Source of the DNA: Marinobacter alexandrii
Lineage (GTDB): Bacteria > Bacteroidota > Bacteroidia > Cytophagales > Cyclobacteriaceae
DNA: 64,000 nucleotides
Assembly (NCBI GenBank): GCA_039984955.1
Contig: JBDWTN010000007.1
Location: 2,178,501 to 2,242,500, forward strand
Direction: 5' to 3'
Shown here: positions 1 through 64,000 of the stretch, piece after piece
Layout: the number at the start of each line of letters is the position of its first letter
Numbering within the stretch: position 1 is the first letter of the stretch
The notes under the pieces: model-generated
The model's database searches: none
Seen by the model: only the letters and a program-made list of their open reading frames with translations
Told to the model about the DNA's origin: nothing
Made by a program: the position numbers and the translations under genes

Positions 1-52
1 CGCGTTAAAGGTATTTATAAGTACTCAGTGTTTAGTCAATAAGACGACTGTT

Positions 53-877
53 TTAGACGGAGTATTTTATCAAGGCGACCATTGCCCATCGATCTTTGCT
101 GGTAGTTTGGATCTTTTTTAGTTGATATTTTGAAGCTTCAGTCACTAAATCTTCAACATCTTCTTCATAAAAACCACTTAACAGCAGTTGACCATCAGTT
201 TTTAAACGCATGGCATACTCATTGATTTGATCCATCAACACGTTTTTATTGATATTGGCTATGACAATATCAAAACCTAATTCTTCCACCTCCTCAATCT
301 GGCCTTGAATCAATCTCACATCATTCACATTATTCAACGCAAAATTCTCTTTGCTATTTTCTATGCACCAGTCATCAATATCTGTAACAACGATTTTAGA
401 GGCACCTCTTTTCTTGGCCATAATTGCAAGAATGCCTGTTCCTGTGCCCACATCAAGGATTTTTTTATCCTGATGATCGAGTTTCATTTGGTAGGCCAGA
501 GCCTGATAAGTTGTCGCATGGTGGCCAGTTCCAAACGACATTTTGGGTGTGACTACAATTTCGTACTCGAATTGTGGTTGAGGATTATGAAATGATGCTC
601 TTACGATACATTTATCCTCAACAATGATTGGATCATAGTTTTTTTCCCATTCTTCATTCCAGTTAACTTTTTCCTGTTCTTTAATGGCAAAACTGACATT
701 AGAATAATTAGAAAAGATCTCATTTACTATTTTTTCAGAAAATTCGGATTTATCACAGCTACCCTCAAAACCATCATCGAATTCTTGGAAAGAGTCAAAA
801 CTAACTTCGAAAAGTTCGGCGATCAACACATCAATCAAGTCTACTGGACAATTGACTTTAATGGTGATGAATTCCAT
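53..877 (-). CDS. prmA: Ribosomal protein L11 methyltransferase
   Basis: SAM-dependent methyltransferase that modifies ribosomal protein L11 in the cytoplasm. The 274-residue length fits the family. The conserved stretch PKMSFGTGHHATT (about residues 111-123) and the SAM-binding loop LDVGTGTGIL (about 141-150) are present, and VIANINKNVL (about 206) stands where the family has its N-I/L-N substrate motif. I start at the ATG at 877, whose A is also the last base of the tpiA stop (TGATG overlap), rather than at the TTG one codon upstream. Translational coupling to tpiA is therefore likely. The N-terminal substrate-recruiting domain is intact. Confidence 0.93.
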   Translation of the reverse strand: MEFITIKVNCPVDLIDVLIAELFEVSFDSFQEFDDGFEGSCDKSEFSEKIVNEIFSNYSNVSFAIKEQEKVNWNEEWEKNYDPIIVEDKCIVRASFHNPQPQFEYEIVVTPKMSFGTGHHATTYQALAYQMKLDHQDKKILDVGTGTGILAIMAKKRGASKIVVTDIDDWCIENSKENFALNNVNDVRLIQGQIEEVEELGFDIVIANINKNVLMDQINEYAMRLKTDGQLLLSGFYEEDVEDLVTEASKYQLKKIQTTSKDRWAMVALIKYSV

Positions 878-1641
878 CAATCAATGGCTTTTACAATATC
901 CACAAAATCTTTGGATTTCAGACTTGCGCCACCAATTAGACCTCCATCTACATCAAGTTGAGAGAAAATTTCTTTCGCATTTCCTGGCTTTACACTCCCT
1001 CCGTAGAGGATAGGAATAGATTCTGCTAATTCTGAAGAATACTTTTTGGCAATTTCATTTCTAATGAAAGCATGCATTTCCTGTGCCTGATCTGCAGTGG
1101 CGGTTTTGCCGGTCCCAATAGCCCATACAGGCTCATATGCTATTACAACATTTTTGATTTCATTTTCTGATAATCCAAAAAGTGCTTTTTCTATTTGTAT
1201 AGCAACAAGAGATTCGTGATTTCCAGCTTCTCTAACTTCTAGTTTTTCTCCACAACAAAAAATAGGTACTAAGTTGTTTTCCAAAGCAAACTTTACTTTT
1301 TCAGCAAGAAGCTCATCAGTCTCTCCGAAATATTCTCTGCGTTCGCTATGACCCAGGACAACATGAGTAGCTCCAGATGAAACGAGCATAGCTGCTGATA
1401 CTTCGCCTGTGAAGGCGCCCTCTGCATCTTGATGACAGTTTTGCGCTCCTAGAAAGATTTGCTGGGAAGTACCTATGAGGTTATGAATCCCAGTCAGATG
1501 AATAAATGGAGGTATTAAAACTACTTCAGCATTATTTTGGACTTGGTCCTGAACCATATGTATTACCTCAGAAGCTAGTTTTTTTCCTTCTGGAAGTGAA
1601 CAGTTCATTTTCCAATTTCCAGCAACGATCTTTTTTCTCAT
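877..1641 (-). CDS. tpiA: Triosephosphate isomerase
   Basis: Glycolytic enzyme interconverting dihydroxyacetone phosphate and glyceraldehyde 3-phosphate. Visible signatures are the N-terminal GNWKMN with catalytic Lys11, the histidine of VLGHSERREYF near residue 97, the catalytic glutamate in AYEPVWAIGTGK near 169 (the loop-6 lid follows it), and the phosphate-binding YGGSVKPGNA and DGGLIGGASL. An upstream start at 1668 would add nine residues (MQSKYLHLD). I prefer the ATG at 1641 because MRKKIVAGNWKMN is the usual N terminus. The gene is followed without a gap by prmA on the same strand. Confidence 0.95.
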   Translation of the reverse strand: MRKKIVAGNWKMNCSLPEGKKLASEVIHMVQDQVQNNAEVVLIPPFIHLTGIHNLIGTSQQIFLGAQNCHQDAEGAFTGEVSAAMLVSSGATHVVLGHSERREYFGETDELLAEKVKFALENNLVPIFCCGEKLEVREAGNHESLVAIQIEKALFGLSENEIKNVVIAYEPVWAIGTGKTATADQAQEMHAFIRNEIAKKYSSELAESIPILYGGSVKPGNAKEIFSQLDVDGGLIGGASLKSKDFVDIVKAID

Positions 1642-1710
1642 GTCCAAGTGTAAGTATTTAGATTGCAATGATACTAACCTAGCATTACTATCTCCTAAAA
1701 TTGTGTAGGA

Positions 1711-3102
1711 ATGGATCTATTTTACGTACGACATCACTATCAATCTATTGTGAGAAGCCCTTCGTTTGACGGAGAAATTTTTGCTTTTGTCATTCTGGGT
1801 ATTCTTTTTGGCAGTTCAGTATCATATACCTATTCCTCTCTAGAAAGCTATGCTATTTATGTAAGTGAGTTTTTTGGTAAGGAGGAGGTAAAATATGATC
1901 TACTACTCATGATTTACATCTTTTTGGATTTAAGTATCCGCTTGGTGTTTAGAAGACCTCTACCGAAGCTTAGATACTATATACTTTGGAGCAATAAATC
2001 CAAACAAATTGCCTCTCAATACCTATTTACTTCGCTTTTTGGGATTGTTCCTTTTGTAATAGCGATCACAATGTTAATGATTACAGCTAAAGCAGGTGAA
2101 TGGCTTGGTGGAGCGGCGATGCTTTCGATTGTACTTTGGTGGTTGGCAAATCACTTTATTGGGCTGATTGCTCAATTTGCTAATCGATGGTTTAAAAGTT
2201 CAGTGGTTGGGGTAGTTGTTCTTATTTTGGTTTTAACTGCTTTTATTCCTGAGTTTAGTGTTTCAGGAGTAGTGGTGTCACCACTGACTGCTCTAATGAT
2301 TCTAATTCTAGCAATAACAGGAGCTTATTATGTGACTCAATCAGCCATTGTTAAAAGGGATGTATATCAAGAGAATAAGAAGCCTGGTTTATTAGACTCA
2401 TTGCCTGTTTTAAGCTTTAAAAATCCAATTATCCAACTTGAGTGGGCTTTGTTGGCAAGAAATAAGCGGACAAGGAGTAACCTTTTATTTGGATTAATAA
2501 GTGTTTTAATACTGCCATTTCTTATAGATAGTGATAATGATGCTGGTATGATTGATACTTTAGTCTTTTTCATAATCACGGGGTTTTTTATTATTCAACA
2601 TGGTGTTTATTCTTTAGGCTGGGAGGGTAGCTATTTTGATTTTCTGATTACAAATATTTCCCCAAAGGTTTTTATCAAAACACGATATCTATTCTATGCT
2701 GGTGCGTGCCTAATTGGATTGATGCTAGCACTCATTCCGACTGCTATAAATGGCTTAAACTGGTTGGATTTGTTCATGGTTTTTTTATACAATATAGGCA
2801 TTACCATCCCTCTTGTCTTGTACAGGTCTACCTTAAATAACACAAAAATTGTTTTGACGGAGAACTCATTTATGAACTACAATGGAATGATGACAGGACC
2901 CATTTTCGTGAGTAGCTTCTTGGTGATGTTGATTCCTCTTTTTATTTATGGGATCGCTCAGGTGTTTTTAGGCAACAATGCAATTTGGGTCTTAGGATTT
3001 ATTGGAGTAATGGGATTGATTTTATTTCCGCAGATAACGAATCTGATTGCAAAAAGATATCAAAACAAGAAGTATCACCTTTCTCAAAGTTTTAAAGCGT
3101 GA
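1711..3102 (+). CDS. DUF5687-type membrane protein, probable ABC exporter permease
   Basis: A 463-residue polytopic membrane protein with about a dozen hydrophobic segments and a cytoplasmic stretch near residues 210-260 (YQENKKPGLLDSLPVLSFKN). It resembles the DUF5687 family of Bacteroidota, which is usually paired with an ABC ATPase. Its stop codon overlaps the GTG start of the ATPase at 3099, so the two are translated together and probably form one exporter. The substrate cannot be read from the sequence. Family assignment is from recognition of the overall pattern, not from a search. Confidence 0.72.
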   Translation: MDLFYVRHHYQSIVRSPSFDGEIFAFVILGILFGSSVSYTYSSLESYAIYVSEFFGKEEVKYDLLLMIYIFLDLSIRLVFRRPLPKLRYYILWSNKSKQIASQYLFTSLFGIVPFVIAITMLMITAKAGEWLGGAAMLSIVLWWLANHFIGLIAQFANRWFKSSVVGVVVLILVLTAFIPEFSVSGVVVSPLTALMILILAITGAYYVTQSAIVKRDVYQENKKPGLLDSLPVLSFKNPIIQLEWALLARNKRTRSNLLFGLISVLILPFLIDSDNDAGMIDTLVFFIITGFFIIQHGVYSLGWEGSYFDFLITNISPKVFIKTRYLFYAGACLIGLMLALIPTAINGLNWLDLFMVFLYNIGITIPLVLYRSTLNNTKIVLTENSFMNYNGMMTGPIFVSSFLVMLIPLFIYGIAQVFLGNNAIWVLGFIGVMGLILFPQITNLIAKRYQNKKYHLSQSFKA

Positions 3103-3788
3103 TTAAAGTCCAAAACCTTAGGAAATCTTTTAATGGAGTTGAGGCATTGAATATAGCGTCTCTTGAAATACATCCAGGTGAGTGTGTTGGAGTTGTAGGA
3201 AATAATGGAGCTGGAAAGACTACATTCTTCAAGTCTATGCTGGATCTTCTCAAACCTGATGATGGTTTTATCTCGGTGGAAGACGCCCACGTAAATTTAT
3301 CAGCAGATTGGCAAAATCATTTGAATGCTTTTATTGATGAGTCATTCTTAATTGAGTTTTTGAAGCCAAAGGAATATTTGACATTTATTTTAAAGATGAA
3401 GAATTCCCAGTTTGGAGTAGAGGAATTGCTCGAAAAATATGCTGAGTTTTCCAATAAGGATATCGATGAAAACAAGAAATACATTCGCAATCTTTCTACA
3501 GGGACGAAAGTAAGAATTGGAGTGCTTTCTCTACTAGCCGGAGACCCAAAATATATTGTCATGGATGAACCATTTGCTCACATAGATCCTACTTCTCAAG
3601 CAAAACTTCGAAAGTTGATAAGGGCTCAGAAAGGTCAGGGAAGGTCTGTCATAGTATCAAGTCACAACCTTCAAAACATTGCTGAATCATGTGATCGTGT
3701 GATTCTAATAGAAGGAGGACAAGTGAAATACGATGTAGAGGTGAATGATAAAAATATGAGAGAACTCGAAGCGTATTTTTACAACTAG
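3099..3788 (+). CDS. ABC transporter ATP-binding protein
   Basis: Single nucleotide-binding domain of 229 residues. Walker A is GNNGAGKTT (about residues 35-43), the signature is LSTGTKVRIGV instead of the usual LSGGQ, Walker B is YIVMDEPFAHID and the switch histidine is in VIVSSHN. Start is GTG at 3099, overlapping the stop of the preceding permease by four bases. The degenerate signature (S-T-G-T) is typical of the DUF5687-linked ATPases and of some ABC-2 exporters. It most likely energises the protein encoded just upstream. Confidence 0.88.
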   Translation: MIKVQNLRKSFNGVEALNIASLEIHPGECVGVVGNNGAGKTTFFKSMLDLLKPDDGFISVEDAHVNLSADWQNHLNAFIDESFLIEFLKPKEYLTFILKMKNSQFGVEELLEKYAEFSNKDIDENKKYIRNLSTGTKVRIGVLSLLAGDPKYIVMDEPFAHIDPTSQAKLRKLIRAQKGQGRSVIVSSHNLQNIAESCDRVILIEGGQVKYDVEVNDKNMRELEAYFYN

Positions 3789-3813
3789 CCAAATATTTAG
3801 AGTTTCGGCTATT

Positions 3814-3831
3814 CAACGACTTAAATCGTTG
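3814..3831 (+). terminator. Weak hairpin behind the ABC exporter genes
   Basis: CAACGA and TCGTTG form a 6-bp stem around a 6-base loop, followed by only three T residues. It lies 25 bases after the ATPase stop and could end that transcript, but it is weak. Confidence 0.3.
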
Positions 3832-3901
3832 TTTGATCAATAACATTCAAGATAATAAATAGGATTTTATCATCTTGTGAGAGTAAACATTTAGTTGATC
3901 T

Positions 3902-4306
3902 ATGAAAGATGTTGTAAAATTCAGGGCGTTGGTCGGAATAGCACAATCAGACGGGGAGTTTGATAGCTCTGAAAAAGACTTTATTCGACATTTAGCTGAT
4001 CTTGAAGGCTTATCGTTAAAAGAGCTGAAAGAGCTGCTTAAAAATGCAGATAAAACTAGAAATCTAGTTCAGAACCTTGGCTTTGATGATAAAGTTGATA
4101 TCCTCATTTATATTGTTAAACTTATGAAGATTGATGGCAAGGTGCTTCTTAGTGAAATTAAATTTTGTGAAAGGGTAGCAAAGTCGCTTGGTTTCGAGGA
4201 AAAGTCTATTGGGTTTTTATCAGGAATTATTGAAGGCAACCCTAACGATACGCCGAATGTTGGTAGTATTAACCACAGAATGAGAAAGTATTTGATTCTA
4301 CAGTAA
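3902..4306 (+). CDS. TerB-like protein
   Basis: Small soluble all-helical protein of 134 residues resembling the TerB/DjlA N-terminal domain. It carries two copies of the family's acidic turn, SDGEFDSSEKDFI near residue 16 and IDGKVLLSEIKFC near residue 78, each between helices. TerB-like domains in other proteins bind metal or act as scaffolds near the membrane. No partner gene (TerC, TerD or DnaJ) is adjacent, so the role here is unknown. It is followed convergently by a TPR regulator on the opposite strand. Confidence 0.6.
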   Translation: MKDVVKFRALVGIAQSDGEFDSSEKDFIRHLADLEGLSLKELKELLKNADKTRNLVQNLGFDDKVDILIYIVKLMKIDGKVLLSEIKFCERVAKSLGFEEKSIGFLSGIIEGNPNDTPNVGSINHRMRKYLILQ

Positions 4307-4322
4307 TAATTCCTGGGTCTAC

Positions 4323-6140
4323 TCACTTTTTCTGAATGAATAGTGTCAAGTCTTCTGAATCACTCAGTCCTAGTTTTTTCTTGAGTCTATACTTATTCAT
4401 GCTTACACTTCTCGGTTCAATATTTAAAAGATTTGATATTTCTCTGTTAGTGAGATCCAATTTGATTAACACAGCTAATCTGCGTTCTTGATGGGTAATT
4501 TTGCCCGAATTACTTAAAAGATTGCTGTTAAATTCTGGATGAATATTACAAAAGTAAGACTCAAGTTGTTGCCACTCTTTGTCCATGGATTTACTAAGTG
4601 TGATGTTGCTAAGTACTTTTTGTACATCTTGGCTTGATACAACTTCCTTTTGTTTAACCGTCTGTAATTTTTCTTCCACTTCAGAAATACTATTGTTCAG
4701 GTTAATCATGTGTAAGGTCTGTTGCTGTAATTCAACTTCCTTTTTCTCTATTTTTTGTCTGAGTTCTAACTGTTTAATTTTTTGCTTTCTGTGCTTGTTC
4801 TTATGTTGATTTTTTAGGATTAAAATTATTGCAATGGAAAGACCTGCCATTGCGATGATTATGATAAGTAGATAGACTCTTTTTGCATTATCTAATTCTT
4901 GTTTTTTCTTCAGGAGTTCAATTTCTTTCTGTTTTTCTAATGTCTCAATTTCGACTCTCAGATCAGCAAATCTTTTTTGCTTTTCGTTATTGAAAACAGA
5001 ATCTCTATATGCAAGACTTGACCTTAAATAATAGATGGAACTATCTAGTGATCCATTAGAATAGAGCAGGTCGGAAATAAGTTTAGAAGTATTGCTTATT
5101 TCGTTGATGTTAGATTTTTTCCTTGCAAACTTTAATGACATATGAGCGTTTGTCAAGGCCTCATTGATTTCTCCCAATGCTGCATGGCTTTTACTTAGGT
5201 AAAAGTAGTCTGACCCCTGATTCACGGAAAACTGTGATTGACTTTTCATCGAAAGAGCACGAGATAGATTATCAATGGCTTTTTCAAATTCTCCAAGCTG
5301 ATAATAGAGTGTTCCTTTTTTAGCGGCAAATGCTGACAAGTGATGCTGCTGTTCTTTGGGTGTTGTTTCAATGAGTAGATCGTAGTAATATATAGCGCTA
5401 TCCAAGTTTCCTGATGTAGAATAGGCATGTCCTAACGCGTCATAGACATCTACTTTTAAAATAAGGCTTAGGTTAGAATCATTGACCATTGACAGAGATT
5501 CTTTTGCAAAATCGATAGATTTTTTAAAATTCTTTAAATAAGAATAAGACCATGATATGCCGTTTAACGCTTGAATTCTTTCTCTTGCGCTTTGACTGAT
5601 CACCAGCTTCTTATTGTAATAGTCAAGGCTTTTGGTATAGTCTCCTTTTCTTTCATAAGTACTCCCTAGACCACCATAGATATGATTCATCAAATAATGA
5701 TCACTTTGATTAATTAGTCTTTCGGCTTCTTTATAATTATAGATTGCCAGAGCGATATTCTCCATTCTAGAATACACAATGCCTAAGTATGTATGGGCAT
5801 ATGCAGCTATATATTCGTGATTGTTTTTTAGGAGAAATTCTTTACTCCTGATAAGAATTTGTTCTGCGGTATCAAATTTGAGTTTGGCTATATAGTATTT
5901 TGCCATAGGAATCATACTTACATGTTTTTGAAAATCATGTTTTGAGGAAGCATAGTAGGCAGTTTTGGCAAGGCTGTAAGCGTCATCAACAGTATTCCTG
6001 AATTGCATTTTCTCAAATGCTTCCCTATTTAATTCATCTATTTCTCTACGGTTAAGATCTTGAGCACCTGATAGGTGAAACATTAGAAAGAATGAAAAGA
6101 ATAGAATGTCACGTATTCTTTTAGTAGAATTTTTATTCAT
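4323..6140 (-). CDS. TPR-repeat transmembrane regulator with LuxR-type HTH
   Basis: Order of parts: signal peptide ending near FHLSGAQ, about eight TPR repeats (residues 40-370), one transmembrane helix (VYLLIIIIAMAGLSIAIILIL), a long coiled coil rich in Lys, Glu and Gln, and a C-terminal helix-turn-helix with ERRLAVLIKLDLTNREISNL then VSMNKYRLKKKLGL. This is the common Bacteroidota architecture for a membrane-anchored regulator sensing through periplasmic TPRs. I start at the ATG at 6140, because the longer form from 6203 places an extra hydrophobic stretch before the signal peptide. Targets cannot be told from the sequence. The gene stands alone. Confidence 0.8.
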   Translation of the reverse strand: MNKNSTKRIRDILFFSFFLMFHLSGAQDLNRREIDELNREAFEKMQFRNTVDDAYSLAKTAYYASSKHDFQKHVSMIPMAKYYIAKLKFDTAEQILIRSKEFLLKNNHEYIAAYAHTYLGIVYSRMENIALAIYNYKEAERLINQSDHYLMNHIYGGLGSTYERKGDYTKSLDYYNKKLVISQSARERIQALNGISWSYSYLKNFKKSIDFAKESLSMVNDSNLSLILKVDVYDALGHAYSTSGNLDSAIYYYDLLIETTPKEQQHHLSAFAAKKGTLYYQLGEFEKAIDNLSRALSMKSQSQFSVNQGSDYFYLSKSHAALGEINEALTNAHMSLKFARKKSNINEISNTSKLISDLLYSNGSLDSSIYYLRSSLAYRDSVFNNEKQKRFADLRVEIETLEKQKEIELLKKKQELDNAKRVYLLIIIIAMAGLSIAIILILKNQHKNKHRKQKIKQLELRQKIEKKEVELQQQTLHMINLNNSISEVEEKLQTVKQKEVVSSQDVQKVLSNITLSKSMDKEWQQLESYFCNIHPEFNSNLLSNSGKITHQERRLAVLIKLDLTNREISNLLNIEPRSVSMNKYRLKKKLGLSDSEDLTLFIQKK

Positions 6141-6254
6141 GACTGCTCCAATACTATGAAAGGCAAAAATTAGGGTGAAAAAGTGTAAGATAATAAATAG
6201 CAAAGAGCGTTATCAGATGATAAGTCGATAGCTTTCAAGTATCAGTATGAATAA

Positions 6255-9059
6255 TTAGTGATTTGGAGCTAGCTTCTCCTTCAAGTATTGGGCAGTATAG
6301 TTATCCTTGAGTTTGATCATATCTTCAGGGAGTCCGGTAAAGCAAATGGTCCCTCCTTCTTCCCCTCCTTCTGGTCCCAAATCGATAACCCAATCGGCAT
6401 TTTTAATTACTTCTGTATTGTGCTCAATGATAATCACAGAGTTTCCTGCATCTACTAATGCATTGATTGCATCTAGCAATTTTTTGATGTCATGGAAATG
6501 GAGACCGGTTGTAGGTTCGTCAAATATGAAGAGGATGTGGTCTGTGTTGCTATTCTTACTTCCTTTTGAAAGAAAAGAAGCAAGTTTTACTCTTTGTGCC
6601 TCACCACCACTTAGAGAATTAGATCCTTGTCCAAGTTTCACATAACCGAGCCCCACATCAAATAACGGCTTTAACTTGTTGGTAACTCCATTATTACCCT
6701 CAAAAAATTCGATGGCTTCCTGAACAGATAGATCAAGTACTTCTGATATATTCTTGTCATTATATTTGACTTCAAGAATCTCTTTCTTGAATCTTTTTCC
6801 ACCACAATTTTCGCAGGTTAAGTGGAGATCAGCCATAAATTGCATTTCAATCTTCACTGTACCCTCACCTTCACAGACCTCACATCTTCCACCATCTACA
6901 TTGAAAGAGAAATGTGCAGGTTTGAAATTATTCGTTTTTGATAGGGGCTGATCAGAAAAAAGCTGCCGTATTGCATCATAAGCTTTGACATAAGTAACGG
7001 GGTTCGATCTAGAACTTTTGCCGATAGGATTCTGGTCTACAAACTCAACCTGAGTTATTTTCTTATAATTTCCTGTCAGATTCGTAAACTTTCCTGATGC
7101 CTCTCCGATTAACCCTAATTGCTTACCAATGGCAGGGTGAATTATTTTCCTCACTAATGTGGACTTTCCAGATCCACTTACACCCGTAACAACTGTAAGC
7201 ACGCCTAATGGTACTTCAACATTGATGTCTTTTAGGTTATTCTCTCTTGCTCCTTCTATCTGAACTGAAGTTCTCCAAGGTCTCCTGCGTTCCGGAACAG
7301 GTATTGATTCTTTTCCCTGAAGATATTTGGAGGTATATGAATTAGTATCTCCATTCATCTCAGAAGTTTTACCTTGAAAGACGAGCTCTCCACCAAAAAC
7401 TCCAGCATCTGGACCAATGTCAATGATTTGATCTGCAGCTTCCATAACCTTTTCCTCATGCTCTACTACAATCACTGTATTGCCAACATCTCGAAGTGTT
7501 TTCAAAACATCAATCAATCGGTCAGTATCTCTAGGGTGAAGTCCTATGCTGGGCTCATCCAATATATACATGGAACCTACCAAGGCGCTACCCAGCGATG
7601 TAGCCAATTTGATTCGTTGAAATTCTCCACCCGAAAGGGTACTGGTTAATCGATTCAAGGTGAGATAACCTAAACCTACTTGATCTAGATATGAAAGACG
7701 ATTTTTGATTTCTTCAAGGATTCGCTTTGCTATTTTTTCATCATGCTTACTCAGTTTGATGGAGTCAAAAAATGGCCTCAGCTTTTTAACGGGCATTAAT
7801 ACTAAGTCGGTAATTGAGTGCGCATCAATTTTAACATAGCTTGCATCTTTTCTAAGCTTAGTGCCTCTGCAATCCGGACAAGTAGTCTTTCCCCTGTAGC
7901 GAGAAAGCATCACTCGGTATTGAATCTTGTGGAGCTTTGATTCCAAGTGGGAGAAAAACGCGTTCAATCCTTCAAAGTATTCATTGCCTGTCCATAGGAG
8001 ATCATATTCATTTTGTGAGAGCTCAGCAATTGGACGATGGATAGGAAAATCAAACTTGATTCCGTCTCTAAGGAGAGGTTCCGCCCATTTTTTCATGGTT
8101 TCCCCTTTCCATGGAGCAATTGCGCCTTCGTAGACAGAAAGATTTCTATCTGGGATGACAAGATCAGGATCTATGCCTAAAACTCTTCCAAACCCTTCAC
8201 ACTTTCTACATGCACCATAAGGATTATTGAAGCTGAAGAAATTGACTGTTGGCTCCTCGAATATGATATCATCTAATTCAAAACGATCTGAAAAGCTTTT
8301 TTGTCCTTTATCAACAAGGGTCACAGTACAATCACCTTCTCCTTCGAAAAAGGCAGTTTGAACGGAATCAGCTAATCTAAACTGCGTTGCTTCATCACTT
8401 TGTACTACTGCTCGATCTATTAGAATCTCTACTTCTCCTTTGGGTTCTTTTTTAGTATCTAAGGTGTCTTGAATGAAGGCAACTTCACTATCAATGAGTA
8501 CTCGGGTGTATCCTTTACTCATCAAAATTTGAAACTCTTTGGTCAGCGTTCGATCTTCTTTCAGCTTTAAAGGGGTAGTAATCATCAACTTTACTCCTTC
8601 GTCATGAGATAATATATAGTTGACAACATCTGTGACAGTATCTTTTTTGACTTCTTTGCCAGAAGTAGGAGATATGGTTTTTCCAATCCTTGCAAACAAT
8701 AGTTTGAGATAATCGTAGATTTCTGTGGTTGTACCAACGGTTGACCTAGGATTTCTTGAGGAGACTTTTTGCTCAATAGCTATTGCAGGAGCAACTCCTT
8801 TGATATAATCGACTTCCGGCTTTTCCATTCTCCCCAAAAACTGTCGAGCATACGAACTCAGGCTCTCTACATATTTCCTTTGGCCTTCGGCAAAGAGTGT
8901 ATCAAATGCCAAGGAAGATTTACCAGAACCTGAAAGCCCTGTTATTACCACGAGTTGATCACGAGGAATTGCAACATCCAGGTTTTTGAGGTTATTTACC
9001 CTTGCACCTTTGATGATAATGTATTCTTTGGGATCTAATTTGTCAATTTTTCCAACCAT
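6255..9059 (-). CDS. uvrA: Excinuclease ABC subunit A
   Basis: DNA-damage recognition ATPase of nucleotide excision repair. Two ABC modules are complete: Walker A sites GLSGSGKSSLAFDTL and GVSGSGKSTL, signatures LSGGEFQRIKLA and LSGGEAQRVKLA, and Walker B sites YILDEPSIGLHP and FIFDEPTTGLHFHD. Zinc modules are CRKCEGFG with CPDCRGTKL in the first half and CEVCEGEG with CENCGGKRF in the second. The length of 934 residues is normal. It is a single gene with about 170 bases separating it from the divergent sigma factor gene. Confidence 0.97.
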   Translation of the reverse strand: MVGKIDKLDPKEYIIIKGARVNNLKNLDVAIPRDQLVVITGLSGSGKSSLAFDTLFAEGQRKYVESLSSYARQFLGRMEKPEVDYIKGVAPAIAIEQKVSSRNPRSTVGTTTEIYDYLKLLFARIGKTISPTSGKEVKKDTVTDVVNYILSHDEGVKLMITTPLKLKEDRTLTKEFQILMSKGYTRVLIDSEVAFIQDTLDTKKEPKGEVEILIDRAVVQSDEATQFRLADSVQTAFFEGEGDCTVTLVDKGQKSFSDRFELDDIIFEEPTVNFFSFNNPYGACRKCEGFGRVLGIDPDLVIPDRNLSVYEGAIAPWKGETMKKWAEPLLRDGIKFDFPIHRPIAELSQNEYDLLWTGNEYFEGLNAFFSHLESKLHKIQYRVMLSRYRGKTTCPDCRGTKLRKDASYVKIDAHSITDLVLMPVKKLRPFFDSIKLSKHDEKIAKRILEEIKNRLSYLDQVGLGYLTLNRLTSTLSGGEFQRIKLATSLGSALVGSMYILDEPSIGLHPRDTDRLIDVLKTLRDVGNTVIVVEHEEKVMEAADQIIDIGPDAGVFGGELVFQGKTSEMNGDTNSYTSKYLQGKESIPVPERRRPWRTSVQIEGARENNLKDINVEVPLGVLTVVTGVSGSGKSTLVRKIIHPAIGKQLGLIGEASGKFTNLTGNYKKITQVEFVDQNPIGKSSRSNPVTYVKAYDAIRQLFSDQPLSKTNNFKPAHFSFNVDGGRCEVCEGEGTVKIEMQFMADLHLTCENCGGKRFKKEILEVKYNDKNISEVLDLSVQEAIEFFEGNNGVTNKLKPLFDVGLGYVKLGQGSNSLSGGEAQRVKLASFLSKGSKNSNTDHILFIFDEPTTGLHFHDIKKLLDAINALVDAGNSVIIIEHNTEVIKNADWVIDLGPEGGEEGGTICFTGLPEDMIKLKDNYTAQYLKEKLAPNH

Positions 9060-9237
9060 TTTAGGGGTATGCCTGTCTATGAAACACTAACAAAAGAATT
9101 CGGTTTCAAGCAGTGCAAAAATAAGGTGCTTACTTTTCCGAGTTGTTTAATTTTTATAATCTTGCTCACAAAATTATTTCAAACCCTTAACCATACAATA
9201 TGATATAGACCTCTACGTTAACAAACAGGTGAAATAC

Positions 9238-9837
9238 ATGAACAAGACAGGTTTGAACGATAGCGAATTGCTATCCCTCTATATTGGAGGAAACGAAGAG
9301 GCATTTGAGGAACTCCTCAATCGTCATAAAGACAGGGTTTTTACCACTATCTATTTAATTGTAAAAGACAGGTACACTGCGGAAGATCTCATGCAAGAGG
9401 TTTTTATCAAAGCAATTCGTACCATCAAATCCGGCAGGTACAACGAGGAAGGAAAATTCCTTCCATGGATTCTTAGAATCGCTCATAACCTGTCTATAGA
9501 CCACTTCAGAAAAGCCAAGCGATATCCTATGATCGTGATGGAAGATGGGAGCAGTGTGTTTAACACACTTGATTTTTCAGAGTCGTCTATTGAGGAAGAA
9601 CATATCAAACAAGATACCTACAACCTTCTAAAAGCCTTCATCAAGGATTTACCGGACTCTCAACGTGAGGTGCTCGTGATGCGACACTACATGAAGATGA
9701 GCTTTCAGGAAATTGCTGATGCAACAGATGTAAGTATCAACACGGCGCTAGGAAGGATGAGGTATGCATTGATAAACTTGAGAAAAAAGTTTGAGCAAAC
9801 CCAAAACGCGTATGACAAAAACCTTTACAAAAAATGA
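9238..9837 (+). CDS. ECF-family RNA polymerase sigma factor
   Basis: Extracytoplasmic-function sigma factor of 199 residues. Region 2 is visible at about residues 20-90 with DRYTAEDLMQEVFIKAIRTI and the promoter-melting WILRIAHNLSIDHFRKAKR. Region 4 follows with LPDSQREVLVMRHYMKMSFQ and an HTH. I choose the ATG at 9238 because AGGTGA stands just upstream. A GTG at 9229 would add three residues. The downstream gene overlaps the 3' end by 26 bases, which suggests that it encodes the partner protein. Confidence 0.9.
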   Translation: MNKTGLNDSELLSLYIGGNEEAFEELLNRHKDRVFTTIYLIVKDRYTAEDLMQEVFIKAIRTIKSGRYNEEGKFLPWILRIAHNLSIDHFRKAKRYPMIVMEDGSSVFNTLDFSESSIEEEHIKQDTYNLLKAFIKDLPDSQREVLVMRHYMKMSFQEIADATDVSINTALGRMRYALINLRKKFEQTQNAYDKNLYKK

Positions 9838-10042
9838 TTTAGTAAGATTTCTATACGAAGAGCTAAATGAGGACGAGCGATTAGAAATGAAAGAATCGCT
9901 GTGTGCTGACATGGAACTCCGAACAAAATTGGATGAATTAGAAGAAGCAAAGTCTGCTTTGGAGTCTTTAACGCTTAAGGCCCCAAAGGAGGTTGTTTCT
10001 AGAATTCTGTATGCTTCGAAAAACCTTTCCGTAAGTAGTTAG
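9812..10042 (+). CDS. Small acidic protein overlapping the sigma factor gene, possible anti-sigma partner
   Basis: A 76-residue soluble charged protein with the segment DLVRFLYEELNEDERLEMKE, which resembles the N-terminal part of Bacteroidota anti-sigma proteins. There is no transmembrane helix and no HxxxCxxC zinc motif. It overlaps the sigma gene by 26 bases in another frame. A TTG at 9791 would give seven more residues, but ATG at 9812 is preferred. The position argues for a regulatory partner, but function is inferred only. Confidence 0.6.
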   Translation: MTKTFTKNDLVRFLYEELNEDERLEMKESLCADMELRTKLDELEEAKSALESLTLKAPKEVVSRILYASKNLSVSS

Positions 10043-10058
10043 ATGCTAGAAGTTAGAC

Positions 10059-10081
10059 ATTAGATTGCATATGCATCTAAT
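10059..10081. repeat. Short imperfect palindrome between the small regulator gene and nth
   Basis: ATTAGA and TCTAAT flank the self-complementary core TGCATATGCA, with one unpaired base. It is embedded in TAGA/TTAGA-rich sequence starting at the preceding stop codon. It may be a small intergenic repeat or a weak terminator. No T-run follows. Confidence 0.35.
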
Positions 10082-10094
10082 ATAACTTTGAACA

Positions 10095-10739
10095 ATGACT
10101 AAAAAGGAAAGATTTGAAGCGTTCGTAACGTACTTTTCAGAGTCTTACCCACAACCGGAAACAGAACTTCAGTATTCCAATCCGTTTGAGCTACTTGTGG
10201 CAGTGGTGCTTAGTGCCCAATGTACAGATGCAAGGATCAATAAAGTTACGCCTGCCTTATTCAGAGATTTTCCTACTCCTGAACATATGGCGGCTAGTCA
10301 CTTTGATGAATTGTTCCCTTACATTCGAAGTGTGTCCTATCCAAATAATAAGACCAAACACTTACTAGCACTTAGCAAAAGATTGGTAGAGGAATTCAAT
10401 TCGGAAATCCCGAATACAATACAGGATTTAACATCTCTGCAAGGGGTAGGAAGAAAAACAGCCAATGTAATTGTTTCGGTTCTTTACAATCAACCTGCTA
10501 TGGCTGTGGATACGCATGTCTTTAGGGTTTCAAAACGATTAGGTCTTGTTACTCAAACAGCTAAAACACCTCTTGAGGTAGAAAAACAACTAGTCAAACA
10601 TATTCCAGATGAATATATCTCACGAGCGCACCATTGGTTGATTCTACATGGTAGATACGTTTGCCTTGCCCGATCTCCCAAATGTGATAAATGTGAGATT
10701 ACTAATTTTTGTAAATATTTTGAGAAAAACCTTTCTTAA
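10095..10739 (+). CDS. nth: Endonuclease III
   Basis: Base-excision-repair DNA glycosylase/AP lyase removing oxidised pyrimidines. The helix-hairpin-helix LQGVGRKTANVIV holds the catalytic Lys121 and the following AVDTHVFRVSKRLG the catalytic Asp139. The C-terminal [4Fe-4S] loop has the exact C-X6-C-X2-C-X5-C spacing (CLARSPKCDKCEITNFC). The length of 214 residues is normal. Confidence 0.96.
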   Translation: MTKKERFEAFVTYFSESYPQPETELQYSNPFELLVAVVLSAQCTDARINKVTPALFRDFPTPEHMAASHFDELFPYIRSVSYPNNKTKHLLALSKRLVEEFNSEIPNTIQDLTSLQGVGRKTANVIVSVLYNQPAMAVDTHVFRVSKRLGLVTQTAKTPLEVEKQLVKHIPDEYISRAHHWLILHGRYVCLARSPKCDKCEITNFCKYFEKNLS

Positions 10740-10805
10740 TCTTATTTTATTTTAATAATCTCAAGCTTTCCTTACTAGTTACCGATGGGTTGATTGTTTT
10801 CTTCG

Positions 10806-10825
10806 AAAACCAATTTGGTTTTTTT
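10806..10825 (+). terminator. Intrinsic terminator after nth
   Basis: AAAACCA and TGGTTTT form a 7-bp stem with a 3-base loop, and the T-run continues for several bases. It lies 67 bases past the nth stop and 27 bases before the next GTG start. Confidence 0.5.
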
Positions 10826-10851
10826 CAATAAGATTACATCTTTAAGGTTCA

Positions 10852-12054
10852 GTGAAAATTTTATACATCCATCAATACTTTAAAACGCCTGAAGAAGGGG
10901 GATCAATTAGATCCTACTATTTGGCAAAAGGATTGATTGATGCTGGTCATGAGGTCACGATGATCACAGCACATAATGGCCCATATGAAGTCAAAAAGAT
11001 CAATGGAATTGAAGTTCACTACCTCTCTGTCCCATATGATAACAGCTTTGGATTTGCACAACGCTTATGGTCTTTTTGGTCTTTTGTGAAACGTGCAAAA
11101 AAAGAGGCTAAAGGGCTCTCAAAGCATGATCTAGCTTACGTGATGACTACTCCGCTTACTACAGGCTTTATTGCCACTCATTTAAAGAAAGAACTTAACC
11201 TTCCGTATTACTTTGAAGTTGGTGATTTGTGGCCAGAAGCGCCTGTACAAATGGGTGTAATCAAGAATAAATGGCTTAAAAAATGGCTCTATTCATTAGA
11301 AAAGAGATTCTATTTTGAAGCAGAAAAAGTCATAGCGCTTTCTCCAGCAATTAGAAATTATATCGAGAAAGTAAGCCCCAACACACGTGTTTATGTGATT
11401 CCCAATATGGCGGATTGTTCTTTTTTTGAAGCAGAGTACAGCGTTGGAGATTTTAGTGATAATAATAAATTTCAGATTACTTACTGCGGAGCAATAGGTA
11501 AGGCGAACCATTTGGAAAATTTCATTGAAGCGGCAAAGCAGTGTAGGGAAGCTCAACTGCCCGTTCATTTCAATATGATTGGTTATGGCTCGGAAATGAA
11601 GCGATTAAAAGCTTCAGCTAAGCGATTACAAAATGTTTCGTTTTACCCACATTCAAGTAAGCAATGTGTGAAAAACCTCTTAGATAAGAGTGATGCGGTT
11701 TACGTTTCATTCAAAGATGTAAAAGTATTAGGAACAGGAAGTCCGAATAAGTTTTTTGATTCGTTGGCGGCAGGAAAATTGACAATTATCAACTTCGATG
11801 GTTGGATTAAGAATTTAGTAGATAAGAATAAATGTGGGTTTCATCATAACCCATATTCAAGATCTGCTTTCGTGCGAAAATTGAAAGTATTTTTGGAATC
11901 TCCTGAGTTGCTTGTTAAATACCAGCGAAATGCGAGAAAACTAGCAGAACTCTATTATGATAAGGATATTCAGGTAACCAAACTCCTGAAGATTCTTAAC
12001 AATGAATACAAGTTTGAAGTCACAGATTCTGAGGTTTACATTCTAACCGCCTGA
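10852..12054 (+). CDS. Glycosyltransferase family 4 protein (WbuB-like)
   Basis: GT-B fold glycosyltransferase of 400 residues. The N-terminal domain opens with ILYIHQYFKTPEEGGSIRSY, which is typical of WbuB/WcaI-like enzymes. The C-terminal nucleotide-sugar domain has VYVIPNMAD, FHMNMIGYGSEM-like sequence (FNMIGYGSEMKRL) and VLGTGSPNKFFDSLAAGK at the donor site. It probably acts in cell-surface or exopolysaccharide synthesis, but no other polysaccharide genes are adjacent. The start is GTG at 10852. The last 12 bases overlap the convergent gldB. Confidence 0.83.
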   Translation: MKILYIHQYFKTPEEGGSIRSYYLAKGLIDAGHEVTMITAHNGPYEVKKINGIEVHYLSVPYDNSFGFAQRLWSFWSFVKRAKKEAKGLSKHDLAYVMTTPLTTGFIATHLKKELNLPYYFEVGDLWPEAPVQMGVIKNKWLKKWLYSLEKRFYFEAEKVIALSPAIRNYIEKVSPNTRVYVIPNMADCSFFEAEYSVGDFSDNNKFQITYCGAIGKANHLENFIEAAKQCREAQLPVHFNMIGYGSEMKRLKASAKRLQNVSFYPHSSKQCVKNLLDKSDAVYVSFKDVKVLGTGSPNKFFDSLAAGKLTIINFDGWIKNLVDKNKCGFHHNPYSRSAFVRKLKVFLESPELLVKYQRNARKLAELYYDKDIQVTKLLKILNNEYKFEVTDSEVYILTA

Positions 12055-13023
12055 TGGCTTGTAGCCAGATTGAGTAAATAGTTTGTTTGCGTCTTGTTCA
12101 GACATGATTTGCTCCAATGTAGCACCAGTTTTTTTTGCGTACGAATTGACGATTTGCCAACCAACCCATCTGCCAATTCTTCCAGGGCACTTTTCTCCAA
12201 TCTCATAGACATTTGGCCGCTCTCCTAAAAATTTTTGTTTTTTCTTATGGCTGGTTTCATAAAGCAATTCATTTTCGACAAAGTTTGCCCAGATAATAGC
12301 GTCATTATCGAAAACATCTTTCCATTCTTCTTCTGTATATCCGATTAGAATTCGCTCAGGAGTGCATGGTAATATTTTGCTCAAGAGATAGTATGACTTA
12401 CCATAATCAATCATTTCATTGAGCATAGCATCTCCTAGACTTGTAGCAATATATTGACTTGAGATAAATTGTAAAATGCTAGCTGCTAAATGGTCGGTGG
12501 TGTATCTGCTCAATATGTAATCAGGAATTTGCTGCGGTTTATATGAGGCATTCTTTCCTATAAAAAAATCCATTCCAATCATGATGTGTTCATTGGAAAT
12601 GAAGAGATCATTGTAAAGACCAGTAACTGCTGTTTGAACCATAGGCGAAGGTGTTTGGGGATAGTAAACCTTCAACCTGCCCAGTCCCTCTTCAAGACTG
12701 GCTACTACTTCATTGAAATCTTTAAAAGCTTGAGAAGACTCCTCATAAAGGGTATCAATGGAGGGGTTCTGGATTAAATCAAAGATGCTTTTCGCCAGAA
12801 TATCATTTGAAGGATATTGGTCTGAGTGAAGAAAAAATTGAGCAAAATCCACATGGTATTCCAGGAATTTTTCTACCTCATCGGCGGAACTACTTTTGAA
12901 CAATTCTTGCTCCAAACGCTCTACTTCTAACATAACATCCAAAGGCTCTACTGAATCTCTGCAAGACTCAGTGTTGCAAGAAGATAAGAAAACAACGCAA
13001 ATGATTAGGAGGACTACTCGCAT
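12043..13023 (-). CDS. gldB: Gliding motility lipoprotein GldB
   Basis: Lipoprotein of 326 residues with signal peptide MRVVLLIICVVFLSSC and lipid attachment at the cysteine. The body matches my recollection of GldB: a helical N-terminal part (EKFLEYHVDFAQFFLHS), the central IMIGMDFFIGKNASYKP, and a C-terminal part with PGRIGRWVGWQIVNSYAK. GldB is required for gliding and is linked to type IX secretion in Flavobacterium. I start at the ATG at 13023, not at the upstream start at 13041. gldC, often adjacent in flavobacteria, is not here. Confidence 0.82.
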   Translation of the reverse strand: MRVVLLIICVVFLSSCNTESCRDSVEPLDVMLEVERLEQELFKSSSADEVEKFLEYHVDFAQFFLHSDQYPSNDILAKSIFDLIQNPSIDTLYEESSQAFKDFNEVVASLEEGLGRLKVYYPQTPSPMVQTAVTGLYNDLFISNEHIMIGMDFFIGKNASYKPQQIPDYILSRYTTDHLAASILQFISSQYIATSLGDAMLNEMIDYGKSYYLLSKILPCTPERILIGYTEEEWKDVFDNDAIIWANFVENELLYETSHKKKQKFLGERPNVYEIGEKCPGRIGRWVGWQIVNSYAKKTGATLEQIMSEQDANKLFTQSGYKPSGG

Positions 13024-13064
13024 ACTATCTATTTTTGGCACAAATTTAGAAGTAACAACGATAC

Positions 13065-13679
13065 ATGAAGAAGTTTCTTTTCTCTCTCCTTATACTTTTA
13101 TCAATTGGTTCAATGGCTCAAGTAAAATTGGGATTGAAATTAGCTCCCGTTATATCTTCCAACAGAGCCAAGAATGATGCTCAAACCGTTGAAAATGACG
13201 GCTCGAAACTGAAGTTTTCCGTTGGGCTTATAGCTGATAAAACCCTATCTGACACCTACTTCCTTAGTTCCGGGTTAATGTACCTACCAAAGCAGGTAGC
13301 TTTTCGAAATGCTGATGGAACGGTAGAGGAAGAATATACAATTCAATATTTACAGCTGCCCGTTACGCTAAAGCTTTTCACCAATGAGCTTGCTCCGGAT
13401 TTTAAAGCTTATCTGCAAGTCGGCTCTGGGTTAGAAATTAAAGTATTTGATGAGCCAGGAGATCCATCTTTCGTTACTGTTGAAAAATTTACCCCTATTG
13501 ATATTCCTGTAATACTGGGTGCGGGGATTGAATACAGAGCAGGGATAAATACAACCCTGTTTGGTGGCTTCTCTTATCAACGTGGACTCGTGAATGTAGT
13601 CAATGAAGCAGCTACTGGATTTGGAGACCTGCAGCTGCGCAGTACCATTTTTTCTATTGATCTTGGGGTGAAGTTTTAG
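13065..13679 (+). CDS. Outer-membrane beta-barrel protein (PorT-like family)
   Basis: 204 residues with signal peptide MKKFLFSLLILLSIGSMAQ and alternating amphipathic strands ending in a C-terminal STIFSIDLGVKF with terminal Phe, the mark of an 8-stranded outer-membrane barrel. It is divergent from gldB (41 bases between starts). The function is not determined. It could be a small porin or an adhesion-related barrel. Confidence 0.7.
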   Translation: MKKFLFSLLILLSIGSMAQVKLGLKLAPVISSNRAKNDAQTVENDGSKLKFSVGLIADKTLSDTYFLSSGLMYLPKQVAFRNADGTVEEEYTIQYLQLPVTLKLFTNELAPDFKAYLQVGSGLEIKVFDEPGDPSFVTVEKFTPIDIPVILGAGIEYRAGINTTLFGGFSYQRGLVNVVNEAATGFGDLQLRSTIFSIDLGVKF

Positions 13680-15649
13680 TAGTTAGCTAAAGCCTCAATT
13701 TTTTCTTTTAGTCTAGAATTGGCTAAAAAGTTTCTCTCTAAATCAGCAGCAAATGGAACGGGAGTATCCAAGCTGGCTTCTCGCATAACAGGAGCATCCA
13801 GAGACTCAAACCAATGTTCTGAAATCCAAGCTGATATTTCTGCTCCAATACCCCCAGTGAGACAATCTTCATGAAGAACGAGAACTCTACCAGTTTTTTG
13901 AACAGATGCTCTTACAGCTTCTTTATCCCACGGAAGTAAAGTTCTCAAGTCAACGATTTCTATGGACGCTTCCAATTCATCAGCAATTTGATTCGCCCAA
14001 TGAACCCCCATTCCATAAGTGATTATGGATAAATCTGATCCTTCTTTGTTTACAACAGCTTTTCCTACTTCAGTAGTATAATAAGCATCTGGGACATTGC
14101 CTGATAAGGATCTGTAAAGAGCTTTGTGCTCAAAATATAAGTAAGGGTTAGGATCTTCTATGGCAGCTGCTAATAATCCTTTAGCATCATGTGGATTTGA
14201 TGGGTAGACAATTTTTAACCCCGGTGTATGGAAAAACCAAGCTTCATTTGATTGTGAGTGAAACGGCCCTGCCCCTACTCCTGCTCCTGTTGGCATACGC
14301 ACAACTACATCTGCATTTTGGCCCCAGCGATAGTGAATCTTTGCCAAGTTGTTTACAATCTGATTGAAGCCTTCGGTAACGAAATCTGCAAATTGCATTT
14401 CTACCACTGCTTTCATACCCGCGATACTTAAACCTAGCCCTGTACCAACAATAGCAGCTTCGCAAAGAGGTGTGTTTCGAATTCTCTCTTTACCAAATTG
14501 CTCCATGAAGCCTTCAGTAATTTTGAAAACACCACCATAATCCGCAATGTCCTGACCCATTACAATAAGTTCATCATGCTTTTCGAGCGACTGTTTTAAC
14601 CCATCTGAAATGGCATCTACGAGACGCTTCTCGGTTTCCTTTCCTTTTGGATCTATAACCTTCTGCTCATATGGAAAATAGACATTATCGATTTCATTAT
14701 CTGTATCTGCCGTTATAGAATCTTCGGCGAAGGCTTCTTTGACAGCATCACTTATTTCTTTTTGGATGGACTTTCTGATCTCAGCTATTTGATCATTGGT
14801 GCAAACTTTCTCCTTAATTAAGAAGCTTTCGAATGACTTTACTGGATCTTTTTTTGCCCATTGCTCCATGAGTTCTTTAGGCACATACTTTGTTCCTGAA
14901 GCTTCTTCATGGCCTCTCATCCTGAATGTTTTTGCTTCAAAAATGATCGGCCGGGGATTTTTTCTAATATCTTCTATGAGTGGCTCTAATTCATTCAAAA
15001 CTTCCAGAATAGAGTTGCCTTCCACGCTATATGCTTCCATACCATAGGCAGGGCCCTTCACAGTAAAGGAATCAAAGTTGAATTGTTCTCTGCTGGGTGT
15101 AGAAAGACCATACCCATTATTTTCAATGACGAATATTACAGGGAGTTTCCAAACAGAAGCCACATTTACTGCTTCATGAAAATCTCCTTGACTGGTACCG
15201 CCATCTCCAGTAAAAACAAGACTTACTTTTTCTTCTTTCTTGAGAAGATGAGACAAGGCAATTCCATCTGCGATTCCCATTTGTGGGCCTAGATGGGAGA
15301 TCATTCCTACAATGTTGTATTCTTGAGTTCCAAAGTGGAAACTACGATCTCGCCCATTGGTAAACCCGTTGATCTTTCCTTGAAATTGTGAGAACAGTCT
15401 TTGAAAGGGAACTCCTCTGGACGTGAATACTCCCAGGTTTCTGTGCATGGGAAGGATGTATTCTTCTTTTTCCAGAGCTAGAGCTGCACCAACCGAAATT
15501 GCTTCTTGGCCTATTCCGGAGAACCATTTACTGATTTTACCTTGACGAAGGAGAATTAACATTTTCTCCTCAATCAGTCTAGGAGTTACTAAAGCTTCAT
15601 GGATTGCTAGAAGCTCTTCGTTGGTACGGCCTTTTCTATCAAATTTCAT
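13676..15649 (-). CDS. Fused alpha-ketoacid dehydrogenase E1 alpha/beta
   Basis: Thiamine-diphosphate-dependent dehydrogenase E1 component in which alpha (about residues 1-320) and beta (about 340-657) are one chain. The alpha half has the ThDP motif GDGGTSQGDFHEA ending at IENNGYGLSTPS. The beta half has GQDIADYGGVFKITEG, LCEAAIVGTGLGLSIAG and the C-terminal LHEDCLTGGIGAEI. This fused form is common in Bacteroidota and is annotated either as branched-chain 2-oxoacid or as pyruvate/2-oxoisovalerate E1. Substrate cannot be fixed here. The E2 and E3 genes are not adjacent. The gene converges with the barrel gene with a 4-base overlap. Confidence 0.92.
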   Translation of the reverse strand: MKFDRKGRTNEELLAIHEALVTPRLIEEKMLILLRQGKISKWFSGIGQEAISVGAALALEKEEYILPMHRNLGVFTSRGVPFQRLFSQFQGKINGFTNGRDRSFHFGTQEYNIVGMISHLGPQMGIADGIALSHLLKKEEKVSLVFTGDGGTSQGDFHEAVNVASVWKLPVIFVIENNGYGLSTPSREQFNFDSFTVKGPAYGMEAYSVEGNSILEVLNELEPLIEDIRKNPRPIIFEAKTFRMRGHEEASGTKYVPKELMEQWAKKDPVKSFESFLIKEKVCTNDQIAEIRKSIQKEISDAVKEAFAEDSITADTDNEIDNVYFPYEQKVIDPKGKETEKRLVDAISDGLKQSLEKHDELIVMGQDIADYGGVFKITEGFMEQFGKERIRNTPLCEAAIVGTGLGLSIAGMKAVVEMQFADFVTEGFNQIVNNLAKIHYRWGQNADVVVRMPTGAGVGAGPFHSQSNEAWFFHTPGLKIVYPSNPHDAKGLLAAAIEDPNPYLYFEHKALYRSLSGNVPDAYYTTEVGKAVVNKEGSDLSIITYGMGVHWANQIADELEASIEIVDLRTLLPWDKEAVRASVQKTGRVLVLHEDCLTGGIGAEISAWISEHWFESLDAPVMREASLDTPVPFAADLERNFLANSRLKEKIEALANY

Positions 15650-15680
15650 TTTGGATGAATTGAAATGCGAAATAAGTACA

Positions 15681-16703
15681 TCATGCCCAAACCTTCAGCC
15701 CTTCCGTGCAGTTTTTGCAGATTTCTATTTCAGAGCGGGAGGTAAGTAACGCTTTTCTAAAGTTTTGATATGATTGAGAATGCCAGATATTGAGAAAATT
15801 TTTATCTGAAATACTTCCCATGCTATGACTTGCATCTTTGTCGAAACAGCAAGGGATAACCTGTCCATCCCATGTGATTACGCATGATTGCCACATCTTC
15901 CAACATTTATTTTCTAGTTCGTTTTTAATGGAATATGTACCATCCTCATTTTCCCTATATCGAGAATACTTCTCAATACTGGGAATCAAATCACTGCCAT
16001 TTTGGTAGTCATAAATCTGAGCTGTCTTGAAAGCAACTTTATCTACGTCGTATTCTTTCGCTAGTTTCTTGATTTTAGGAATTTCATGTTCATTAGGCTT
16101 AACCACTAAAAATTGCCATACTACCTTGGGGCTTTTTGCCTTTAGCTCTTTTCTCCATTTTAAAATATTTTTTGTGCCTTCTAGTACTTTGGTTAGATCA
16201 CCTTCTTTTCTATAAGATTCATAGGTTTCCTGAGAAGCACCATCAATAGAAATAATCAACCTATTGAGTCCTGATTCAACAGTCTTTTTCGCGTTCTCAT
16301 CATTTAGAAAATGCGCGTTTGTGGAGGTGGTTGTATAGATCTTGTGATCATTGGCAATTTTGACCATGTCAAGGAATTGAGGATTGAGATAAGGTTCTCC
16401 CTGAAAATAAAAAGTCAAATAAATCAAATGATCACTTACTTCATTTATGATTTTCTCAAAAAGCTGCGTATCAAGTTTTCCTGTTGGTCGTGTGAACGAT
16501 CGCAAGCCACTAGGGCACTCAGGACATCTTAGGTTGCAAGCGGTAGTTGGTTCAATAGCCATGCTTATGGGAAGACCGGTGATTGCAGCTTTTCCTGATC
16601 GTTGGGATTGTTGATAGCTCCTCCAAATCTTCCAGGCATTAGATATCCTTTTTGGGGTTAGCTTTGAAGCCAGTGAGATGCTATCGTGGAGATTGACCAA
16701 CAT
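15681..16703 (-). CDS. Radical SAM/SPASM protein
   Basis: 340 residues. The radical SAM cluster site CNLRCPEC (Cys56, Cys60, Cys63) follows a short basic N-terminal segment. The C-terminal SPASM-like part has CWKMWQSCVITWDGQVIPCC and later EICKNC, enough cysteines for an auxiliary cluster. Such proteins modify peptides, sugars or cofactors. No precursor peptide or other maturation gene is next to it, so the substrate is unknown. It lies 31 bases upstream of the E1 gene on the same strand. Confidence 0.85.
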   Translation of the reverse strand: MLVNLHDSISLASKLTPKRISNAWKIWRSYQQSQRSGKAAITGLPISMAIEPTTACNLRCPECPSGLRSFTRPTGKLDTQLFEKIINEVSDHLIYLTFYFQGEPYLNPQFLDMVKIANDHKIYTTTSTNAHFLNDENAKKTVESGLNRLIISIDGASQETYESYRKEGDLTKVLEGTKNILKWRKELKAKSPKVVWQFLVVKPNEHEIPKIKKLAKEYDVDKVAFKTAQIYDYQNGSDLIPSIEKYSRYRENEDGTYSIKNELENKCWKMWQSCVITWDGQVIPCCFDKDASHSMGSISDKNFLNIWHSQSYQNFRKALLTSRSEIEICKNCTEGLKVWA

Positions 16704-16726
16704 TAAACAAAGTAAACACTTGAATC

Positions 16727-17893
16727 ATGAGATTCTTATTGATAGGCCTGCTATTTTTTCTTTGCTTCACAGCAAAATCTCAAATCCAACTTTCTGAGGA
16801 GGCTGAAATAGCTGTTGTTACCTTAGGTCCATACCAAGGGGAGCCATGGTCTGCTTTTGGTCATAATGGATTCCGAGTGGTAGACCCTACGTTAGGCATA
16901 GATTGGTTTTATGACTATGGTTTATATGACTTTGAGCAAGAAAATTTCTTTTTGAACTTTGCGAAAGGTCTCTTAAAGTACAGAGTTGGAGTTAGGGAAT
17001 GGGAGCGTTCATTCCGTCTACATAAATACTTGAAACGATATATAAAGCTTCAATATCTGAATTTAAACCTCGAAGAGAAGCAGAAACTGTTTGATTTTTT
17101 GCAGAATAATGCGAAACCTGAGAATGCTGAGTATCTCTATCATTATGTCTATGATAATTGTGCTACGAAAATCAGGGATGTGGTAGAGGAAAATTTTCCA
17201 AGACGTATTGAATTTGATCTTAGCTATAAAGTAGAAGAGAAGACTTTTCGTCAATTGATGGACGATTATCTTGGTCAACAGGCTTGGGGCGATTTTGGAA
17301 TAGATCTAGGTCTTGGCCTACAAGTAGATCAGGAGGCATCAGCAGAGGAATATATGTTTTTACCTCCCTATGTATATCGAGCTTTTGATGGCGGAACAAT
17401 GAAGAGAAATGGAGAAATCTTACCTCTTGTGAGAGAATCTGTTGACGCATATATACCAAAAGAGCCAAGCTCTTTGTCAGTGTGGATGACGCCATTCAAT
17501 TTTTTTGTTATTCTTTTCTTTATAGCAGGCTTAATTACACATAGAAACTTAAAATCAGGTAGGCGCACTAAATGGATAGATGCTTTGCTTTTTGGCTTTG
17601 CTGGATTTGTAGGGTTATGGGTAGTTTATCTATGGTTTGGAACAGAGCATATGTCTAAAAATAACCTAAATATTCTGTGGGCAATACCCTTTCATCTACC
17701 ATTAATCTTCTTTATTGGAAGGGAAAGATTTAGAAACTTTTTTCGAACCTACTTCAAGGTACTTGCTTATTGGTATTGCGGTCTGTTATTAGTCTGGGCG
17801 ATTTTACCTCAACCACTGCATCAGGCTTTGGTACCTTTTGTACTTACACTGGTATTGAGGAGCTTTTACATTAGCTATGATTTAAAAAAGTAA
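16727..17893 (+). CDS. DUF4105 (Lnb N-terminal-like) membrane protein
   Basis: Signal peptide MRFLLIGLLFFLCFTAKSQ, then a periplasmic domain with the family features PYQGEPWSAFGHNGFRV and YDYGLYDFEQENFF, and YHYVYDNCATKIRDVV containing the conserved Asn-Cys. Residues about 255-388 form four or five transmembrane helices. DUF4105 is related to the periplasmic domain of lacto-N-biosidase, and the Cys/His arrangement recalls papain-like NlpC enzymes. Its function is not established. Confidence 0.78.
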   Translation: MRFLLIGLLFFLCFTAKSQIQLSEEAEIAVVTLGPYQGEPWSAFGHNGFRVVDPTLGIDWFYDYGLYDFEQENFFLNFAKGLLKYRVGVREWERSFRLHKYLKRYIKLQYLNLNLEEKQKLFDFLQNNAKPENAEYLYHYVYDNCATKIRDVVEENFPRRIEFDLSYKVEEKTFRQLMDDYLGQQAWGDFGIDLGLGLQVDQEASAEEYMFLPPYVYRAFDGGTMKRNGEILPLVRESVDAYIPKEPSSLSVWMTPFNFFVILFFIAGLITHRNLKSGRRTKWIDALLFGFAGFVGLWVVYLWFGTEHMSKNNLNILWAIPFHLPLIFFIGRERFRNFFRTYFKVLAYWYCGLLLVWAILPQPLHQALVPFVLTLVLRSFYISYDLKK

Positions 17894-17913
17894 TAACTAT
17901 TTTTATAGTTATT
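17892..17913 (+). terminator. AT-rich perfect hairpin after the DUF4105 gene
   Basis: AATAACTAT and ATAGTTATT pair perfectly around TTTT, starting at the stop codon. It is AT-only apart from one C-G pair and has no long T-run, so it may be a weak terminator or a processing site. Confidence 0.4.
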
Positions 17914-17938
17914 CGTTTTATTGGCAAAGTTTGAGTCA

Positions 17939-19156
17939 ATGAGGATAATTATTCTTTCCCTAATTTTTATAGCTTTTACTATTCCTACATTCTCACAATC
18001 CTCTATACAAGGGAAGGTTGTAGATGCCGAGACAAATGAGCCAATCCCGTTTGCGAATGTGTTTTTTTCCGGGACGCTAGTCGGAACGACTACAGATGTT
18101 GATGGTAACTTTTCTTTGGACTTCTTTTCAGAAGGCAAGTATGATTTAATAATCAAGTTCGTTGGTTATCAAGAATACTTTAGGCAGGTTGATTCTTCTG
18201 AAGAAATTCCATTTCTTGATGTGACTTTAAACCAAGAAGTGATTGAGCTTAAAGAGGTTTATGTAAATGCAGATACTTCTGGATGGGAAAACAACTATCC
18301 ATCTTTCAAAGATCTGTTTCTAGGAAGAACGGAAAATGCTTCTAAAGTAGAAATAGCTAATCCCAGAGATATTTTTTTGTATTATGATGCTGTTGACAAT
18401 GGATTGTTCGCGCATTCCAGAAAGGAGATAGTCATTGAAAATAAAGCGTTAGGCTATAGAATGAACTACATCATGAAAGACTTTCAGATGCACTATCGAA
18501 CAGGTGAGTTTGGCTCTTTTGGAGTTCCAAGATTTGAAGAATTGGAATCGAGAGGAAAGGCGCGAATGAAGAGATGGAAAAAAGAAAGGAAACGAGCATA
18601 CCTTGGATCGTTTAATCATTTTTTGAATTCATTGATTTCCAATACGTTTTCTGAAGAAGGTTTTATTGTACAGGAGCTACATATGATCCCGAATAAAAAG
18701 AGACCTTCTCAAGAGCTAATTGATCAAAAATTATCTCTCTTCAGAGGTGAACTAAGATCAACTGGATCTGTGAGTCTAAGCATTGGGGGAAATACTTCCA
18801 ATATGGATAGTATTCGTCTTTGGAGTCGGTTAAATAGGCTTCCTGCTTTAATTGATAGTCTTGGTGTTAAATACACTAAAAACGATGATTTAGTAGAGCT
18901 TGGAAAAGTTATCAATTACAAGGGATACTTACGTATTATCTATACAAAAGAACCTGAGGAGAATAATTATTCCTTGACTAGGCCTGGGGGTGGGGTGGAT
19001 AATAAACAGACTTCAACAGTTCTTTTTAGGGAACCGTTGAAAGTCTATAAGAATGGCTATTACGATGTTGGTAAAGTGATTTTCTTGGGCTATTTTGGAT
19101 GGTCTTCCAAAATTGCAGAAATGTTGCCTTTAGGATATCAGCCAGAGTCAGAGTGA
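17939..19156 (+). CDS. Exported carboxypeptidase-regulatory-like domain protein
   Basis: 405 residues. A signal peptide (MRIIILSLIFIAFTIPTFSQ) precedes a CarboxypepD_reg-like beta-sandwich beginning SIQGKVVDAETNEPIPFANV (residues about 20-100), the module found at the N terminus of TonB-dependent receptors. No plug or barrel domain follows. The remaining 300 residues match the DUF5686/DUF6051-like exported style without a clear motif. ATG at 17939 is preferred to TTG at 17921. Probably periplasmic or surface-exposed, function unknown. Confidence 0.68.
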   Translation: MRIIILSLIFIAFTIPTFSQSSIQGKVVDAETNEPIPFANVFFSGTLVGTTTDVDGNFSLDFFSEGKYDLIIKFVGYQEYFRQVDSSEEIPFLDVTLNQEVIELKEVYVNADTSGWENNYPSFKDLFLGRTENASKVEIANPRDIFLYYDAVDNGLFAHSRKEIVIENKALGYRMNYIMKDFQMHYRTGEFGSFGVPRFEELESRGKARMKRWKKERKRAYLGSFNHFLNSLISNTFSEEGFIVQELHMIPNKKRPSQELIDQKLSLFRGELRSTGSVSLSIGGNTSNMDSIRLWSRLNRLPALIDSLGVKYTKNDDLVELGKVINYKGYLRIIYTKEPEENNYSLTRPGGGVDNKQTSTVLFREPLKVYKNGYYDVGKVIFLGYFGWSSKIAEMLPLGYQPESE

Positions 19157-19208
19157 TTTAACCGACTTCAATTAACATTTCTAAGCAAGATGGTTTAAGT
19201 TAGTCTGT

Positions 19209-21119
19209 ATGAATTTGAATTATTCATTCTTAAAACCTTTAGTCCTACTTGGCTTTCTCATTCTTTTTCCAAGTGTGTTAATGTGTCAAAATTTTGGACT
19301 TGGTGCAACAAGATTAGACCTTATTGGAGAAGAAGACAATTCCACAATTTTAGAAATTGGCTTTACTCACTATGGAAATTCAGTTAATGCTGCTTCTGTA
19401 GAAGTATCATTTTCGATTGTAAATAGCGAAGATTCTATCTTTTTGGGTAAAGCGAGCTATCAAGTTCCAGATATGGAAAATTATCGTTCAGAAAGACAAA
19501 GTTTTGTTGTTTCATTGAATGGTAAAATTAGCAATGGAACCAATTACATTATAGCATTAATCGATCCTGAAAACAAACTAATTGAATCAAACGAGAATGA
19601 TAATGATTTCACTTATTCTTTCGTCTATTCTGAGACCGATTTTCCTAAATCCTATGATACAGTTTACTACGATCAGAAATTCTATAAAGAAGATAATTCT
19701 GTTTCAGAATTAATAATGACAAAAAATATTGGTGATTTCGATGGAGATGGCGTTGACGATTTAGCTCTTTTGTATACTGATTCTGTCGAAGTTTACACTA
19801 ATGCTTTTTGTAAGAAGCTTGTCTTCCAAATTGACAGGGCTGATAATTTTTTTAATACAATCCAATCCGGATTATTCAATAATGATAATTATTCGGATAT
19901 TATTATTTCTGTAAATAACAATAAGGTAGCAGGATCAGATTATCTTTATTTGATTCATGGTGGTAAAGATAAAGCAAGTGAAAAGGGAGCGGATAGCATC
20001 ATTTTTTTTAATCATCACATCGGATTCCAAGTTGTTGGGGATGTTAATGGTGACGGAAAAGATGACCTTGGCATAGCTTTAAAGGATGACGTTTTAAGGA
20101 GTTCGGCAGATTTGCAGATTCTTTATGGGGGTTCGTTTTCTAGTTCACTAACTGTATCATCCTCTTCTCGCTTATTGCTGGCTCCTAGATTCCATAAGAT
20201 TGGAGATTTAAATGGAGATGGTATTGATGATTTTGCCTTTACTGAAATCAGTAGCGATTACGTAGATATTCATTACGGTTCGATAAACAAAGAGTCTTTT
20301 ACTCCTGACAAAACAATTGAAGGAAGTTTTAATTCTAGACTTGGTTATAATATAATTTCCGGCCAGTTCTCTAATGATAAGGTTGATGATTTAATCATCA
20401 TACCAGCCAATTTTGAATCATCATATTCTGCTCTTCTGGTTAGAGGTGGTTCCATTCCTGAAGTTGTAGATTCAATAAAACTTCCAAGTTATCCTTTTGG
20501 AGATTTTACAGGACCCAATAAATTAGGCCTTAGTACTTACGCATTTTCAATTACTGATACTGATTCCAATGGTTATGATGAATTTATGATATCATCGCTT
20601 AAAGGACAGGGAGTTTATGAATCAAATGCTCTTCAAGTTGATGGTTCAAGTTTTGAGCAAGATAAGATTAACGCTAAAATCCTCAAGGGTCCTTTCAAGT
20701 GGTTAGGTTTTTTGAGTCCAAATACTGGCATCACTAGAACATTAAGCAATGCAGTAGGAGATTTTGATGGAAATGGATCAATAGAAGTCTTATTTCATGT
20801 GTCACGCCCTTTTCTTGACCCGATTAATATATTTATTTATTCTCTGGGGCAAGGGATTTTTAACCAAAGTCTTTGTAGCAAACTCCCACTTAATATTATT
20901 GAAAGTAATATGGAGAAAGAGATACCCAAGCTTTTCCCTAATCCTGCATCGGATTATGTCAATATTAATAATTTTTCTAATGGTAAATGGTCCATCTTAG
21001 ATCATACAGGGAGGATAATTCTTCAAGGTGATACTTCAACAATATTCATTGGTAATCTTAGTCCAGGTATTTATATAATGCGTCAAGATAGTCACTTCAT
21101 TCGTTTCTTGAAAAAATGA
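19209..21119 (+). CDS. Type IX-secreted protein with CARDB-like and FG-GAP repeats
   Basis: Signal peptide, then a CARDB-like domain (about residues 30-140, ending SNENDNDFTYSFVY), then FG-GAP/VCBS-type repeats with calcium-loop sequences NIGDFDGDGVDDLALL, VGDVNGDGKDDLGIAL, IGDLNGDGIDDFAF and AVGDFDGNGSIEV, forming a probable beta-propeller. The C terminus is a type A sorting domain: LFPNPASDYVNI, then GNLSPGIYIM and a basic end (FLKK). It should be exported by the type IX system and attached to or released from the surface. It is probably an adhesin or binding protein, with no catalytic motif seen. Confidence 0.85.
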   Translation: MNLNYSFLKPLVLLGFLILFPSVLMCQNFGLGATRLDLIGEEDNSTILEIGFTHYGNSVNAASVEVSFSIVNSEDSIFLGKASYQVPDMENYRSERQSFVVSLNGKISNGTNYIIALIDPENKLIESNENDNDFTYSFVYSETDFPKSYDTVYYDQKFYKEDNSVSELIMTKNIGDFDGDGVDDLALLYTDSVEVYTNAFCKKLVFQIDRADNFFNTIQSGLFNNDNYSDIIISVNNNKVAGSDYLYLIHGGKDKASEKGADSIIFFNHHIGFQVVGDVNGDGKDDLGIALKDDVLRSSADLQILYGGSFSSSLTVSSSSRLLLAPRFHKIGDLNGDGIDDFAFTEISSDYVDIHYGSINKESFTPDKTIEGSFNSRLGYNIISGQFSNDKVDDLIIIPANFESSYSALLVRGGSIPEVVDSIKLPSYPFGDFTGPNKLGLSTYAFSITDTDSNGYDEFMISSLKGQGVYESNALQVDGSSFEQDKINAKILKGPFKWLGFLSPNTGITRTLSNAVGDFDGNGSIEVLFHVSRPFLDPINIFIYSLGQGIFNQSLCSKLPLNIIESNMEKEIPKLFPNPASDYVNINNFSNGKWSILDHTGRIILQGDTSTIFIGNLSPGIYIMRQDSHFIRFLKK

Positions 21120-21120
21120 T

Positions 21121-21399
21121 TTAACCGACCTGAACCCCTTTCCAGAAAGCTACATACCCTTTAATATTTTTGGCTAGTTCGCTTGTTTCCGGGTAGTACC
21201 ATGCAGCATCTGCGTTTTCTTCACCGTTCACTGCTAATGTGTAGTAGCTGGCAGTTCCTTTCCATGGGCAAACACTATGTGTCTCCGTTTCTTTGAAAAA
21301 ATCTTGCTTGATTGATGAAGGAGGGAAATAATGATTTCCTTCTACTACTACTGTTTCATCACTTTCAGCGATTACTTCGCCATTCCATGTTGCTTTCAT
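21121..21399 (-). CDS. DUF427 protein
   Basis: Complete 92-residue DUF427 domain: MKATWNGEVIAESDETVVVE, then the conserved YFPPSSI, CPWKGTASYYTL and AAWYYPETSELAKNIKGYVAF. The fold is a small beta-barrel. Function is unknown despite wide distribution. It is convergent with the type IX-secreted protein, one base from its stop. Confidence 0.85.
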   Translation of the reverse strand: MKATWNGEVIAESDETVVVEGNHYFPPSSIKQDFFKETETHSVCPWKGTASYYTLAVNGEENADAAWYYPETSELAKNIKGYVAFWKGVQVG

Positions 21400-21438
21400 A
21401 TTTTTTTATTTCAATAATCGCTTTTTAATACAAAACGT

Positions 21439-22818
21439 TCAGGCTAAATCTCTAATGAAAATATCGAATGTCGTGCCGATACCTTTTTCGGACGTTACTT
21501 TAATGGATCCTTTCATTTTGTCCAATGCATCTTTTACTAAGTAAAGACCTAGTCCAGTTCCTGTAGATGATTGGTTTGCTCTGTAAAACATATCGAAAAT
21601 CTTGGAAAGGTGCTTTTTATCAATTCCAGGTCCATTGTCTTCTATTTTCAATTTTACTCCACCCTCTATCTGACAAAGTGAGATGTCAATGCTAGGGTGT
21701 TTTTTTGAATAATCATGGTACTTGATTGCGTTTGAAATAATGTTAATGAGTACTGTGTGGAGTCTTATAGGGTCATTATGAATTTTGGATGATCCTATTT
21801 CTGAAATTGAAAGAATGGGGGCCTTGGAATTGGGAGCAAGTAGTAAATCAAATTGCTGTTGAATTTCCTTTTTTAAGTCAATTTCCCTGATCTCTACATC
21901 AGTTTTCTGTCCCCTTCTTAGTGTTATTATATCCCTGATAACATTATCTGCTTGAGCTATCCTAGCTTCTGCTGCATCTAAAAATTCCTTGATGGTGGAT
22001 TCATCTTTGGTAGTTTTTATGGCTGAAATAATTCCAGATATGGTGGTCAATGGAGCTCTTAAGTCATGGGATGAATGGTATAGAAAGGTATCTAGTTCTT
22101 TATTAGCTTTTTTTAATCCATACCTTTCAAACTCAAGCATGCTTATAATCATGCCCATACCCATCATTGAATGAAAAAAGAGATCGTAGATACCCAGATA
22201 ATATGGAAAATTAACTGGTGAGTTAATATTTGTGAAGAACTCTACAGATGAAATGAAATAGTTGAGTTGCTCTAATCCATATAAAAGGAAAGCTATGGCA
22301 ATGAATTTAACACCGATACCGATTTTCCATAGACGAACAATAAGTATTGAGGATGCTATAAAAGCAATTGCAGAAAATAGGGCTTTGATTCCTACTCTAA
22401 AAAAAATGCGTTGATTGACAGCTTCCGGTATCTTTAAATAGGAGAATACGAGTATAAATGCAATTGGCACGGATAGTATACTCAATATTATTATAATGCG
22501 CTGATTTAGCCGCTTCCTTAGACTTAACTCATATGAGCCAGCATAAAGCCAAACTACCTGGGTAATTCCTGCAGCAATTGTGATAATTGAAACAGCGAGT
22601 CTAAAGGGGTGTTCGGCGGGATAAACGAATACATTTCTTAACGCTAGGCCTGAACCTAGCATATTTACAATCATTGCCAACCAGCTCCATGACCAATATT
22701 CGAAGTACTTGTTTTGGTACTCTTTATAAAATCTCCTTAATATTAATATGATAATAAGGGCCAAAAGAGCCTGAACGACATAGAGAGAAATGACAATGAA
22801 TGTAGATTCTCTTTGCAT
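21439..22818 (-). CDS. Membrane sensor histidine kinase
   Basis: 459 residues. Seven or so transmembrane helices fill residues 1-220. Then comes the dimerisation/H-box FLYHSSHDLRAPLTTISG with the phosphorylated His, the N-box NIISNAIKYHDYSKKHP, the G1 box IEDNGPGIDKKHLSKIF and the G2 box GTGLGLYLVKDALDKM. The sensor part is made only of membrane helices, with no periplasmic domain visible. No response regulator gene is adjacent, so it is an orphan. ATG at 22818 is chosen over TTG at 22836. Confidence 0.88.
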   Translation of the reverse strand: MQRESTFIVISLYVVQALLALIIILILRRFYKEYQNKYFEYWSWSWLAMIVNMLGSGLALRNVFVYPAEHPFRLAVSIITIAAGITQVVWLYAGSYELSLRKRLNQRIIIILSILSVPIAFILVFSYLKIPEAVNQRIFFRVGIKALFSAIAFIASSILIVRLWKIGIGVKFIAIAFLLYGLEQLNYFISSVEFFTNINSPVNFPYYLGIYDLFFHSMMGMGMIISMLEFERYGLKKANKELDTFLYHSSHDLRAPLTTISGIISAIKTTKDESTIKEFLDAAEARIAQADNVIRDIITLRRGQKTDVEIREIDLKKEIQQQFDLLLAPNSKAPILSISEIGSSKIHNDPIRLHTVLINIISNAIKYHDYSKKHPSIDISLCQIEGGVKLKIEDNGPGIDKKHLSKIFDMFYRANQSSTGTGLGLYLVKDALDKMKGSIKVTSEKGIGTTFDIFIRDLA

Positions 22819-22940
22819 AATAATTAGCCTGGTCAAAGAGGATGTAAAATAAGCAGTGTCAAATATTTTTTAGCATCGTTTCGTTAAATGCAGTCTTTTT
22901 GACTTCTAAGAATTTTTAGTGGGCTCAATCGGATTCTATA

Positions 22941-23729
22941 TCAGAAAGAGTCGAAAGTTCCTTGAGCCACTTCCTCTAATACTTTTATGTTAGACAGCTC
23001 AGACTTACCTCTGTTTCCGGACAAAAGAATGTTTCCATATTTGTTATAGTCTGCCCACGGTGTAATGAAGCTGGGTTCAAGTGATGTAGAATCTGGGTAG
23101 AAAGCCCACTGAGTCACCAATTTGGAATCTGTATCAATCCATACCTCGTAAACGTTTTGAGGTGTTACACCAACTTCTTCAAAAGCCAGGCTTATAACAT
23201 CTGATTGATCCCCAGTGAGAGTAGTGTCTTCTCTGAGATATTTTAAAGTCACACCAGAATCTTTTAGTTTAAATGGCATGACTAACCAATAAGAATCGTT
23301 TACCCACAATCCATAGCCTCTATTTAGATAGAAGTCTAAGGAATCAGAGACCTCTTGTCCTCCTTTCATTGCCTTTCCTTCCTTGGTATTAATATTCATT
23401 AGAATAGTCAGATCACTTTCAGGTTCTTCTATTCTAACATTACCAGTCAACTTGTCCCAAGTATGATTTCTCCGTCCAAAGAAACTCCAAGAAATGTATC
23501 TGGTGTCGTCCCAAGCTTTTCGACCACCCATCGCCAACATTGATTTGTCAGCTAAAAGTGTTGCTAAGAGATCTGACCCTTCTTGATTGAAACCATCTGC
23601 TGGTGGATTGCTATACTCAATAAATTCACTTTCAATTGCCAGTGTATCTGCACTGTCTGATGAAGAGGAGCTGGAAGAGCAAGATGATGCAATGATCAAA
23701 ACAGTAACTAGTAGCGTGAGATTTTTCAT
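22941..23729 (-). CDS. Lipoprotein of unknown function (DUF6503-like)
   Basis: 262 residues with lipobox MKNLTLLVTVLIIASSC followed by a serine-rich linker. The body contains DKSMLAMGGRKAWDDTRYIS and many beta strands with WVNDSYWLVMPFKL, which recalls the LolA/outer-membrane lipoprotein-sorting fold seen in DUF6503 proteins. The assignment is tentative. It follows the M1 peptidase gene on the same strand behind a terminator-like hairpin. Confidence 0.6.
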   Translation of the reverse strand: MKNLTLLVTVLIIASSCSSSSSSSDSADTLAIESEFIEYSNPPADGFNQEGSDLLATLLADKSMLAMGGRKAWDDTRYISWSFFGRRNHTWDKLTGNVRIEEPESDLTILMNINTKEGKAMKGGQEVSDSLDFYLNRGYGLWVNDSYWLVMPFKLKDSGVTLKYLREDTTLTGDQSDVISLAFEEVGVTPQNVYEVWIDTDSKLVTQWAFYPDSTSLEPSFITPWADYNKYGNILLSGNRGKSELSNIKVLEEVAQGTFDSF

Positions 23730-23762
23730 AGCTTTTTTAAATAGAGGCTAAAGATAGAAAAT

Positions 23763-23794
23763 AAAAAAGGAGACCAAAATGATCCCCTTTTTAT
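23763..23794 (-). terminator. Terminator-like hairpin between the M1 peptidase and the lipoprotein gene
   Basis: AAAAAGGAGA and the facing TCCCCTTTTT pair with one mismatch around a loop of about eight bases, with T/A runs on both sides, so it could work in either direction. It lies just after the M1 peptidase stop. Confidence 0.5.
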
Positions 23795-23824
23795 AGTTTA
23801 GGTTGGTTATGTACTTTTTAAATC

Positions 23825-26071
23825 TTAATCCTTACCTTCTTTGAACTGCTCAAATCTATCTCCTTCTTCCGATCTAGGATACACATTGTTGTCCTCATAT
23901 GCATCTGCAGTCATCTTATCAGGATCAATGACAATTTTAGCTACTTCTTTGCTTTTCATGAAGACTTTCGTCACTTCTTTTTCATTGATCTTCCAGATTT
24001 CTGCTGGAATTTTCTCTAATTCAACTGTACCATCAGCATAAGTCCATTGAATGATGACTGGAGTGACAAGCCCACCTTTGTTTTTAAGGGTTAGCTCATA
24101 GAAGTTTTTACCTTCAGCAGACTTTTTAACTTTTTCTTGATTCATAGATTGACGATACTCACCAGAACCACCTGTCCATTCCTGGAAAACAAATGGCTCA
24201 GGAGCGCTACCAAAATCTTTCTTGCCATCGTCTTTTCCGTCGATACCTTGGCCAGCCCCTTGGATGCTTCTGGTTTCGAGACCATTTTGCTCGGTTTGCA
24301 TCTGGAACCATCGAACATTTGATAGATCTACATCTACATAGTCCGTACCGTAGAACCATCCTCTCCAGAACCAATCTAGATCTACAGCAGATGCGTCCTC
24401 TAATGTTCTAAAAAGATCAGCAGGAGTTGGGTGCTTAAATGCCCATCTTTCTGAATATGTCTTGAAAGCTTTATCAAAAAGCTCTGGTCCCATTACAGTG
24501 GTTCTTAAAAGGTTTAGTGCTGTGGCAGGTTTAGCGTACGCATTGTTTCCAAATTGTCTGATTTGCTCCGAGTTTGTCATAATTGGTCTTACCAGTCCTC
24601 TTTCTCCACTCATGTAAGGAACAATGTTTGCAGCAGGTCCTCTTCTAGATGGATATTCATAATCCAGATAGTTGTCATCAAACTCTTGCTCAGTTAGATA
24701 CTGAACAAACGTATTTAACCCTTCATCCATCCAAGTCCACTGACGCTCATCAGAATTGATGATCATCGGGAAGAAGTTGTGTCCAACCTCGTGGATAATA
24801 ACAGAGATCATTCCATGCTTCAGCCTGTCAGAGTATGATCCGTCTTCGTTGGGTCTTCCGTAGTTAAAGCAAATCATTGGATACTCCATTCCTATAGATG
24901 CAGTATGTACTGAAATGGCTACAGGATATGTGTACTCGATGGTGAATTTTGAATAAGTTTCGAGCGTTTGCTTTACAGCCAGCGTCGAAAACTCCTCCCA
25001 AAGCGGATTACCTTCTTTTGGATAATAAGACATGGCCAATGGCTCATTTCCATCGCTCAATTTTACCGCCATTGCATCCCAGATGAATTTTCTAGATGCA
25101 CAGAACCCATAGTCTCTTACGTTTTCAGCTTTGAATTTCCATGTTTTGGTTCCTGATGCTTTTGTTTTTTCGTTTTTCTTAGCTTCTTTCTCTGTTACGA
25201 TGATCACAGGTTTTTCATACGATTTTTTCGCCTGTTCGAATCGTTCCATTTGATCTGCTGTGAGTACATCCTTTGGATTTTGTAGCATTCCTGTTGCACC
25301 AACTACGAAATCAGATGGAACCGTAAGGTTTACTTCATAATCACCAAAAGTCAGCGCAAACTCACCTCTACCTAAAAACTGCTTGTTCTGCCACCCTTCA
25401 TTATCAATGTAGACTGCCATTCTTGGAAAGAACTGGGCGATGGTGTACAGGTAGTTATCTTCTTCCTCGAAGTACTCAAGCCCGGAACGACCACCATCAG
25501 TCATACGATTATTGATATTGTACATCCAATCAATGCTGAAAGACATGTTTTCACCAGATTCCAATGGCTTTTCTAGATCAAGTCGCATCATTGTTTTATT
25601 GATGATGTAATCCATGTTTTTACCAGCACTTTTTACGGATTTGATTTTGAATCCTCCGTCATAATCATTGTTGCCAGTTAATCCGAATACTGCAAAGGCG
25701 CTTAATGTATCCCTCATACTGCTTCTACCAATCAACGGGGAATCAGAATCAGATGCTCTCATGTTCTGATCTAGCTGAACCCAGAGGTACTCTAGATCAT
25801 CAGGAGAGTTGTTATAGTAAGTGATCGTCTCGCTACCGGTGATTGACTGATTATTATCATCCAGTACAATGCTCATTTTGTAGTCAGCCTTTTGCTGCCA
25901 GTATTGATGACCTGGAGCTCCAGAAGCTGTTCTGTACACGTTGGGCGTTGGCAGCATGGTTCCAAGCTGCTCAAACTTTTGCTCCCACTCTGTGTCTTTT
26001 TGCTTTTGATCTTGCCCTATAGCTACAGAGCCAATCAAAAACGCTACGATAAGTAGAATGCTATTCTTCAT
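23825..26071 (-). CDS. M1 family zinc metallopeptidase
   Basis: 748 residues with signal peptide MKNSILLIVAFLIGSVAIGQ, so exported. The gluzincin site is complete: HEVGHNFFPMI with the third ligand Glu 18 residues later in WMDEGLNTF, and the substrate-binding GMEYPMICF stands for the GxMEN motif. The N-terminal beta domain precedes it and a C-terminal extension follows. I start at the ATG at 26071, because the longer reading from 26167 runs through the upstream gene. It lies 20 bases behind a HupE-like gene on the same strand. Confidence 0.9.
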   Translation of the reverse strand: MKNSILLIVAFLIGSVAIGQDQKQKDTEWEQKFEQLGTMLPTPNVYRTASGAPGHQYWQQKADYKMSIVLDDNNQSITGSETITYYNNSPDDLEYLWVQLDQNMRASDSDSPLIGRSSMRDTLSAFAVFGLTGNNDYDGGFKIKSVKSAGKNMDYIINKTMMRLDLEKPLESGENMSFSIDWMYNINNRMTDGGRSGLEYFEEEDNYLYTIAQFFPRMAVYIDNEGWQNKQFLGRGEFALTFGDYEVNLTVPSDFVVGATGMLQNPKDVLTADQMERFEQAKKSYEKPVIIVTEKEAKKNEKTKASGTKTWKFKAENVRDYGFCASRKFIWDAMAVKLSDGNEPLAMSYYPKEGNPLWEEFSTLAVKQTLETYSKFTIEYTYPVAISVHTASIGMEYPMICFNYGRPNEDGSYSDRLKHGMISVIIHEVGHNFFPMIINSDERQWTWMDEGLNTFVQYLTEQEFDDNYLDYEYPSRRGPAANIVPYMSGERGLVRPIMTNSEQIRQFGNNAYAKPATALNLLRTTVMGPELFDKAFKTYSERWAFKHPTPADLFRTLEDASAVDLDWFWRGWFYGTDYVDVDLSNVRWFQMQTEQNGLETRSIQGAGQGIDGKDDGKKDFGSAPEPFVFQEWTGGSGEYRQSMNQEKVKKSAEGKNFYELTLKNKGGLVTPVIIQWTYADGTVELEKIPAEIWKINEKEVTKVFMKSKEVAKIVIDPDKMTADAYEDNNVYPRSEEGDRFEQFKEGKD

Positions 26072-26091
26072 AGGGTTATTATTAATGGTTT

Positions 26092-26679
26092 TCAGTTTAA
26101 GTAATTTGTGTCTAACATCAACATCAGCGCTATTCCACCTACTGCTGAAGAAATGATCATCTTCCAATCTTTTCTGCTCACGCCTCCAATTCCCACGAAA
26201 ATGAAGCTAATTATCATGAATAATCCAACGATAATTATTTGACCCACCTCTAATCCTACATTAAAGGCAAAAAGCTGTAAAATGATTGTCTCATCTCCTC
26301 CCAACAACGCTCTGAGGTAATTTGAAAATCCCAGACCATGAATGAGCCCAAAGAAACCAGCGTATAAGTAGTTTCTCCAGATCTTGCCTTCTGCAATACG
26401 ACCTTCTTTTGTAATAAGATTTGAGATTGCAGTGAACAGAATGGTCACAGGAATCAAAAATTCAATAAGATCGGCATTTATTTTAATGATTCGTAAAGTT
26501 GCAAGCGCCAATGTAATGGAGTGCCCTATGGTAAAAGCCGTAATAAGGATCAATACTTTTTTCCAGTCAGTAGATTGATAAAGCGCACAAAGCACTACTA
26601 CAAAAAGAATATGATCATAGCCATTGACATCTAATATGTGATCGAAACCTAATCCGTAATACAGTCTAAACTCACTCAT
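26092..26679 (-). CDS. HupE/UreJ-like membrane protein
   Basis: 195 residues with about six transmembrane helices. It carries the family hallmarks YYGLGFDHILDVNGYDHILF, TAFTIGHSITLALA and FGLIHGLGFSNYL, with histidines placed for metal binding. The family includes nickel/cobalt permease-like HupE and UreJ, but in Bacteroidota such genes sit beside M1 peptidases and DUF6702 genes rather than nickel enzymes, so a nickel role is not shown here. ATG at 26679 chosen. Confidence 0.82.
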   Translation of the reverse strand: MSEFRLYYGLGFDHILDVNGYDHILFVVVLCALYQSTDWKKVLILITAFTIGHSITLALATLRIIKINADLIEFLIPVTILFTAISNLITKEGRIAEGKIWRNYLYAGFFGLIHGLGFSNYLRALLGGDETIILQLFAFNVGLEVGQIIIVGLFMIISFIFVGIGGVSRKDWKMIISSAVGGIALMLMLDTNYLN

Positions 26680-26783
26680 GGGGTTGCGAATATAAATCAA
26701 GGAAACGATCTGTTAATTTCTTAATTGAGATCATTTGATGAGTGGTATTGATCTGAGGCACATCATTTGCGTAAATTTGAATT

Positions 26784-27269
26784 ATGATTTCACTAGCACT
26801 CATATTTTTTCAGTCTCTGCTGCATCCATTTCATGTCAGTGTCTCGGATATTAAGTATAAAGAAGATAAAAAGGCGCTTCAGATAAGTACGAGAATATTT
26901 CTAGATGACTTGGAACTTGCGCTTCAGACTTATTCTGGGAATGAAAAATTGGATATTGCCAAAGCAGAAGATTGGAATTTTGTCAAAGAGAACCTGAAGC
27001 CATACATTCTGGAGCGACTGAAACTTTGGGATGAAAAAGGGGAAGCGTATGAGCTCAACTACATTGGTGCAGAAATCGAAGATGATGTAATGTGGTGCTA
27101 CATTGAAATTGAAAAAGTGAAGAAACTAAAACAGGTGAAGGTTAGCAATACAATCTTACACGAAGTATGGGGAGATCAGGAAAACCTTGTACATTTCAGG
27201 GCTTTTGATGATGTGCAGAGCGCCAGGCTTTACAAAGGGGATGAGAGTGAGATTTTTAGTTGGGACTAG
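26784..27269 (+). CDS. DUF6702 family exported protein
   Basis: 161 residues with a short hydrophobic N terminus (MISLALIFFQSLLHPFHVSV). The segment HPFHVSVSDIKYKEDKKALQ followed by ISTRIFLDDLELALQ is typical of DUF6702. It faces the HupE-like gene head to head (about 105 bases between starts), and this three-gene neighbourhood with the M1 peptidase recurs in Bacteroidota as far as I recall. Function unknown. Confidence 0.75.
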   Translation: MISLALIFFQSLLHPFHVSVSDIKYKEDKKALQISTRIFLDDLELALQTYSGNEKLDIAKAEDWNFVKENLKPYILERLKLWDEKGEAYELNYIGAEIEDDVMWCYIEIEKVKKLKQVKVSNTILHEVWGDQENLVHFRAFDDVQSARLYKGDESEIFSWD

Positions 27270-27270
27270 T

Positions 27271-27687
27271 CTATTTGAAGGGATTAATAATCGTCAATGA
27301 TTCAATTTTTTGATTGTGCTGTAAATCTTCAGAGTAGAGTGTTTTGCAATTTCCTTCCAAAGCGGCAGCAATAATTAACGAGTCATAAAAGGAGTACCGA
27401 TAATGTTCCTTGGTTCTGATTGCCTGTAAATAAAGGTCACGTGTAGGATAGATTTCCCAAAGTGGAAATATTACCGATTTGAGATATTTCTCCGTCTCTG
27501 AATCAGGAACTTTTTTTCGAATGCACGTATTCAAAAACTCTTGAACAACCTGAAAACTGACAATGAGTTTGCCGCTCAAAAACTGCTCTGTGATTAATTC
27601 TGAGGCAATCCCTTTTTTTTCTTCACCTAAGTCATCGATTGAATAAATGAAGATATTAGTGTCTATAAATACATTATCCTCTTTCAT
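27271..27687 (-). CDS. PIN-domain toxin (VapC-like)
   Basis: 138 residues. The PIN ribonuclease N terminus VFIDTNIFIYSIDD supplies the first metal-binding Asp (residue 9). The middle SFQVVQEFLNTC supplies the Glu, and YDSLIIAAALEGNCKTLYSE and DL supply later acidic residues. It starts 14 bases inside the end of the antitoxin gene, as in many toxin-antitoxin operons. Expected to cleave RNA (often tRNA) when freed from the antitoxin. Convergent with DUF6702, one base between stops. Confidence 0.85.
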   Translation of the reverse strand: MKEDNVFIDTNIFIYSIDDLGEEKKGIASELITEQFLSGKLIVSFQVVQEFLNTCIRKKVPDSETEKYLKSVIFPLWEIYPTRDLYLQAIRTKEHYRYSFYDSLIIAAALEGNCKTLYSEDLQHNQKIESLTIINPFK

Positions 27688-27898
27688 TCATTTCGTCTCT
27701 AGTGAAAGGGGCACCGATAGGAAAACTCATTTTTTCGAAGATTTCTTTTAATTCCTTTTCTTTATTTTTTGCTTGATTTCTGGAATAGTCCTCTAACCAT
27801 TCTCTAAATCGCTGATTGAGCGTAGTATTTTCTTTTCTAGCACGCTCTCTAGCTTTTTTTATCAATGTTTCATCAGCAGAAAATGTAATGTTTTTCAT
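27674..27898 (-). CDS. Antitoxin, ribbon-helix-helix type
   Basis: 74 residues. The N-terminal MKNITFSADETLIKKARERA with following ENTTLNQRFREWLEDY reads as a ribbon-helix-helix DNA-binding domain. The charged C-terminal tail (KEKELKEIFEKMSFP) should wrap the toxin. It is the first gene of the toxin-antitoxin pair and lies directly downstream of a 38-base palindrome, which is the probable autoregulatory operator. Confidence 0.82.
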   Translation of the reverse strand: MKNITFSADETLIKKARERARKENTTLNQRFREWLEDYSRNQAKNKEKELKEIFEKMSFPIGAPFTRDEMNERG

Positions 27899-27899
27899 G

Positions 27900-27937
27900 T
27901 TTTACACTTTTATCGTGTACACGAAAATAGTGTAAAA
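27900..27937. promoter_or_regulatory. 38-base palindromic operator of the PIN toxin-antitoxin operon
   Basis: Centred at 27918/27919 on the self-complementary CGTGTACACG, with outer arms TTTTACACT and the matching GTGTAAAA. 17 of 19 base pairs match; mismatches are 27912/27925 and 27909/27928. It begins two bases upstream of the antitoxin ATG. On the minus strand it contains TATTTTCG, close to the Bacteroidota -7 element, so a bound antitoxin would block the promoter. Confidence 0.75.
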
Positions 27938-27946
27938 TTGTTTGAT

Positions 27947-29149
27947 TTAAAACAAAGTCCCTTGAATCAACTTCGGCTTCTTCGCAAATCCATTGACTGT
28001 TCTTCCACCATACTTCCAGGAGTCTTTCCGTTCTTTTTCAATTAGATCATCCAGATTTCCACTGGGATTAAAGTCTTTCTCCATTCGTTGGGATGCATTT
28101 GTAAGTGAATTCAGTGCTCTTAACTTATCAGTATTTCCAATTTTTGCTTTTTCGACGGCTGTTTTTAAAACTGAAATACTCTCATCATACACCTGAGTAG
28201 GTACGGGAAATGGATGTCCGTCCTTGCCACCATGAGCAAATGAAAACCGGGCAGGATCTTTAAATCGAGATGTAGTACCGTAGATGACTTCACTGACCAG
28301 AGCAAGTGATTGCAAGGTTCTTGGTCCTAAACCTTTGACTAAGAGAAGTTCTTCAAATTGGTCAATGGGCAATTCATTAGAGATGGCAAGTATTGCACCA
28401 AGCCTTTTAAGATCAACATCCTTTTGACGCACATCGTGATGAGCGGGCAACCGAATTTTCCTGATTTCTTCAATCATTTTGACCGGATGTTCTTTGCTAA
28501 GTGATAGAATGGAACCTCTAGCTTCTTTCGCATTCTTATCGGTAAGGTTTAAGATATCTCCTTGATTTTTTCCATAGATGAATTGGTGAGGATCATCTAT
28601 ATAGCTTTTTAGGTCGGTTGAAGACCAATGATACCTCCTTGCATATCCTGAATCACCATTCATTCCTTGCTGCACGACTGACCAATCCCCTTCATCTGAA
28701 ACAATGAATGAATGGAGGTAGATTTGAAAGCCATCTTGAATGGCCGTACTGTCAACTTTTGCAACGAGTCGACTACTTCTAACAAGGGAATCACCATCAA
28801 GTCCAGTTTTGTCTCCAACTCTTAAAAGCTCCTCTGGTGTCTTTCTACTATGCTTTCCACGTCCTCCGCATACATAGATGCCTAATTCCTTGGCTCGGGG
28901 ATTTATAGCAGCTTTGAGTGCACCCATCACGGATGTGGTGATTCCAGAACTATGCCAATCCATTCCAAGTACACATCCCAATGACTGAAACCAGGCAGGA
29001 TCACTCATTCGCCGGATAAAAGCTTTCTTTCCAAACTCCAATAAAATTGCCTCGGTGATTGCCCCTCCCAGTTTGGACATACGCTCGGCTAGCCATTTTG
29101 GTACATGGCCATTAAGTAGGGGAAGATCTGCAGATCCAGCGTGTCGCAT
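27947..29149 (-). CDS. DUF763 protein
   Basis: 400 residues. The start MRHAGSADLPLLNGHVPKWL and the later AIQDGFQIYLHSFIVSDEGDW followed by MNGDSGYARRYHW are typical of DUF763. A helix-hairpin-helix-like stretch, FEELLLVKGLGPRTLQSLAL, suggests DNA binding. DUF763 is best known from archaea and thermophiles, and its function is unknown to me. It is on the same strand as, and just upstream of, the PIN toxin-antitoxin pair. Confidence 0.85.
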   Translation of the reverse strand: MRHAGSADLPLLNGHVPKWLAERMSKLGGAITEAILLEFGKKAFIRRMSDPAWFQSLGCVLGMDWHSSGITTSVMGALKAAINPRAKELGIYVCGGRGKHSRKTPEELLRVGDKTGLDGDSLVRSSRLVAKVDSTAIQDGFQIYLHSFIVSDEGDWSVVQQGMNGDSGYARRYHWSSTDLKSYIDDPHQFIYGKNQGDILNLTDKNAKEARGSILSLSKEHPVKMIEEIRKIRLPAHHDVRQKDVDLKRLGAILAISNELPIDQFEELLLVKGLGPRTLQSLALVSEVIYGTTSRFKDPARFSFAHGGKDGHPFPVPTQVYDESISVLKTAVEKAKIGNTDKLRALNSLTNASQRMEKDFNPSGNLDDLIEKERKDSWKYGGRTVNGFAKKPKLIQGTLF

Positions 29150-29214
29150 GGATTAAATTTACTAAAAATTTTAGTTTTTCAATTTATATCAAAGACAGTC
29201 CTGAAAAGAAAATA

Positions 29215-29946
29215 TTATTGAAGAGAAAAATTTACGCCTTCAATTAATGTCTGTCTAACCAATTTTCCTCTTTGCTTGGCAGGTTTCCATTTTGGCATTT
29301 TTTTAAAAATTCTCAGCACCTCTTCATCGGTTCCACTTCCAAGTCCTTTGACAATTTTGAGACCTGTCAAAGTACCATCTTTTTCAACCACAAATTGTAT
29401 AAAAACCCTTCCATTGATTCTTTTTTGTTGAGCCGCCATAGGATAGGTCAAATTATTGTAAACAAATTCATATAGTGCTTCTTTTCCTCCAATGAAGCTA
29501 GCGGGATCATCAACTTTAGTAAATATAAGTTCGTCATTGGATTGAATTCGTAGTTTGAATCTTTGGCTTTGATTTTGTCCATCAAAGAATGCAGGATTCC
29601 AGTCACCTAAATTATATAGACACGTAACTATTAATGTATCGATTTTGCTTACTTGATCACCTAGAATAAAACTTTCGAGATGACCTTCTTTATTTACTGT
29701 GAATGAAATAGAAGTGTAGATTTTTGAGTGTTTAAATTTTTTATCTTTCAATATACTGTTAACGTATCTTCTAATAAATATCTCTAAACTGTCCTCTTTA
29801 GGTTGAGCATAATGCTTAGGAATCTTGGGATTAATGAAGTGATACGTGTTGCTATCTAAAATTATCAAACCTAAATCGATTTCTTCGGTTTGAGACCTAG
29901 CGGTGATGGCGACAATAAATAGAGCTATAGTGATTAGAAACCTCAT
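29215..29946 (-). CDS. Exported TonB C-terminal-domain protein
   Basis: 243 residues. Signal peptide MRFLITIALFIVAITARSQ, no N-terminal anchor typical of true TonB. The C-terminal domain reads TYPMAAQQKRINGRVFIQF and VKGLGSGTDEEVLRIFKKMP with WKPAKQRGKLVRQ, as in TonB. An earlier KIYTSISFTVNKEGHL may be a second, divergent copy. It lies 12 bases behind the 2H phosphoesterase gene. A periplasmic role is likely but not more specific. Confidence 0.75.
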   Translation of the reverse strand: MRFLITIALFIVAITARSQTEEIDLGLIILDSNTYHFINPKIPKHYAQPKEDSLEIFIRRYVNSILKDKKFKHSKIYTSISFTVNKEGHLESFILGDQVSKIDTLIVTCLYNLGDWNPAFFDGQNQSQRFKLRIQSNDELIFTKVDDPASFIGGKEALYEFVYNNLTYPMAAQQKRINGRVFIQFVVEKDGTLTGLKIVKGLGSGTDEEVLRIFKKMPKWKPAKQRGKLVRQTLIEGVNFSLQ

Positions 29947-29958
29947 TCCACAATTTTA

Positions 29959-30510
29959 TCAAAAATCAACCACATCCCACTTGTTTCCATCGTGCTTCAA
30001 AAGAGTAATCTTTTGCACCTGAAACTTGCACCTAAATTCTCTTTCCACAAACTCTTTCTTAGCTTCAAAAAACATTACATTCTTTAAATCTCTAAATCCA
30101 ATGGTTACATGTGGATGAAAAGGGTGATTCTTGTAATCAGAATTATCCAGTTTTAATTGTTTTCTGCAAAGATCTTTTACTTTGGCTTGCAATTGATTTA
30201 GCTGTTCATTTTCTAAAACATCCACAAAAACAACCCGAGGCTCAAAGAAGTCAAAGTCTTTTAACTCAATAATGAATGGATCCAAACGCTCATTAAGCCC
30301 TTTCATTACTTGCCTTAGTTCCTCAAAGCGCTTGTCTTTCCATTTGAAAGGCATGTGAAGTGTAATGTGAGGAGGAGAATTTAGCGCATGACTACTTCCG
30401 TACTTCTCCGCGATCTCATGCTTTAAGTTAGTAATAGCACTCTGAACTTCGTGAGGAGGAACAATTGCAATAAAGTATAACTGGAGCTGATCCTCAGGTT
30501 TTACTTTCAA
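29959..30510 (-). CDS. 2H phosphoesterase / RNA 2',3'-cyclic phosphodiesterase (LigT-like)
   Basis: 183 residues. Two HxT motifs mark the 2H superfamily: PPHITLHMPFKW near residue 45 and HPHVTIGF near residue 130. The N terminus QLYFIAIVPPHEVQ is typical. Members act on 2'-5' linkages or cyclic phosphates in RNA. The exact substrate is not predictable. Confidence 0.85.
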   Translation of the reverse strand: MKVKPEDQLQLYFIAIVPPHEVQSAITNLKHEIAEKYGSSHALNSPPHITLHMPFKWKDKRFEELRQVMKGLNERLDPFIIELKDFDFFEPRVVFVDVLENEQLNQLQAKVKDLCRKQLKLDNSDYKNHPFHPHVTIGFRDLKNVMFFEAKKEFVEREFRCKFQVQKITLLKHDGNKWDVVDF

Positions 30511-30575
30511 GATTAATTCTTGTTATCTGTTTCATAACCTATTCAGATCAATCTTAAAGAATCTGGAGATAAAAG

Positions 30576-30606
30576 AAAAGCCGCTTCTAAATTATTGAAG
30601 CGGCTT
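30576..30606 (-). terminator. Strong bidirectional terminator after the astacin gene
   Basis: AAAAGCCGCTTC pairs perfectly with GAAGCGGCTTTT around a 9-base loop, with T/A runs on both sides. It ends the minus-strand transcript of the astacin gene, which stops at 30635. Confidence 0.85.
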
Positions 30607-30634
30607 TTTTAAGTTAACAGTATTAAATTTTTCT

Positions 30635-31657
30635 TTAAGCATAGAACCAAGAACCATTTCTATTGACTACTTGGTACCATCTTGTTCCATTTCGGCCATT
30701 GCCATACCAGTACCATAAATTATTGTAGCGGTAAACCCTCAATCCATCTATTGTGTAGTACTGACCATTTTGATATTCTTCTCCACCACCATTTCCAGAT
30801 TCTGGATACATGATGTTTATGCCAGCAATGTCGCCGCTAGAGAGTCCGTCTCGTTGCGCACCAAATGTACTTCCATCTTTTTTGGTGATCGTCGGCTGTC
30901 CATTATTCGAAAAAGCGTTTGAAGGGTACATCATAATAGATCCAAAATCTAATGCAGATGTATATTCATCTCCATCTCTTCCACGTTGCACGTAAGTCTG
31001 GAAGTTCTGCTGTGTTCCAGACTGAATATTTTGGAATAAAATATTCACGTAATCATCTCTATCGGCCCTTGATTGTTCGTGGTATAAACCAATGGCATGA
31101 CCAATTTCATGGATGTTATTTCCAGTAGAGCATCCGTTAGCCAAGTTGATGTATTGAACCCCACCTACTCTACCAACGCTCGAAGAACAGCCTCCACCAG
31201 AACGAAAGAAGATGTAGTCACTCTGATTTGTTCGCTGTACAAAGCGAAGTGAGGTCCTTGCTTCCCAATGCGCAATGGCGTCTGTCACTCTGCTTTGGTT
31301 CGGAAGGCTTGAACTTACCGCGTAATAGACGGTATTATTTGACCATCTTCCTTGAGTTCTACCAGTACTTTCAGTTGAAACGGTGATTTCAGGTGGCGCC
31401 ACAAATGAAATCTGGGATTCTGGGACGATGATATCACCATTTAGGAGATACTCTCCTGCGACAAGTTCCAATTCTACAAGCTCTCCTAGATAATACCCCT
31501 CAATTAGCTCTCCTTGTACACCAGGAGCTGCCTGTTCTACATTTGCTATAACATCAGCGGGGTTAGATACGAGATCGACAGATTCATCTGATTCGCTACA
31601 CGCTGCGATGGCCATAACTCCTATGGCCAAGAAAAAACATTTTCTTAGAAATTTCAT
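30635..31657 (-). CDS. Astacin-type (M12A) metallopeptidase lipoprotein
   Basis: 340 residues with lipobox FLAIGVMAIAAC (Cys about 20). The astacin zinc site HEIGHAIGLYHEQSRADRD is complete, with the conserved Met turn in SIMMYPSNAFS. After a glycine linker the last 40 residues form an aromatic-rich module (VYRYNNLWYWYGNGRNG, then WYQVVNRNGSWFYA). Probably an outer-membrane or surface lipoprotein protease. It is closed by its own strong terminator. Confidence 0.88.
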   Translation of the reverse strand: MKFLRKCFFLAIGVMAIAACSESDESVDLVSNPADVIANVEQAAPGVQGELIEGYYLGELVELELVAGEYLLNGDIIVPESQISFVAPPEITVSTESTGRTQGRWSNNTVYYAVSSSLPNQSRVTDAIAHWEARTSLRFVQRTNQSDYIFFRSGGGCSSSVGRVGGVQYINLANGCSTGNNIHEIGHAIGLYHEQSRADRDDYVNILFQNIQSGTQQNFQTYVQRGRDGDEYTSALDFGSIMMYPSNAFSNNGQPTITKKDGSTFGAQRDGLSSGDIAGINIMYPESGNGGGEEYQNGQYYTIDGLRVYRYNNLWYWYGNGRNGTRWYQVVNRNGSWFYA

Positions 31658-31759
31658 ACTCTTACGGTTAGGTTAAAAAAATTTCCAAGAAGTTAATCAT
31701 TTTGATTTTATTACACAAAACGGATGAATAAAAAAAGAATATCAAAGCTGACTTAAGAC

Positions 31760-32560
31760 TTAATTACTTATCAAAACTTCTTCCATCTTATTCTGATAGG
31801 AATCAAAGCCCATCAAATCATTATGGTGTCCACCTTCAATCGTAAATAACTTGGAATTACCCTCGATACTTTCAAACAGTCGCTTTCCTGACTCATAAGG
31901 CACTACTTCATCGTCGGTACCATGGAATATGTAAATCGGAGAATCAGCTGTTTTCAAGTATTCAAAACTTTTGAATTGGTAGCTGAGTAAGTAGCTAGTT
32001 GGGTAGATGGGAATGACATCTTTAGCCACATCTTTTAAACTATAAAAAGGTGTTTCTAAAATGACTTTTCTCGGAGTATTCTTACCTGCAAGATACGAAG
32101 CAAATGTAGAGCCAAGTGACCGACCAAACAGGATAATCCGCTCTTCTTTCTCTAATGTTTTAGCAAAGGAATAAAGCTCATCCGCATCTCTTAGCAATTT
32201 TTTATCTGACCGCTTGCCGGTACTTTTTCCATAGCCTCGGTAGTCAGGTATCAACACCTCAAACCCCATATCTACGAACGGAGTAACGACCTCACCCCAG
32301 CGAGCTAGGTTTCCTGCATTCCCATGAAAATATAGAATCAGACCTCTAGAACTGTCTGATGTAAAACGGAGTGTATTGATAATTGCCCCATCCTTCATCT
32401 TAAGGCTGTACTCCTCAAAATTCTGATTAAATGAATATTGGTAATCCTGATCTAAAGATTCTGGAAGAAAAATTAGCCTTTCTTGTAAAAGGTACAATCC
32501 TACACCACCTACTGCATACAGGATTAATATTACAAGAACGAAAACCTTTAAACCATTCAT
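31760..32560 (-). CDS. Alpha/beta hydrolase, membrane-anchored (second of a pair)
   Basis: 266 residues. An N-terminal hydrophobic anchor (VFVLVILILYAVGGVGLYLL) precedes the hydrolase fold. The nucleophile elbow is GRSLGS, the acid is in HGTDDEVVP and the catalytic His in EGGHHND. The sequence FHGNAGNLARWG supplies the oxyanion hole. It resembles the Bem46/serine-aminopeptidase-like family. Its ATG overlaps the stop of the upstream paralogue by four bases. Confidence 0.85.
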   Translation of the reverse strand: MNGLKVFVLVILILYAVGGVGLYLLQERLIFLPESLDQDYQYSFNQNFEEYSLKMKDGAIINTLRFTSDSSRGLILYFHGNAGNLARWGEVVTPFVDMGFEVLIPDYRGYGKSTGKRSDKKLLRDADELYSFAKTLEKEERIILFGRSLGSTFASYLAGKNTPRKVILETPFYSLKDVAKDVIPIYPTSYLLSYQFKSFEYLKTADSPIYIFHGTDDEVVPYESGKRLFESIEGNSKLFTIEGGHHNDLMGFDSYQNKMEEVLISN

Positions 32561-33420
32561 TGTTTAGTTTTTCGATTGCGTGTAAAATTCAAACTGGATT
32601 TTTCCGGATCAATTGGTTTGAGTTCTGAGGAACTCAAGGCTTCTTCAAGCATTCTATGGTATTCTTCAAACGTGTGAAGATTATTATGACCACCCCCAAT
32701 TACCGAATACAAGCGAGTGATACCTGGATTGATATTAGCGAGTGCCAGACTTGATTTGAATGGAATAAGTGTATCCTTGGTTCCGTGAATGATTTTGATT
32801 GGACACTGAACATACTTGATCCATTTATAGGTGGTCAGCGGAAATTTAAGAATCAAGGAAGCAGGCATAAAAGGAATATACCTTTTCGCTACTTTCCTCA
32901 TACTGTAATAAGGAGACTCTAGTACAAGCATACGGGGGCTGTTGTTGCTTGCAAGCTTAGCGGCAAAACCAGATCCCATTGATCGACCATAGATAACGAT
33001 GTATTTTTCATCCACTTTACCCTTCAGGATATCATAGACTTTTTGAAGGTCTCCTTTAATTTCTCGTTCTGATCGTCTGCCGGTACTTTTTCCAAATCCT
33101 CGGTAGTCCATCATCACTACATCAAAACCCAATCGATTAAAATCGACGGCAAATTTCCCCCAACCTTTTATTGATCGAGAATTACCTTTTAGATACAGAA
33201 CAACCCCTTTTGATTTGGTAACACTGAAGTGAACGCCATTAATCCTGACATCATCCCCAATGTAGAGATTGTGCTCTTGTACATTTTGCTCTTCATACTT
33301 AAACTGGAAATCTGTTGGGAGCTTTTCTGGCTTGAACAAAAACTTTTCCTGTAAGAAATACGCCGCTACATTAACGATAACATAGATTGATACAATTACT
33401 AATATGATTGTTGTGATCAA
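32557..33420 (-). CDS. Alpha/beta hydrolase, membrane-anchored (first of a pair)
   Basis: 287 residues, TTG start at 33420 with AAGG just upstream; no internal Met fits better, and the N-terminal anchor lines up with that of its paralogue. Nucleophile GRSMGS, acid HGTKDTLIP and His in IGGGHNN. The oxyanion-hole region has YLKGNSRSIKGWG where the paralogue has FHGNAGN. Tandem duplication with the next gene is clear from the shared order of motifs (DYRGFGKSTGRRSEREI against DYRGYGKSTGKRSDKKL). Confidence 0.83.
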   Translation of the reverse strand: MITTIILVIVSIYVIVNVAAYFLQEKFLFKPEKLPTDFQFKYEEQNVQEHNLYIGDDVRINGVHFSVTKSKGVVLYLKGNSRSIKGWGKFAVDFNRLGFDVVMMDYRGFGKSTGRRSEREIKGDLQKVYDILKGKVDEKYIVIYGRSMGSGFAAKLASNNSPRMLVLESPYYSMRKVAKRYIPFMPASLILKFPLTTYKWIKYVQCPIKIIHGTKDTLIPFKSSLALANINPGITRLYSVIGGGHNNLHTFEEYHRMLEEALSSSELKPIDPEKSSLNFTRNRKTKQ

Positions 33421-33476
33421 TACCTTACTTTAATAGCTCATTTCAAACTCTAAACAGTATCATAAATATACAACTA

Positions 33477-35936
33477 ATGAGAACCTACCCTATTTTGGCC
33501 ATACTCCTGATCACATTCACTTTAGTAGGATGTCAGACATCTAATCCAGCGGCTACCTCAATCAATTCTACTCCTTCTAACAACATTGAAGGATTTACTT
33601 CTGGTATGAACAAGCAAGAAGGCTTTTTCAATTTCTATTATGATGAAGAGGTAGGCAGAGTGTTTCTAGCAGTAGATAAAGTTGGACAAGAGTTTTTATA
33701 CGTCAATTCCCTTGCGGCTGGAATAGGTTCCAATGACATAGGTTTAGATAGAGGGCAGCTTGGAGGAGAACGAGTTGTGAAGTTTGAAAAACATGGAAAC
33801 AAGCTATTACTTATTCAGCCAAATTTAGATTACCGTGCAGTGAGTAATAATCAAGATGAAGTAAAATCCGTGGCGGAGGCTTTTGCCAGCTCGGTAATTG
33901 GGGGATTTGAAATTAAGACAAAGAATAGCAGTGCTTATCTGATTGATATCACAGATTTTCTGCTAAGAGATTCGCATGATGTCAGTGGAAGATTAAGAGG
34001 TTCGAGTCAAGGAAATTTTTCGGTGGACAAATCCAGATCAGCCATCTACATGGATGCCACCTTCAACTTCCCTCAAAATACAGAATTTGAGTCGCTGCTT
34101 ACTTTTTCTGGAACTGCGAAAGGGCGATTGTTAAGATCCGTGACCCCCACTCCAGATGCTGTAACAGTGCGAACTCATCACTCATTTGTCGAACTCCCTG
34201 ATAACAATTACACCCCTCGGGAATTTGATCCACGGAGTGGCTTTTTCAATATCTCTTATCAAGACTATGCGACTCCAATAGAGGAGCCTTTAGTTAAACG
34301 ATTTATTGTCAGACACAGACTGGAAAAGAAAGACCCGAATGCGGCAATGAGTGAGGCTGTTGAACCAATTATTTACTACCTAGATAGAGGAGCGCCTGAA
34401 CCTGTTCGATCTGCCTTGATTGAAGGCGCAAGCTGGTGGAATCAGGCTTTCGAAGCAGCAGGGTACAAAGATGCGTTTCAAGTCAAGGTACTACCTGAAG
34501 GGGCACATCCCTTGGATGTTAGATACAATGTGATCCAATGGGTACATCGCTCTACCAGAGGGTGGAGTTATGGTGGTGGAGTGACTGACCCTCGAACTGG
34601 AGAGATGATTAAAGGGCATGTGAGCTTAGGATCGTTACGGGTGCGTCAAGATTTTCTGATTGCTACCGGATTGCTACAACCCTACGAAAATGGAGATGAG
34701 ACACCCAATGCAATGACAGAAATGGCTCTTGCCAGGTTACGTCAACTCTCAGCACATGAGGTCGGCCACACACTTGGGTTGGCACACAACTTTGCTGCTA
34801 GCGTCAATCAAAGAGCATCAGTTATGGATTATCCGCATCCTTATGTGAAAATGGATGAACAAGGCAATATTGATTTAAGTGAAGCTTATGATGATAAAAT
34901 TGGTGCATGGGACAAAGTGACCATCACGTATGGCTACAGTGATTTTCCAGACGGAGAGAACAAGTCTAAACTTGATGAAATCCTGAAAGAAGCATTTGAT
35001 GATGATCTTAGGTACATCACAGATCAAGATGCACGTCCAGTAAGTGGCCTTCATTCAGAAGCTCACCTTTGGGATAATGCAACAAATGCTGCCACTGAAC
35101 TTAATCGCATGATGAAGATTCGGCGTGTTATTCTGGATAAATTTTCAGAGAAAGCAATCCGTACCGGTATGCCAATGAGTTCCATCGAGGAGGCTCTAGT
35201 TCCCATGTATTTGTTTCATCGATATCAAGTTGATGCTACCTCTAAACTGATAGGAGGACTGAATTATAGTTACGCATTGCGTGGTGGGGACGAAGTGATT
35301 ACTGAGATGCTATCAGCAGATGAGCAAATGGCTGCACTAGAAGCATTGCTGAATACGGTCACTTCAGAAAGTCTGAAACTCCCTGAAGCCTTACTTCAGA
35401 AAATACCGCCTAGAGCTTTTGGGTTTGGTAGATCCAGGGAGACATTCCAATCCAAGACAGGTCCTACATTTGATTACCTGGCTGCCGTTGAAACCGCAGC
35501 AAGTGTTCCTTTCAGTTTTATTTTTAATGCTGACCGCTTCAATAGATTGCTTACTTTCAAAGCAAGAAATGCGGATCAGCCTGGTATTGACGCAGTGCTT
35601 GACAGAATTACAAGAGCAGTCTGGATGACCCCATCTGCCAGCACCTTGGATAGAACGATTGAGCGAGTAATAGAAATGGAGATGCTTAAAAAACTGATGG
35701 GTCTGGCTGTGAATGATAGAGCTTATGATGAAGTGAAAGCTAAGGCATTTGCTAAAATCAAAGAAATTAAATCATATGCTGTAGGAAGAACAGGAAGAAA
35801 AACCAATGACGATGGTACGTACTATCAATACGTTGTTTCACAGATTGATCAGTTCATGGATGGGCCTGGTGACTATAAATTGCCTAGTACCATTAAAGCG
35901 CCGGATGGATCTCCTATTGGCAGTTGTGATTTTTAA
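33477..35936 (+). CDS. Zinc-dependent metalloprotease lipoprotein (DUF5117/DUF5118 type)
   Basis: 819 residues with lipobox FTLVGC. After N-terminal beta domains comes the metzincin-like site HEVGHTLGLAHNFAAS with a Met-turn-like SVMDYPHPYVKM. Such proteins of 800-900 residues are common in Bacteroidota and usually annotated zinc-dependent metalloprotease. The C-terminal half is helical (DKFSEKAIRTGMPMSSIEEA). Exported to the outer membrane by its signal peptide. AbiH starts ten bases beyond its stop, on the same strand. Confidence 0.88.
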   Translation: MRTYPILAILLITFTLVGCQTSNPAATSINSTPSNNIEGFTSGMNKQEGFFNFYYDEEVGRVFLAVDKVGQEFLYVNSLAAGIGSNDIGLDRGQLGGERVVKFEKHGNKLLLIQPNLDYRAVSNNQDEVKSVAEAFASSVIGGFEIKTKNSSAYLIDITDFLLRDSHDVSGRLRGSSQGNFSVDKSRSAIYMDATFNFPQNTEFESLLTFSGTAKGRLLRSVTPTPDAVTVRTHHSFVELPDNNYTPREFDPRSGFFNISYQDYATPIEEPLVKRFIVRHRLEKKDPNAAMSEAVEPIIYYLDRGAPEPVRSALIEGASWWNQAFEAAGYKDAFQVKVLPEGAHPLDVRYNVIQWVHRSTRGWSYGGGVTDPRTGEMIKGHVSLGSLRVRQDFLIATGLLQPYENGDETPNAMTEMALARLRQLSAHEVGHTLGLAHNFAASVNQRASVMDYPHPYVKMDEQGNIDLSEAYDDKIGAWDKVTITYGYSDFPDGENKSKLDEILKEAFDDDLRYITDQDARPVSGLHSEAHLWDNATNAATELNRMMKIRRVILDKFSEKAIRTGMPMSSIEEALVPMYLFHRYQVDATSKLIGGLNYSYALRGGDEVITEMLSADEQMAALEALLNTVTSESLKLPEALLQKIPPRAFGFGRSRETFQSKTGPTFDYLAAVETAASVPFSFIFNADRFNRLLTFKARNADQPGIDAVLDRITRAVWMTPSASTLDRTIERVIEMEMLKKLMGLAVNDRAYDEVKAKAFAKIKEIKSYAVGRTGRKTNDDGTYYQYVVSQIDQFMDGPGDYKLPSTIKAPDGSPIGSCDF

Positions 35937-35945
35937 AAGAGGAAA

Positions 35946-36971
35946 GTGAATAGACTAATAATTCTGGGGAATGGGTTTGATTTAGCTCATGGCCTTCCCA
36001 CCAAATATTCAGATTTTCTATTATATTATTTAAAAAAAGCAATATCTGAAGTTCGTCAAACAAGAACGAAATATAGAGACCCTCTAATTAATCTCAATTA
36101 TCCTTTAGGGCATCTTACAAAAGATGATTTTAACTCTTACAGAACTTTAGTCGATTCACTACTCGAAACTGGCAGTCCACTTTCATCATATACACCTCTT
36201 ACAATAAATAAGAAGGGATTTCTTCATAAAATTCTTTCAAAGGGGAGTCTTTCAAAATGGCAAAATTTAGAGCTTTTATACCACGATTTTATTATCAATC
36301 TATTAGATTCGTTAAAGTCGAAAAAGATTACTGATAAAACTGCCAACACAAGGCTCAAAGAATTCCATAAGTCATTGGAGTTTTTTCTTCAGGAATTCAA
36401 GCTTTATCTAGAACAAGTAGTGTCCCCTATGATAGATAAGACGGAATCAATTGAGGCCTTTAAGAAGGAATTCGATTCAAAAGAGAAACTAATATTTTTA
36501 AACTTTAATTATACTCAGACTGTAAGAAAGTACATTAAGTTTGAAGAAGCATATATTATTAATATTCATGGATTGGCGGATTCTATTGAATCTGAAATTT
36601 GTTTTGGTTTTGGAGATGAACACTCTCCTAGATATGATGAAATAGAAAACTTGTATGAAAACGAGTTTTTAAAGTATTCTAAATCAATGTTTTATTCAAG
36701 GGATGAAACCTATAGGCACTTATTGGGCCTTTTAAGCCAAAAATTCAAGGTAGATATTTTTGGTCATTCATGTGGAATTACTGATAGGACTTTACTCAAG
36801 CAAATCTTTGAAGACGAACATTGCGTAGGGATACATTATCATTATTATTCATCTCGCAAAGACCATCGTGAAAAATATATTGAGTTAAGTAGGCACTTTG
36901 AAGATAAAAAAAGACTAAGAAAAATTGTACGACCTGCAGAGTCGAGCACTCCATGTCCTCAACTTAGTTAA
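35946..36971 (+). CDS. AbiH-family abortive phage infection protein
   Basis: 341 residues. The AbiH N terminus LIILGNGFDLAHGLPTKYSD (residues 4-23), the central LIFLNFNYTQTVRKYI, INIHGLADSIESEICFGFGD and the C-terminal VDIFGHSCGITDRTL are all in the usual order. GTG start at 35946 with AGAGGAAA just upstream. In Lactococcus AbiH gives resistance to some phages, with unknown mechanism. Base use is more AT-rich than in the preceding gene, as expected for acquired DNA. Its stop overlaps the MazF stop, convergently. Confidence 0.85.
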   Translation: MNRLIILGNGFDLAHGLPTKYSDFLLYYLKKAISEVRQTRTKYRDPLINLNYPLGHLTKDDFNSYRTLVDSLLETGSPLSSYTPLTINKKGFLHKILSKGSLSKWQNLELLYHDFIINLLDSLKSKKITDKTANTRLKEFHKSLEFFLQEFKLYLEQVVSPMIDKTESIEAFKKEFDSKEKLIFLNFNYTQTVRKYIKFEEAYIINIHGLADSIESEICFGFGDEHSPRYDEIENLYENEFLKYSKSMFYSRDETYRHLLGLLSQKFKVDIFGHSCGITDRTLLKQIFEDEHCVGIHYHYYSSRKDHREKYIELSRHFEDKKRLRKIVRPAESSTPCPQLS

Positions 36972-37300
36972 TACCTCAAAATATCACTGACAGTAGTTTG
37001 AAAAGTAGATACCTCTTGTTTTGAGATTTTGCCAATCTTTCTGACTAATCGATTTTTAGACACTGATCGAATGTGAAAGACCAATATTTCTGATCGCCCA
37101 GAAAGTTTGTTTTGTTTGTTAGGTGCTAATATCGGATTCCCTTTATATCCTTTCACTTTGGTAGTTAGTGGGCAGACTATAACAATTTTAAGATGCTCAT
37201 TCAGGAGATTTCCGCTTACAATTACAACCGGTCGAAAACCAGACTGCTCACTTCCTTTCACTGGGCTCAAGTCCGCATACCAAATTTCTCCCTGTTTCAC
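36968..37300 (-). CDS. MazF/PemK-type endoribonuclease toxin
   Basis: 110 residues. The family start GEIWYADLSPVKGSEQSG followed by RPVVIVS, then VCPLTTKVKGYKGNP and RSVSKNRLVRKIGKIS. Expected to cut mRNA when released by its antitoxin. It overlaps the antitoxin stop by four bases (ATGA). Confidence 0.88.
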   Translation of the reverse strand: MKQGEIWYADLSPVKGSEQSGFRPVVIVSGNLLNEHLKIVIVCPLTTKVKGYKGNPILAPNKQNKLSGRSEILVFHIRSVSKNRLVRKIGKISKQEVSTFQTTVSDILRY

Positions 37301-37533
37301 TGATCCTCAATTTGTTTGTAATAATCAGACATCCCTTCCTCTGCCGCCTTCATGATATCCTCATCATCACCAAATTGCTTATATGATTTAGCATATTCAG
37401 CTTTATTTATTTGGTCTAAATAAGCATTTAGAGCTCTTTCTAAAAGCTTGTTTTTAGGGACAGAAAGCTTCTTGGCATTTTCAGAAAGCCTTTTAAGTAA
37501 ATCGTCTGGGAGAGTGCTTGTAAAAACAGCCAT
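37297..37533 (-). CDS. Antitoxin of the MazF-type toxin
   Basis: 78 residues. MAVFTSTLPDDLLKRLSENA and the following basic turn read as a ribbon-helix-helix DNA-binding domain, and the acidic tail (FGDDEDIMKAAEEGMSDYY) is the likely toxin-binding part. It comes first in the operon, behind an AT-rich palindrome at 37538-37563. Confidence 0.8.
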   Translation of the reverse strand: MAVFTSTLPDDLLKRLSENAKKLSVPKNKLLERALNAYLDQINKAEYAKSYKQFGDDEDIMKAAEEGMSDYYKQIEDQ

Positions 37534-37537
37534 GATA

Positions 37538-37563
37538 TAAATATTTATTTAAATATAAATTTA
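37538..37563. promoter_or_regulatory. AT-rich palindrome upstream of the MazEF-type pair, possible operator
   Basis: Centred at 37550/37551 on TATTTAAATA. 11 of 13 pairs match. It lies five bases upstream of the antitoxin start. Because the sequence is almost pure A and T, chance symmetry is not excluded. Confidence 0.4.
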
Positions 37564-37573
37564 TTTATTTTTA

Positions 37574-37604
37574 TTTGAATAGAAAAAGAACAAACTAAAT
37601 TTTG
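37574..37604 (+). promoter_or_regulatory. Candidate promoter of the pheA operon leader
   Basis: TTTG at 37574-37577 and TAAATTTTG at 37596-37604, separated by 18 bases, come close to the Bacteroidota consensus (TTTG about 19 bases before TAnnTTTG; the -7 element here has one extra base). Transcription would begin near 37610, giving a leader of about 155 bases before the attenuator. Confidence 0.4.
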
Positions 37605-37640
37605 CTTTTTAAGAATTAATCAGTTTTGTTTACTTCAACA

Positions 37641-37709
37641 ATGAGAAACAACAGCACATATTTTAGCTATTACTTTTTTTATCCAAAGGATAATAAGGGG
37701 TGGCTATAG
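37641..37709 (+). CDS. Leader peptide of the pheA operon, Tyr/Phe-rich
   Basis: A 22-codon reading frame from ATG to TAG: it reads MRNNSTYFSYYFFY then PKDNKGWL. Residues 7-14 hold four Tyr and three Phe codons out of eight. The last codons (GGG TGG CTA TAG) overlap the arm that can pair with the terminator. This is the standard layout of translational attenuation for amino-acid biosynthetic operons, here tuned to phenylalanine and tyrosine. Too short for routine gene calling. Confidence 0.75.
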   Translation: MRNNSTYFSYYFFYPKDNKGWL

Positions 37710-37767
37710 TATATGCTTAGATTAAATATAAAATTTAAGAAGCCTCCCCAACAGGGAGGCTTTTTTT
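37697..37767 (+). terminator. Attenuator of the pheA operon (antiterminator arm plus intrinsic terminator)
   Basis: Terminator: AGCCTCCC (37741-37748), loop CAACA, GGGAGGCT (37754-37761), then a T-run to 37767. Antiterminator arm: GGGGTGGCT (37697-37705) pairs with AGCCTCCCC (37741-37749) in eight of nine positions, which excludes the terminator. A ribosome stalled at the Tyr/Phe codons leaves this arm free (readthrough). A ribosome reaching the stop codon covers it (termination). pheA starts 17 bases after the T-run. Confidence 0.8.
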
Positions 37768-37783
37768 ATGTCAATGATTTGAA

Positions 37784-38617
37784 ATGACGAAACAAAAAAT
37801 AGCCATACAAGGACTCAAGGGTAGCTTTCACCATGAAGCAGCTAATCATTTTTTTGGAAATGATATTGGGCTTGCGGAGTGCGAAACGTTTTCGGAAGTC
37901 ATGCATGGGGTGACCAGAGGAGAAGTAGACCATGGTTTAATGGCAATAGAGAATTCTACTGCGGGCTGTATCATTCCTAATTATTCCTTGTTGAGGAAGA
38001 ATGACGTAGAAGTAGTAGGGGAGGTGGGCCTCAGAGTAAAACTCAACTTGATGACATTAGAGGAAACCTCATTGGATGAATTGGAGGAGGCACATTCTCA
38101 TCAGATGGCCATCAGGCAATGTGGAAACTTCTTTAAAGATTTTCAACATATCAAGTTGGTAGAAGCTTTTGATACAGCTGGCAGTGCCAAAATGGTTAGA
38201 GATAAAAAAATGGAGAAAACTGCTGCCATAGCAGGAAATCTTGCTGCTGAAGAATATGGATTGAAGGTCATTCAAGCGGGTATTGAAGATCATGAATTGA
38301 ATTATACAAGATTTCTGGTAATCCAAAAGAAGGGTTCTGAACAAGTAGATAATCCTAATAAAGTATCAGTTTATTTCCAGACTAAACATGATCCCGGATC
38401 ATTATCTCAGGTGCTTGGCGTAATAAGCGGACTTGGAATAAATCTTGGCAAACTGCAGTCTCATCCAGTCCCTAGTAAGAATTCACTCTATGGGTTTTAT
38501 GCTACACTTGAGATTCAAGACAGACACCAATTAGAAGATTTAAAGCGACTGATGGTAAGGATGACAATACAATTTGAAATTTTAGGAGTTTACAAAAAAG
38601 GAGAGACGCATGGTTGA
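37784..38617 (+). CDS. pheA: Prephenate dehydratase
   Basis: 277 residues. Makes phenylpyruvate from prephenate for phenylalanine synthesis. Catalytic-domain motifs are IENSTAGCIIPNYSLL, ANLAAEEYGLKVI-like sequence (AGNLAAEEYGLKVIQ) and NYTRFLVI with the essential Thr-Arg-Phe. The C-terminal ACT domain reads GSLSQVLGVISGLGINLGKL with QSHPVP where many have ESRP, so allosteric response to phenylalanine may be altered. No chorismate mutase domain is attached; that activity is in the third gene. It overlaps the aminotransferase by eight bases. Confidence 0.93.
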   Translation: MTKQKIAIQGLKGSFHHEAANHFFGNDIGLAECETFSEVMHGVTRGEVDHGLMAIENSTAGCIIPNYSLLRKNDVEVVGEVGLRVKLNLMTLEETSLDELEEAHSHQMAIRQCGNFFKDFQHIKLVEAFDTAGSAKMVRDKKMEKTAAIAGNLAAEEYGLKVIQAGIEDHELNYTRFLVIQKKGSEQVDNPNKVSVYFQTKHDPGSLSQVLGVISGLGINLGKLQSHPVPSKNSLYGFYATLEIQDRHQLEDLKRLMVRMTIQFEILGVYKKGETHG

Positions 38618-39767
38618 TTCATTAAAATCTAAACGGTTATCAGGAGTCGGGGAATACTATTTTTCTAAAAAGCTCAAGCAAATAGAAGAGCTAAACAAAG
38701 CTGGCCATCAAGTGCTAAACCTTGGTATCGGAAGCCCCGACTTGAAACCTCCTCAATCAGTTCAGGATGCACTAATAGCTGGTTTGGAAGAGTCAAACGC
38801 CAATCAGTACCAAAGTTATAAGGGCATTCCAGAATTGAGAGAAGCATTTGCGAGTTGGTACCAAACATATTTCGATCTTTCTCTCAACCCTGATCAAGAA
38901 GTTCTTCCATTGATCGGGTCGAAAGAAGGAATTATGCATATAAGCATGTCGCTTCTTAATGAAAGAGATAAGGTGCTTGTACCGAACCCTGGTTATCCTA
39001 CATATGGAGCTGCCTCAAAGATTGCTGGAGCAGAGGTGATTCATTATACACTAAATGAGAACAACAATTACCTCCCGGATTTTGATGAATTGGAGTTGTT
39101 AGAAAATGTGAAATTGATGTGGGTGAATTATCCCCATATGCCCACCGGAACTGATGGAAGTGAAGAATTATTCCAAAGGCTTGTGAATTTCTCTCGAAAG
39201 AAAGGAATCATCATCGTCAATGACAATCCCTATGGATTCATTCTAACAAATGAACAAAACAGCCTACTTAAGCACAGACATGAATCTGATTTGGTTTTGG
39301 AACTCAACAGTTTATCTAAGTCGCATAATATGGCTGGTTGGAGAGTTGGATTAATTTCCGGAAATCCCGACTTAATACAAACCATCTTGACCTTCAAAAG
39401 CAATATGGATTCTGGTCAGTTTAAACCGATAATGCGCGCAGCTATTGCAGCTTTAAACGAACCTAAAAGTTGGTATGATCAAATAAACAGTGAGTATAGA
39501 AAACGAAGGGAGAAAGTGTTGGAAATAGTGGATCTCATCGACTGTAAGATCACGAATAAACAAGTAGGCATGTTTGTATGGACTAAAATTTCCACGAAGC
39601 ATCAACAAGCTGAATTATTTGCAGATCACCTATTAGAAGAATATAAAATTTTTGTCCCTCCAGGAAGTGTTTTTGGATCTGAGGGAGGTCAGTATATCAG
39701 GTTTTCACTATGCAGTGATATGCCCGTTTGGAATGAAGTTATTAATAGAATTAAGGAAAAGAAATGA
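38610..39767 (+). CDS. Class I/II pyridoxal-phosphate aminotransferase
   Basis: 385 residues. The PLP lysine is in SLSKSHNMAGWRVG and other marks are GIGSPDLKPP, PGYPTYG and the C-terminal YIRFSLC. Between pheA and DAHP synthase the natural role is transamination of phenylpyruvate or hydroxyphenylpyruvate (or prephenate), although the family resembles LL-diaminopimelate and aspartate aminotransferases. YPHMPTG has a histidine and methionine where the family usually has YPNNPTG. Both junctions overlap (8 and 4 bases). Confidence 0.88.
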   Translation: MVDSLKSKRLSGVGEYYFSKKLKQIEELNKAGHQVLNLGIGSPDLKPPQSVQDALIAGLEESNANQYQSYKGIPELREAFASWYQTYFDLSLNPDQEVLPLIGSKEGIMHISMSLLNERDKVLVPNPGYPTYGAASKIAGAEVIHYTLNENNNYLPDFDELELLENVKLMWVNYPHMPTGTDGSEELFQRLVNFSRKKGIIIVNDNPYGFILTNEQNSLLKHRHESDLVLELNSLSKSHNMAGWRVGLISGNPDLIQTILTFKSNMDSGQFKPIMRAAIAALNEPKSWYDQINSEYRKRREKVLEIVDLIDCKITNKQVGMFVWTKISTKHQQAELFADHLLEEYKIFVPPGSVFGSEGGQYIRFSLCSDMPVWNEVINRIKEKK

Positions 39768-40852
39768 ATACTAAGCCAATAGAATTAATTAATCAAAAGC
39801 GACCTGTTGTAATCTCAGGCCCTTGTAGTGCTGAGACAGAAGATCAGGTTTTGCAAACGTGTACCCAGCTTGCAGAAACAGGGAAAGTAGATGTTTTACG
39901 GGCAGGTATTTGGAAGCCAAGGACCCGGCCAAACAGTTTTGAAGGAGTAGGTGCTGTAGGTCTTGGATGGTTGAAAAAAGCCAGAGAACAGACGGGCTTA
40001 CCTATATCAGTAGAAGTAGCAAATTTGAATCACGTCTTTGAGTGTTTGAAACATCAAGTTGATATACTCTGGATTGGGGCAAGAACTACCGTAAATCCAT
40101 TCTCTGTGCAGGAAATTGCTGATGCCTTAAAAGGAACTGACGCCACAGTTTTGGTTAAAAACCCGATTAATGCAGATATAGAATTGTGGACAGGGGCATT
40201 AGAGCGTTTGAACAAGGCTGGAATTACCAAGCTTGGAATGGTGCATCGTGGGTTCGCGCAGCATGGTAATAGCATCTACCGAAATGAACCTAAATGGCAG
40301 CTGGCTGTCGAAATGAAAAGGCGTTTTTCTGAGATTCCACTTATATGTGATCCAAGCCATATTGCAGGGAATCGAGAGCTATTGCAAGGAATTTCACAGC
40401 AAGCATTAGACATGGATTTTGATGGATTGATGATTGAGTCTCACATTACTCCAGATGAGGCATTGAGTGATCGTGCTCAGCAAGTAACGCCTCAGCGACT
40501 GGAGGAGCTTGTGGATAGTTTAGTAATCAGACGTCCTCACATTCCGGACGAAGAGTTGACCAATAAGCTTTCGCTTTTAAGAAATCAAATCGATTTAATT
40601 GACGATGATCTTTTGAAATTGCTTGGTGAAAGAATGAAGGTAGCTGAGGAAATTGGGGAGGTTAAAAAGGAAAAGGGAATTACGATACTTCAAACAAACA
40701 GATGGGAAGAAATCATTGAAAAAGCGAGTGAGAATGGTGCTTTGCAAGGTTTATCTAAAAAATTCATGATTAGATATTTGAATGCTATACATCAAGAGTC
40801 AATCGATCATCAAAATGAAGTGATGAATCAATCAGAGTTGAGTGAAGAATAA
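39764..40852 (+). CDS. Bifunctional DAHP synthase / chorismate mutase
   Basis: 362 residues. Residues about 1-265 are a type I beta/KDPG-like DAHP synthase: ISGPCSAETEDQV, RAGIWKPRTRPNSFEGVG, VKNPINADIELW and CDPSHIAGNREL. Residues about 275-355 are an AroQ chorismate mutase: LLRNQIDLIDDDLLKLLGER and MKVAEEIGEVKKEKG. One protein thus covers the first step and the branch step of aromatic synthesis. tyrA, which often follows in related operons, is absent here; a polyprenyl synthase gene comes next. Confidence 0.95.
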   Translation: MNTKPIELINQKRPVVISGPCSAETEDQVLQTCTQLAETGKVDVLRAGIWKPRTRPNSFEGVGAVGLGWLKKAREQTGLPISVEVANLNHVFECLKHQVDILWIGARTTVNPFSVQEIADALKGTDATVLVKNPINADIELWTGALERLNKAGITKLGMVHRGFAQHGNSIYRNEPKWQLAVEMKRRFSEIPLICDPSHIAGNRELLQGISQQALDMDFDGLMIESHITPDEALSDRAQQVTPQRLEELVDSLVIRRPHIPDEELTNKLSLLRNQIDLIDDDLLKLLGERMKVAEEIGEVKKEKGITILQTNRWEEIIEKASENGALQGLSKKFMIRYLNAIHQESIDHQNEVMNQSELSEE

Positions 40853-40890
40853 AACATCCAAATCAGTTTGTGGTTTTATCTTGCAAGCCA

Positions 40891-41856
40891 ATGAAAAATC
40901 TACTTGCTAAGCTGGAAGAAGAAATTGCTGCCCTATCATTTGGCAACAACCCTCCTAATCTTTACGACCCTATCCGGTACATCCTTTCCTTAGGAGGAAA
41001 GCGCCTGCGTCCGATGCTTGTTTTACTTGGCTATGGCCTCAAAAAAGAAAATTTGGAGGAGGCTATTTCTCCTGCTCTGGCCGTTGAGATCTTCCACAAC
41101 TTCACTTTGATGCATGATGATATCATGGATGAAGCTCCTATCAGAAGAGGGCAGCCAACCGTCCACGAGAAATGGAACAATACAGTAGCCATATTGAGTG
41201 GCGATACCATGATGGTTAAAGCTTATGATCAACTACTCACCGGGCCGAAAGAGTCACTTGCTGATGCGATTCAAAAGTTCAATAAATGCGCAGTAGAGGT
41301 ATGTGAAGGTCAGCAACTAGATATGAACTTTGAGGAGTTGGAAACAGTCACCGAAGAGCAGTATATAGAAATGATCCGGTTGAAAACGGCAGTCTTACTT
41401 GGGTTTAGTTTGGAATATGGAGGATTGCTTGCCGGGATGGATAAAGAAGAATTAACTCAATTGAATGCTGTTGGGGAAAAAGCGGGAATTGGCTTCCAAT
41501 TAATGGATGATTTATTGGACGTCTATGGAGACAAAGCTAAGTTCGGTAAGCAGGTAGGAGGAGATATTGTATCCAACAAAAAGACGTATTTATTGATCAA
41601 AGCGCTGGAGCTTGCTAATGGTGATCAAAGAAAAGAATTGGATAGATGGCTGTCCGCCTCGGACTTTGATGTCGAAGAAAAAGTAGAAGCAGTCAAAAAA
41701 GTATATGGCGAGCTAGGCATTTTTGAGCTGACTCAAACCAAGATGAATGCATACTATGATGAGGCATTTCAGTTATTGGAAGAACTGAATGTAAGAAAAG
41801 AAGGAAAGAAAGCGCTAGTTGAATTTTTTGAAAAATTGATGAAGCGAGAAAGGTAG
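40891..41856 (+). CDS. Polyprenyl (isoprenyl) diphosphate synthase
   Basis: 321 residues. The first aspartate-rich motif is in TLMHDDIMDEAPIRRG and the second in GIGFQLMDDLLDVYGD, with GGKRLRP for diphosphate binding. Chain length (farnesyl, geranylgeranyl or longer) cannot be decided. ATG at 40891 preferred to GTG at 40870. It follows the aromatic operon with a 38-base gap and no terminator, so it may be cotranscribed, which would put an isoprenoid gene under the phe attenuator. Confidence 0.9.
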   Translation: MKNLLAKLEEEIAALSFGNNPPNLYDPIRYILSLGGKRLRPMLVLLGYGLKKENLEEAISPALAVEIFHNFTLMHDDIMDEAPIRRGQPTVHEKWNNTVAILSGDTMMVKAYDQLLTGPKESLADAIQKFNKCAVEVCEGQQLDMNFEELETVTEEQYIEMIRLKTAVLLGFSLEYGGLLAGMDKEELTQLNAVGEKAGIGFQLMDDLLDVYGDKAKFGKQVGGDIVSNKKTYLLIKALELANGDQRKELDRWLSASDFDVEEKVEAVKKVYGELGIFELTQTKMNAYYDEAFQLLEELNVRKEGKKALVEFFEKLMKRER

Positions 41857-41870
41857 TTTATTGCCTTTTG

Positions 41871-41892
41871 AAAAATAGTTTGGCTATTTTTA
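41871..41892 (+). terminator. Intrinsic terminator after the polyprenyl synthase gene
   Basis: AAAAATAG and CTATTTTT pair perfectly (8 bp) around TTTGG, ending in a T-run. Fifteen bases after the stop codon. Confidence 0.55.
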
Positions 41893-41908
41893 CTTGTACT
41901 TACCTTAG
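41879..41908 (+). promoter_or_regulatory. Candidate promoter of the following lipoprotein gene
   Basis: TTTG at 41879-41882 and TACCTTAG at 41901-41908 with an 18-base spacer, matching the Bacteroidota TTTG / TAnnTTTG pattern at 7 of 8 positions in the second element. It overlaps the preceding terminator and ends 18 bases before the ATG. Confidence 0.35.
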
Positions 41909-41926
41909 AAGTAATTACACAATTCC

Positions 41927-43525
41927 ATGATCAAGCCAGCTAAACTTCTTCTGTCAATTATGGTTCCTTTATTTTTTCAAGGGTGTAATAGTGATGATCC
42001 TGACCCAGGACAAATCACTTTTGGCTTGCTTGAGCCAAAAGTGACAGATAGAACATATTCTTCTATCACATTTAATATCGGGTTACGGTTTTCAGACGCT
42101 GAAGTAGAAGAAGTTTTTGTGGCGATCAGTGAGGACCAAGATCTAGATATCAATGAATTCTATGATAGAACACTAAGATTTAAAGATTTTTCCTTTTCTA
42201 AATTACCTTTTACAGGAAACCAAGTTGATTTCAAGAGCACAGACTTAACTCCTGAGACTGGTTATACATTTATTTTTTATCACACCAGTGGAAATGATAC
42301 CTTGGTAGAAACTCGAAGTGAGTCTACGGCATTTCTAGAACCGTTTGGTTTTGAACCTCGTATAGTTGGCTCTGGAGGTAAGGTCAACCTAATAAACTTA
42401 AAAGTAGATGAGGATGATTTAAGTAGATTATCATTCTATGCAGGAGAACGAGAATTGGAAATCATTTCTAGTGAGCAAAGTCCAAATTTGGTAAATAGCG
42501 AAAGGTCATTCATAATTCAAGTACCAGAATTTGATTCTTATGATAGCTTGAAACTCACAGCAAAATTTGATGATAATGAGCTTGAGGGGCAGTATGTTGA
42601 ATATGGATCGAATGGAACGGGTATTCAGCCATTTTATCAAGAAAAGCTGAAATATATAATCCCTTCGGATTGGAGCTATAAATCAATGTTGATACAAGAG
42701 CTTTCTGACAACAGGCGAGCTTTTTTTAAAAACGAGATTTATGTGGAGTTAAATGGTGAGATATATTTTTATGGACATGGATCCGTAGGTGACGAAACTT
42801 TTGGTTTATACTCATTTGATTTTGAGAACTTGGATCACGAACGAGTTATTTCACATGATTTTTCAGAGAGTTTTTTGAATCAAACATTAGTAGAAGAAGA
42901 GGGTCAACTCATTCGGTATCACGTTGAGGAGGATTCAATTGTAAAAGAGAAAATCAATCTGGATTCTAAATCTTATGAATTATTAGACGATGATGTGCTC
43001 GATCAAATAGAGGTGGGTAAAGGGTTTTTTCATGAAGGTGATTTTTACCATTATACTTTTTCTGGTGCTAAGAAATACAATCTTGTTTCCGGAGAAGAAA
43101 CAGGCTTAAACATGTTAGATGATTATTCTTCCGTTTTAGCACCTAGAAGAGACATTTACCAAACCAAATCATACGTAATATCTAAGGATTTTGATGATAC
43201 ATTCAATTTCTGGGATTTAAGAATTTATGATATTTCAAATGACACCTGGACAAGCACTCAATTTCCGAATGAGGCAGTTTCAAACTTCACTATTTTCGAA
43301 CATGAGGGCCTCATTGGAGCTGGGCATGTAAAAAAAGAACTGTATTTCTTTTTTCCTGGATCTAATGAGTGGAAGTATTTGAATGAATTTCAGGTTTCAC
43401 ATCATGCTCGAAATGATTTTATTCAAACGGTTCCATTTTATATCCCATCATCTCAAAAAACTATTTTTTTAGCTGGTGAAGGAATCTATGAATTCAATCC
43501 TATCGGTGTTGATCTTATTGATTAG
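41927..43525 (+). CDS. Lipoprotein with FN3/IPT-like modules and a probable beta-propeller
   Basis: 532 residues with lipobox LFFQGC. Residues about 30-120 look like a fibronectin-III-type fold (LTPETGYTFIFYHTSGNDTL), about 125-215 like an IPT/TIG-type fold, and about 220-530 contain kelch-like repeats (YEFNPIG, TWTSTQFPNEAVSNFTIFEH). No catalytic residues are seen. A surface lipoprotein for binding is the most that can be said. Confidence 0.55.
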   Translation: MIKPAKLLLSIMVPLFFQGCNSDDPDPGQITFGLLEPKVTDRTYSSITFNIGLRFSDAEVEEVFVAISEDQDLDINEFYDRTLRFKDFSFSKLPFTGNQVDFKSTDLTPETGYTFIFYHTSGNDTLVETRSESTAFLEPFGFEPRIVGSGGKVNLINLKVDEDDLSRLSFYAGERELEIISSEQSPNLVNSERSFIIQVPEFDSYDSLKLTAKFDDNELEGQYVEYGSNGTGIQPFYQEKLKYIIPSDWSYKSMLIQELSDNRRAFFKNEIYVELNGEIYFYGHGSVGDETFGLYSFDFENLDHERVISHDFSESFLNQTLVEEEGQLIRYHVEEDSIVKEKINLDSKSYELLDDDVLDQIEVGKGFFHEGDFYHYTFSGAKKYNLVSGEETGLNMLDDYSSVLAPRRDIYQTKSYVISKDFDDTFNFWDLRIYDISNDTWTSTQFPNEAVSNFTIFEHEGLIGAGHVKKELYFFFPGSNEWKYLNEFQVSHHARNDFIQTVPFYIPSSQKTIFLAGEGIYEFNPIGVDLID

Positions 43526-43545
43526 TATTAAGAGCCAAAGGGGCA

Positions 43546-43860
43546 TTACCTTCTTTTCAAAAGCGAAATCAATTCCTTGTTTCTCAATGATTTGGCTATT
43601 TTGATCGGAGATTCTCCTAGCTGGGAAACAATCTTCGGATTTGCTCCATTGTCTAATAACAGTTGAACGATTTCAATATTGCCAACTTTGGTAGCCTCTA
43701 TGAGTGGATTGGTCATGATTTCAGGGTGTAGAAAGTTAACATCCATTCCGATGGAAATGTAGTAAGCCACTCCATCTATATCTTCATTCATTACAGAGTG
43801 GATGAATCCTTTAAAATCACCTGATCGTATCATAAAATCCTTATTGAAATCGCTACTCAT
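43546..43860 (-). CDS. Small ankyrin-repeat protein
   Basis: 104 residues with about three ankyrin repeats: DGVAYYISIGMDVNFLHPEI, then NPLIEATKVGNIEIVQLLLD and NGANPKIVSQLGESPIKIA. No signal peptide. Just upstream lies a decayed second copy of the gene's first half, so it is the surviving member of a tandem duplication. Confidence 0.8.
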   Translation of the reverse strand: MSSDFNKDFMIRSGDFKGFIHSVMNEDIDGVAYYISIGMDVNFLHPEIMTNPLIEATKVGNIEIVQLLLDNGANPKIVSQLGESPIKIAKSLRNKELISLLKRR

Positions 43861-43886
43861 CTCATAAAGTTAAAAACAAAAAAATA

Positions 43887-44060
43887 TGATCTTGCAGCCT
43901 CAATCAACCAGCTTGTCATAGTCTTGAGATCTAGAAAATCGACATCCATACCTATAGACAAATAGTATGAAACTGCCTAAACGCCTTTATTTATTACTGA
44001 TTGGATAAACCCTTTATTATCGCCAGAAGGTGTATTAATTTCGTTTGAACCATTTGACAT
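43887..44060 (-). pseudogene. Decayed tandem copy of the ankyrin gene
   Basis: Reading from an ATG at 44060 gives SGDNKGFIQSVINKGV, an in-frame TAG at 43977-43979, then AVSYYLSIGMDVDFLD and LIEAA. This lines up with SGDFKGFIHSVMNEDIDGV and AYYISIGMDVNFLHPEI of the intact gene. The copy lacks the later repeats. The sequence before both start codons is also shared (TTTTAACTTTATGA on the minus strand), so the duplication included the 5' leader. Confidence 0.8.
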
Positions 44061-44079
44061 GTCATAAAGTTAAAACAAC

Positions 44080-44856
44080 ATGATCGCAGTTGTATCTCCG
44101 GCTAAGAGCCTCGATTTTGAAACAAATCACGATGTAAAAACTACACAGCCTCGCTTGTTAGAATGCACTTCGGAGCTTATTGATGTTTTGCAGAAGAAAT
44201 CTCCAGAAGAAATCCAAGAGTTGATGAGCATCAGCGATAACTTGGCTGAACTCAATGTTGATAGGTATCGAAAATTCGAATCTATACATTCTAAAAAAAA
44301 TGCTAAACCTTCTGTCCTCGCTTTTCAGGGGGACGTATACCAAGGATTGAAGGCAGAAACTTTTGATGAAACAAAGATGGATTTTGCTCAAAAGCATTTC
44401 CGTATTTTGTCTGGATTGTACGGTCTGCTGAGGCCACTGGATTTGATTCAGCCCTATAGATTAGAGATGGGAACCAAGCTTGCCTTTGATGATTATAACA
44501 CACTTTATCAATACTGGGACAACAAGATTTTGAATTTGCTTTTGAAAGATTTGAAAGCTCAAGGAGATGACATCATCCTTAATTTGGCTTCTGTAGAGTA
44601 TTTTAAATCTGTCCATAAGAAAGATGTTCCAGCGACTATTATTGATGTAGAATTCAAAGACTTCAAAAATGGTCAATACAAAATCATCTCTTTTTATGCC
44701 AAGAAAGCAAGAGGTTTGATGTCAAAGTATGTGATAGAAAATCAAATAAGTGATCCTGCTGATTTAAGAGGTTTTGATTACGAAGGTTATTACTTTGACA
44801 AAAGTGCATCTACCGAAAAAATGTTTGCATTTAAGAGAGATAGCAAAAAACATTAG
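44080..44856 (+). CDS. yaaA: Peroxide stress protein YaaA
   Basis: 258 residues, full length for the UPF0246/DUF328 family. Start MIAVVSPAKSLDFET, then AFQGDVYQGLKAETF, HFRILSGLYGLLRPLDLIQ and the YRLEMGTKL element. In E. coli YaaA lowers free iron and protects DNA during peroxide stress. It is joined directly to a universal stress protein gene (TAG then ATG with no gap). Confidence 0.93.
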   Translation: MIAVVSPAKSLDFETNHDVKTTQPRLLECTSELIDVLQKKSPEEIQELMSISDNLAELNVDRYRKFESIHSKKNAKPSVLAFQGDVYQGLKAETFDETKMDFAQKHFRILSGLYGLLRPLDLIQPYRLEMGTKLAFDDYNTLYQYWDNKILNLLLKDLKAQGDDIILNLASVEYFKSVHKKDVPATIIDVEFKDFKNGQYKIISFYAKKARGLMSKYVIENQISDPADLRGFDYEGYYFDKSASTEKMFAFKRDSKKH

Positions 44857-45693
44857 ATGCAACGAATACTTGTACCAACGGAATTTACTTATTTAAGCAA
44901 ATGTGCTCTAAACTTAGGCATGCAGCTTGCTAAGCTAGCAAACGCTGAAGTCCGGATTGCATCAGTAGTAGAGCCGCTACATAATGATTTCATGGAGGAA
45001 AGGGATGAATACAGCCATGACCCTACCTCATCTATTCGAAACATTGAAATCACAGAAGAAGCGAGAGCTCGGATGCATGAGCGTGCTGAAGAGGTTTCCA
45101 AATGGTTTCCAGATCAGATAATAGCACCCAAAATTCTATTTGGTAATAAGGTGAAATCGCTCGTTAAAGAAGTCAATGAGCAAGCCATAGATTTGGTGAT
45201 CATGGGAGGTGATTTGTATGAGCCTAAAGACCTTCAATCGAACGAATTTTTAAGACAATCCAATTCTCCAGTCGTCATTCTAAAATGCATGATCAATCAG
45301 CTGGAAAAGTTTAAAGACATCATTTTTCTGGCAGATGTGGATAATGATAGTGAAAAATTGATTTCACATGCGAAAGAACTTCAAAGCTTACTCAAAGCGA
45401 AAATTCATGTAGTTCGTGTAAACACGCCGAAGAATTTTTTAGCTCCGAAAAGGTGTAAGGAGACATTAGAAAATTTTGTCTCTAGATGTAGACTTGAAAA
45501 TACTGAATTGGTGAGTTTGGAAGCTAAGACGGAAATAGAAGGCCTGATGAGCTACTGTGAAACCATCAAAAATGCCTTTGTTTGCTTAGGAATTCACGAA
45601 AGAAGTTTTTTACAGTCACTCATAACGAGTTCGATTAGCGAAGGAGAGGTTATTGCCAATAGTATACATCCAGTTTGGACCTTTAAAGATTAA
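44857..45693 (+). CDS. Two-domain universal stress protein
   Basis: 278 residues in two UspA-like halves. The first reads RILVPTEFTYLSKCALNLG and QAIDLVIMGGDL then SPVVILK. The second, from about residue 150, is divergent (DIIFLADVDNDSEKLI, HPVWTFKD) and lacks the GxxGS ATP loop, as does the first. Its start directly follows the yaaA stop, so the two are cotranscribed as a stress pair. Confidence 0.82.
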   Translation: MQRILVPTEFTYLSKCALNLGMQLAKLANAEVRIASVVEPLHNDFMEERDEYSHDPTSSIRNIEITEEARARMHERAEEVSKWFPDQIIAPKILFGNKVKSLVKEVNEQAIDLVIMGGDLYEPKDLQSNEFLRQSNSPVVILKCMINQLEKFKDIIFLADVDNDSEKLISHAKELQSLLKAKIHVVRVNTPKNFLAPKRCKETLENFVSRCRLENTELVSLEAKTEIEGLMSYCETIKNAFVCLGIHERSFLQSLITSSISEGEVIANSIHPVWTFKD

Positions 45694-45770
45694 ATCCAGA
45701 AGTTTTTACGAGCTCATTTTAATCTTGAATCTTGTTATTCATTATCTTAGAAGAGCAACTAAGTTCTAAA

Positions 45771-46076
45771 ATGGAAGAGATTATCAAACTACTTTGGGAA
45801 GCATCAGAAAGTTTTCTTGCGTGTAGAGTGGTATTGCAAGGAGAACCTTTTCCAAGGGTAATTCACCCTTACGGAGTTGCCAGGACTTCAAAAAATAAAA
45901 TAGTTCTTGTTTGTCAGCAGTCTACTGGATTTACCAAAGCTGGTGGCAAGGCAGGTTATAGAAATTTGATGTTGAAGCGTATAGAATCGGTTGAAATCCT
46001 AAAGGAGAAATTTGAAGTTTCAGATGATTTTAACCCATCAGATATCCAATACAATGAGTGGATTTTTCATGTTTGA
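45771..46076 (+). CDS. Small protein resembling a WYL domain
   Basis: 101 residues from the ATG at 45771 (a TTG at 45732 would add 13). The segment RVIHPYGVARTSKNKIVLVC then GYRNLMLKRIESVEILKEKF follows the order of a WYL ligand-binding domain, in which R-L-D/K-R-I is typical, but no HTH is attached. WYL domains sense nucleic acids or nucleotides in transcription factors and phage-defence proteins. This stand-alone version is of unknown function. Confidence 0.5.
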   Translation: MEEIIKLLWEASESFLACRVVLQGEPFPRVIHPYGVARTSKNKIVLVCQQSTGFTKAGGKAGYRNLMLKRIESVEILKEKFEVSDDFNPSDIQYNEWIFHV

Positions 46077-46081
46077 TTCGA

Positions 46082-46159
46082 ATGAATGGATTTGATTACA
46101 GTAAACCTACTAACCTAAAAAGGCTCGCTGACTTAATCAAGGAGGCCCAAGTAAGGTAA
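46082..46159 (+). other. Possible 25-codon reading frame or gene fragment
   Basis: ATG to TAA reading MNGFDYSKPTNLKRLADLIK then EAQVR. It begins five bases after the preceding stop. The composition looks coding and the opening recalls the N terminus of FAD-binding CoxM-like proteins, but it is cut short. Either a small gene or a fragment. Confidence 0.25.
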
Positions 46160-46162
46160 ACT

Positions 46163-47110
46163 TTATTTACCCAGGCCCTGCAGCCACCCAAATAGCTCCA
46201 TCAACCAAGCCACTCCAAGATGAATAAATATTCCTCCCCAGATATTGCGGCTATTGTAGGAGATAATTCCAAGAACATATCCTCCGAAAATGGAACTGAT
46301 AGTCTCTCCCATTGGCTTGCCAAAATGAAGAAAAGCATAAGTGATAACCATAGGTAAGACAGCATATCCGCCAAGTGTTCGAGTAAAAGCAAAGATTAGA
46401 AAACCTCTAAAAATCAGTTCTACAGAGATGAAACTACTTCCATAGCAAAGTTCATAAATGGTCACTAACCAGGATTCTGAAATTTCAGGATTTTCCCTTA
46501 AATAAAAGTTAGCTCCAGAGCCTCGGTATCTAGGATAAAAGTCTTGTATATCTCCTATAAACGAACCAATGCCGATAAATACAGCGGATATTCCTAGGAG
46601 AATCAGGTACGGTTTTGCATCAAATTTCTTCAAGCTCAATCCATAGTAATTTTTGGTTTCGTCTTTCTCCAAAAATGGATATAGAATCAACATAGGGATG
46701 ACGACTAAAATTAAACTGGAGGCCCAATTGATGCAACGAATGATAAAGGGGTATTCTAGGCGTGGGAGATATTTAAACCACTCGATGAAACCGTAAAAAG
46801 ATCGATCCAGAGCCAATAGACCAAACCCGATAATAAATTTGATCCAATAATTTTTGTCCGTAAGCCAGTCTCTTTTTTTGCCAAAAGCATATAGAATAAG
46901 ACATACAATTAGAAAGGGTCCTCCGTGAAAAAGAAACATCCACAGCCACTTAATGGGTTGCCCATTATAGGAGTCTATTACACCATCTTCAAAATCGTAT
47001 TTGTAGTTTAAAGCAATACAGATACCCGTGAAAATAAGGATGGTCAGATAGAGCTTGAGATCAAAATGTTCTCGTTGGTAGGCCTTAAGATATTGAAGAA
47101 CTTTCTTCAT
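46163..47110 (-). CDS. CPBP-family intramembrane protease-like protein, incomplete active site
   Basis: 315 residues with about eight transmembrane helices. The abortive-infection/CAAX domain sits at residues about 215-305: VELIFRGFLIFAF stands where the family has EExxxR, so the first Glu is Val; YAFLHFGKP is motif 2 and IFIHLGVAW motif 3. Loss of one glutamate may impair proteolysis, although some members tolerate changes. Role unknown. Confidence 0.78.
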   Translation of the reverse strand: MKKVLQYLKAYQREHFDLKLYLTILIFTGICIALNYKYDFEDGVIDSYNGQPIKWLWMFLFHGGPFLIVCLILYAFGKKRDWLTDKNYWIKFIIGFGLLALDRSFYGFIEWFKYLPRLEYPFIIRCINWASSLILVVIPMLILYPFLEKDETKNYYGLSLKKFDAKPYLILLGISAVFIGIGSFIGDIQDFYPRYRGSGANFYLRENPEISESWLVTIYELCYGSSFISVELIFRGFLIFAFTRTLGGYAVLPMVITYAFLHFGKPMGETISSIFGGYVLGIISYNSRNIWGGIFIHLGVAWLMELFGWLQGLGK

Positions 47111-47171
47111 TGATTGAGTTAATGCTTTTGAAAATCCTAAATTAGACTATTCAAGTCAAAGCAATTATTGA

Positions 47172-47936
47172 ATGTGCCTAATCACTTTCGCCTACAAGGC
47201 TCACCCAAAATATAAGTTTATTCTTGCAGCGAATCGAGATGAGTTTTATGCACGACCTACTGCGGCTACCCATTGGTGGGAGGACCATCCTGAAATTTTG
47301 GGAGGCAGGGACCTTCAAGCGCATGGCACATGGATGGCAATTCACAGGAATGGAAGATTTGCAGCAGTTACCAATTACAGAGACATGAAGCATATAAAAC
47401 CAGATGCTAAATCCAGGGGTGATTTGCCGGTCCATTTTTTACTTAAAAATGACTCACCAAGCTCTTACTCGAAAGCAGTTCACAAAGAAGGAGCCAGTTA
47501 CAGTGGATATAATCTTATTACGCTAGAAGATGAAATGACTCATGTAAGTAACTACGACTCACAAGTAAACCTATTGGATGCTGGAATATATGGTTTGAGC
47601 AATGCCCTCTTAGATACGTCATGGGCGAAAGTGAAGAAAGCAAAAGGAGATTTTAAAACACTTATAGAACAAAAGTTCGATTTGGAAGATCTAATTGAAA
47701 TGATGCAGAATACAGAAACCGCAGAAGACGGGGCTTTGCCGAATACTGGGCTGGATTATGAGCGTGAAAAGGCGCTTTCAGCAATGTGTATTCGAACGCC
47801 TGATTACGGAACCTGTTGTTCAACAGCAATCACGATTGATTATGATGGTAATGTGGCATTCATGGAAAAAAGCTATCCAGTGGGAGACCGGAATGATGAA
47901 ATTGTATCATTTAACTTTCAAATCGAAAGAAGATAA
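47172..47936 (+). CDS. NRDE (TANGO2-like) family protein
   Basis: 254 residues. Begins MCLITFAYKAHPKYKFILAA and has the naming motif NRDEFYARPT, then GGRDLQAHGTWMAI and the later YGLSNALLDTSWAK and YGTCCSTAI. The Cys2 position is that of an N-terminal nucleophile hydrolase. TANGO2 relatives are linked to haem or lipid metabolism in eukaryotes. It is the first of a run of plus-strand genes leading into the pxp operon. Confidence 0.88.
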   Translation: MCLITFAYKAHPKYKFILAANRDEFYARPTAATHWWEDHPEILGGRDLQAHGTWMAIHRNGRFAAVTNYRDMKHIKPDAKSRGDLPVHFLLKNDSPSSYSKAVHKEGASYSGYNLITLEDEMTHVSNYDSQVNLLDAGIYGLSNALLDTSWAKVKKAKGDFKTLIEQKFDLEDLIEMMQNTETAEDGALPNTGLDYEREKALSAMCIRTPDYGTCCSTAITIDYDGNVAFMEKSYPVGDRNDEIVSFNFQIERR

Positions 47937-47938
47937 AT

Positions 47939-48376
47939 ATGGATCAGGATCATTATAGGAAGCTTGAAAGAATGTACTTAGCCTCTAAGGTTAATACGCA
48001 AATATTTGATTCAACTACGGCGAAGGTTAGTCATGAAAAGGCAGAAATTGGATTGAAGATAGATCCAAAATATTTTCATGCACTTGGAGCTATCCATGGA
48101 TCAGTCTACTTTAAGTTACTAGATGATGCAGCATTTTTTGCTGTGAATTCTATTGTCGCAGAGGTATTTGTATTGACGACTACTTTTAATATTCAATTAA
48201 TTCGCCCAGCATCAGAGGGACTCCTAAGAGCAATTGGTACAGTACGATTCAAGTCTAAAAGTTTATTCGTTGCAGAATCAAGGTTGTACAATGATCAAGG
48301 CAAAGAGATTGCTTTTGGTTCTGGAAACTTTGCTAAAAGTAAAGTCGCTCTCTCACCTGAAATAGGGTATAGATGA
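47939..48376 (+). CDS. PaaI-type hotdog thioesterase
   Basis: 145 residues. The hotdog signature HALGAIHGSVYFKLLDDAAF and the later TFNIQLIRPASEGLLRA fit PaaI-like acyl-CoA thioesterases. Two bases separate it from the NRDE gene, and its stop overlaps the transporter start by four bases. The acyl substrate is unknown. Confidence 0.82.
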   Translation: MDQDHYRKLERMYLASKVNTQIFDSTTAKVSHEKAEIGLKIDPKYFHALGAIHGSVYFKLLDDAAFFAVNSIVAEVFVLTTTFNIQLIRPASEGLLRAIGTVRFKSKSLFVAESRLYNDQGKEIAFGSGNFAKSKVALSPEIGYR

Positions 48377-49569
48377 ACATCCTTAAAAAATACTTTGGAC
48401 CAAGTACATTGGTGACTGCTGCATTCATAGGGCCTGGTACATTGACAGTGTGTACCATATCGGGAGCCAACTTTGGATATACACTATTGTGGGTCTTGCT
48501 CTTTGCTACTCTAGCTACAATCATTCTTCAGGAAATGACAGCTAGACTTGGACTAATTACTCAAGGGGGCTTAGGTGAGGCTATTCGATCCAATATCAAA
48601 AATTTGGGAGTAAGGATAATGGCTGTTACCTTGGTTTTTACTGCCATAATAATTGGAAATGCAGCTTATGAGGCTGGCAATATTTCTGGAGCAGTTTTAG
48701 GAATAGAAGGCGTTGTGGGATCAAGAGTTCCTTGGGCTTTAGTAATTGGAGGAGTCTCATTTGGTGTTCTGTACATTGGTAGATTTAAATTGATCGAACA
48801 GATCTTGATAGGACTAGTCATTCTAATGAGCATTGTTTTTCTAGTGACGGCAATTGTGGTGAAACCGGATTTAGGAGATTTGTTTTCAGGATTTGTGCCT
48901 TCTTTTACTGAGAATAATCAGCTGGCAATTCTTGGGCTTATTGGAACTACCATCGTTCCGTACAATTTGTTCCTTCACGCTTCTTCGGTAAGTCAAAAAT
49001 GGAAAAACGCAGATCAACTTGGCGATTTGCAAAAAGAAAATGTAATCGCAATTGGACTTGGAGGTTTGATCTCCATGGCGATCGTTATTACAAGTGCAGC
49101 TACCATCTTTGGTGTAGGTGTTTCTGGAATCAATGAGATGGCTACACAATTGGAACCACTTCTTGGAAGCTGGGCTAAATACTTCTTAGCATTGGGCCTC
49201 TTTGCGGCAGGAATTTCATCTTCTATTACAGCACCGCTAGCAGCAGCTTATACAGCACAGGGCATTTTTGGATGGAAGGTAGATGCGAAGGACGTTAAAT
49301 TTCGAGCGATTTGGGTCCTCATTCTCGTTGTGGGAACTGTATTTTCAATGATTGGATACAAGCCGATTGAAGTTATTCAAGTCGCGCAAATTGCTAATGG
49401 AATTTTGCTGCCTGTTATTGTATTCTTTCTGATCTACCTATGCAATAAAAAATCACTTTTGAAAAACTATGTGAATAAATCATGGCAGAACGGGCTAGCC
49501 ATCTTAGTCATACTAGTGAGCCTTATTGTAAGTTTTAGGAGTTTAAATAGTGTGTTCGGATTTTTATAA
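48373..49569 (+). CDS. Nramp-fold transporter with altered metal-binding motifs (YcsG-like)
   Basis: 398 residues, eleven or so transmembrane helices. TM1 reads FIGPGTLTVCTISGANFGYT where metal-transporting Nramp proteins have DPGN, and TM6 reads TTIVPYNLFLHASSV where they have MPHN. The metal-binding Asp, Asn and Met are thus Gly, Thr and Val. It directly precedes pxpABC, as the Nramp homologue YcsG neighbours pxpA (ycsF) and kipIA in Bacillus subtilis. Transport of 5-oxoproline or a related substrate, not metal, is my inference. Confidence 0.82.
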   Translation: MNILKKYFGPSTLVTAAFIGPGTLTVCTISGANFGYTLLWVLLFATLATIILQEMTARLGLITQGGLGEAIRSNIKNLGVRIMAVTLVFTAIIIGNAAYEAGNISGAVLGIEGVVGSRVPWALVIGGVSFGVLYIGRFKLIEQILIGLVILMSIVFLVTAIVVKPDLGDLFSGFVPSFTENNQLAILGLIGTTIVPYNLFLHASSVSQKWKNADQLGDLQKENVIAIGLGGLISMAIVITSAATIFGVGVSGINEMATQLEPLLGSWAKYFLALGLFAAGISSSITAPLAAAYTAQGIFGWKVDAKDVKFRAIWVLILVVGTVFSMIGYKPIEVIQVAQIANGILLPVIVFFLIYLCNKKSLLKNYVNKSWQNGLAILVILVSLIVSFRSLNSVFGFL

Positions 49570-49592
49570 TGTTTAAACGAGAAAGAATAATT

Positions 49593-49617
49593 CCCCCTTT
49601 GGAGGGGGTTAGGGGGA
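49593..49617. repeat. GC-rich short intergenic repeat
   Basis: CCCCCT and AGGGGG pair around TTGG, followed after TTA by a second GGGGG (49612-49616) which could pair with the same C-run. C- and G-runs are very unlike the surroundings. Similar CCCCCTTTGGAGGGGG units are, as I recall, scattered in many Bacteroidota genomes. It lies inside the transporter-pxpA gap, so it may shape mRNA levels of pxpABC. Confidence 0.6.
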
Positions 49618-49632
49618 GGTTATATTACGTTC

Positions 49633-50373
49633 ATGTTTTCAATTGACCTAAATGCCGACTTAGGAGAGCATCCAGATTCTAATCTTGATGAAATGATCAT
49701 GCCATTCATTTCTTCATGTAACATTGCTTGTGGCGGGCATATTGGTGATGAGACCTCCGTTAGGCAGACCCTTATTTTGGCGAAAAGATTTAACGTAGCA
49801 GTGGGAGCGCACCCTTCTTATTCAGATAAAGAAAATTTCGGAAGAAAAATTTTAGATATCCAGCCAGGAAAGCTAGCTGAAGACGTCAAAGAGCAGATTT
49901 CATTGGTTTCTCGAATCTGTCAAGAAGAGGGAGTTACCCTTCATCACATCAAACCACATGGGGCTTTGTATAATCATGCAGCGTCTAATAGATTTGTTTC
50001 TGAGCTTATTCTTGAAGTATTAAAGGATACAGTACCAGGTATTTATTGGATGGGTTTTGCAAGCTCTGAATCGGAAAAAATAGCAAAAGAGAATAATTAT
50101 CCATTCATAACAGAAGGATTTGCAGATCGTAAATATGAATCGGATGGTTCACTCCGATTAAGAACATTGGAAGGTGCGGTTTTGAATCCCCGACAAGTAT
50201 TAGATCAGGTAGAGGAAATTGTGATTAATCATCGGGTGCATGCTGAAGAATGGATAGACTTAAGTATTCAATCCCTATGCCTACATGGAGATACCAAAGG
50301 GGCAGTAACTTTATCTAAAGAAATCAATCAACATCTTGTCACTAAAGGAGTCCAAATCACTGCAGTTCAATGA
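49633..50373 (+). CDS. pxpA: 5-oxoprolinase subunit PxpA (LamB/YcsF)
   Basis: 246 residues. Typical N terminus IDLNADLGEHPDSNLDEMIM with SCNIACGGHIGD and the later HHIKPHGALYN and EGFADRKYESDGSL. PxpA with PxpB and PxpC forms the prokaryotic ATP-dependent 5-oxoprolinase, which opens pyroglutamate to glutamate. The three are encoded together here with overlapping ends. Confidence 0.95.
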   Translation: MFSIDLNADLGEHPDSNLDEMIMPFISSCNIACGGHIGDETSVRQTLILAKRFNVAVGAHPSYSDKENFGRKILDIQPGKLAEDVKEQISLVSRICQEEGVTLHHIKPHGALYNHAASNRFVSELILEVLKDTVPGIYWMGFASSESEKIAKENNYPFITEGFADRKYESDGSLRLRTLEGAVLNPRQVLDQVEEIVINHRVHAEEWIDLSIQSLCLHGDTKGAVTLSKEINQHLVTKGVQITAVQ

Positions 50374-51025
50374 AATTATCTGGGAGGTTTCCCTATTAGG
50401 AGAGCAGGTGATTTTGCTCAAATGCCCGAAGCAAACTCCGATTGAAAAAATCCATGAAAGCACGCATGTCATTGAGCGAGAATTAGGTCAAAGGCTAGTG
50501 GATATTGTTCCAGCTTATCATTCTATAGCAGTGTTCACGACTATCCCACTTGAAGAGTTGATTGATTTATTGCAAAAAGCACAAATAAAACCGTCAAATA
50601 ATTCTAGCGAAAAAGAGCATATAGAACTTCCAATTTGCTATGAGTTAGGTCTAGATATTGAATTAGTTGCTTTGAAGAAAGGGCTTAAGGTTGAAGAATT
50701 GATTGCCATTCATTTAGCAGGGAAGTATCGCATTTCTTTTATCGGGTTCACTCCCGGATTCATTTATGCTGATGGATTAGATGAAACACTTTCCTGTTCA
50801 AGGCTTGAGAATCCTAGGAAGAAGGTTTTGGCTGGTTCAGTTGGAATTGGCGGAGGTCAAACAGGAATCTATTCGCTTGATAGTCCTGGGGGATGGAACA
50901 TCATTGGACTAACTCCAGTCAAGCTATTTGATCCCGTAAAACAACCTCCAATGATGATTGATGTTGGGAGTTCGTATAACTTTTATAGAATCACACAAGA
51001 AGAATTTGAGTCATGGGGAAGTTGA
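50336..51025 (+). CDS. pxpB: 5-oxoprolinase subunit PxpB (KipI-like)
   Basis: Up to 229 residues. Signatures GFTPGFIYADGLDETL, PRKKVLAGSVGIGGGQTGI and SPGGWNIIGLTPVKLFDP are those of PxpB/KipI. There is no ATG near the beginning. The listed start is TTG at 50336. A better one may be CTG at 50360, nine bases after AAAGGAG (50344-50350). Either way it overlaps the end of pxpA and may be translationally coupled. Confidence 0.92.
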   Translation: MSLKESKSLQFNEIIWEVSLLGEQVILLKCPKQTPIEKIHESTHVIERELGQRLVDIVPAYHSIAVFTTIPLEELIDLLQKAQIKPSNNSSEKEHIELPICYELGLDIELVALKKGLKVEELIAIHLAGKYRISFIGFTPGFIYADGLDETLSCSRLENPRKKVLAGSVGIGGGQTGIYSLDSPGGWNIIGLTPVKLFDPVKQPPMMIDVGSSYNFYRITQEEFESWGS

Positions 51026-51846
51026 GAGTGGTTAAAACAGGGCCAGTAGCGACCATTCAGGATTTGGGTCGTTTTGGTTTTCGTAGGTATGGCATCCCTC
51101 AATCTGGAGTGATGGACATTGAGATGATGAAAATGGCTAACAAAGCAATCGGAAATCCAGATAATTACCCTGTGGTTGAGTTTGCGATGATGGGAATAAA
51201 ACTAGAAGTGTTAGAAAAAACTTCTATTTCTGTCATTGGAGCTGCCTTAAAAGTGAATGGAAATTCATTCAAAAAAAAATCTGCCTTCTTGAATAATGGA
51301 GACGAACTAGAGATTTCTACGCCAGATAATGTATATGCCTATTTAGGGATAGGGGGTAAAATTGAGGCAAAGGAAGACTTTGGGAGTTTCGCTACGTATC
51401 CACCTGCAGGATTTGGAGGCGTAGATGGTAGAGTGTTAGAAAAAGAGGATATCATAATTACTGATTCACAAAAACATAATATTCATGAGGTTGATTTTCC
51501 TATAAGGAAGCAGGATACCTTGGAAGTAATTAGAATTTTGAAAGGACCTGAATGGAGTGCATTAAAGGAACTTCCTGATTCAAAAGGTTTTCAAGTGCAT
51601 CCTTCAAGCAATCGTATGGGTATTCGATTGATTGGAGAAAGGCTTGAGAACACTGGAAAAGAAATCATTTCTTCAGCGGTCATTCCAGGGACCATTCAGC
51701 TTCCGCCAGATGGACAACCGATTATATTAATGAACGATTGTCAAACGACAGGAGGGTATCCAAGGATTGGGAAAGTGATTGAGGAAGACATGGGTAAGGT
51801 TGCTCAAGTGAAACCTGGCAAGCTAATCTCTCTTCTTCTTAATTGA
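51013..51846 (+). CDS. pxpC: 5-oxoprolinase subunit PxpC (KipA-like)
   Basis: 277 residues. Begins with VVKTGPVATIQDLGRFGFRR and YGIPQSGVMD, then FATYPPAGFGGVDGR, SNRMGIRL and QLPPDGQPIILMNDCQTTGG with YPRIGKV. It starts 13 bases inside pxpB. Last of the 5-oxoprolinase genes. It overlaps a convergent barrel gene by eight bases. Confidence 0.94.
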   Translation: MGKLRVVKTGPVATIQDLGRFGFRRYGIPQSGVMDIEMMKMANKAIGNPDNYPVVEFAMMGIKLEVLEKTSISVIGAALKVNGNSFKKKSAFLNNGDELEISTPDNVYAYLGIGGKIEAKEDFGSFATYPPAGFGGVDGRVLEKEDIIITDSQKHNIHEVDFPIRKQDTLEVIRILKGPEWSALKELPDSKGFQVHPSSNRMGIRLIGERLENTGKEIISSAVIPGTIQLPPDGQPIILMNDCQTTGGYPRIGKVIEEDMGKVAQVKPGKLISLLLN

Positions 51847-52417
51847 ATCGGAAACCGAATTCAAATCCACCAATAATGCCAAACTTGTTATCAACCATGA
51901 TGATGTCATCTGATTCAAAGCCGGTATAACCCAAACCCACACTAATGTCTAAATGTATTCCGCTTGCATAGTTTCTCTGAATACCCCAGACCGGTCCAAC
52001 TGTAAATCCATTAAGATCAGATTCGAAAGTTCCAAATCCGCCTGCATCCACGATTGTATTAAATTGATAAGAAGAATAAAGTCCTACATAGTTTCCGGAG
52101 TTGTTTTTCAAATTATCTTTTTTAATCCTCTTTCTATTGTAGTAATTTCTAAAAGAGGCAGTTAAAAAAGGCGTAGAATAGGATTCGAAACTTTCCTCGC
52201 CATTGATGCTCTGAAAGTAGAAGCTATACGCCAGACCACCTCCGAAAGTAACGGATTGTTTTTCTCCGACCTTTGCCTCAAGGTGTGCCATTAAGGGGAG
52301 TATACTTATAGTAAATTGTGTCGTGTCAAGAGTTACCTCTTTTCCTTGAGCTAGTGATCTTTGCTGACTGGAAATTAGAATTATAAGTGATAGTAAAGTG
52401 GTAATAAGAGGTTTCAT
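51839..52417 (-). CDS. Small outer-membrane beta-barrel protein
   Basis: 192 residues, signal peptide ending near QQRSLAQ, alternating hydrophobic strands (GLGYTGFESDDIIMVDNKFG) and C-terminal GGFEFGFRFN. A barrel of eight strands is likely, similar in style to the gene at 13065. No known function. Confidence 0.6.
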   Translation of the reverse strand: MKPLITTLLSLIILISSQQRSLAQGKEVTLDTTQFTISILPLMAHLEAKVGEKQSVTFGGGLAYSFYFQSINGEESFESYSTPFLTASFRNYYNRKRIKKDNLKNNSGNYVGLYSSYQFNTIVDAGGFGTFESDLNGFTVGPVWGIQRNYASGIHLDISVGLGYTGFESDDIIMVDNKFGIIGGFEFGFRFN

Positions 52418-52476
52418 ATCGGGTTATTTCAGAATTAGCTTACAAATAAAGCTGAATAGTTAATTCAACTATGGAT

Positions 52477-53373
52477 TTAGTGCTGAAAGATTTTGTGGAT
52501 TTCACTAGCTAACATCTCAGCGGCCTTCTCATTTTTCCTAAACCACATCTCTGGCTCAACTAATTCCAGCTCTGAGATAGCAGGATTTCCTCCATTATCA
52601 TTTACAATGTCCACCCTTGCATAAAGAGGGGTGGTTTGGCAGGCATTCACGGCTGCTACAGCTAAATCGATTTCAGCTTGAGACGGAGTATAATCTTTTA
52701 CAGTCCCCCCAAAATCATCTTGCACTCGAAAATCTCCTGCCTTTGCAATTTTGAGCACCGCATGAGTATACTCTTTTCCGATCATCATAAGTGAGATTTC
52801 TCCACGCTCAGTTACACTTCGTTGAAATGGCTGCAGCATCATAGACTCATCGTTGATTAGGTGTGCAAAGCGATCCTCATGATCAGTTACGTTTTCAGGG
52901 GTCAGCTTGAAGGTATCTTTTGCAGCAGCAGAAATTGCTGGTTTCAAAACAGTATCCCTCCAACCTAGTTCCTGATGAATCTGTTTTAAGGTGCGCTGAT
53001 CCTTAGGCTCAATAAAGTAAGTCTCAACAACATTTACCCCTTTATCTTTTAAATCATCTAGATAATGTTTGTCCAGATTCCAAATGATCGTCTCATAATC
53101 ATTGATTAATTGAGTTTTAATGGAAACGTCGATTAGCCAGTCGCTGAATTCTGTGAATTTTTCTGCATAGTCCCAGGTAGTTCTGAAAAGGGCAATCTTA
53201 GTTTGAGTCCAATCAAAAGAAGCATCAGACCAGGCAATTTTTTTTACTTTCAACCCTAAGTTCTCTAATGCTTTAAGAACCAAACCATCTTCGACGATTA
53301 CATTGTCAATATATTCGTTCTTCTTTTTTGGCTCTACATAACGCTCATCCGTAAGAATAATAACATCAAGCAT
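52477..53373 (-). CDS. ATP-grasp enzyme
   Basis: 298 residues. The ATP-grasp pattern is visible: DTVLKPAISAAAKDTFKL (first ATP lysine), MMLQPFQRSVTERGEISLMM and ARVDIVNDNGGNPAISELEL with the Mg-binding Glu pair, ending VEPEMWF. It resembles the glutathione-synthetase-like ATP-grasp proteins that join an amine to a carboxylate. Substrate unknown. It overlaps the RmlD-like gene by eight bases, so the two may act together. Confidence 0.8.
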   Translation of the reverse strand: MLDVIILTDERYVEPKKKNEYIDNVIVEDGLVLKALENLGLKVKKIAWSDASFDWTQTKIALFRTTWDYAEKFTEFSDWLIDVSIKTQLINDYETIIWNLDKHYLDDLKDKGVNVVETYFIEPKDQRTLKQIHQELGWRDTVLKPAISAAAKDTFKLTPENVTDHEDRFAHLINDESMMLQPFQRSVTERGEISLMMIGKEYTHAVLKIAKAGDFRVQDDFGGTVKDYTPSQAEIDLAVAAVNACQTTPLYARVDIVNDNGGNPAISELELVEPEMWFRKNEKAAEMLASEIHKIFQH

Positions 53374-54268
53374 AACTAAGTTGAGATTTCAAAATGGCTA
53401 ATCCTTCTTTAAAGCTAACAGGTTCATACCCTAATTCTGCTCTTGCTTTATCTAAAATGAATCCGGTTTTTCTAGGACGTTTAGCTGGTTGTGTAAAGAT
53501 GGAGCCATCCACCTCTTCAATAAGGGACTTATCTAGCTGGAAAAAGTCTGCTGTAGCAATGGCCATTTCATAAGGAGTGAGTAGGTCCTTTCCTGAGATA
53601 TGAAACACACCTTTTGATCTTTTTCCCGCAATGAGTGCACATCCCTTGGCTAGATCTTCAGCCAATGTTGGGGTCCGCCATTGATCGTTTACAACTTTTA
53701 TAGACTTATTATCTTCTAAACTTTTCTTTACCCAAAGAATGATATTAGATCGACTCATATCTTGTACTATTCCATAGACAAGCATCGTACGAACTACGGA
53801 ATAGTTGAGATTACTCGATTCTAACAATCTCTCAGAAGCTAGTTTACTTTCTGCATATTTGCTTAGTGGGTTAGGCAAATTTTCTTCTCTGTAAGGCCCA
53901 TTTTCCCCGTCAAATATGAAGTCTGTAGAAAGTTGAACAAAGAAACTGTCCGTTTCTTTACAGGCCTTGATTAAATGTTCGACCGCCGTTACGTTTAGCG
54001 CCCAACATGTATTCGGATCTAGTTCACATTGGTCTACATGAGTCAAAGCAGCAGTATTAATAACCACATCTGGTTTGTGAGATGAAATTACTTCACTTAC
54101 TTCTTCCTTAGAGGTAACGTCCATTGGAATATAGAGATAGGATCCTGGCAGATTTCTATTTTCTCCTCTTCCAGTTGCAATAACTTCTACATTACTCTTC
54201 TCCTCATAAAGCTGAACCAGTTTCTGACCTAGCAGTCCATTTGCTCCTGTGATTAAGATCTTGGTCAT
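53366..54268 (-). CDS. RmlD-like NAD(P)-dependent sugar reductase / epimerase
   Basis: 300 residues. Extended SDR: ITGANGLLGQKLVQL for NAD(P), VINTAALTHVDQCELDP, STDFIFDGENGPY and the YAESKLASE active site (YxxxK). It is close to dTDP-4-dehydrorhamnose reductase, but no other rhamnose gene is nearby, so a different 4-keto sugar or even a methionine adenosyltransferase-beta-like role is possible. Middle gene of an overlapping trio. Confidence 0.85.
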   Translation of the reverse strand: MTKILITGANGLLGQKLVQLYEEKSNVEVIATGRGENRNLPGSYLYIPMDVTSKEEVSEVISSHKPDVVINTAALTHVDQCELDPNTCWALNVTAVEHLIKACKETDSFFVQLSTDFIFDGENGPYREENLPNPLSKYAESKLASERLLESSNLNYSVVRTMLVYGIVQDMSRSNIILWVKKSLEDNKSIKVVNDQWRTPTLAEDLAKGCALIAGKRSKGVFHISGKDLLTPYEMAIATADFFQLDKSLIEEVDGSIFTQPAKRPRKTGFILDKARAELGYEPVSFKEGLAILKSQLSYA

Positions 54269-55095
54269 TCAGCGGGATACTCGTATCCATATTTTTCAGT
54301 CACTTCTTTTTTCTTTATTTCTATGATTTCCATTGTCATTGGAACAGGCTCCACAGGTCTATCTGCTCTTCCTGTTTTTACTGCAGCAATTTTATCAATG
54401 ATATCAAGCCCTTCTATAACCTTTCCGAATACGGTGTACTCGCCATCTAAACCTGGGTACCCTCCAACCCCTTGATACACATCTGGGTATTCAGAAATAT
54501 CGACATTTAAATCAACTCCGAACGTCTCTTCAACCAATGATTTGTTGGCTAAAGCAAGACTTGTCATCCCTTTATTATCTCTATTTTTTGCCAATTCCTG
54601 AAATTGTTCAAGGAGATCGCTGTATGACGTGTCTTGAAGCAATTCGCTCATTTTTTGATTTAGCAACCTCACATTGGTTGCCATCATTTCCCATGAAAAA
54701 CCGTCAACAATATAAAATTGAGTGGAAGAAGACTTCTTTTCAGGATTTACATTATCCGGTTGACGAGCTGCCGCCAATGCACCTTTATGATGATAAAAGC
54801 CATCAACAATTTCAGCAGGAACTTGATCTTGATCATTTTCACGTACTCCTTCTTTCTCTGAAACGTTTCCACCTTGTATCATGAAATCTTCTATCACACG
54901 ATGAAAAATAGTGCTATCATATTTTCCTGATTTTGCGAGCTCTAAAAAATTCTTTTTGTGAAGAGGTGTTTCATCATAAAGTAATACGGTCATGTCTCCG
55001 TATTCCGTTTTGATTTTTACGAGATAGTCTTTGTTTTTATCACCACATGCCGTGATGCATAGCATCACTGAAAGTATTAAAAGTATCTTCTTCAT
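54265..55095 (-). CDS. Cyclophilin-type peptidyl-prolyl isomerase lipoprotein
   Basis: 276 residues with lipobox ILSVMLCITAC. Cyclophilin motifs FHRVIEDFMIQGG, STQFYIV and VFGKVIEGLDIIDKI. An insertion of about 70 residues between the FYIV and VFGKV parts (MSELLQDTSYSDLLEQF) is usual for Bacteroidota lipoprotein cyclophilins. A periplasmic folding helper anchored in the outer membrane. Its stop overlaps the RmlD-like start by four bases. Confidence 0.9.
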   Translation of the reverse strand: MKKILLILSVMLCITACGDKNKDYLVKIKTEYGDMTVLLYDETPLHKKNFLELAKSGKYDSTIFHRVIEDFMIQGGNVSEKEGVRENDQDQVPAEIVDGFYHHKGALAAARQPDNVNPEKKSSSTQFYIVDGFSWEMMATNVRLLNQKMSELLQDTSYSDLLEQFQELAKNRDNKGMTSLALANKSLVEETFGVDLNVDISEYPDVYQGVGGYPGLDGEYTVFGKVIEGLDIIDKIAAVKTGRADRPVEPVPMTMEIIEIKKKEVTEKYGYEYPAE

Positions 55096-55171
55096 TGTCG
55101 TTATATTATTCTACAAAAATAGGAAGACTTTTCAGGCTACTAGCGAACAATTTAAACTTTACGGAAGACGT

Positions 55172-55405
55172 CTATGATCTTTGAGAAGATTTCCAGGGTT
55201 TCGAATACCCATCTTCATGGAATAATCGAATATTGGGTATCCCGAAACCCATTCTTAATTCATTTGCAAACTCTATTGCGAGCTCTTTTGATTTAAATAT
55301 TTGGAAGACTTCTGTATTAGAAAATCTATCATTAATAGAAGTCCTGATAAAAATAGGAATATAGTTTTCGGGTTTTGGGTGATTTTTTTGGACTATCCAA
55401 AACAT
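55172..55405 (-). CDS. Hypothetical protein
   Basis: 77 residues, MFWIVQKNHPKPENYIPIFI then KSKELAIEFANELRMGFG. No signal peptide or known motif. It begins two bases after the LRR protein stop and is probably translated from the same message. Function not recognised. Confidence 0.5.
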   Translation of the reverse strand: MFWIVQKNHPKPENYIPIFIRTSINDRFSNTEVFQIFKSKELAIEFANELRMGFGIPNIRLFHEDGYSKPWKSSQRS

Positions 55406-55407
55406 AG

Positions 55408-56295
55408 TTAATTGCCAATGTTTATTCTTAAAGTAGGTGCATACAATTGCTTGAAATTCTCCAGCTCAAATTGTGGTAGTGGATTTCCACTAATGTCCAG
55501 ATATTGAAGTGATTTTACCTCCTCGAAAGTCGAAGGCAATTTGTAAATTTCGTTTTGATTTAAATAAAGAAGCTTCAAATTGTTCATTTGAAAGATTTCA
55601 TCTGGAAGGATTTTCAATCGGTCATTTTCCAGATGTAATTCTTGTAACTTGTTTAATCCGATAAGCACTTCAGTGCTACTTTCTATGTCAAAATATGGGT
55701 CGTTGTTTAAATAGAGTATTTGAAGAGAATTGATGCGGGTGAGGTATGCCGGCAGTCGTTTTATTGGATTTCCTGATAAATCTAAAGTCTTAAGATTTTT
55801 TAGTTCGGCAATGCTTGGAGGAAGATCTGACAAACCATCATATTTTAAATCAAGTGTCTCGAGTGTAGATATTTTGGTAAGTACAGAGAGCACTTGATTG
55901 ATATCGATAGAAGAGTTATATCCTAAATGAATGGATTTTAGATTGTTAAGACTAGCAACTGATTTAGGAAGTTGCTTTATTCTGTTATCAGATATGTCGA
56001 GATATTGAAGTCGCGAAAGAGTAGCCAAATCATTAGGGAGTTCAGCAATGCTATTGCCAGAAATATCAAGAGATCGTAGATTTTTGAAACGAAGAATCGT
56101 TTTCGGAAATTCAGTAAGGCCTTTATTCTTTAGGTTCAAAACAACGACACTATCTGGATTAGATAATGCCATGTTTAGATCATTAAATCTCCCCTTTGTT
56201 TGCCCAAAGGAATTAGAAAATGAAATTATAAATAATAGTTTGATGAGCCCTTTGAAATACCAGAATTTGAATTGATTAATCTTTTTGTTGTTCAT
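55408..56295 (-). CDS. Exported leucine-rich-repeat protein
   Basis: 295 residues. Signal peptide ends near SNSFGQ. About nine LRRs of 23 residues follow, with LRSLDISGNSIAELPNDLAT, LQYLDISDNRIKQLP, LKTLDLSGNPIKRLPAYLTR and LKLLYLNQNEIYKLP. The repeat class is that of Ras-group/plant-type LRR. Likely periplasmic or surface-bound and used for protein binding. Confidence 0.82.
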   Translation of the reverse strand: MNNKKINQFKFWYFKGLIKLLFIISFSNSFGQTKGRFNDLNMALSNPDSVVVLNLKNKGLTEFPKTILRFKNLRSLDISGNSIAELPNDLATLSRLQYLDISDNRIKQLPKSVASLNNLKSIHLGYNSSIDINQVLSVLTKISTLETLDLKYDGLSDLPPSIAELKNLKTLDLSGNPIKRLPAYLTRINSLQILYLNNDPYFDIESSTEVLIGLNKLQELHLENDRLKILPDEIFQMNNLKLLYLNQNEIYKLPSTFEEVKSLQYLDISGNPLPQFELENFKQLYAPTLRINIGN

Positions 56296-56335
56296 TGGAA
56301 TATTATTTTTCAGAAAACCCCTATTTACAAATGAA

Positions 56336-56365
56336 AGTATTACTACTATTTTTTATAGTAATACT
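56336..56365. repeat. AT-rich perfect inverted repeat in the LRR leader
   Basis: AGTATTACTA and TAGTAATACT pair perfectly (10 bp) around a 10-base loop. It lies upstream of the LRR gene. No T-run follows on the minus strand, so not an obvious terminator. Confidence 0.45.
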
Positions 56366-56461
56366 AAACGAGAATTATAAATAATAGTTTTATCTGTTTG
56401 GCAATTTCATAACTACAGGCATTTTTGCGTAGGAGAAAGGATTTAGAGGTTATTGATTTTC

Positions 56462-56548
56462 CTATTTCTTATCTAAATTTTTATAAGCATCTTCTAGGCG
56501 TTTCGCTGGATCAGTAGAATTAGGATGTGACTTTACTAAGAGCTCTGC
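56462..56548 (-). pseudogene. Possible C-terminal remnant of a lost gene
   Basis: In the otherwise gene-free 283 bases between hemC and the LRR gene, one frame reads AELLVKSHPNSTDPAKRLED and then AYKNLDKK before a TAG stop. It is preceded in frame by TAA where CAA would read Gln. Composition looks protein-coding and the HPN-x-RL pattern recalls the end of M48-type peptidases, but too little is left to assign. The rest of the gap holds nothing I recognise. Confidence 0.35.
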
Positions 56549-56578
56549 TTAACCATATGTTTAACACATCATTAACAA

Positions 56579-57502
56579 TTACAAGACTGACTTAATATCC
56601 TCCAGAACTTTCTTTCCTCCGCTTTGGAGGATTTCTTCTGCTAATGAAGTACCAAGTTCAATTGGATCAGAACCGTTCATGGTGCGTTGGATTAATTGTT
56701 TGCCATCCAAGCTAGCTATGCCTCCTTTTAGGACTAACTGTCCATCCATCTCCATTTGAGCATGCCCAAAAACGGGGATACTGCACCCACCATCCATTCT
56801 GCGCAAGAAAGCTCGCTCAGTCAACAATACTTTCTCTGTAAGATTGTGGTTTGTCGCTTTTTTTATACGATGGGCAATTTCTTTATTCAGATTGTCATGG
56901 GTTTCAATGGCTATTGACCCCTGTCCTACAGGAGGGACAAATCGATCAGTATCAAACCAATATTTGACCATATCGTCGAAGTTCATACGTCTTACACCAG
57001 CGTATGCTAGCACTAGACCATCCATAATTCCGGTTTCCATTTTCTCCAATCTAGTTTGGAGATTGCCACGTACATCCACAGTGGTGATATGTGGATAATA
57101 ATGCTTTAGCATAGCTATTCTTCGTGTACTGCTGGTACCTAGAATTAGCTTGGGATTATTCAGATCGATTTCTTTATGAGATACCACAACATCATCGGGT
57201 GACTCACGCTCACAGAATGAAAGTACATGAAACCCTTCAGGTAGCTGAGATTGAAGATCCTTAGCACTATGTACTGCTATATCTATTTGACCTCTTCTCA
57301 ACATAGATTCAAGTTCTTCAGTGAATACCCCCTTGCTACCAATCTTTGATAGTGCTACGTGTTGAATTTTGTCTCCTTTTGTCTCTATAGGTATCAGTTG
57401 AGGTTGAAAACCTTCTGCATCCAAGAGGTCAGCCACATAATTAGCTTGCCACATGGCAAGCTTGCTTTTCCGTGTTCCTATTTTAATGATCTGTCGCTCC
57501 AT
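56579..57502 (-). CDS. hemC: Porphobilinogen deaminase (hydroxymethylbilane synthase)
   Basis: 307 residues. Haem biosynthesis enzyme polymerising four porphobilinogens. Visible are IGTRKSKLAMWQANYVADLL, the substrate-binding VHSAKDLQSQLPEGF, GTSSTRR and the cofactor cysteine in MDGGCSIPVFGHA near residue 245. Its ATG directly follows the stop of the preceding gene. Other hem genes are not in the window. Confidence 0.96.
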   Translation of the reverse strand: MERQIIKIGTRKSKLAMWQANYVADLLDAEGFQPQLIPIETKGDKIQHVALSKIGSKGVFTEELESMLRRGQIDIAVHSAKDLQSQLPEGFHVLSFCERESPDDVVVSHKEIDLNNPKLILGTSSTRRIAMLKHYYPHITTVDVRGNLQTRLEKMETGIMDGLVLAYAGVRRMNFDDMVKYWFDTDRFVPPVGQGSIAIETHDNLNKEIAHRIKKATNHNLTEKVLLTERAFLRRMDGGCSIPVFGHAQMEMDGQLVLKGGIASLDGKQLIQRTMNGSDPIELGTSLAEEILQSGGKKVLEDIKSVL

Positions 57503-57928
57503 TCAGTTTGCTTTCTTTTCATTATATGAAAGATTCTTCTGTGACACATCTACGATGAATTTTCCTGCCAAAACCTTCCTTCCTACCAATAGAGGGTTTT
57601 TCATTTCACTTCTATCAGTAAGTGAAATGGATGTGTTATAGTCTTTGCTAAAGAGTCTAATACGTGTTTTAATTACGTATCGCTTCTGTATTTTACCATT
57701 CGAGCTTTTAACTAATCGTTGAGTCCATTCCTTGGTAGCATACTCCTGATAGCCTGTTTCAGTATGGAGAGTGAAGTAAAGAAACCCTTCTTCTTCATGT
57801 ACTTTTTTGCAATGAAGTGAGGAGCGATAAGCACCTGTATCGATTTTCGCATGAATATTTAAGACTCCCAAATCAGGAAGGTCGATTATATCCAGTCGTC
57901 CGATTATGTGTGTTTCCTTTTTAGCCAT
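57503..57928 (-). CDS. Retropepsin-like (RimB/ATP-dependent zinc protease family) protein
   Basis: 141 residues. AKIDTGAYRSSLHCKKV carries the Asp-Thr-Gly of the family formerly called ATP-dependent zinc proteases, with NPLLVGRKVLAGKFIVDVS later. Related RimB trims RimK products and other members act with ATP-grasp ligases. No ligase is next to it here. It overlaps holB by eight bases and directly abuts hemC. Confidence 0.82.
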   Translation of the reverse strand: MAKKETHIIGRLDIIDLPDLGVLNIHAKIDTGAYRSSLHCKKVHEEEGFLYFTLHTETGYQEYATKEWTQRLVKSSNGKIQKRYVIKTRIRLFSKDYNTSISLTDRSEMKNPLLVGRKVLAGKFIVDVSQKNLSYNEKKAN

Positions 57929-59036
57929 TTAATACCCGAATAATGTCAAGGGATAAATTTAAATGAGTTATTCGAGGGTTTGAATTTCGTTCCAGATGAA
58001 TGATTGCTTCATTGGATAGTGCGTACGTTTTTTCTAGTCGCTCAAAACCTAATTTATCCGAAAACTTACCAATAAAAGATTTTTCTGACTCGCTTTGAAC
58101 TGGAGGTGTCTGACCTGAAGCGTGAACAACGGCATTTCTAAGGAGAGCGATTGCAAAATTTAACGTACTTTTCTGAGCTGCCTTTCCCGATTTTGAAAAA
58201 TCCTCACTTCTTTTCACAAGTCCAGTTAAATTCTTATTCCAACATTCCAACATCCACTGCTGGAAATCTTCGTATTCCTGAGAGTCTCCAGTGTTAGCAA
58301 TAGATAGCCCCAAGCCTATTTTACCTTCAGCTAATTTAGCTGCTTGATCAGCTTTGCTGGATTCCATGCCTTTCTGAATCAGGTAATCTTTTACTTCTCC
58401 TTCTGTATTGGGGGAAACGTTTACAAGTTGTGTTCTGGAAGTGATTGTCGCTAAAAGACTATCATAACTGTAGGAAACAAGAAGATATAGTGTTTTTTCT
58501 GGTGGTTCTTCTAATATTTTCAGGATTGCATTGGCAGAGCTTGGATTCATAAATTCTGGCATCCAGATCAATAAAATTTTATAGCCACCTTCCACTGATC
58601 TCATACTCACGTTTTTCAACATTTGCCGACTATCCTGCCGACTTATCAACAAGTTTTTGTTCTCTTGGCCATATTTTTTTGTCCATGTTTCGAGATCACC
58701 AAATGGAGTTTCCATTACGAACTCTCTAAAACGGGGGATTGCTTCAGCCATTACCTTTTCGTACTTGCTTTCAGCGGCAGATATCTTTGGAAAATGAAGA
58801 TGAATATCCGGATGAACAAGCTTTTTTATTCGAACACAGTTTGCACATGAGCCACAGCTATCTGCTTCTGTTTTGTTTTCGCACATCAAATAACTCGCAT
58901 AGGCGAGCGCCATGGGAAGTGCAGCAGTGCCCTGCCTACCGGCGAAAAGCTGAGCGTGAGCTACTTTTCCACGTTTATGCGCAGAAACAAGTTGTTTTTT
59001 TAGTTCTGATAGTCCCGGTATTTCTGAAAATTGCAT
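57921..59036 (-). CDS. holB: DNA polymerase III delta-prime subunit
   Basis: 371 residues. AAA+ clamp-loader fold with KVAHAQLFAGRQGTAALPMA in place of an active Walker A, as usual in Bacteroidota delta-prime. A zinc-finger stretch CENKTEADSCGSCANC, the ANAILKILEEPPEKTLYLLV segment and TTITSRTQ-like sequence (TITSRTQLVNV) confirm the family. Middle gene of the rpmE2-to-hemC strand run. Confidence 0.88.
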   Translation of the reverse strand: MQFSEIPGLSELKKQLVSAHKRGKVAHAQLFAGRQGTAALPMALAYASYLMCENKTEADSCGSCANCVRIKKLVHPDIHLHFPKISAAESKYEKVMAEAIPRFREFVMETPFGDLETWTKKYGQENKNLLISRQDSRQMLKNVSMRSVEGGYKILLIWMPEFMNPSSANAILKILEEPPEKTLYLLVSYSYDSLLATITSRTQLVNVSPNTEGEVKDYLIQKGMESSKADQAAKLAEGKIGLGLSIANTGDSQEYEDFQQWMLECWNKNLTGLVKRSEDFSKSGKAAQKSTLNFAIALLRNAVVHASGQTPPVQSESEKSFIGKFSDKLGFERLEKTYALSNEAIIHLERNSNPRITHLNLSLDIIRVLNG

Positions 59037-59039
59037 GAA

Positions 59040-60221
59040 TTACTTCTTCTCCCAGACCCGATTTTCGGCTGTAATCTCAAAGATATGTGAAAGCATCGCT
59101 TTGTCTGCTTCAGTCAGGTCTTTCTTACGCCTTTTCATAACCAACTCAGCAGTCTCGAAAGCCTTTTTGGTTTGATAGGTAGTGAACCCTGACGCACCAC
59201 CCCAAGCAAAGGAAGGAATAATATTTCTTGGAAATCCATCACCAAAAATATTGGCTGAAACACCGACAGTGGTGCCTGTGTTAAACATGGTATTGATGCC
59301 ACACTTAGAATGATCTCCCATGATGAGTCCGCAAAACTGAAGACCGGTATCCTTAAATCTGCCTGAAGCAAAATCCCACATCTTCACATTGGTATAGTTG
59401 TTTTTTAGATTGGAATTGTTTGTGTCTGCACCCAGGTTACACCATTCTCCTATCACGGAATTTCCTAAAAAACCCTCATGTCCTTTGTTGGAATATCCAA
59501 AAATCACAGAGTTTGAGACTTCTCCCCCTACTTTGGAATGGGGCCCGACTGTGGTGTCCCCTTTGATCTTTGAACCCATATTGACTACTGAGTGAGCACA
59601 AAGTGCAAATGGACCTCTAATGAGTGATCCTTCTTGAATTTCGGTATCCCTTCCGATGTAAATAGGACCATTTTCTGCGTTTAAAATAGCGGATTTTACA
59701 ACAGCCCCTTCCTCCAAAAAGATTTGATCTCCATACGTATTTGTATGTGGGTCATTGATTGATTGAGAGCTTCTGTTTTTAGTTATGAGTTCAAAATCAT
59801 TTTTGATTTCCTCTCCATTAAGCCTGAAGATATCCCATGGGTGAGCTACTTGCTCGACTGTGTCAATCGTAATTGTTTTTCGATGACCAGCTTCAATAAC
59901 TTCAGTAGGCTCGAAGTATCCTGCAATGATTTGATTCTCAAAACATAAACATTCATCTTCTTTTAGATCTTGAATCAACAATGCCAATTCTGATGTCGGT
60001 AGAACATTACCGAGAATAAACAATCCCTTTTCTTTTGGTCCCTCAAAGAGAGTGCTCAAATAATCTTGCGAACGAAAAAAGGTTGTGTTTATATGAAGAT
60101 GTTTTGACCACTTTTCATGAACCTTCAAAATCCCAACTCTAACTTTTGCTACAGGGCGCGTATAGCTCAATGGGAGCATTTGTTTCCAGCTTTCTTCTGT
60201 ATCTATGAAGGTGACTTGCAT
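59040..60221 (-). CDS. GlmU-family alternative sugar nucleotidyltransferase/acyltransferase
   Basis: 393 residues. N-terminal half (MLPLSYTRPVAKVRVGILKV) is the divergent nucleotidyltransferase of the Bacteroidota GlmU variant, lacking the standard GxGTRM loop. C-terminal half has left-handed beta-helix hexapeptide repeats (IYIGRDTEIQEGSLIRGPFA, HSKVGGEVSNSVIFG). Probably involved in UDP-GlcNAc-type sugar activation. It lies three bases upstream of holB on the minus strand. Confidence 0.82.
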   Translation of the reverse strand: MQVTFIDTEESWKQMLPLSYTRPVAKVRVGILKVHEKWSKHLHINTTFFRSQDYLSTLFEGPKEKGLFILGNVLPTSELALLIQDLKEDECLCFENQIIAGYFEPTEVIEAGHRKTITIDTVEQVAHPWDIFRLNGEEIKNDFELITKNRSSQSINDPHTNTYGDQIFLEEGAVVKSAILNAENGPIYIGRDTEIQEGSLIRGPFALCAHSVVNMGSKIKGDTTVGPHSKVGGEVSNSVIFGYSNKGHEGFLGNSVIGEWCNLGADTNNSNLKNNYTNVKMWDFASGRFKDTGLQFCGLIMGDHSKCGINTMFNTGTTVGVSANIFGDGFPRNIIPSFAWGGASGFTTYQTKKAFETAELVMKRRKKDLTEADKAMLSHIFEITAENRVWEKK

Positions 60222-60256
60222 AAATCAAACTTAGTCGGTTTTCAAAAGGACACAAA

Positions 60257-60285
60257 AAAAGTCTTCGAGCAACTCGAAGACTTTT
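60257..60285 (-). terminator. Strong intrinsic terminator after rpmE2
   Basis: AAAAGTCTTCGAG and CTCGAAGACTTTT pair perfectly over 13 bp around CAA, with a further T-run on the minus strand. It separates rpmE2 from the GlmU-like gene. Confidence 0.9.
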
Positions 60286-60307
60286 AAAATTTCTTTGTTC
60301 TGAAGAA

Positions 60308-60553
60308 TTACTTTTTCTTGTACTTTTTGTTGAATTTCTCCACACGTCCAGCAGTATCCAAGAAAATTTTCTTACCAGTGTAGAAAGGATGTGATGCAGA
60401 GCTCACCTCGACTTTGATGACTGGATACTCATTACCATCTTCCCATTTGATGGTTTCCTTAGAAGTCATTGTTGATTTTGTCAAAAACTTGAACTCACTT
60501 GTAGTATCAAGAAAAACAACTTCTTTGTACTCAGGATGTATATCTTTTTTCAT
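60308..60553 (-). CDS. rpmE2: 50S ribosomal protein L31 type B
   Basis: 81 residues, [20 protein letters not shown], with [20 protein letters not shown] and a basic end. No CxxC zinc pair, so type B (zinc-independent). Followed by a strong terminator, so largely transcribed on its own. Confidence 0.95.
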
Positions 60554-60649
60554 TTCTCTCGTCTCTTTTTCAAAAAGGATGGCAAAGATAGGTATTATTT
60601 TATCTTCTTCAAACCCCTTTCTTCAAGTAAAATGGAATATGTTTGATTC

Positions 60650-62290
60650 ATGAGAAAAACGTTCTTTATCCTCAGTATTCTCACCGTTAGTGTTTTGAGT
60701 GCACAATCTACTGATTTTGCACTGGGACATCCAGCTTATCAAGTTATAGAGCTTGAAGAAATCAGGTCAAAAATGTCATTTAGTTCCACACTAAAGCCCT
60801 TTTCGAGAAAAGAGGTTTATGACCTACTTAATAAATATGATGGTCATTACATGAAGAGAGAACTTCGAGAATATACAAACGATTCCACTTCATCTGATGC
60901 ACCAATTTTGGGAAGGTTCTATAAATATCCTGCTGATTTATTTTACTATCAGGATGAAAAGGTTGATTTACATATCAATCCAGTGCTCCAACTCTCATAC
61001 GGGAAAACAAACGATGCGCTTGGTACAACTTATGTGAATAGTAGAGGAGCGGAAATCCGAGGGCAGATTGATAAAAAGGTTTCCTTCTATACAATGCTTG
61101 TCGAAAATCAGGCACGCTATCCAGTTTATGTAAACGATGTTCGTGATAGCACATTGGTAGTTCCATATGAAGGGTTTTGGAAGCAGTTTAATGAAACAGG
61201 CGTGGATTTTTTTAGAGCTCAAGGGTATGTCGATTTTGGCTTTACTGAAAGTATCTCTGCCCAACTTGGATTTGGGAAACACTTTGTGGGTAATGGCGTA
61301 CGCTCGCTTATTTTATCAGACTACTCGAACAATTACCCTTATCTAAGAATCAATACGAACACAAAAATCTTCGATTACACCAATGTATTTGCAGAACTAA
61401 TAGCGGGTGTAAGAGGCGGGACTTTTGGCCTTGAAGGAACAGGAGGATTTGAGAAAAAATACATGGCCTTCCATCATCTAAACATGAAGATCAAGCCAAA
61501 CTTGCATGTAGGGCTATTTGAGTCGGTAATGTATGGTGATTCCACAGGAGGTCTTAAGGTGGAGTACCTCAATCCAATCATTTTTTATCGAGCGGTAGAG
61601 CAACAAAATGGAAGTGAAGATAATGCTATTATAGGTATGGACTTTAAGTGGAATATTAAGAATAGAGTTTCATTATATGGTCAATTGGTCATTGATGAAA
61701 TGATTGTAGGGGAAGTTTTAGCAGGAAATGGATGGTGGGGAAACAAACAGGGGTTTCAGCTGGGGGCAAAATATGTAGATCCCTTTGGTTTAGAGGACCT
61801 AATCGTTCAGGCAGAAATCAACCGAGTTCGCCCGTACATGTATGCTCATGAAGATGGATTTACAAGTTACAGTCACTACAATTTGGCTTTGGCTCATCCT
61901 TTGGGTGCCAACTTTACTGAATACATCGGTAGGGCTAATTATGGACTAAATGATCAATGGAACTTTGAAGGTATGCTGATGCTTGCTAGCTATGGGAATG
62001 ATATTGGGGATGTAAATTATGGAAGAGATATCCTAAAGGATTATACAATACGCAGACCAGATGGAAATGGAGGAAGCCTAGAATTTGGGAATACACATCT
62101 CCAGGGAAACAAAACGGATTTGATGATGGGTTTCTTTCGTGCATCTTACATGTGGAAACACAACCTTTTTATCGATGCTGATGTCACATTGAGAACAGAA
62201 TCTGATTCGAATGGACTAATTGACAGCTCTACTTCCATATTTGGTTTATCGTTTAGATGGAATGTTCCTTCCAGGAGATATTTATTCTAA
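60650..62290 (+). CDS. Outer-membrane protein, Wzi/RemB-like
   Basis: 546 residues, signal peptide MRKTFFILSILTVSVLSAQS. N-terminal 100 residues helical, then an 18-strand-like barrel with many alternating strands (FGKHFVGNGVRSLILSDYSN, NPVLQLSYGKTND, the end IFGLSFRWNVPSRRYLF). The pattern fits capsule-assembly Wzi relatives, which include Flavobacterium gliding protein RemB. With gldB and a type IX substrate in the same window a motility link is plausible but unproven. Confidence 0.68.
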   Translation: MRKTFFILSILTVSVLSAQSTDFALGHPAYQVIELEEIRSKMSFSSTLKPFSRKEVYDLLNKYDGHYMKRELREYTNDSTSSDAPILGRFYKYPADLFYYQDEKVDLHINPVLQLSYGKTNDALGTTYVNSRGAEIRGQIDKKVSFYTMLVENQARYPVYVNDVRDSTLVVPYEGFWKQFNETGVDFFRAQGYVDFGFTESISAQLGFGKHFVGNGVRSLILSDYSNNYPYLRINTNTKIFDYTNVFAELIAGVRGGTFGLEGTGGFEKKYMAFHHLNMKIKPNLHVGLFESVMYGDSTGGLKVEYLNPIIFYRAVEQQNGSEDNAIIGMDFKWNIKNRVSLYGQLVIDEMIVGEVLAGNGWWGNKQGFQLGAKYVDPFGLEDLIVQAEINRVRPYMYAHEDGFTSYSHYNLALAHPLGANFTEYIGRANYGLNDQWNFEGMLMLASYGNDIGDVNYGRDILKDYTIRRPDGNGGSLEFGNTHLQGNKTDLMMGFFRASYMWKHNLFIDADVTLRTESDSNGLIDSSTSIFGLSFRWNVPSRRYLF

Positions 62291-62389
62291 ATAATTGGTG
62301 CAGTTATCAACACATATTCACTCGATTTAAAATATCCTGAAGTAAAACTTGAAAAGTTTAATAACTTTCAGCCCAACTCAACTACTCAA

Positions 62390-62749
62390 ATGCAAAGGTT
62401 TAAACTCATCTTTCACATAATATATGTAATCGTGGCTATTACGATTATGTATTTTTCGGTAGATATTTTACTGAATACGCAGGAATATCTTTCCAAAATA
62501 AAGCTGTCGTCATATATAAAGTTTCCTCGTTATATCATGGGACTCTTCCTGTTTATCTCTATTCTGATGGTTGTGGAGTTTGTCCTTCAGCAATTAAAAA
62601 TCAGGAGTATAAAGGGTGGGATAGATGATTTAAAGGATGAAATAGTAGACTTAAAAGCCAAACTTTACGATAAGTCTCAATCTGAACCAGATTTTTCTTT
62701 TGAGGACAGTGATGAGTCTGAGGAGGAAGATGAGGATGACGAAGATTAA
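62390..62749 (+). CDS. Small membrane protein with acidic tail
   Basis: 119 residues. Two transmembrane helices (LIFHIIYVIVAITIMYFSVD and YIMGLFLFISILMVVEFVL), a short coiled coil (DDLKDEIVDLKAKLYDK) and a C-terminal run of Asp/Glu (EEEDEDDED). Family not recognised. It lies 86 bases upstream of yifB on the same strand. Confidence 0.6.
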   Translation: MQRFKLIFHIIYVIVAITIMYFSVDILLNTQEYLSKIKLSSYIKFPRYIMGLFLFISILMVVEFVLQQLKIRSIKGGIDDLKDEIVDLKAKLYDKSQSEPDFSFEDSDESEEEDEDDED

Positions 62750-62834
62750 TTAAGAGCATTTGATACACTCAACTATTTCTGCTATTTATCTAATTCCTAT
62801 ATTAGGAGATTATTAAGAATTTCATTCAGTTAAG

Positions 62835-63713
62835 ATGCTCGCAAAAACCTATGGAAGTGCAGTCTATGGAGTAGACGCATATAAAATCACTGTAGAAGTA
62901 AATGTTGGTCAAGGCACTAAATTTTTTATGGTTGGCCTACCTGATTCTGCAGTAAAAGAAAGTGAGCAGCGCGTAGAATCAGCTATTAAAAATTTTGGCT
63001 ATCGAATGCCACGTCAAAAAGTGGTAGTGAACCTTGCTCCTGCAGATATTCGAAAAGAAGGATCCGCGTATGATCTTCCCATTGCACTAGGAATATTGAA
63101 AGCTTCAGAACAAATCGTCGCTGAAAACCTAGAAGAGTATCTAATCATGGGGGAATTGGCACTTGATGGTGACTTACGTCCAATCAAAGGAGCTTTGCCA
63201 ATCGCGATTGAAGCAAGAAAAAATGGATTTAAGGGGTTCATACTTCCAAAGGAAAACGCTACAGAGGCGGCCATTGTAGACGGACTTGATGTCATAGGTG
63301 TAGACAATATTAAAGAGGCGATTCTACATGTAGAAGGAGAGGAGGTTATTGAGCCACTGATCTACGATACTCGTGATATATTTTTCGCCAATCTGGACAA
63401 TTATGCTTCGGACTTCTCAGATGTGCAAGGTCAAGAAAACATTAAACGAGCCATGGAAATTGCAGCAGCAGGAGGACACAATGTGATCATGATTGGCCCT
63501 CCTGGAGCTGGTAAAACAATGTTGGCGAAAAGATTACCATCGATCCTTCCGCCACTCACATTGCATGAAGCATTGGAAACAACCAAAATTCATTCTGTTG
63601 CAGGAAAGCTTGGAACAGAAGGACAGTTAATTTCTCAGCGTCCCTTCAGACAACCTCACCATACTATTTCTGATGCTGCATTAGTAGGCGGTGCAAATAA
63701 CCAAAGTAATTGA
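62835..63713 (+). pseudogene. comM: yifB/comM, Mg-chelatase-like AAA+ ATPase, interrupted by a transposon
   Basis: The N-terminal part of the YifB/ComM family, which has about 510 residues, ends after 293 codons. The N-terminal Lon-like domain (PDSAVKESEQRVESAIKNFG) and the AAA+ Walker A GPPGAGKTMLAKRLPSIL are normal. The conserved FRQPHHTISDAALVGG is reached, then seven foreign codons (ANNQSN and stop) follow and the rest of the ATPase (Walker B, arginine fingers) is missing. ComM is a branch-migration helicase for natural transformation, so its loss should lower recombination of incoming DNA. Confidence 0.9.
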
Positions 63714-63754
63714 GATATTTACAATAGAGGAGAGACAGTCTCAATTACTATTGT
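63700..63754. repeat. Inverted 16-base repeats at the transposon end, possible TnsB sites or operator
   Basis: ACCAAAGTAATTGAGA (63700-63715) matches the reverse complement of TCTCAATTACTATTGT (63739-63754), 14 of 16 bases; the inner 11 bases are perfect. The second copy ends exactly at the tnsA start codon. TnsB-binding sites or a regulatory site for tnsA are both possible. Confidence 0.5.
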
Positions 63755-64000
63755 ATGAATAAAGAAGAATTAAAGCCGGTTCGAACACTTAAAAAAAACC
63801 ATACTTCACTTACGGGGAAGGTTTCGAATTCAGATGGAGATTTAAATTCTTTCGAATCTTCTCTTGAAAGAGACTTTATTTTGCTAACGAATTTTGACTC
63901 TAATGTCGAGAAATTTGTAGAACAACCCACTAAGATCGAATATCATGATGAATTTGGCAGATTGAGACATTATACTCCAGACTTTCTAGTGTTCTACAGG
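63755..64000 (+). CDS. tnsA: TnsA-type transposase endonuclease subunit (partial, runs off the window)
   Basis: 82 codons open to the window edge. Begins MNKEELKPVRTLKKNHTSLT, then SFESSLERDFILLTNFDSNV with the first catalytic Glu, VEKFVEQPTKIEY, and RHYTPDFLVFYR with the catalytic Asp of the TnsA nuclease. The following catalytic Lys lies outside. TnsA cuts the 5' ends of the transposon and works with TnsB. It is the first gene of the element, which presumably continues with tnsB, tnsC and a target selector. Confidence 0.85.
   Translation, partial: MNKEELKPVRTLKKNHTSLTGKVSNSDGDLNSFESSLERDFILLTNFDSNVEKFVEQPTKIEYHDEFGRLRHYTPDFLVFYR

Follow-up and report, generated by a model that had tools for sequence, protein, structure and literature searches.

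Towards the right-hand edge of the stretch of DNA analysed here (the window, 64,000 nucleotides, C7:2178501-2242500 of a 4.88-Mb genome), the yifB/comM gene of a member of the Bacteroidota breaks off within its conserved ALVGG codons, and a tnsA-like gene follows directly. The locus raises two questions: what has cut the gene, and which component chose the site. An earlier note on this DNA had proposed a Tn7-like transposon seated inside yifB/comM. Reading the contig rightwards bears this out: an element of 41,436 bp (C7:2242192-2283627), whose first base is window position 63692, has two recognizable ends and a flanking duplication, and separates two parts of yifB. The features at the junctions are the following:

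62835..63691, + strand: 5' part of yifB/comM, codons 1-285 plus two bases of codon 286, cut by the element
63687..63691 (C7:2242187-2242191), no strand: target-site duplication GGCGG, copy one, by junction comparison
C7:2283628-2283632, outside the window, no strand: target-site duplication GGCGG, copy two, by junction comparison
63692..64000, + strand: first part of the Tn7-like element, with its tnsA-side end TGCAAATAACC..., continuing to C7:2283627
63700..63716, + strand: terminal repeat ACCAAAG-N4-TGAGAT, found by eye; putative TnsB-binding site
63732..63742, no strand: palindrome GAGACAGTCTC near the element end, read from the sequence; present in Marivirga aurantiaca L062 too
63755..64000, + strand: first 82 codons of tnsA (Pfam PF08722, Tn7_TnsA-like_N, 1.8e-20; PF08721, 4.6e-6)

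The yifB frame opens at 62835 and its own sequence stops at 63691, after nucleotide 857 of the gene (codon 285 plus two bases); from there the frame runs 22 nt more into foreign DNA, with a stop codon at 63711-63713. Walker A (codon 221) lies before the break and Walker B (around codon 303) after it, and the ALVGG stretch is some 50 nt ahead of the Walker B codons. The 5' part matches Pfam ChlI (1.7e-49) and positions 1-96 of the 207 of the Mg_chelatase profile, and it lacks both Walker B and the C-terminal domain. Because the cut separates Walker A from Walker B, the remaining 292-aa frame should not make a working AAA+ ATPase.

The missing 3' half, expected by the earlier note at the far side, is found 41.4 kb further on, where yifB picks up again behind the second duplication (C7:2283628); its PF13335 domain (C7:2283994-2284284) is the sole match in the genome. 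When the flanks were joined in silico, an ungapped YifB of 512 aa was obtained, identical at 483 of 512 positions to the product of the intact G005 gene (512 aa). A genome-wide profile search detected no second yifB copy in the source genome. Nor is yifB equally short in relatives, a possibility raised by the earlier note. Among 39 genomes, the source included, 37 gave a strong yifB match, one (G008) a weak match and one (G031) none; frames of at least 477 aa were seen in 34 of the 36 other genomes with a strong match, and the two shorter frames belong to G004 (286 aa), where the match lies at a contig edge, and G017 (340 aa), where it is partial.

The two junctions have AGGCGGTG in common. 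Tn7 ends follow a TG..CA rule, and because this rule picks GGCGG from the shared AGGCGGTG, the duplication is read as GGCGG and the element termini as TG..CA, with ends TGCAAATAACCAAAG and CTTTGGTTTTTAACA. GCGGT, which the earlier note had pointed out at 63688-63692 as complement of the ACCGC duplication it ascribed to the Acinetobacter elements, is thus one base off. At the far end the terminal repeat recurs twice as ACCAAAG-N4-TGAGAC (by eye), and comparable terminal repeats are present in Marivirga aurantiaca L062. It is likely that they bind TnsB.

The search for transposition genes downstream of the window, suggested by the earlier note, gave tnsB, tnsC and also tniQ, which together with tnsA form a single row at one end of the element and are followed by a convergent gene:

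C7:2242255-2242932: tnsA, whole gene, 225 aa (Pfam PF08722/PF08721)
C7:2242848-2244776: tnsB (Pfam PF09299 and a weak rve match)
C7:2244745-2245653: tnsC/tniB-like gene (Pfam TniB)
C7:2245650-2246726: tniQ (Pfam TniQ)
C7:2246716-2248539, strand opposite to tnsABC: convergent gene for a 607-aa protein of a TnsE-like family

The 607-aa protein has no Pfam match at 0.01. It does not match TnsE_C itself, and its link to TnsE passes through distant family members, 3 of 28 aligned sequences matching that Pfam model at E<=1 (best 1.8e-6). Among the named loci, the family profile gave 32 matches at E<=1, of which the last two are weak; every one runs against the direction of tnsABC. A family member in G301 lies on the same strand. 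The AlphaFold model of the protein is middling (pLDDT 67.6), and Foldseek returned no match at E<=0.001; the weaker matches include PriB entries. PriB-like folds are reported for the N-terminus of TnsE in the part of PMC10293859 available to us. We consider with moderate confidence that the protein is TnsE-like.

By analogy with the Tn7 family, TnsA and TnsB would cut and join DNA and TnsC would connect them to the target selector. The TnsE-like protein would probably provide a second, plasmid-directed route. There is good reason to view the element, as described, as a targeted Tn7-like transposon of the cut-and-paste kind.

Is the position in yifB a matter of targeting? Relatives of the element are sparse: the TnsB search found 4 of 395 genomes in an even phylum sample and the TniQ search 2 of 395 in an even class sample, the source genome counted in both. 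A scan of named genomes gave 481 stretches, 433 of which were confirmed as TnsB relatives, and the counts that follow cover the best 80 of these 433. Forty-seven loci adjoin comM/yifB; the others comprise one near codon 74, 26 with no yifB close to the tnsA end and 6 too near a contig edge. By BLAST, the yifB boundary lies at codons 271-297, the ALVGG region, in 45 of the 47. In the other two (L082 and L115), yifB resumes beside tnsA only at codons 360 and 444, either by deletion or by use of another site. One could argue that the insertion is a chance landing without targeting, brought about for instance by the TnsE-like route: the element does have a TnsE-like gene, and 26 of the 80 nearest relatives are not beside yifB. 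Against this, in 45 of the 80 loci the cut falls within one and the same codon stretch, and the closest relative (L062) shares both site and orientation with the source element, so that untargeted landing is very hard to believe.

Since 22 of the 47 comM loci belong to Bacteroidota, with 20 inserted at the usual position, comM targeting is common in Bacteroidota among the nearest TnsB relatives (best 80 of 433), in agreement with the earlier idea of a comM-targeting Tn7 lineage in another phylum. The loci fall into two classes according to which part of yifB/comM adjoins the tnsA end: the 3' part in class A (41 of the best 80), the 5' part in class B (6 of the best 80). Class A labels also include Pseudomonadota, Campylobacterota, Verrucomicrobiota, Chloroflexota and Bacillota; in some cases (Bacillus subtilis L135, Akkermansia L123) the contig may have been misplaced. 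The class B arrangement is seen in the source element, Marivirga aurantiaca L062, Pseudoalteromonas (three loci), Motilimonas and Marinicella; cut points in the last three genera lie some 6 to 15 bases farther along (by eye). L062 is the nearest relative among the best 80 (TnsB 63%), with the same site, the same orientation and the same convergent gene. An element in G301, of the same class of bacteria as the source genome, is of class A; both ends are seen, and its duplication, TGGAG, lies two bases from GGCGG.

A TnsB tree of 84 rows, built with a quick method, joins the source element and L062 as a starred pair. States A and B require at least three changes on this tree. Forcing class B into a single clade costs 19.9 log units, short of a firm rejection (p-AU 0.058), and a single clade of Bacteroidota (G087 and G223 left aside) is not rejected (p-AU 0.393). 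Reversal of orientation may have happened more than once.

Some loci depart from the common pattern. A related element in G087 (L057) cuts yifB at codon 77, and L116 does so near codon 74. In Chryseobacterium arachidis L121 the yifB pieces at 8463-9131 and 20130-21251 overlap (codons 1-366 and 286-510), which is not a simple split.

Comparison with known systems was made to approach the second question. The element resembles Tn6022/AbaR of Acinetobacter in having TnsA, TnsB, TnsC and a short TniQ and in being inserted in the ALVGG codons of comM; its TnsB is about 43-44% identical to that of Tn6022-like loci of Acinetobacter, and its convergent TnsE-like gene may have a counterpart in tnsE of Tn6022, which lies on the opposite strand according to the available part of PMC10293859. 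The earlier proposal that the same site is used holds for the ALVGG codons; at finer scale, however, about 4 nt separate the cut from the one in Acinetobacter L120 (one junction, by eye), and the orientation is reversed. The tnsA end adjoins the 5' part of comM in the source element, whereas it adjoins the 3' part in all five comM-inserted Acinetobacter loci compared (L120, L130, L138, L139 and L141, all class A; A. baumannii AbaR lies outside this comparison). A sixth Acinetobacter locus, L137, is on a plasmid and has no yifB. A further difference is that TnsF lies beside tniQ in Tn6022/AbaR, and none was detected in the source element.

The latter difference bears on target selection. In Tn6022, as far as the accessible part of PMC10293859 goes, TnsF reads comM and is required, and TniQ acts as a hub. 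A TnsF profile, built from seven loci that are also counted among its matches, recognizes 13 of the best 80 loci, of which 12 belong to the 47 comM loci and one is the plasmid copy L137. One of its matches is a fused TniQ-TnsF protein (L101), at 3.8e-26. Clusters of tniQ are present in 44 of the 47 comM loci and TnsF in 11, or 12 with the fused L101; wherever TnsF was detected, it sits directly after tniQ. In the source element, a six-frame profile search of the whole length gave no TnsF match at E<=1. The same profile found none in the 22 Bacteroidota comM loci, one of which (L091) ends about 200 bp after tniQ.

The simplest candidate for the selector is TniQ itself, which would steer insertion into the conserved ALVGG stretch of yifB without TnsF, and we lean towards this interpretation with modest conviction. 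The alternative is that the element is of the Tn6022 type and its TnsF has diverged or lies elsewhere, in which case an unseen protein, not TniQ, would read yifB. The TniQ proteins of these elements have no long C-terminal extension (35 aligned), and a short TniQ is taken as a sign of another selector in the portion of PMC10293859 at hand, the same source in which TnsF is required by Tn6022. Besides, a strongly changed TnsF could escape the profile, and the Pfam scan covered 16 of the 64 candidate frames of the element. The TnsF genes detected, however, lie directly after tniQ, and the profile matches neither the element, searched in six frames, nor the 22 Bacteroidota comM loci. A hidden TnsF is thus a possibility that we regard as rather doubtful.

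Guidance by RNA was also contemplated. CAST I-B1 elements, Tn7-like and with comM as attachment site, use crRNA against comM (PMC11406308, in its available part), and two proteins encoded in the array described below match CARF models weakly (PADLOC, 4e-4 and 1.7e-3); these matches are taken as chance. The source element differs from CAST I-B1 in that no Cas protein, CRISPR gene or guide appears in the scanned part (16 of 64 frames with Pfam, 10 of 64 with PADLOC). The longest match between the element and the flanks of its target is 13 nt, within the 12-15 nt of controls, and Rfam gave no hit in L002-L004. Guide-RNA targeting was discarded as a candidate; we give it next to no weight.

Other users of comM provide a frame for these observations. 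Tsy, a tyrosine-recombinase element, reaches comM via TnsF (PMC10293859, part available); it has the target in common with the source element, which is a TnsAB transposon in which no TnsF was found. TnsE is known in comM-targeting elements (PMC11406308, in part). That comM is a target of many elements, and that its loss may protect them, is already in print (PMC4774983 and PMC11472951, and for the targeting PMC10293859, in the parts available), and in those parts TnsF or guide RNAs are described as selecting this much re-used landing site. Whether a TniQ can recognize a gene by itself becomes testable with the Bacteroidota branch, which inserts at these codons with no TnsF detected, and with its sub-branch of reversed orientation. 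The titles and abstract openings listed in searches of an open library, supplements aside, did not mention a TnsF-free comM-targeting Tn7-like branch in Bacteroidota, a reversed orientation, dprA elements with replacement genes or an array such as the one found here.

Loss of YifB/ComM may be a by-product of insertion or a benefit, the latter if it made removal of the element by transformation less frequent. In this context, other members of the TnsB lineage are informative. An element of a Sulfurovaceae genome (G889:C1:290421-311516; L134, L175, L176) interrupts dprA (duplication ATACT, ends TGTCAT/ATGACA, by eye). Its far end holds an intact dprA frame of 263 aa and, beside it, a gene that matches the TnsE-like profile (1.2e-15). 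Both comM and dprA act in transformation according to the accessible part of PMC11472951, and a dprA-splitting member extends the notion of elements settling in transformation genes. Because such elements carry a replacement for the target gene, a simple switch-off of transformation fits them less well; replacement gene carriage argues against it in those elements.

Two related arrangements were noticed. In Sulfurovum G888 (L124, L177), spread over two contigs, a 5' piece of dprA, a 580-aa gene and an intact dprA lie together, and a 3' piece of dprA adjoins tnsA on the other contig; the 580-aa gene, in the place of TnsE, does not match the TnsE-like profile. A comM-inserted element (L123:249-7439) has a complete comM right after tniQ.

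The earlier note had anticipated a defence system in the cargo beyond the window, and PADLOC detected one:

C7:2277371-2279211: CD-NTase and patatin phospholipase, CBASS pair (PADLOC 4.1e-99 and 2.7e-112; Pfam Patatin 1.2e-25)

A cyclase paired with a phospholipase effector is the arrangement of type I CBASS, and the cargo thus includes a type I CBASS system, which would supply the host with phage defence. The cargo also brings a cassette array of 38 units, which precedes the CBASS pair:

C7:2252287-2276002 (L002, L003), copies on the minus strand: array of 38 units with boundary repeat GTCTCACAAAACGA

Allowing up to 3 mismatches, this 14-bp repeat occurs in the array stretch in 38 minus-strand and 2 plus-strand copies; shuffled sequence gave a mean of 1.65 matches per 20 kb, both strands together. 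With at most 1 mismatch, the whole genome holds 30 copies, on one strand only and 28 of them within the array, and the pattern read backwards has 2 genome matches. The units span 170 to 1,667 bp. One frame of at least 60 aa is found in 30 of the 38 units, several in 4 and none in 4. The far-end repeats of the element and the array repeat share TGAGAC/GTCTCA, possibly by chance.

The nature of the array admits two main explanations. It might be an ordinary operon with a conserved signal between genes and ordinary gene duplication, and no cassette platform at all. The repeat runs straight into ATG in 20 of the 38 units; the resolvase near the array, ordinary in appearance, is the only adjacent recombinase; and no equally dense array exists among 148 genomes of the family (a sample outside which G001, G003, G004 and G006 lie). 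Against an operon, the sole gene of 2 of the 38 units is read from the opposite strand. In addition, the three pairs of duplicated units (98, 90 and 93% identical) are homologous from repeat to repeat and not beyond; of their ends (n=12), 8 coincide with counted repeats and the other 4 with degenerate ones. Repeats that resemble each other would, however, extend any alignment into themselves. An 81-aa cassette recurs in G003 (76% identity), bounded by a repeat and a degenerate repeat between non-matching neighbours; for a second gene shared with G003 the match is confined to the coding part. The operon interpretation strikes us as quite conceivable, if not the one we would choose. With slight preference, and judging from sequence comparison, we see the array as a putative cassette platform of an as yet unnamed enzyme.

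If so, the duplicates offer a hint of where exchange may occur. At their 5' ends they disagree in the first bases of the repeat and agree in the remainder, a pattern suggestive of exchange within the repeat's first half; the exact crossover point is masked by the likeness of the repeats to one another.

Integrons exchange folded attC sites. An attC array was discarded as an explanation: within 130 nt upstream of the repeat no complementary partner was detected, the mean best complement being 8.05 of 14 positions, compared with 8.12 at random places. None of 19 genomes has an integron integrase above the TIGR02249 cut-off. The source genome harbors nine tyrosine-recombinase matches with lower scores (best 99.8 bits, cut-off 265), none of them closer than 120 kb to the array. 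In its many units, mostly of one gene each, its repeats in one direction and its duplicates bounded by a recurring site, the array is reminiscent of CALIN (integron arrays without integrase), from which it differs in that its boundary is a 14-bp repeat without complementary partner and not attC. Integrons are carried by 10% of Tn7-like elements according to the accessible part of PMC8649781; a cassette array on a Tn7-like element is common to both cases, and the source array differs in having neither attC-like complementarity nor an integron integrase.

The serine recombinase (resolvase) at the head of the array was rejected as the cassette enzyme, as it looks an ordinary resolvase. A homologue in G005 has similar inverted repeats upstream (by eye) and a lone 14-bp repeat about 2.2 kb away; matches at 1e-45 occur in 2 of 296 genomes of a phylum sample, the source genome counted.

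A 12-mer test on 88 sequences detected the array pattern only in L002 and L003, both from the source genome. L103 and L111 were dismissed as further arrays: their repeats differ, and one in L103 is a coding repeat. Viral contigs contained two single matches and no array, and in plasmids two records matched, over just 67 bp of the resolvase gene. An attractive speculation is that the element combines a new type of cassette-capture platform, with a 14-bp double-stranded site and exchange in its first half, with a TniQ that reads the comM target alone; this combination we regard as tentative and on the improbable side. Were the array truly site-specific, it would amount to a second mechanism by which bacteria line up gene cassettes.

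Scattered copies of the repeat, 7 to 10 in each genome (up to 1 mismatch), are present in G001, G003, G004 and G006, which belong to the same genus. In G006, contigs C10 and C11 (L032:8717 and L033:219) have identical 22 bases before the repeat and two different sequences after it, as though a single cassette end adjoined two different partners.
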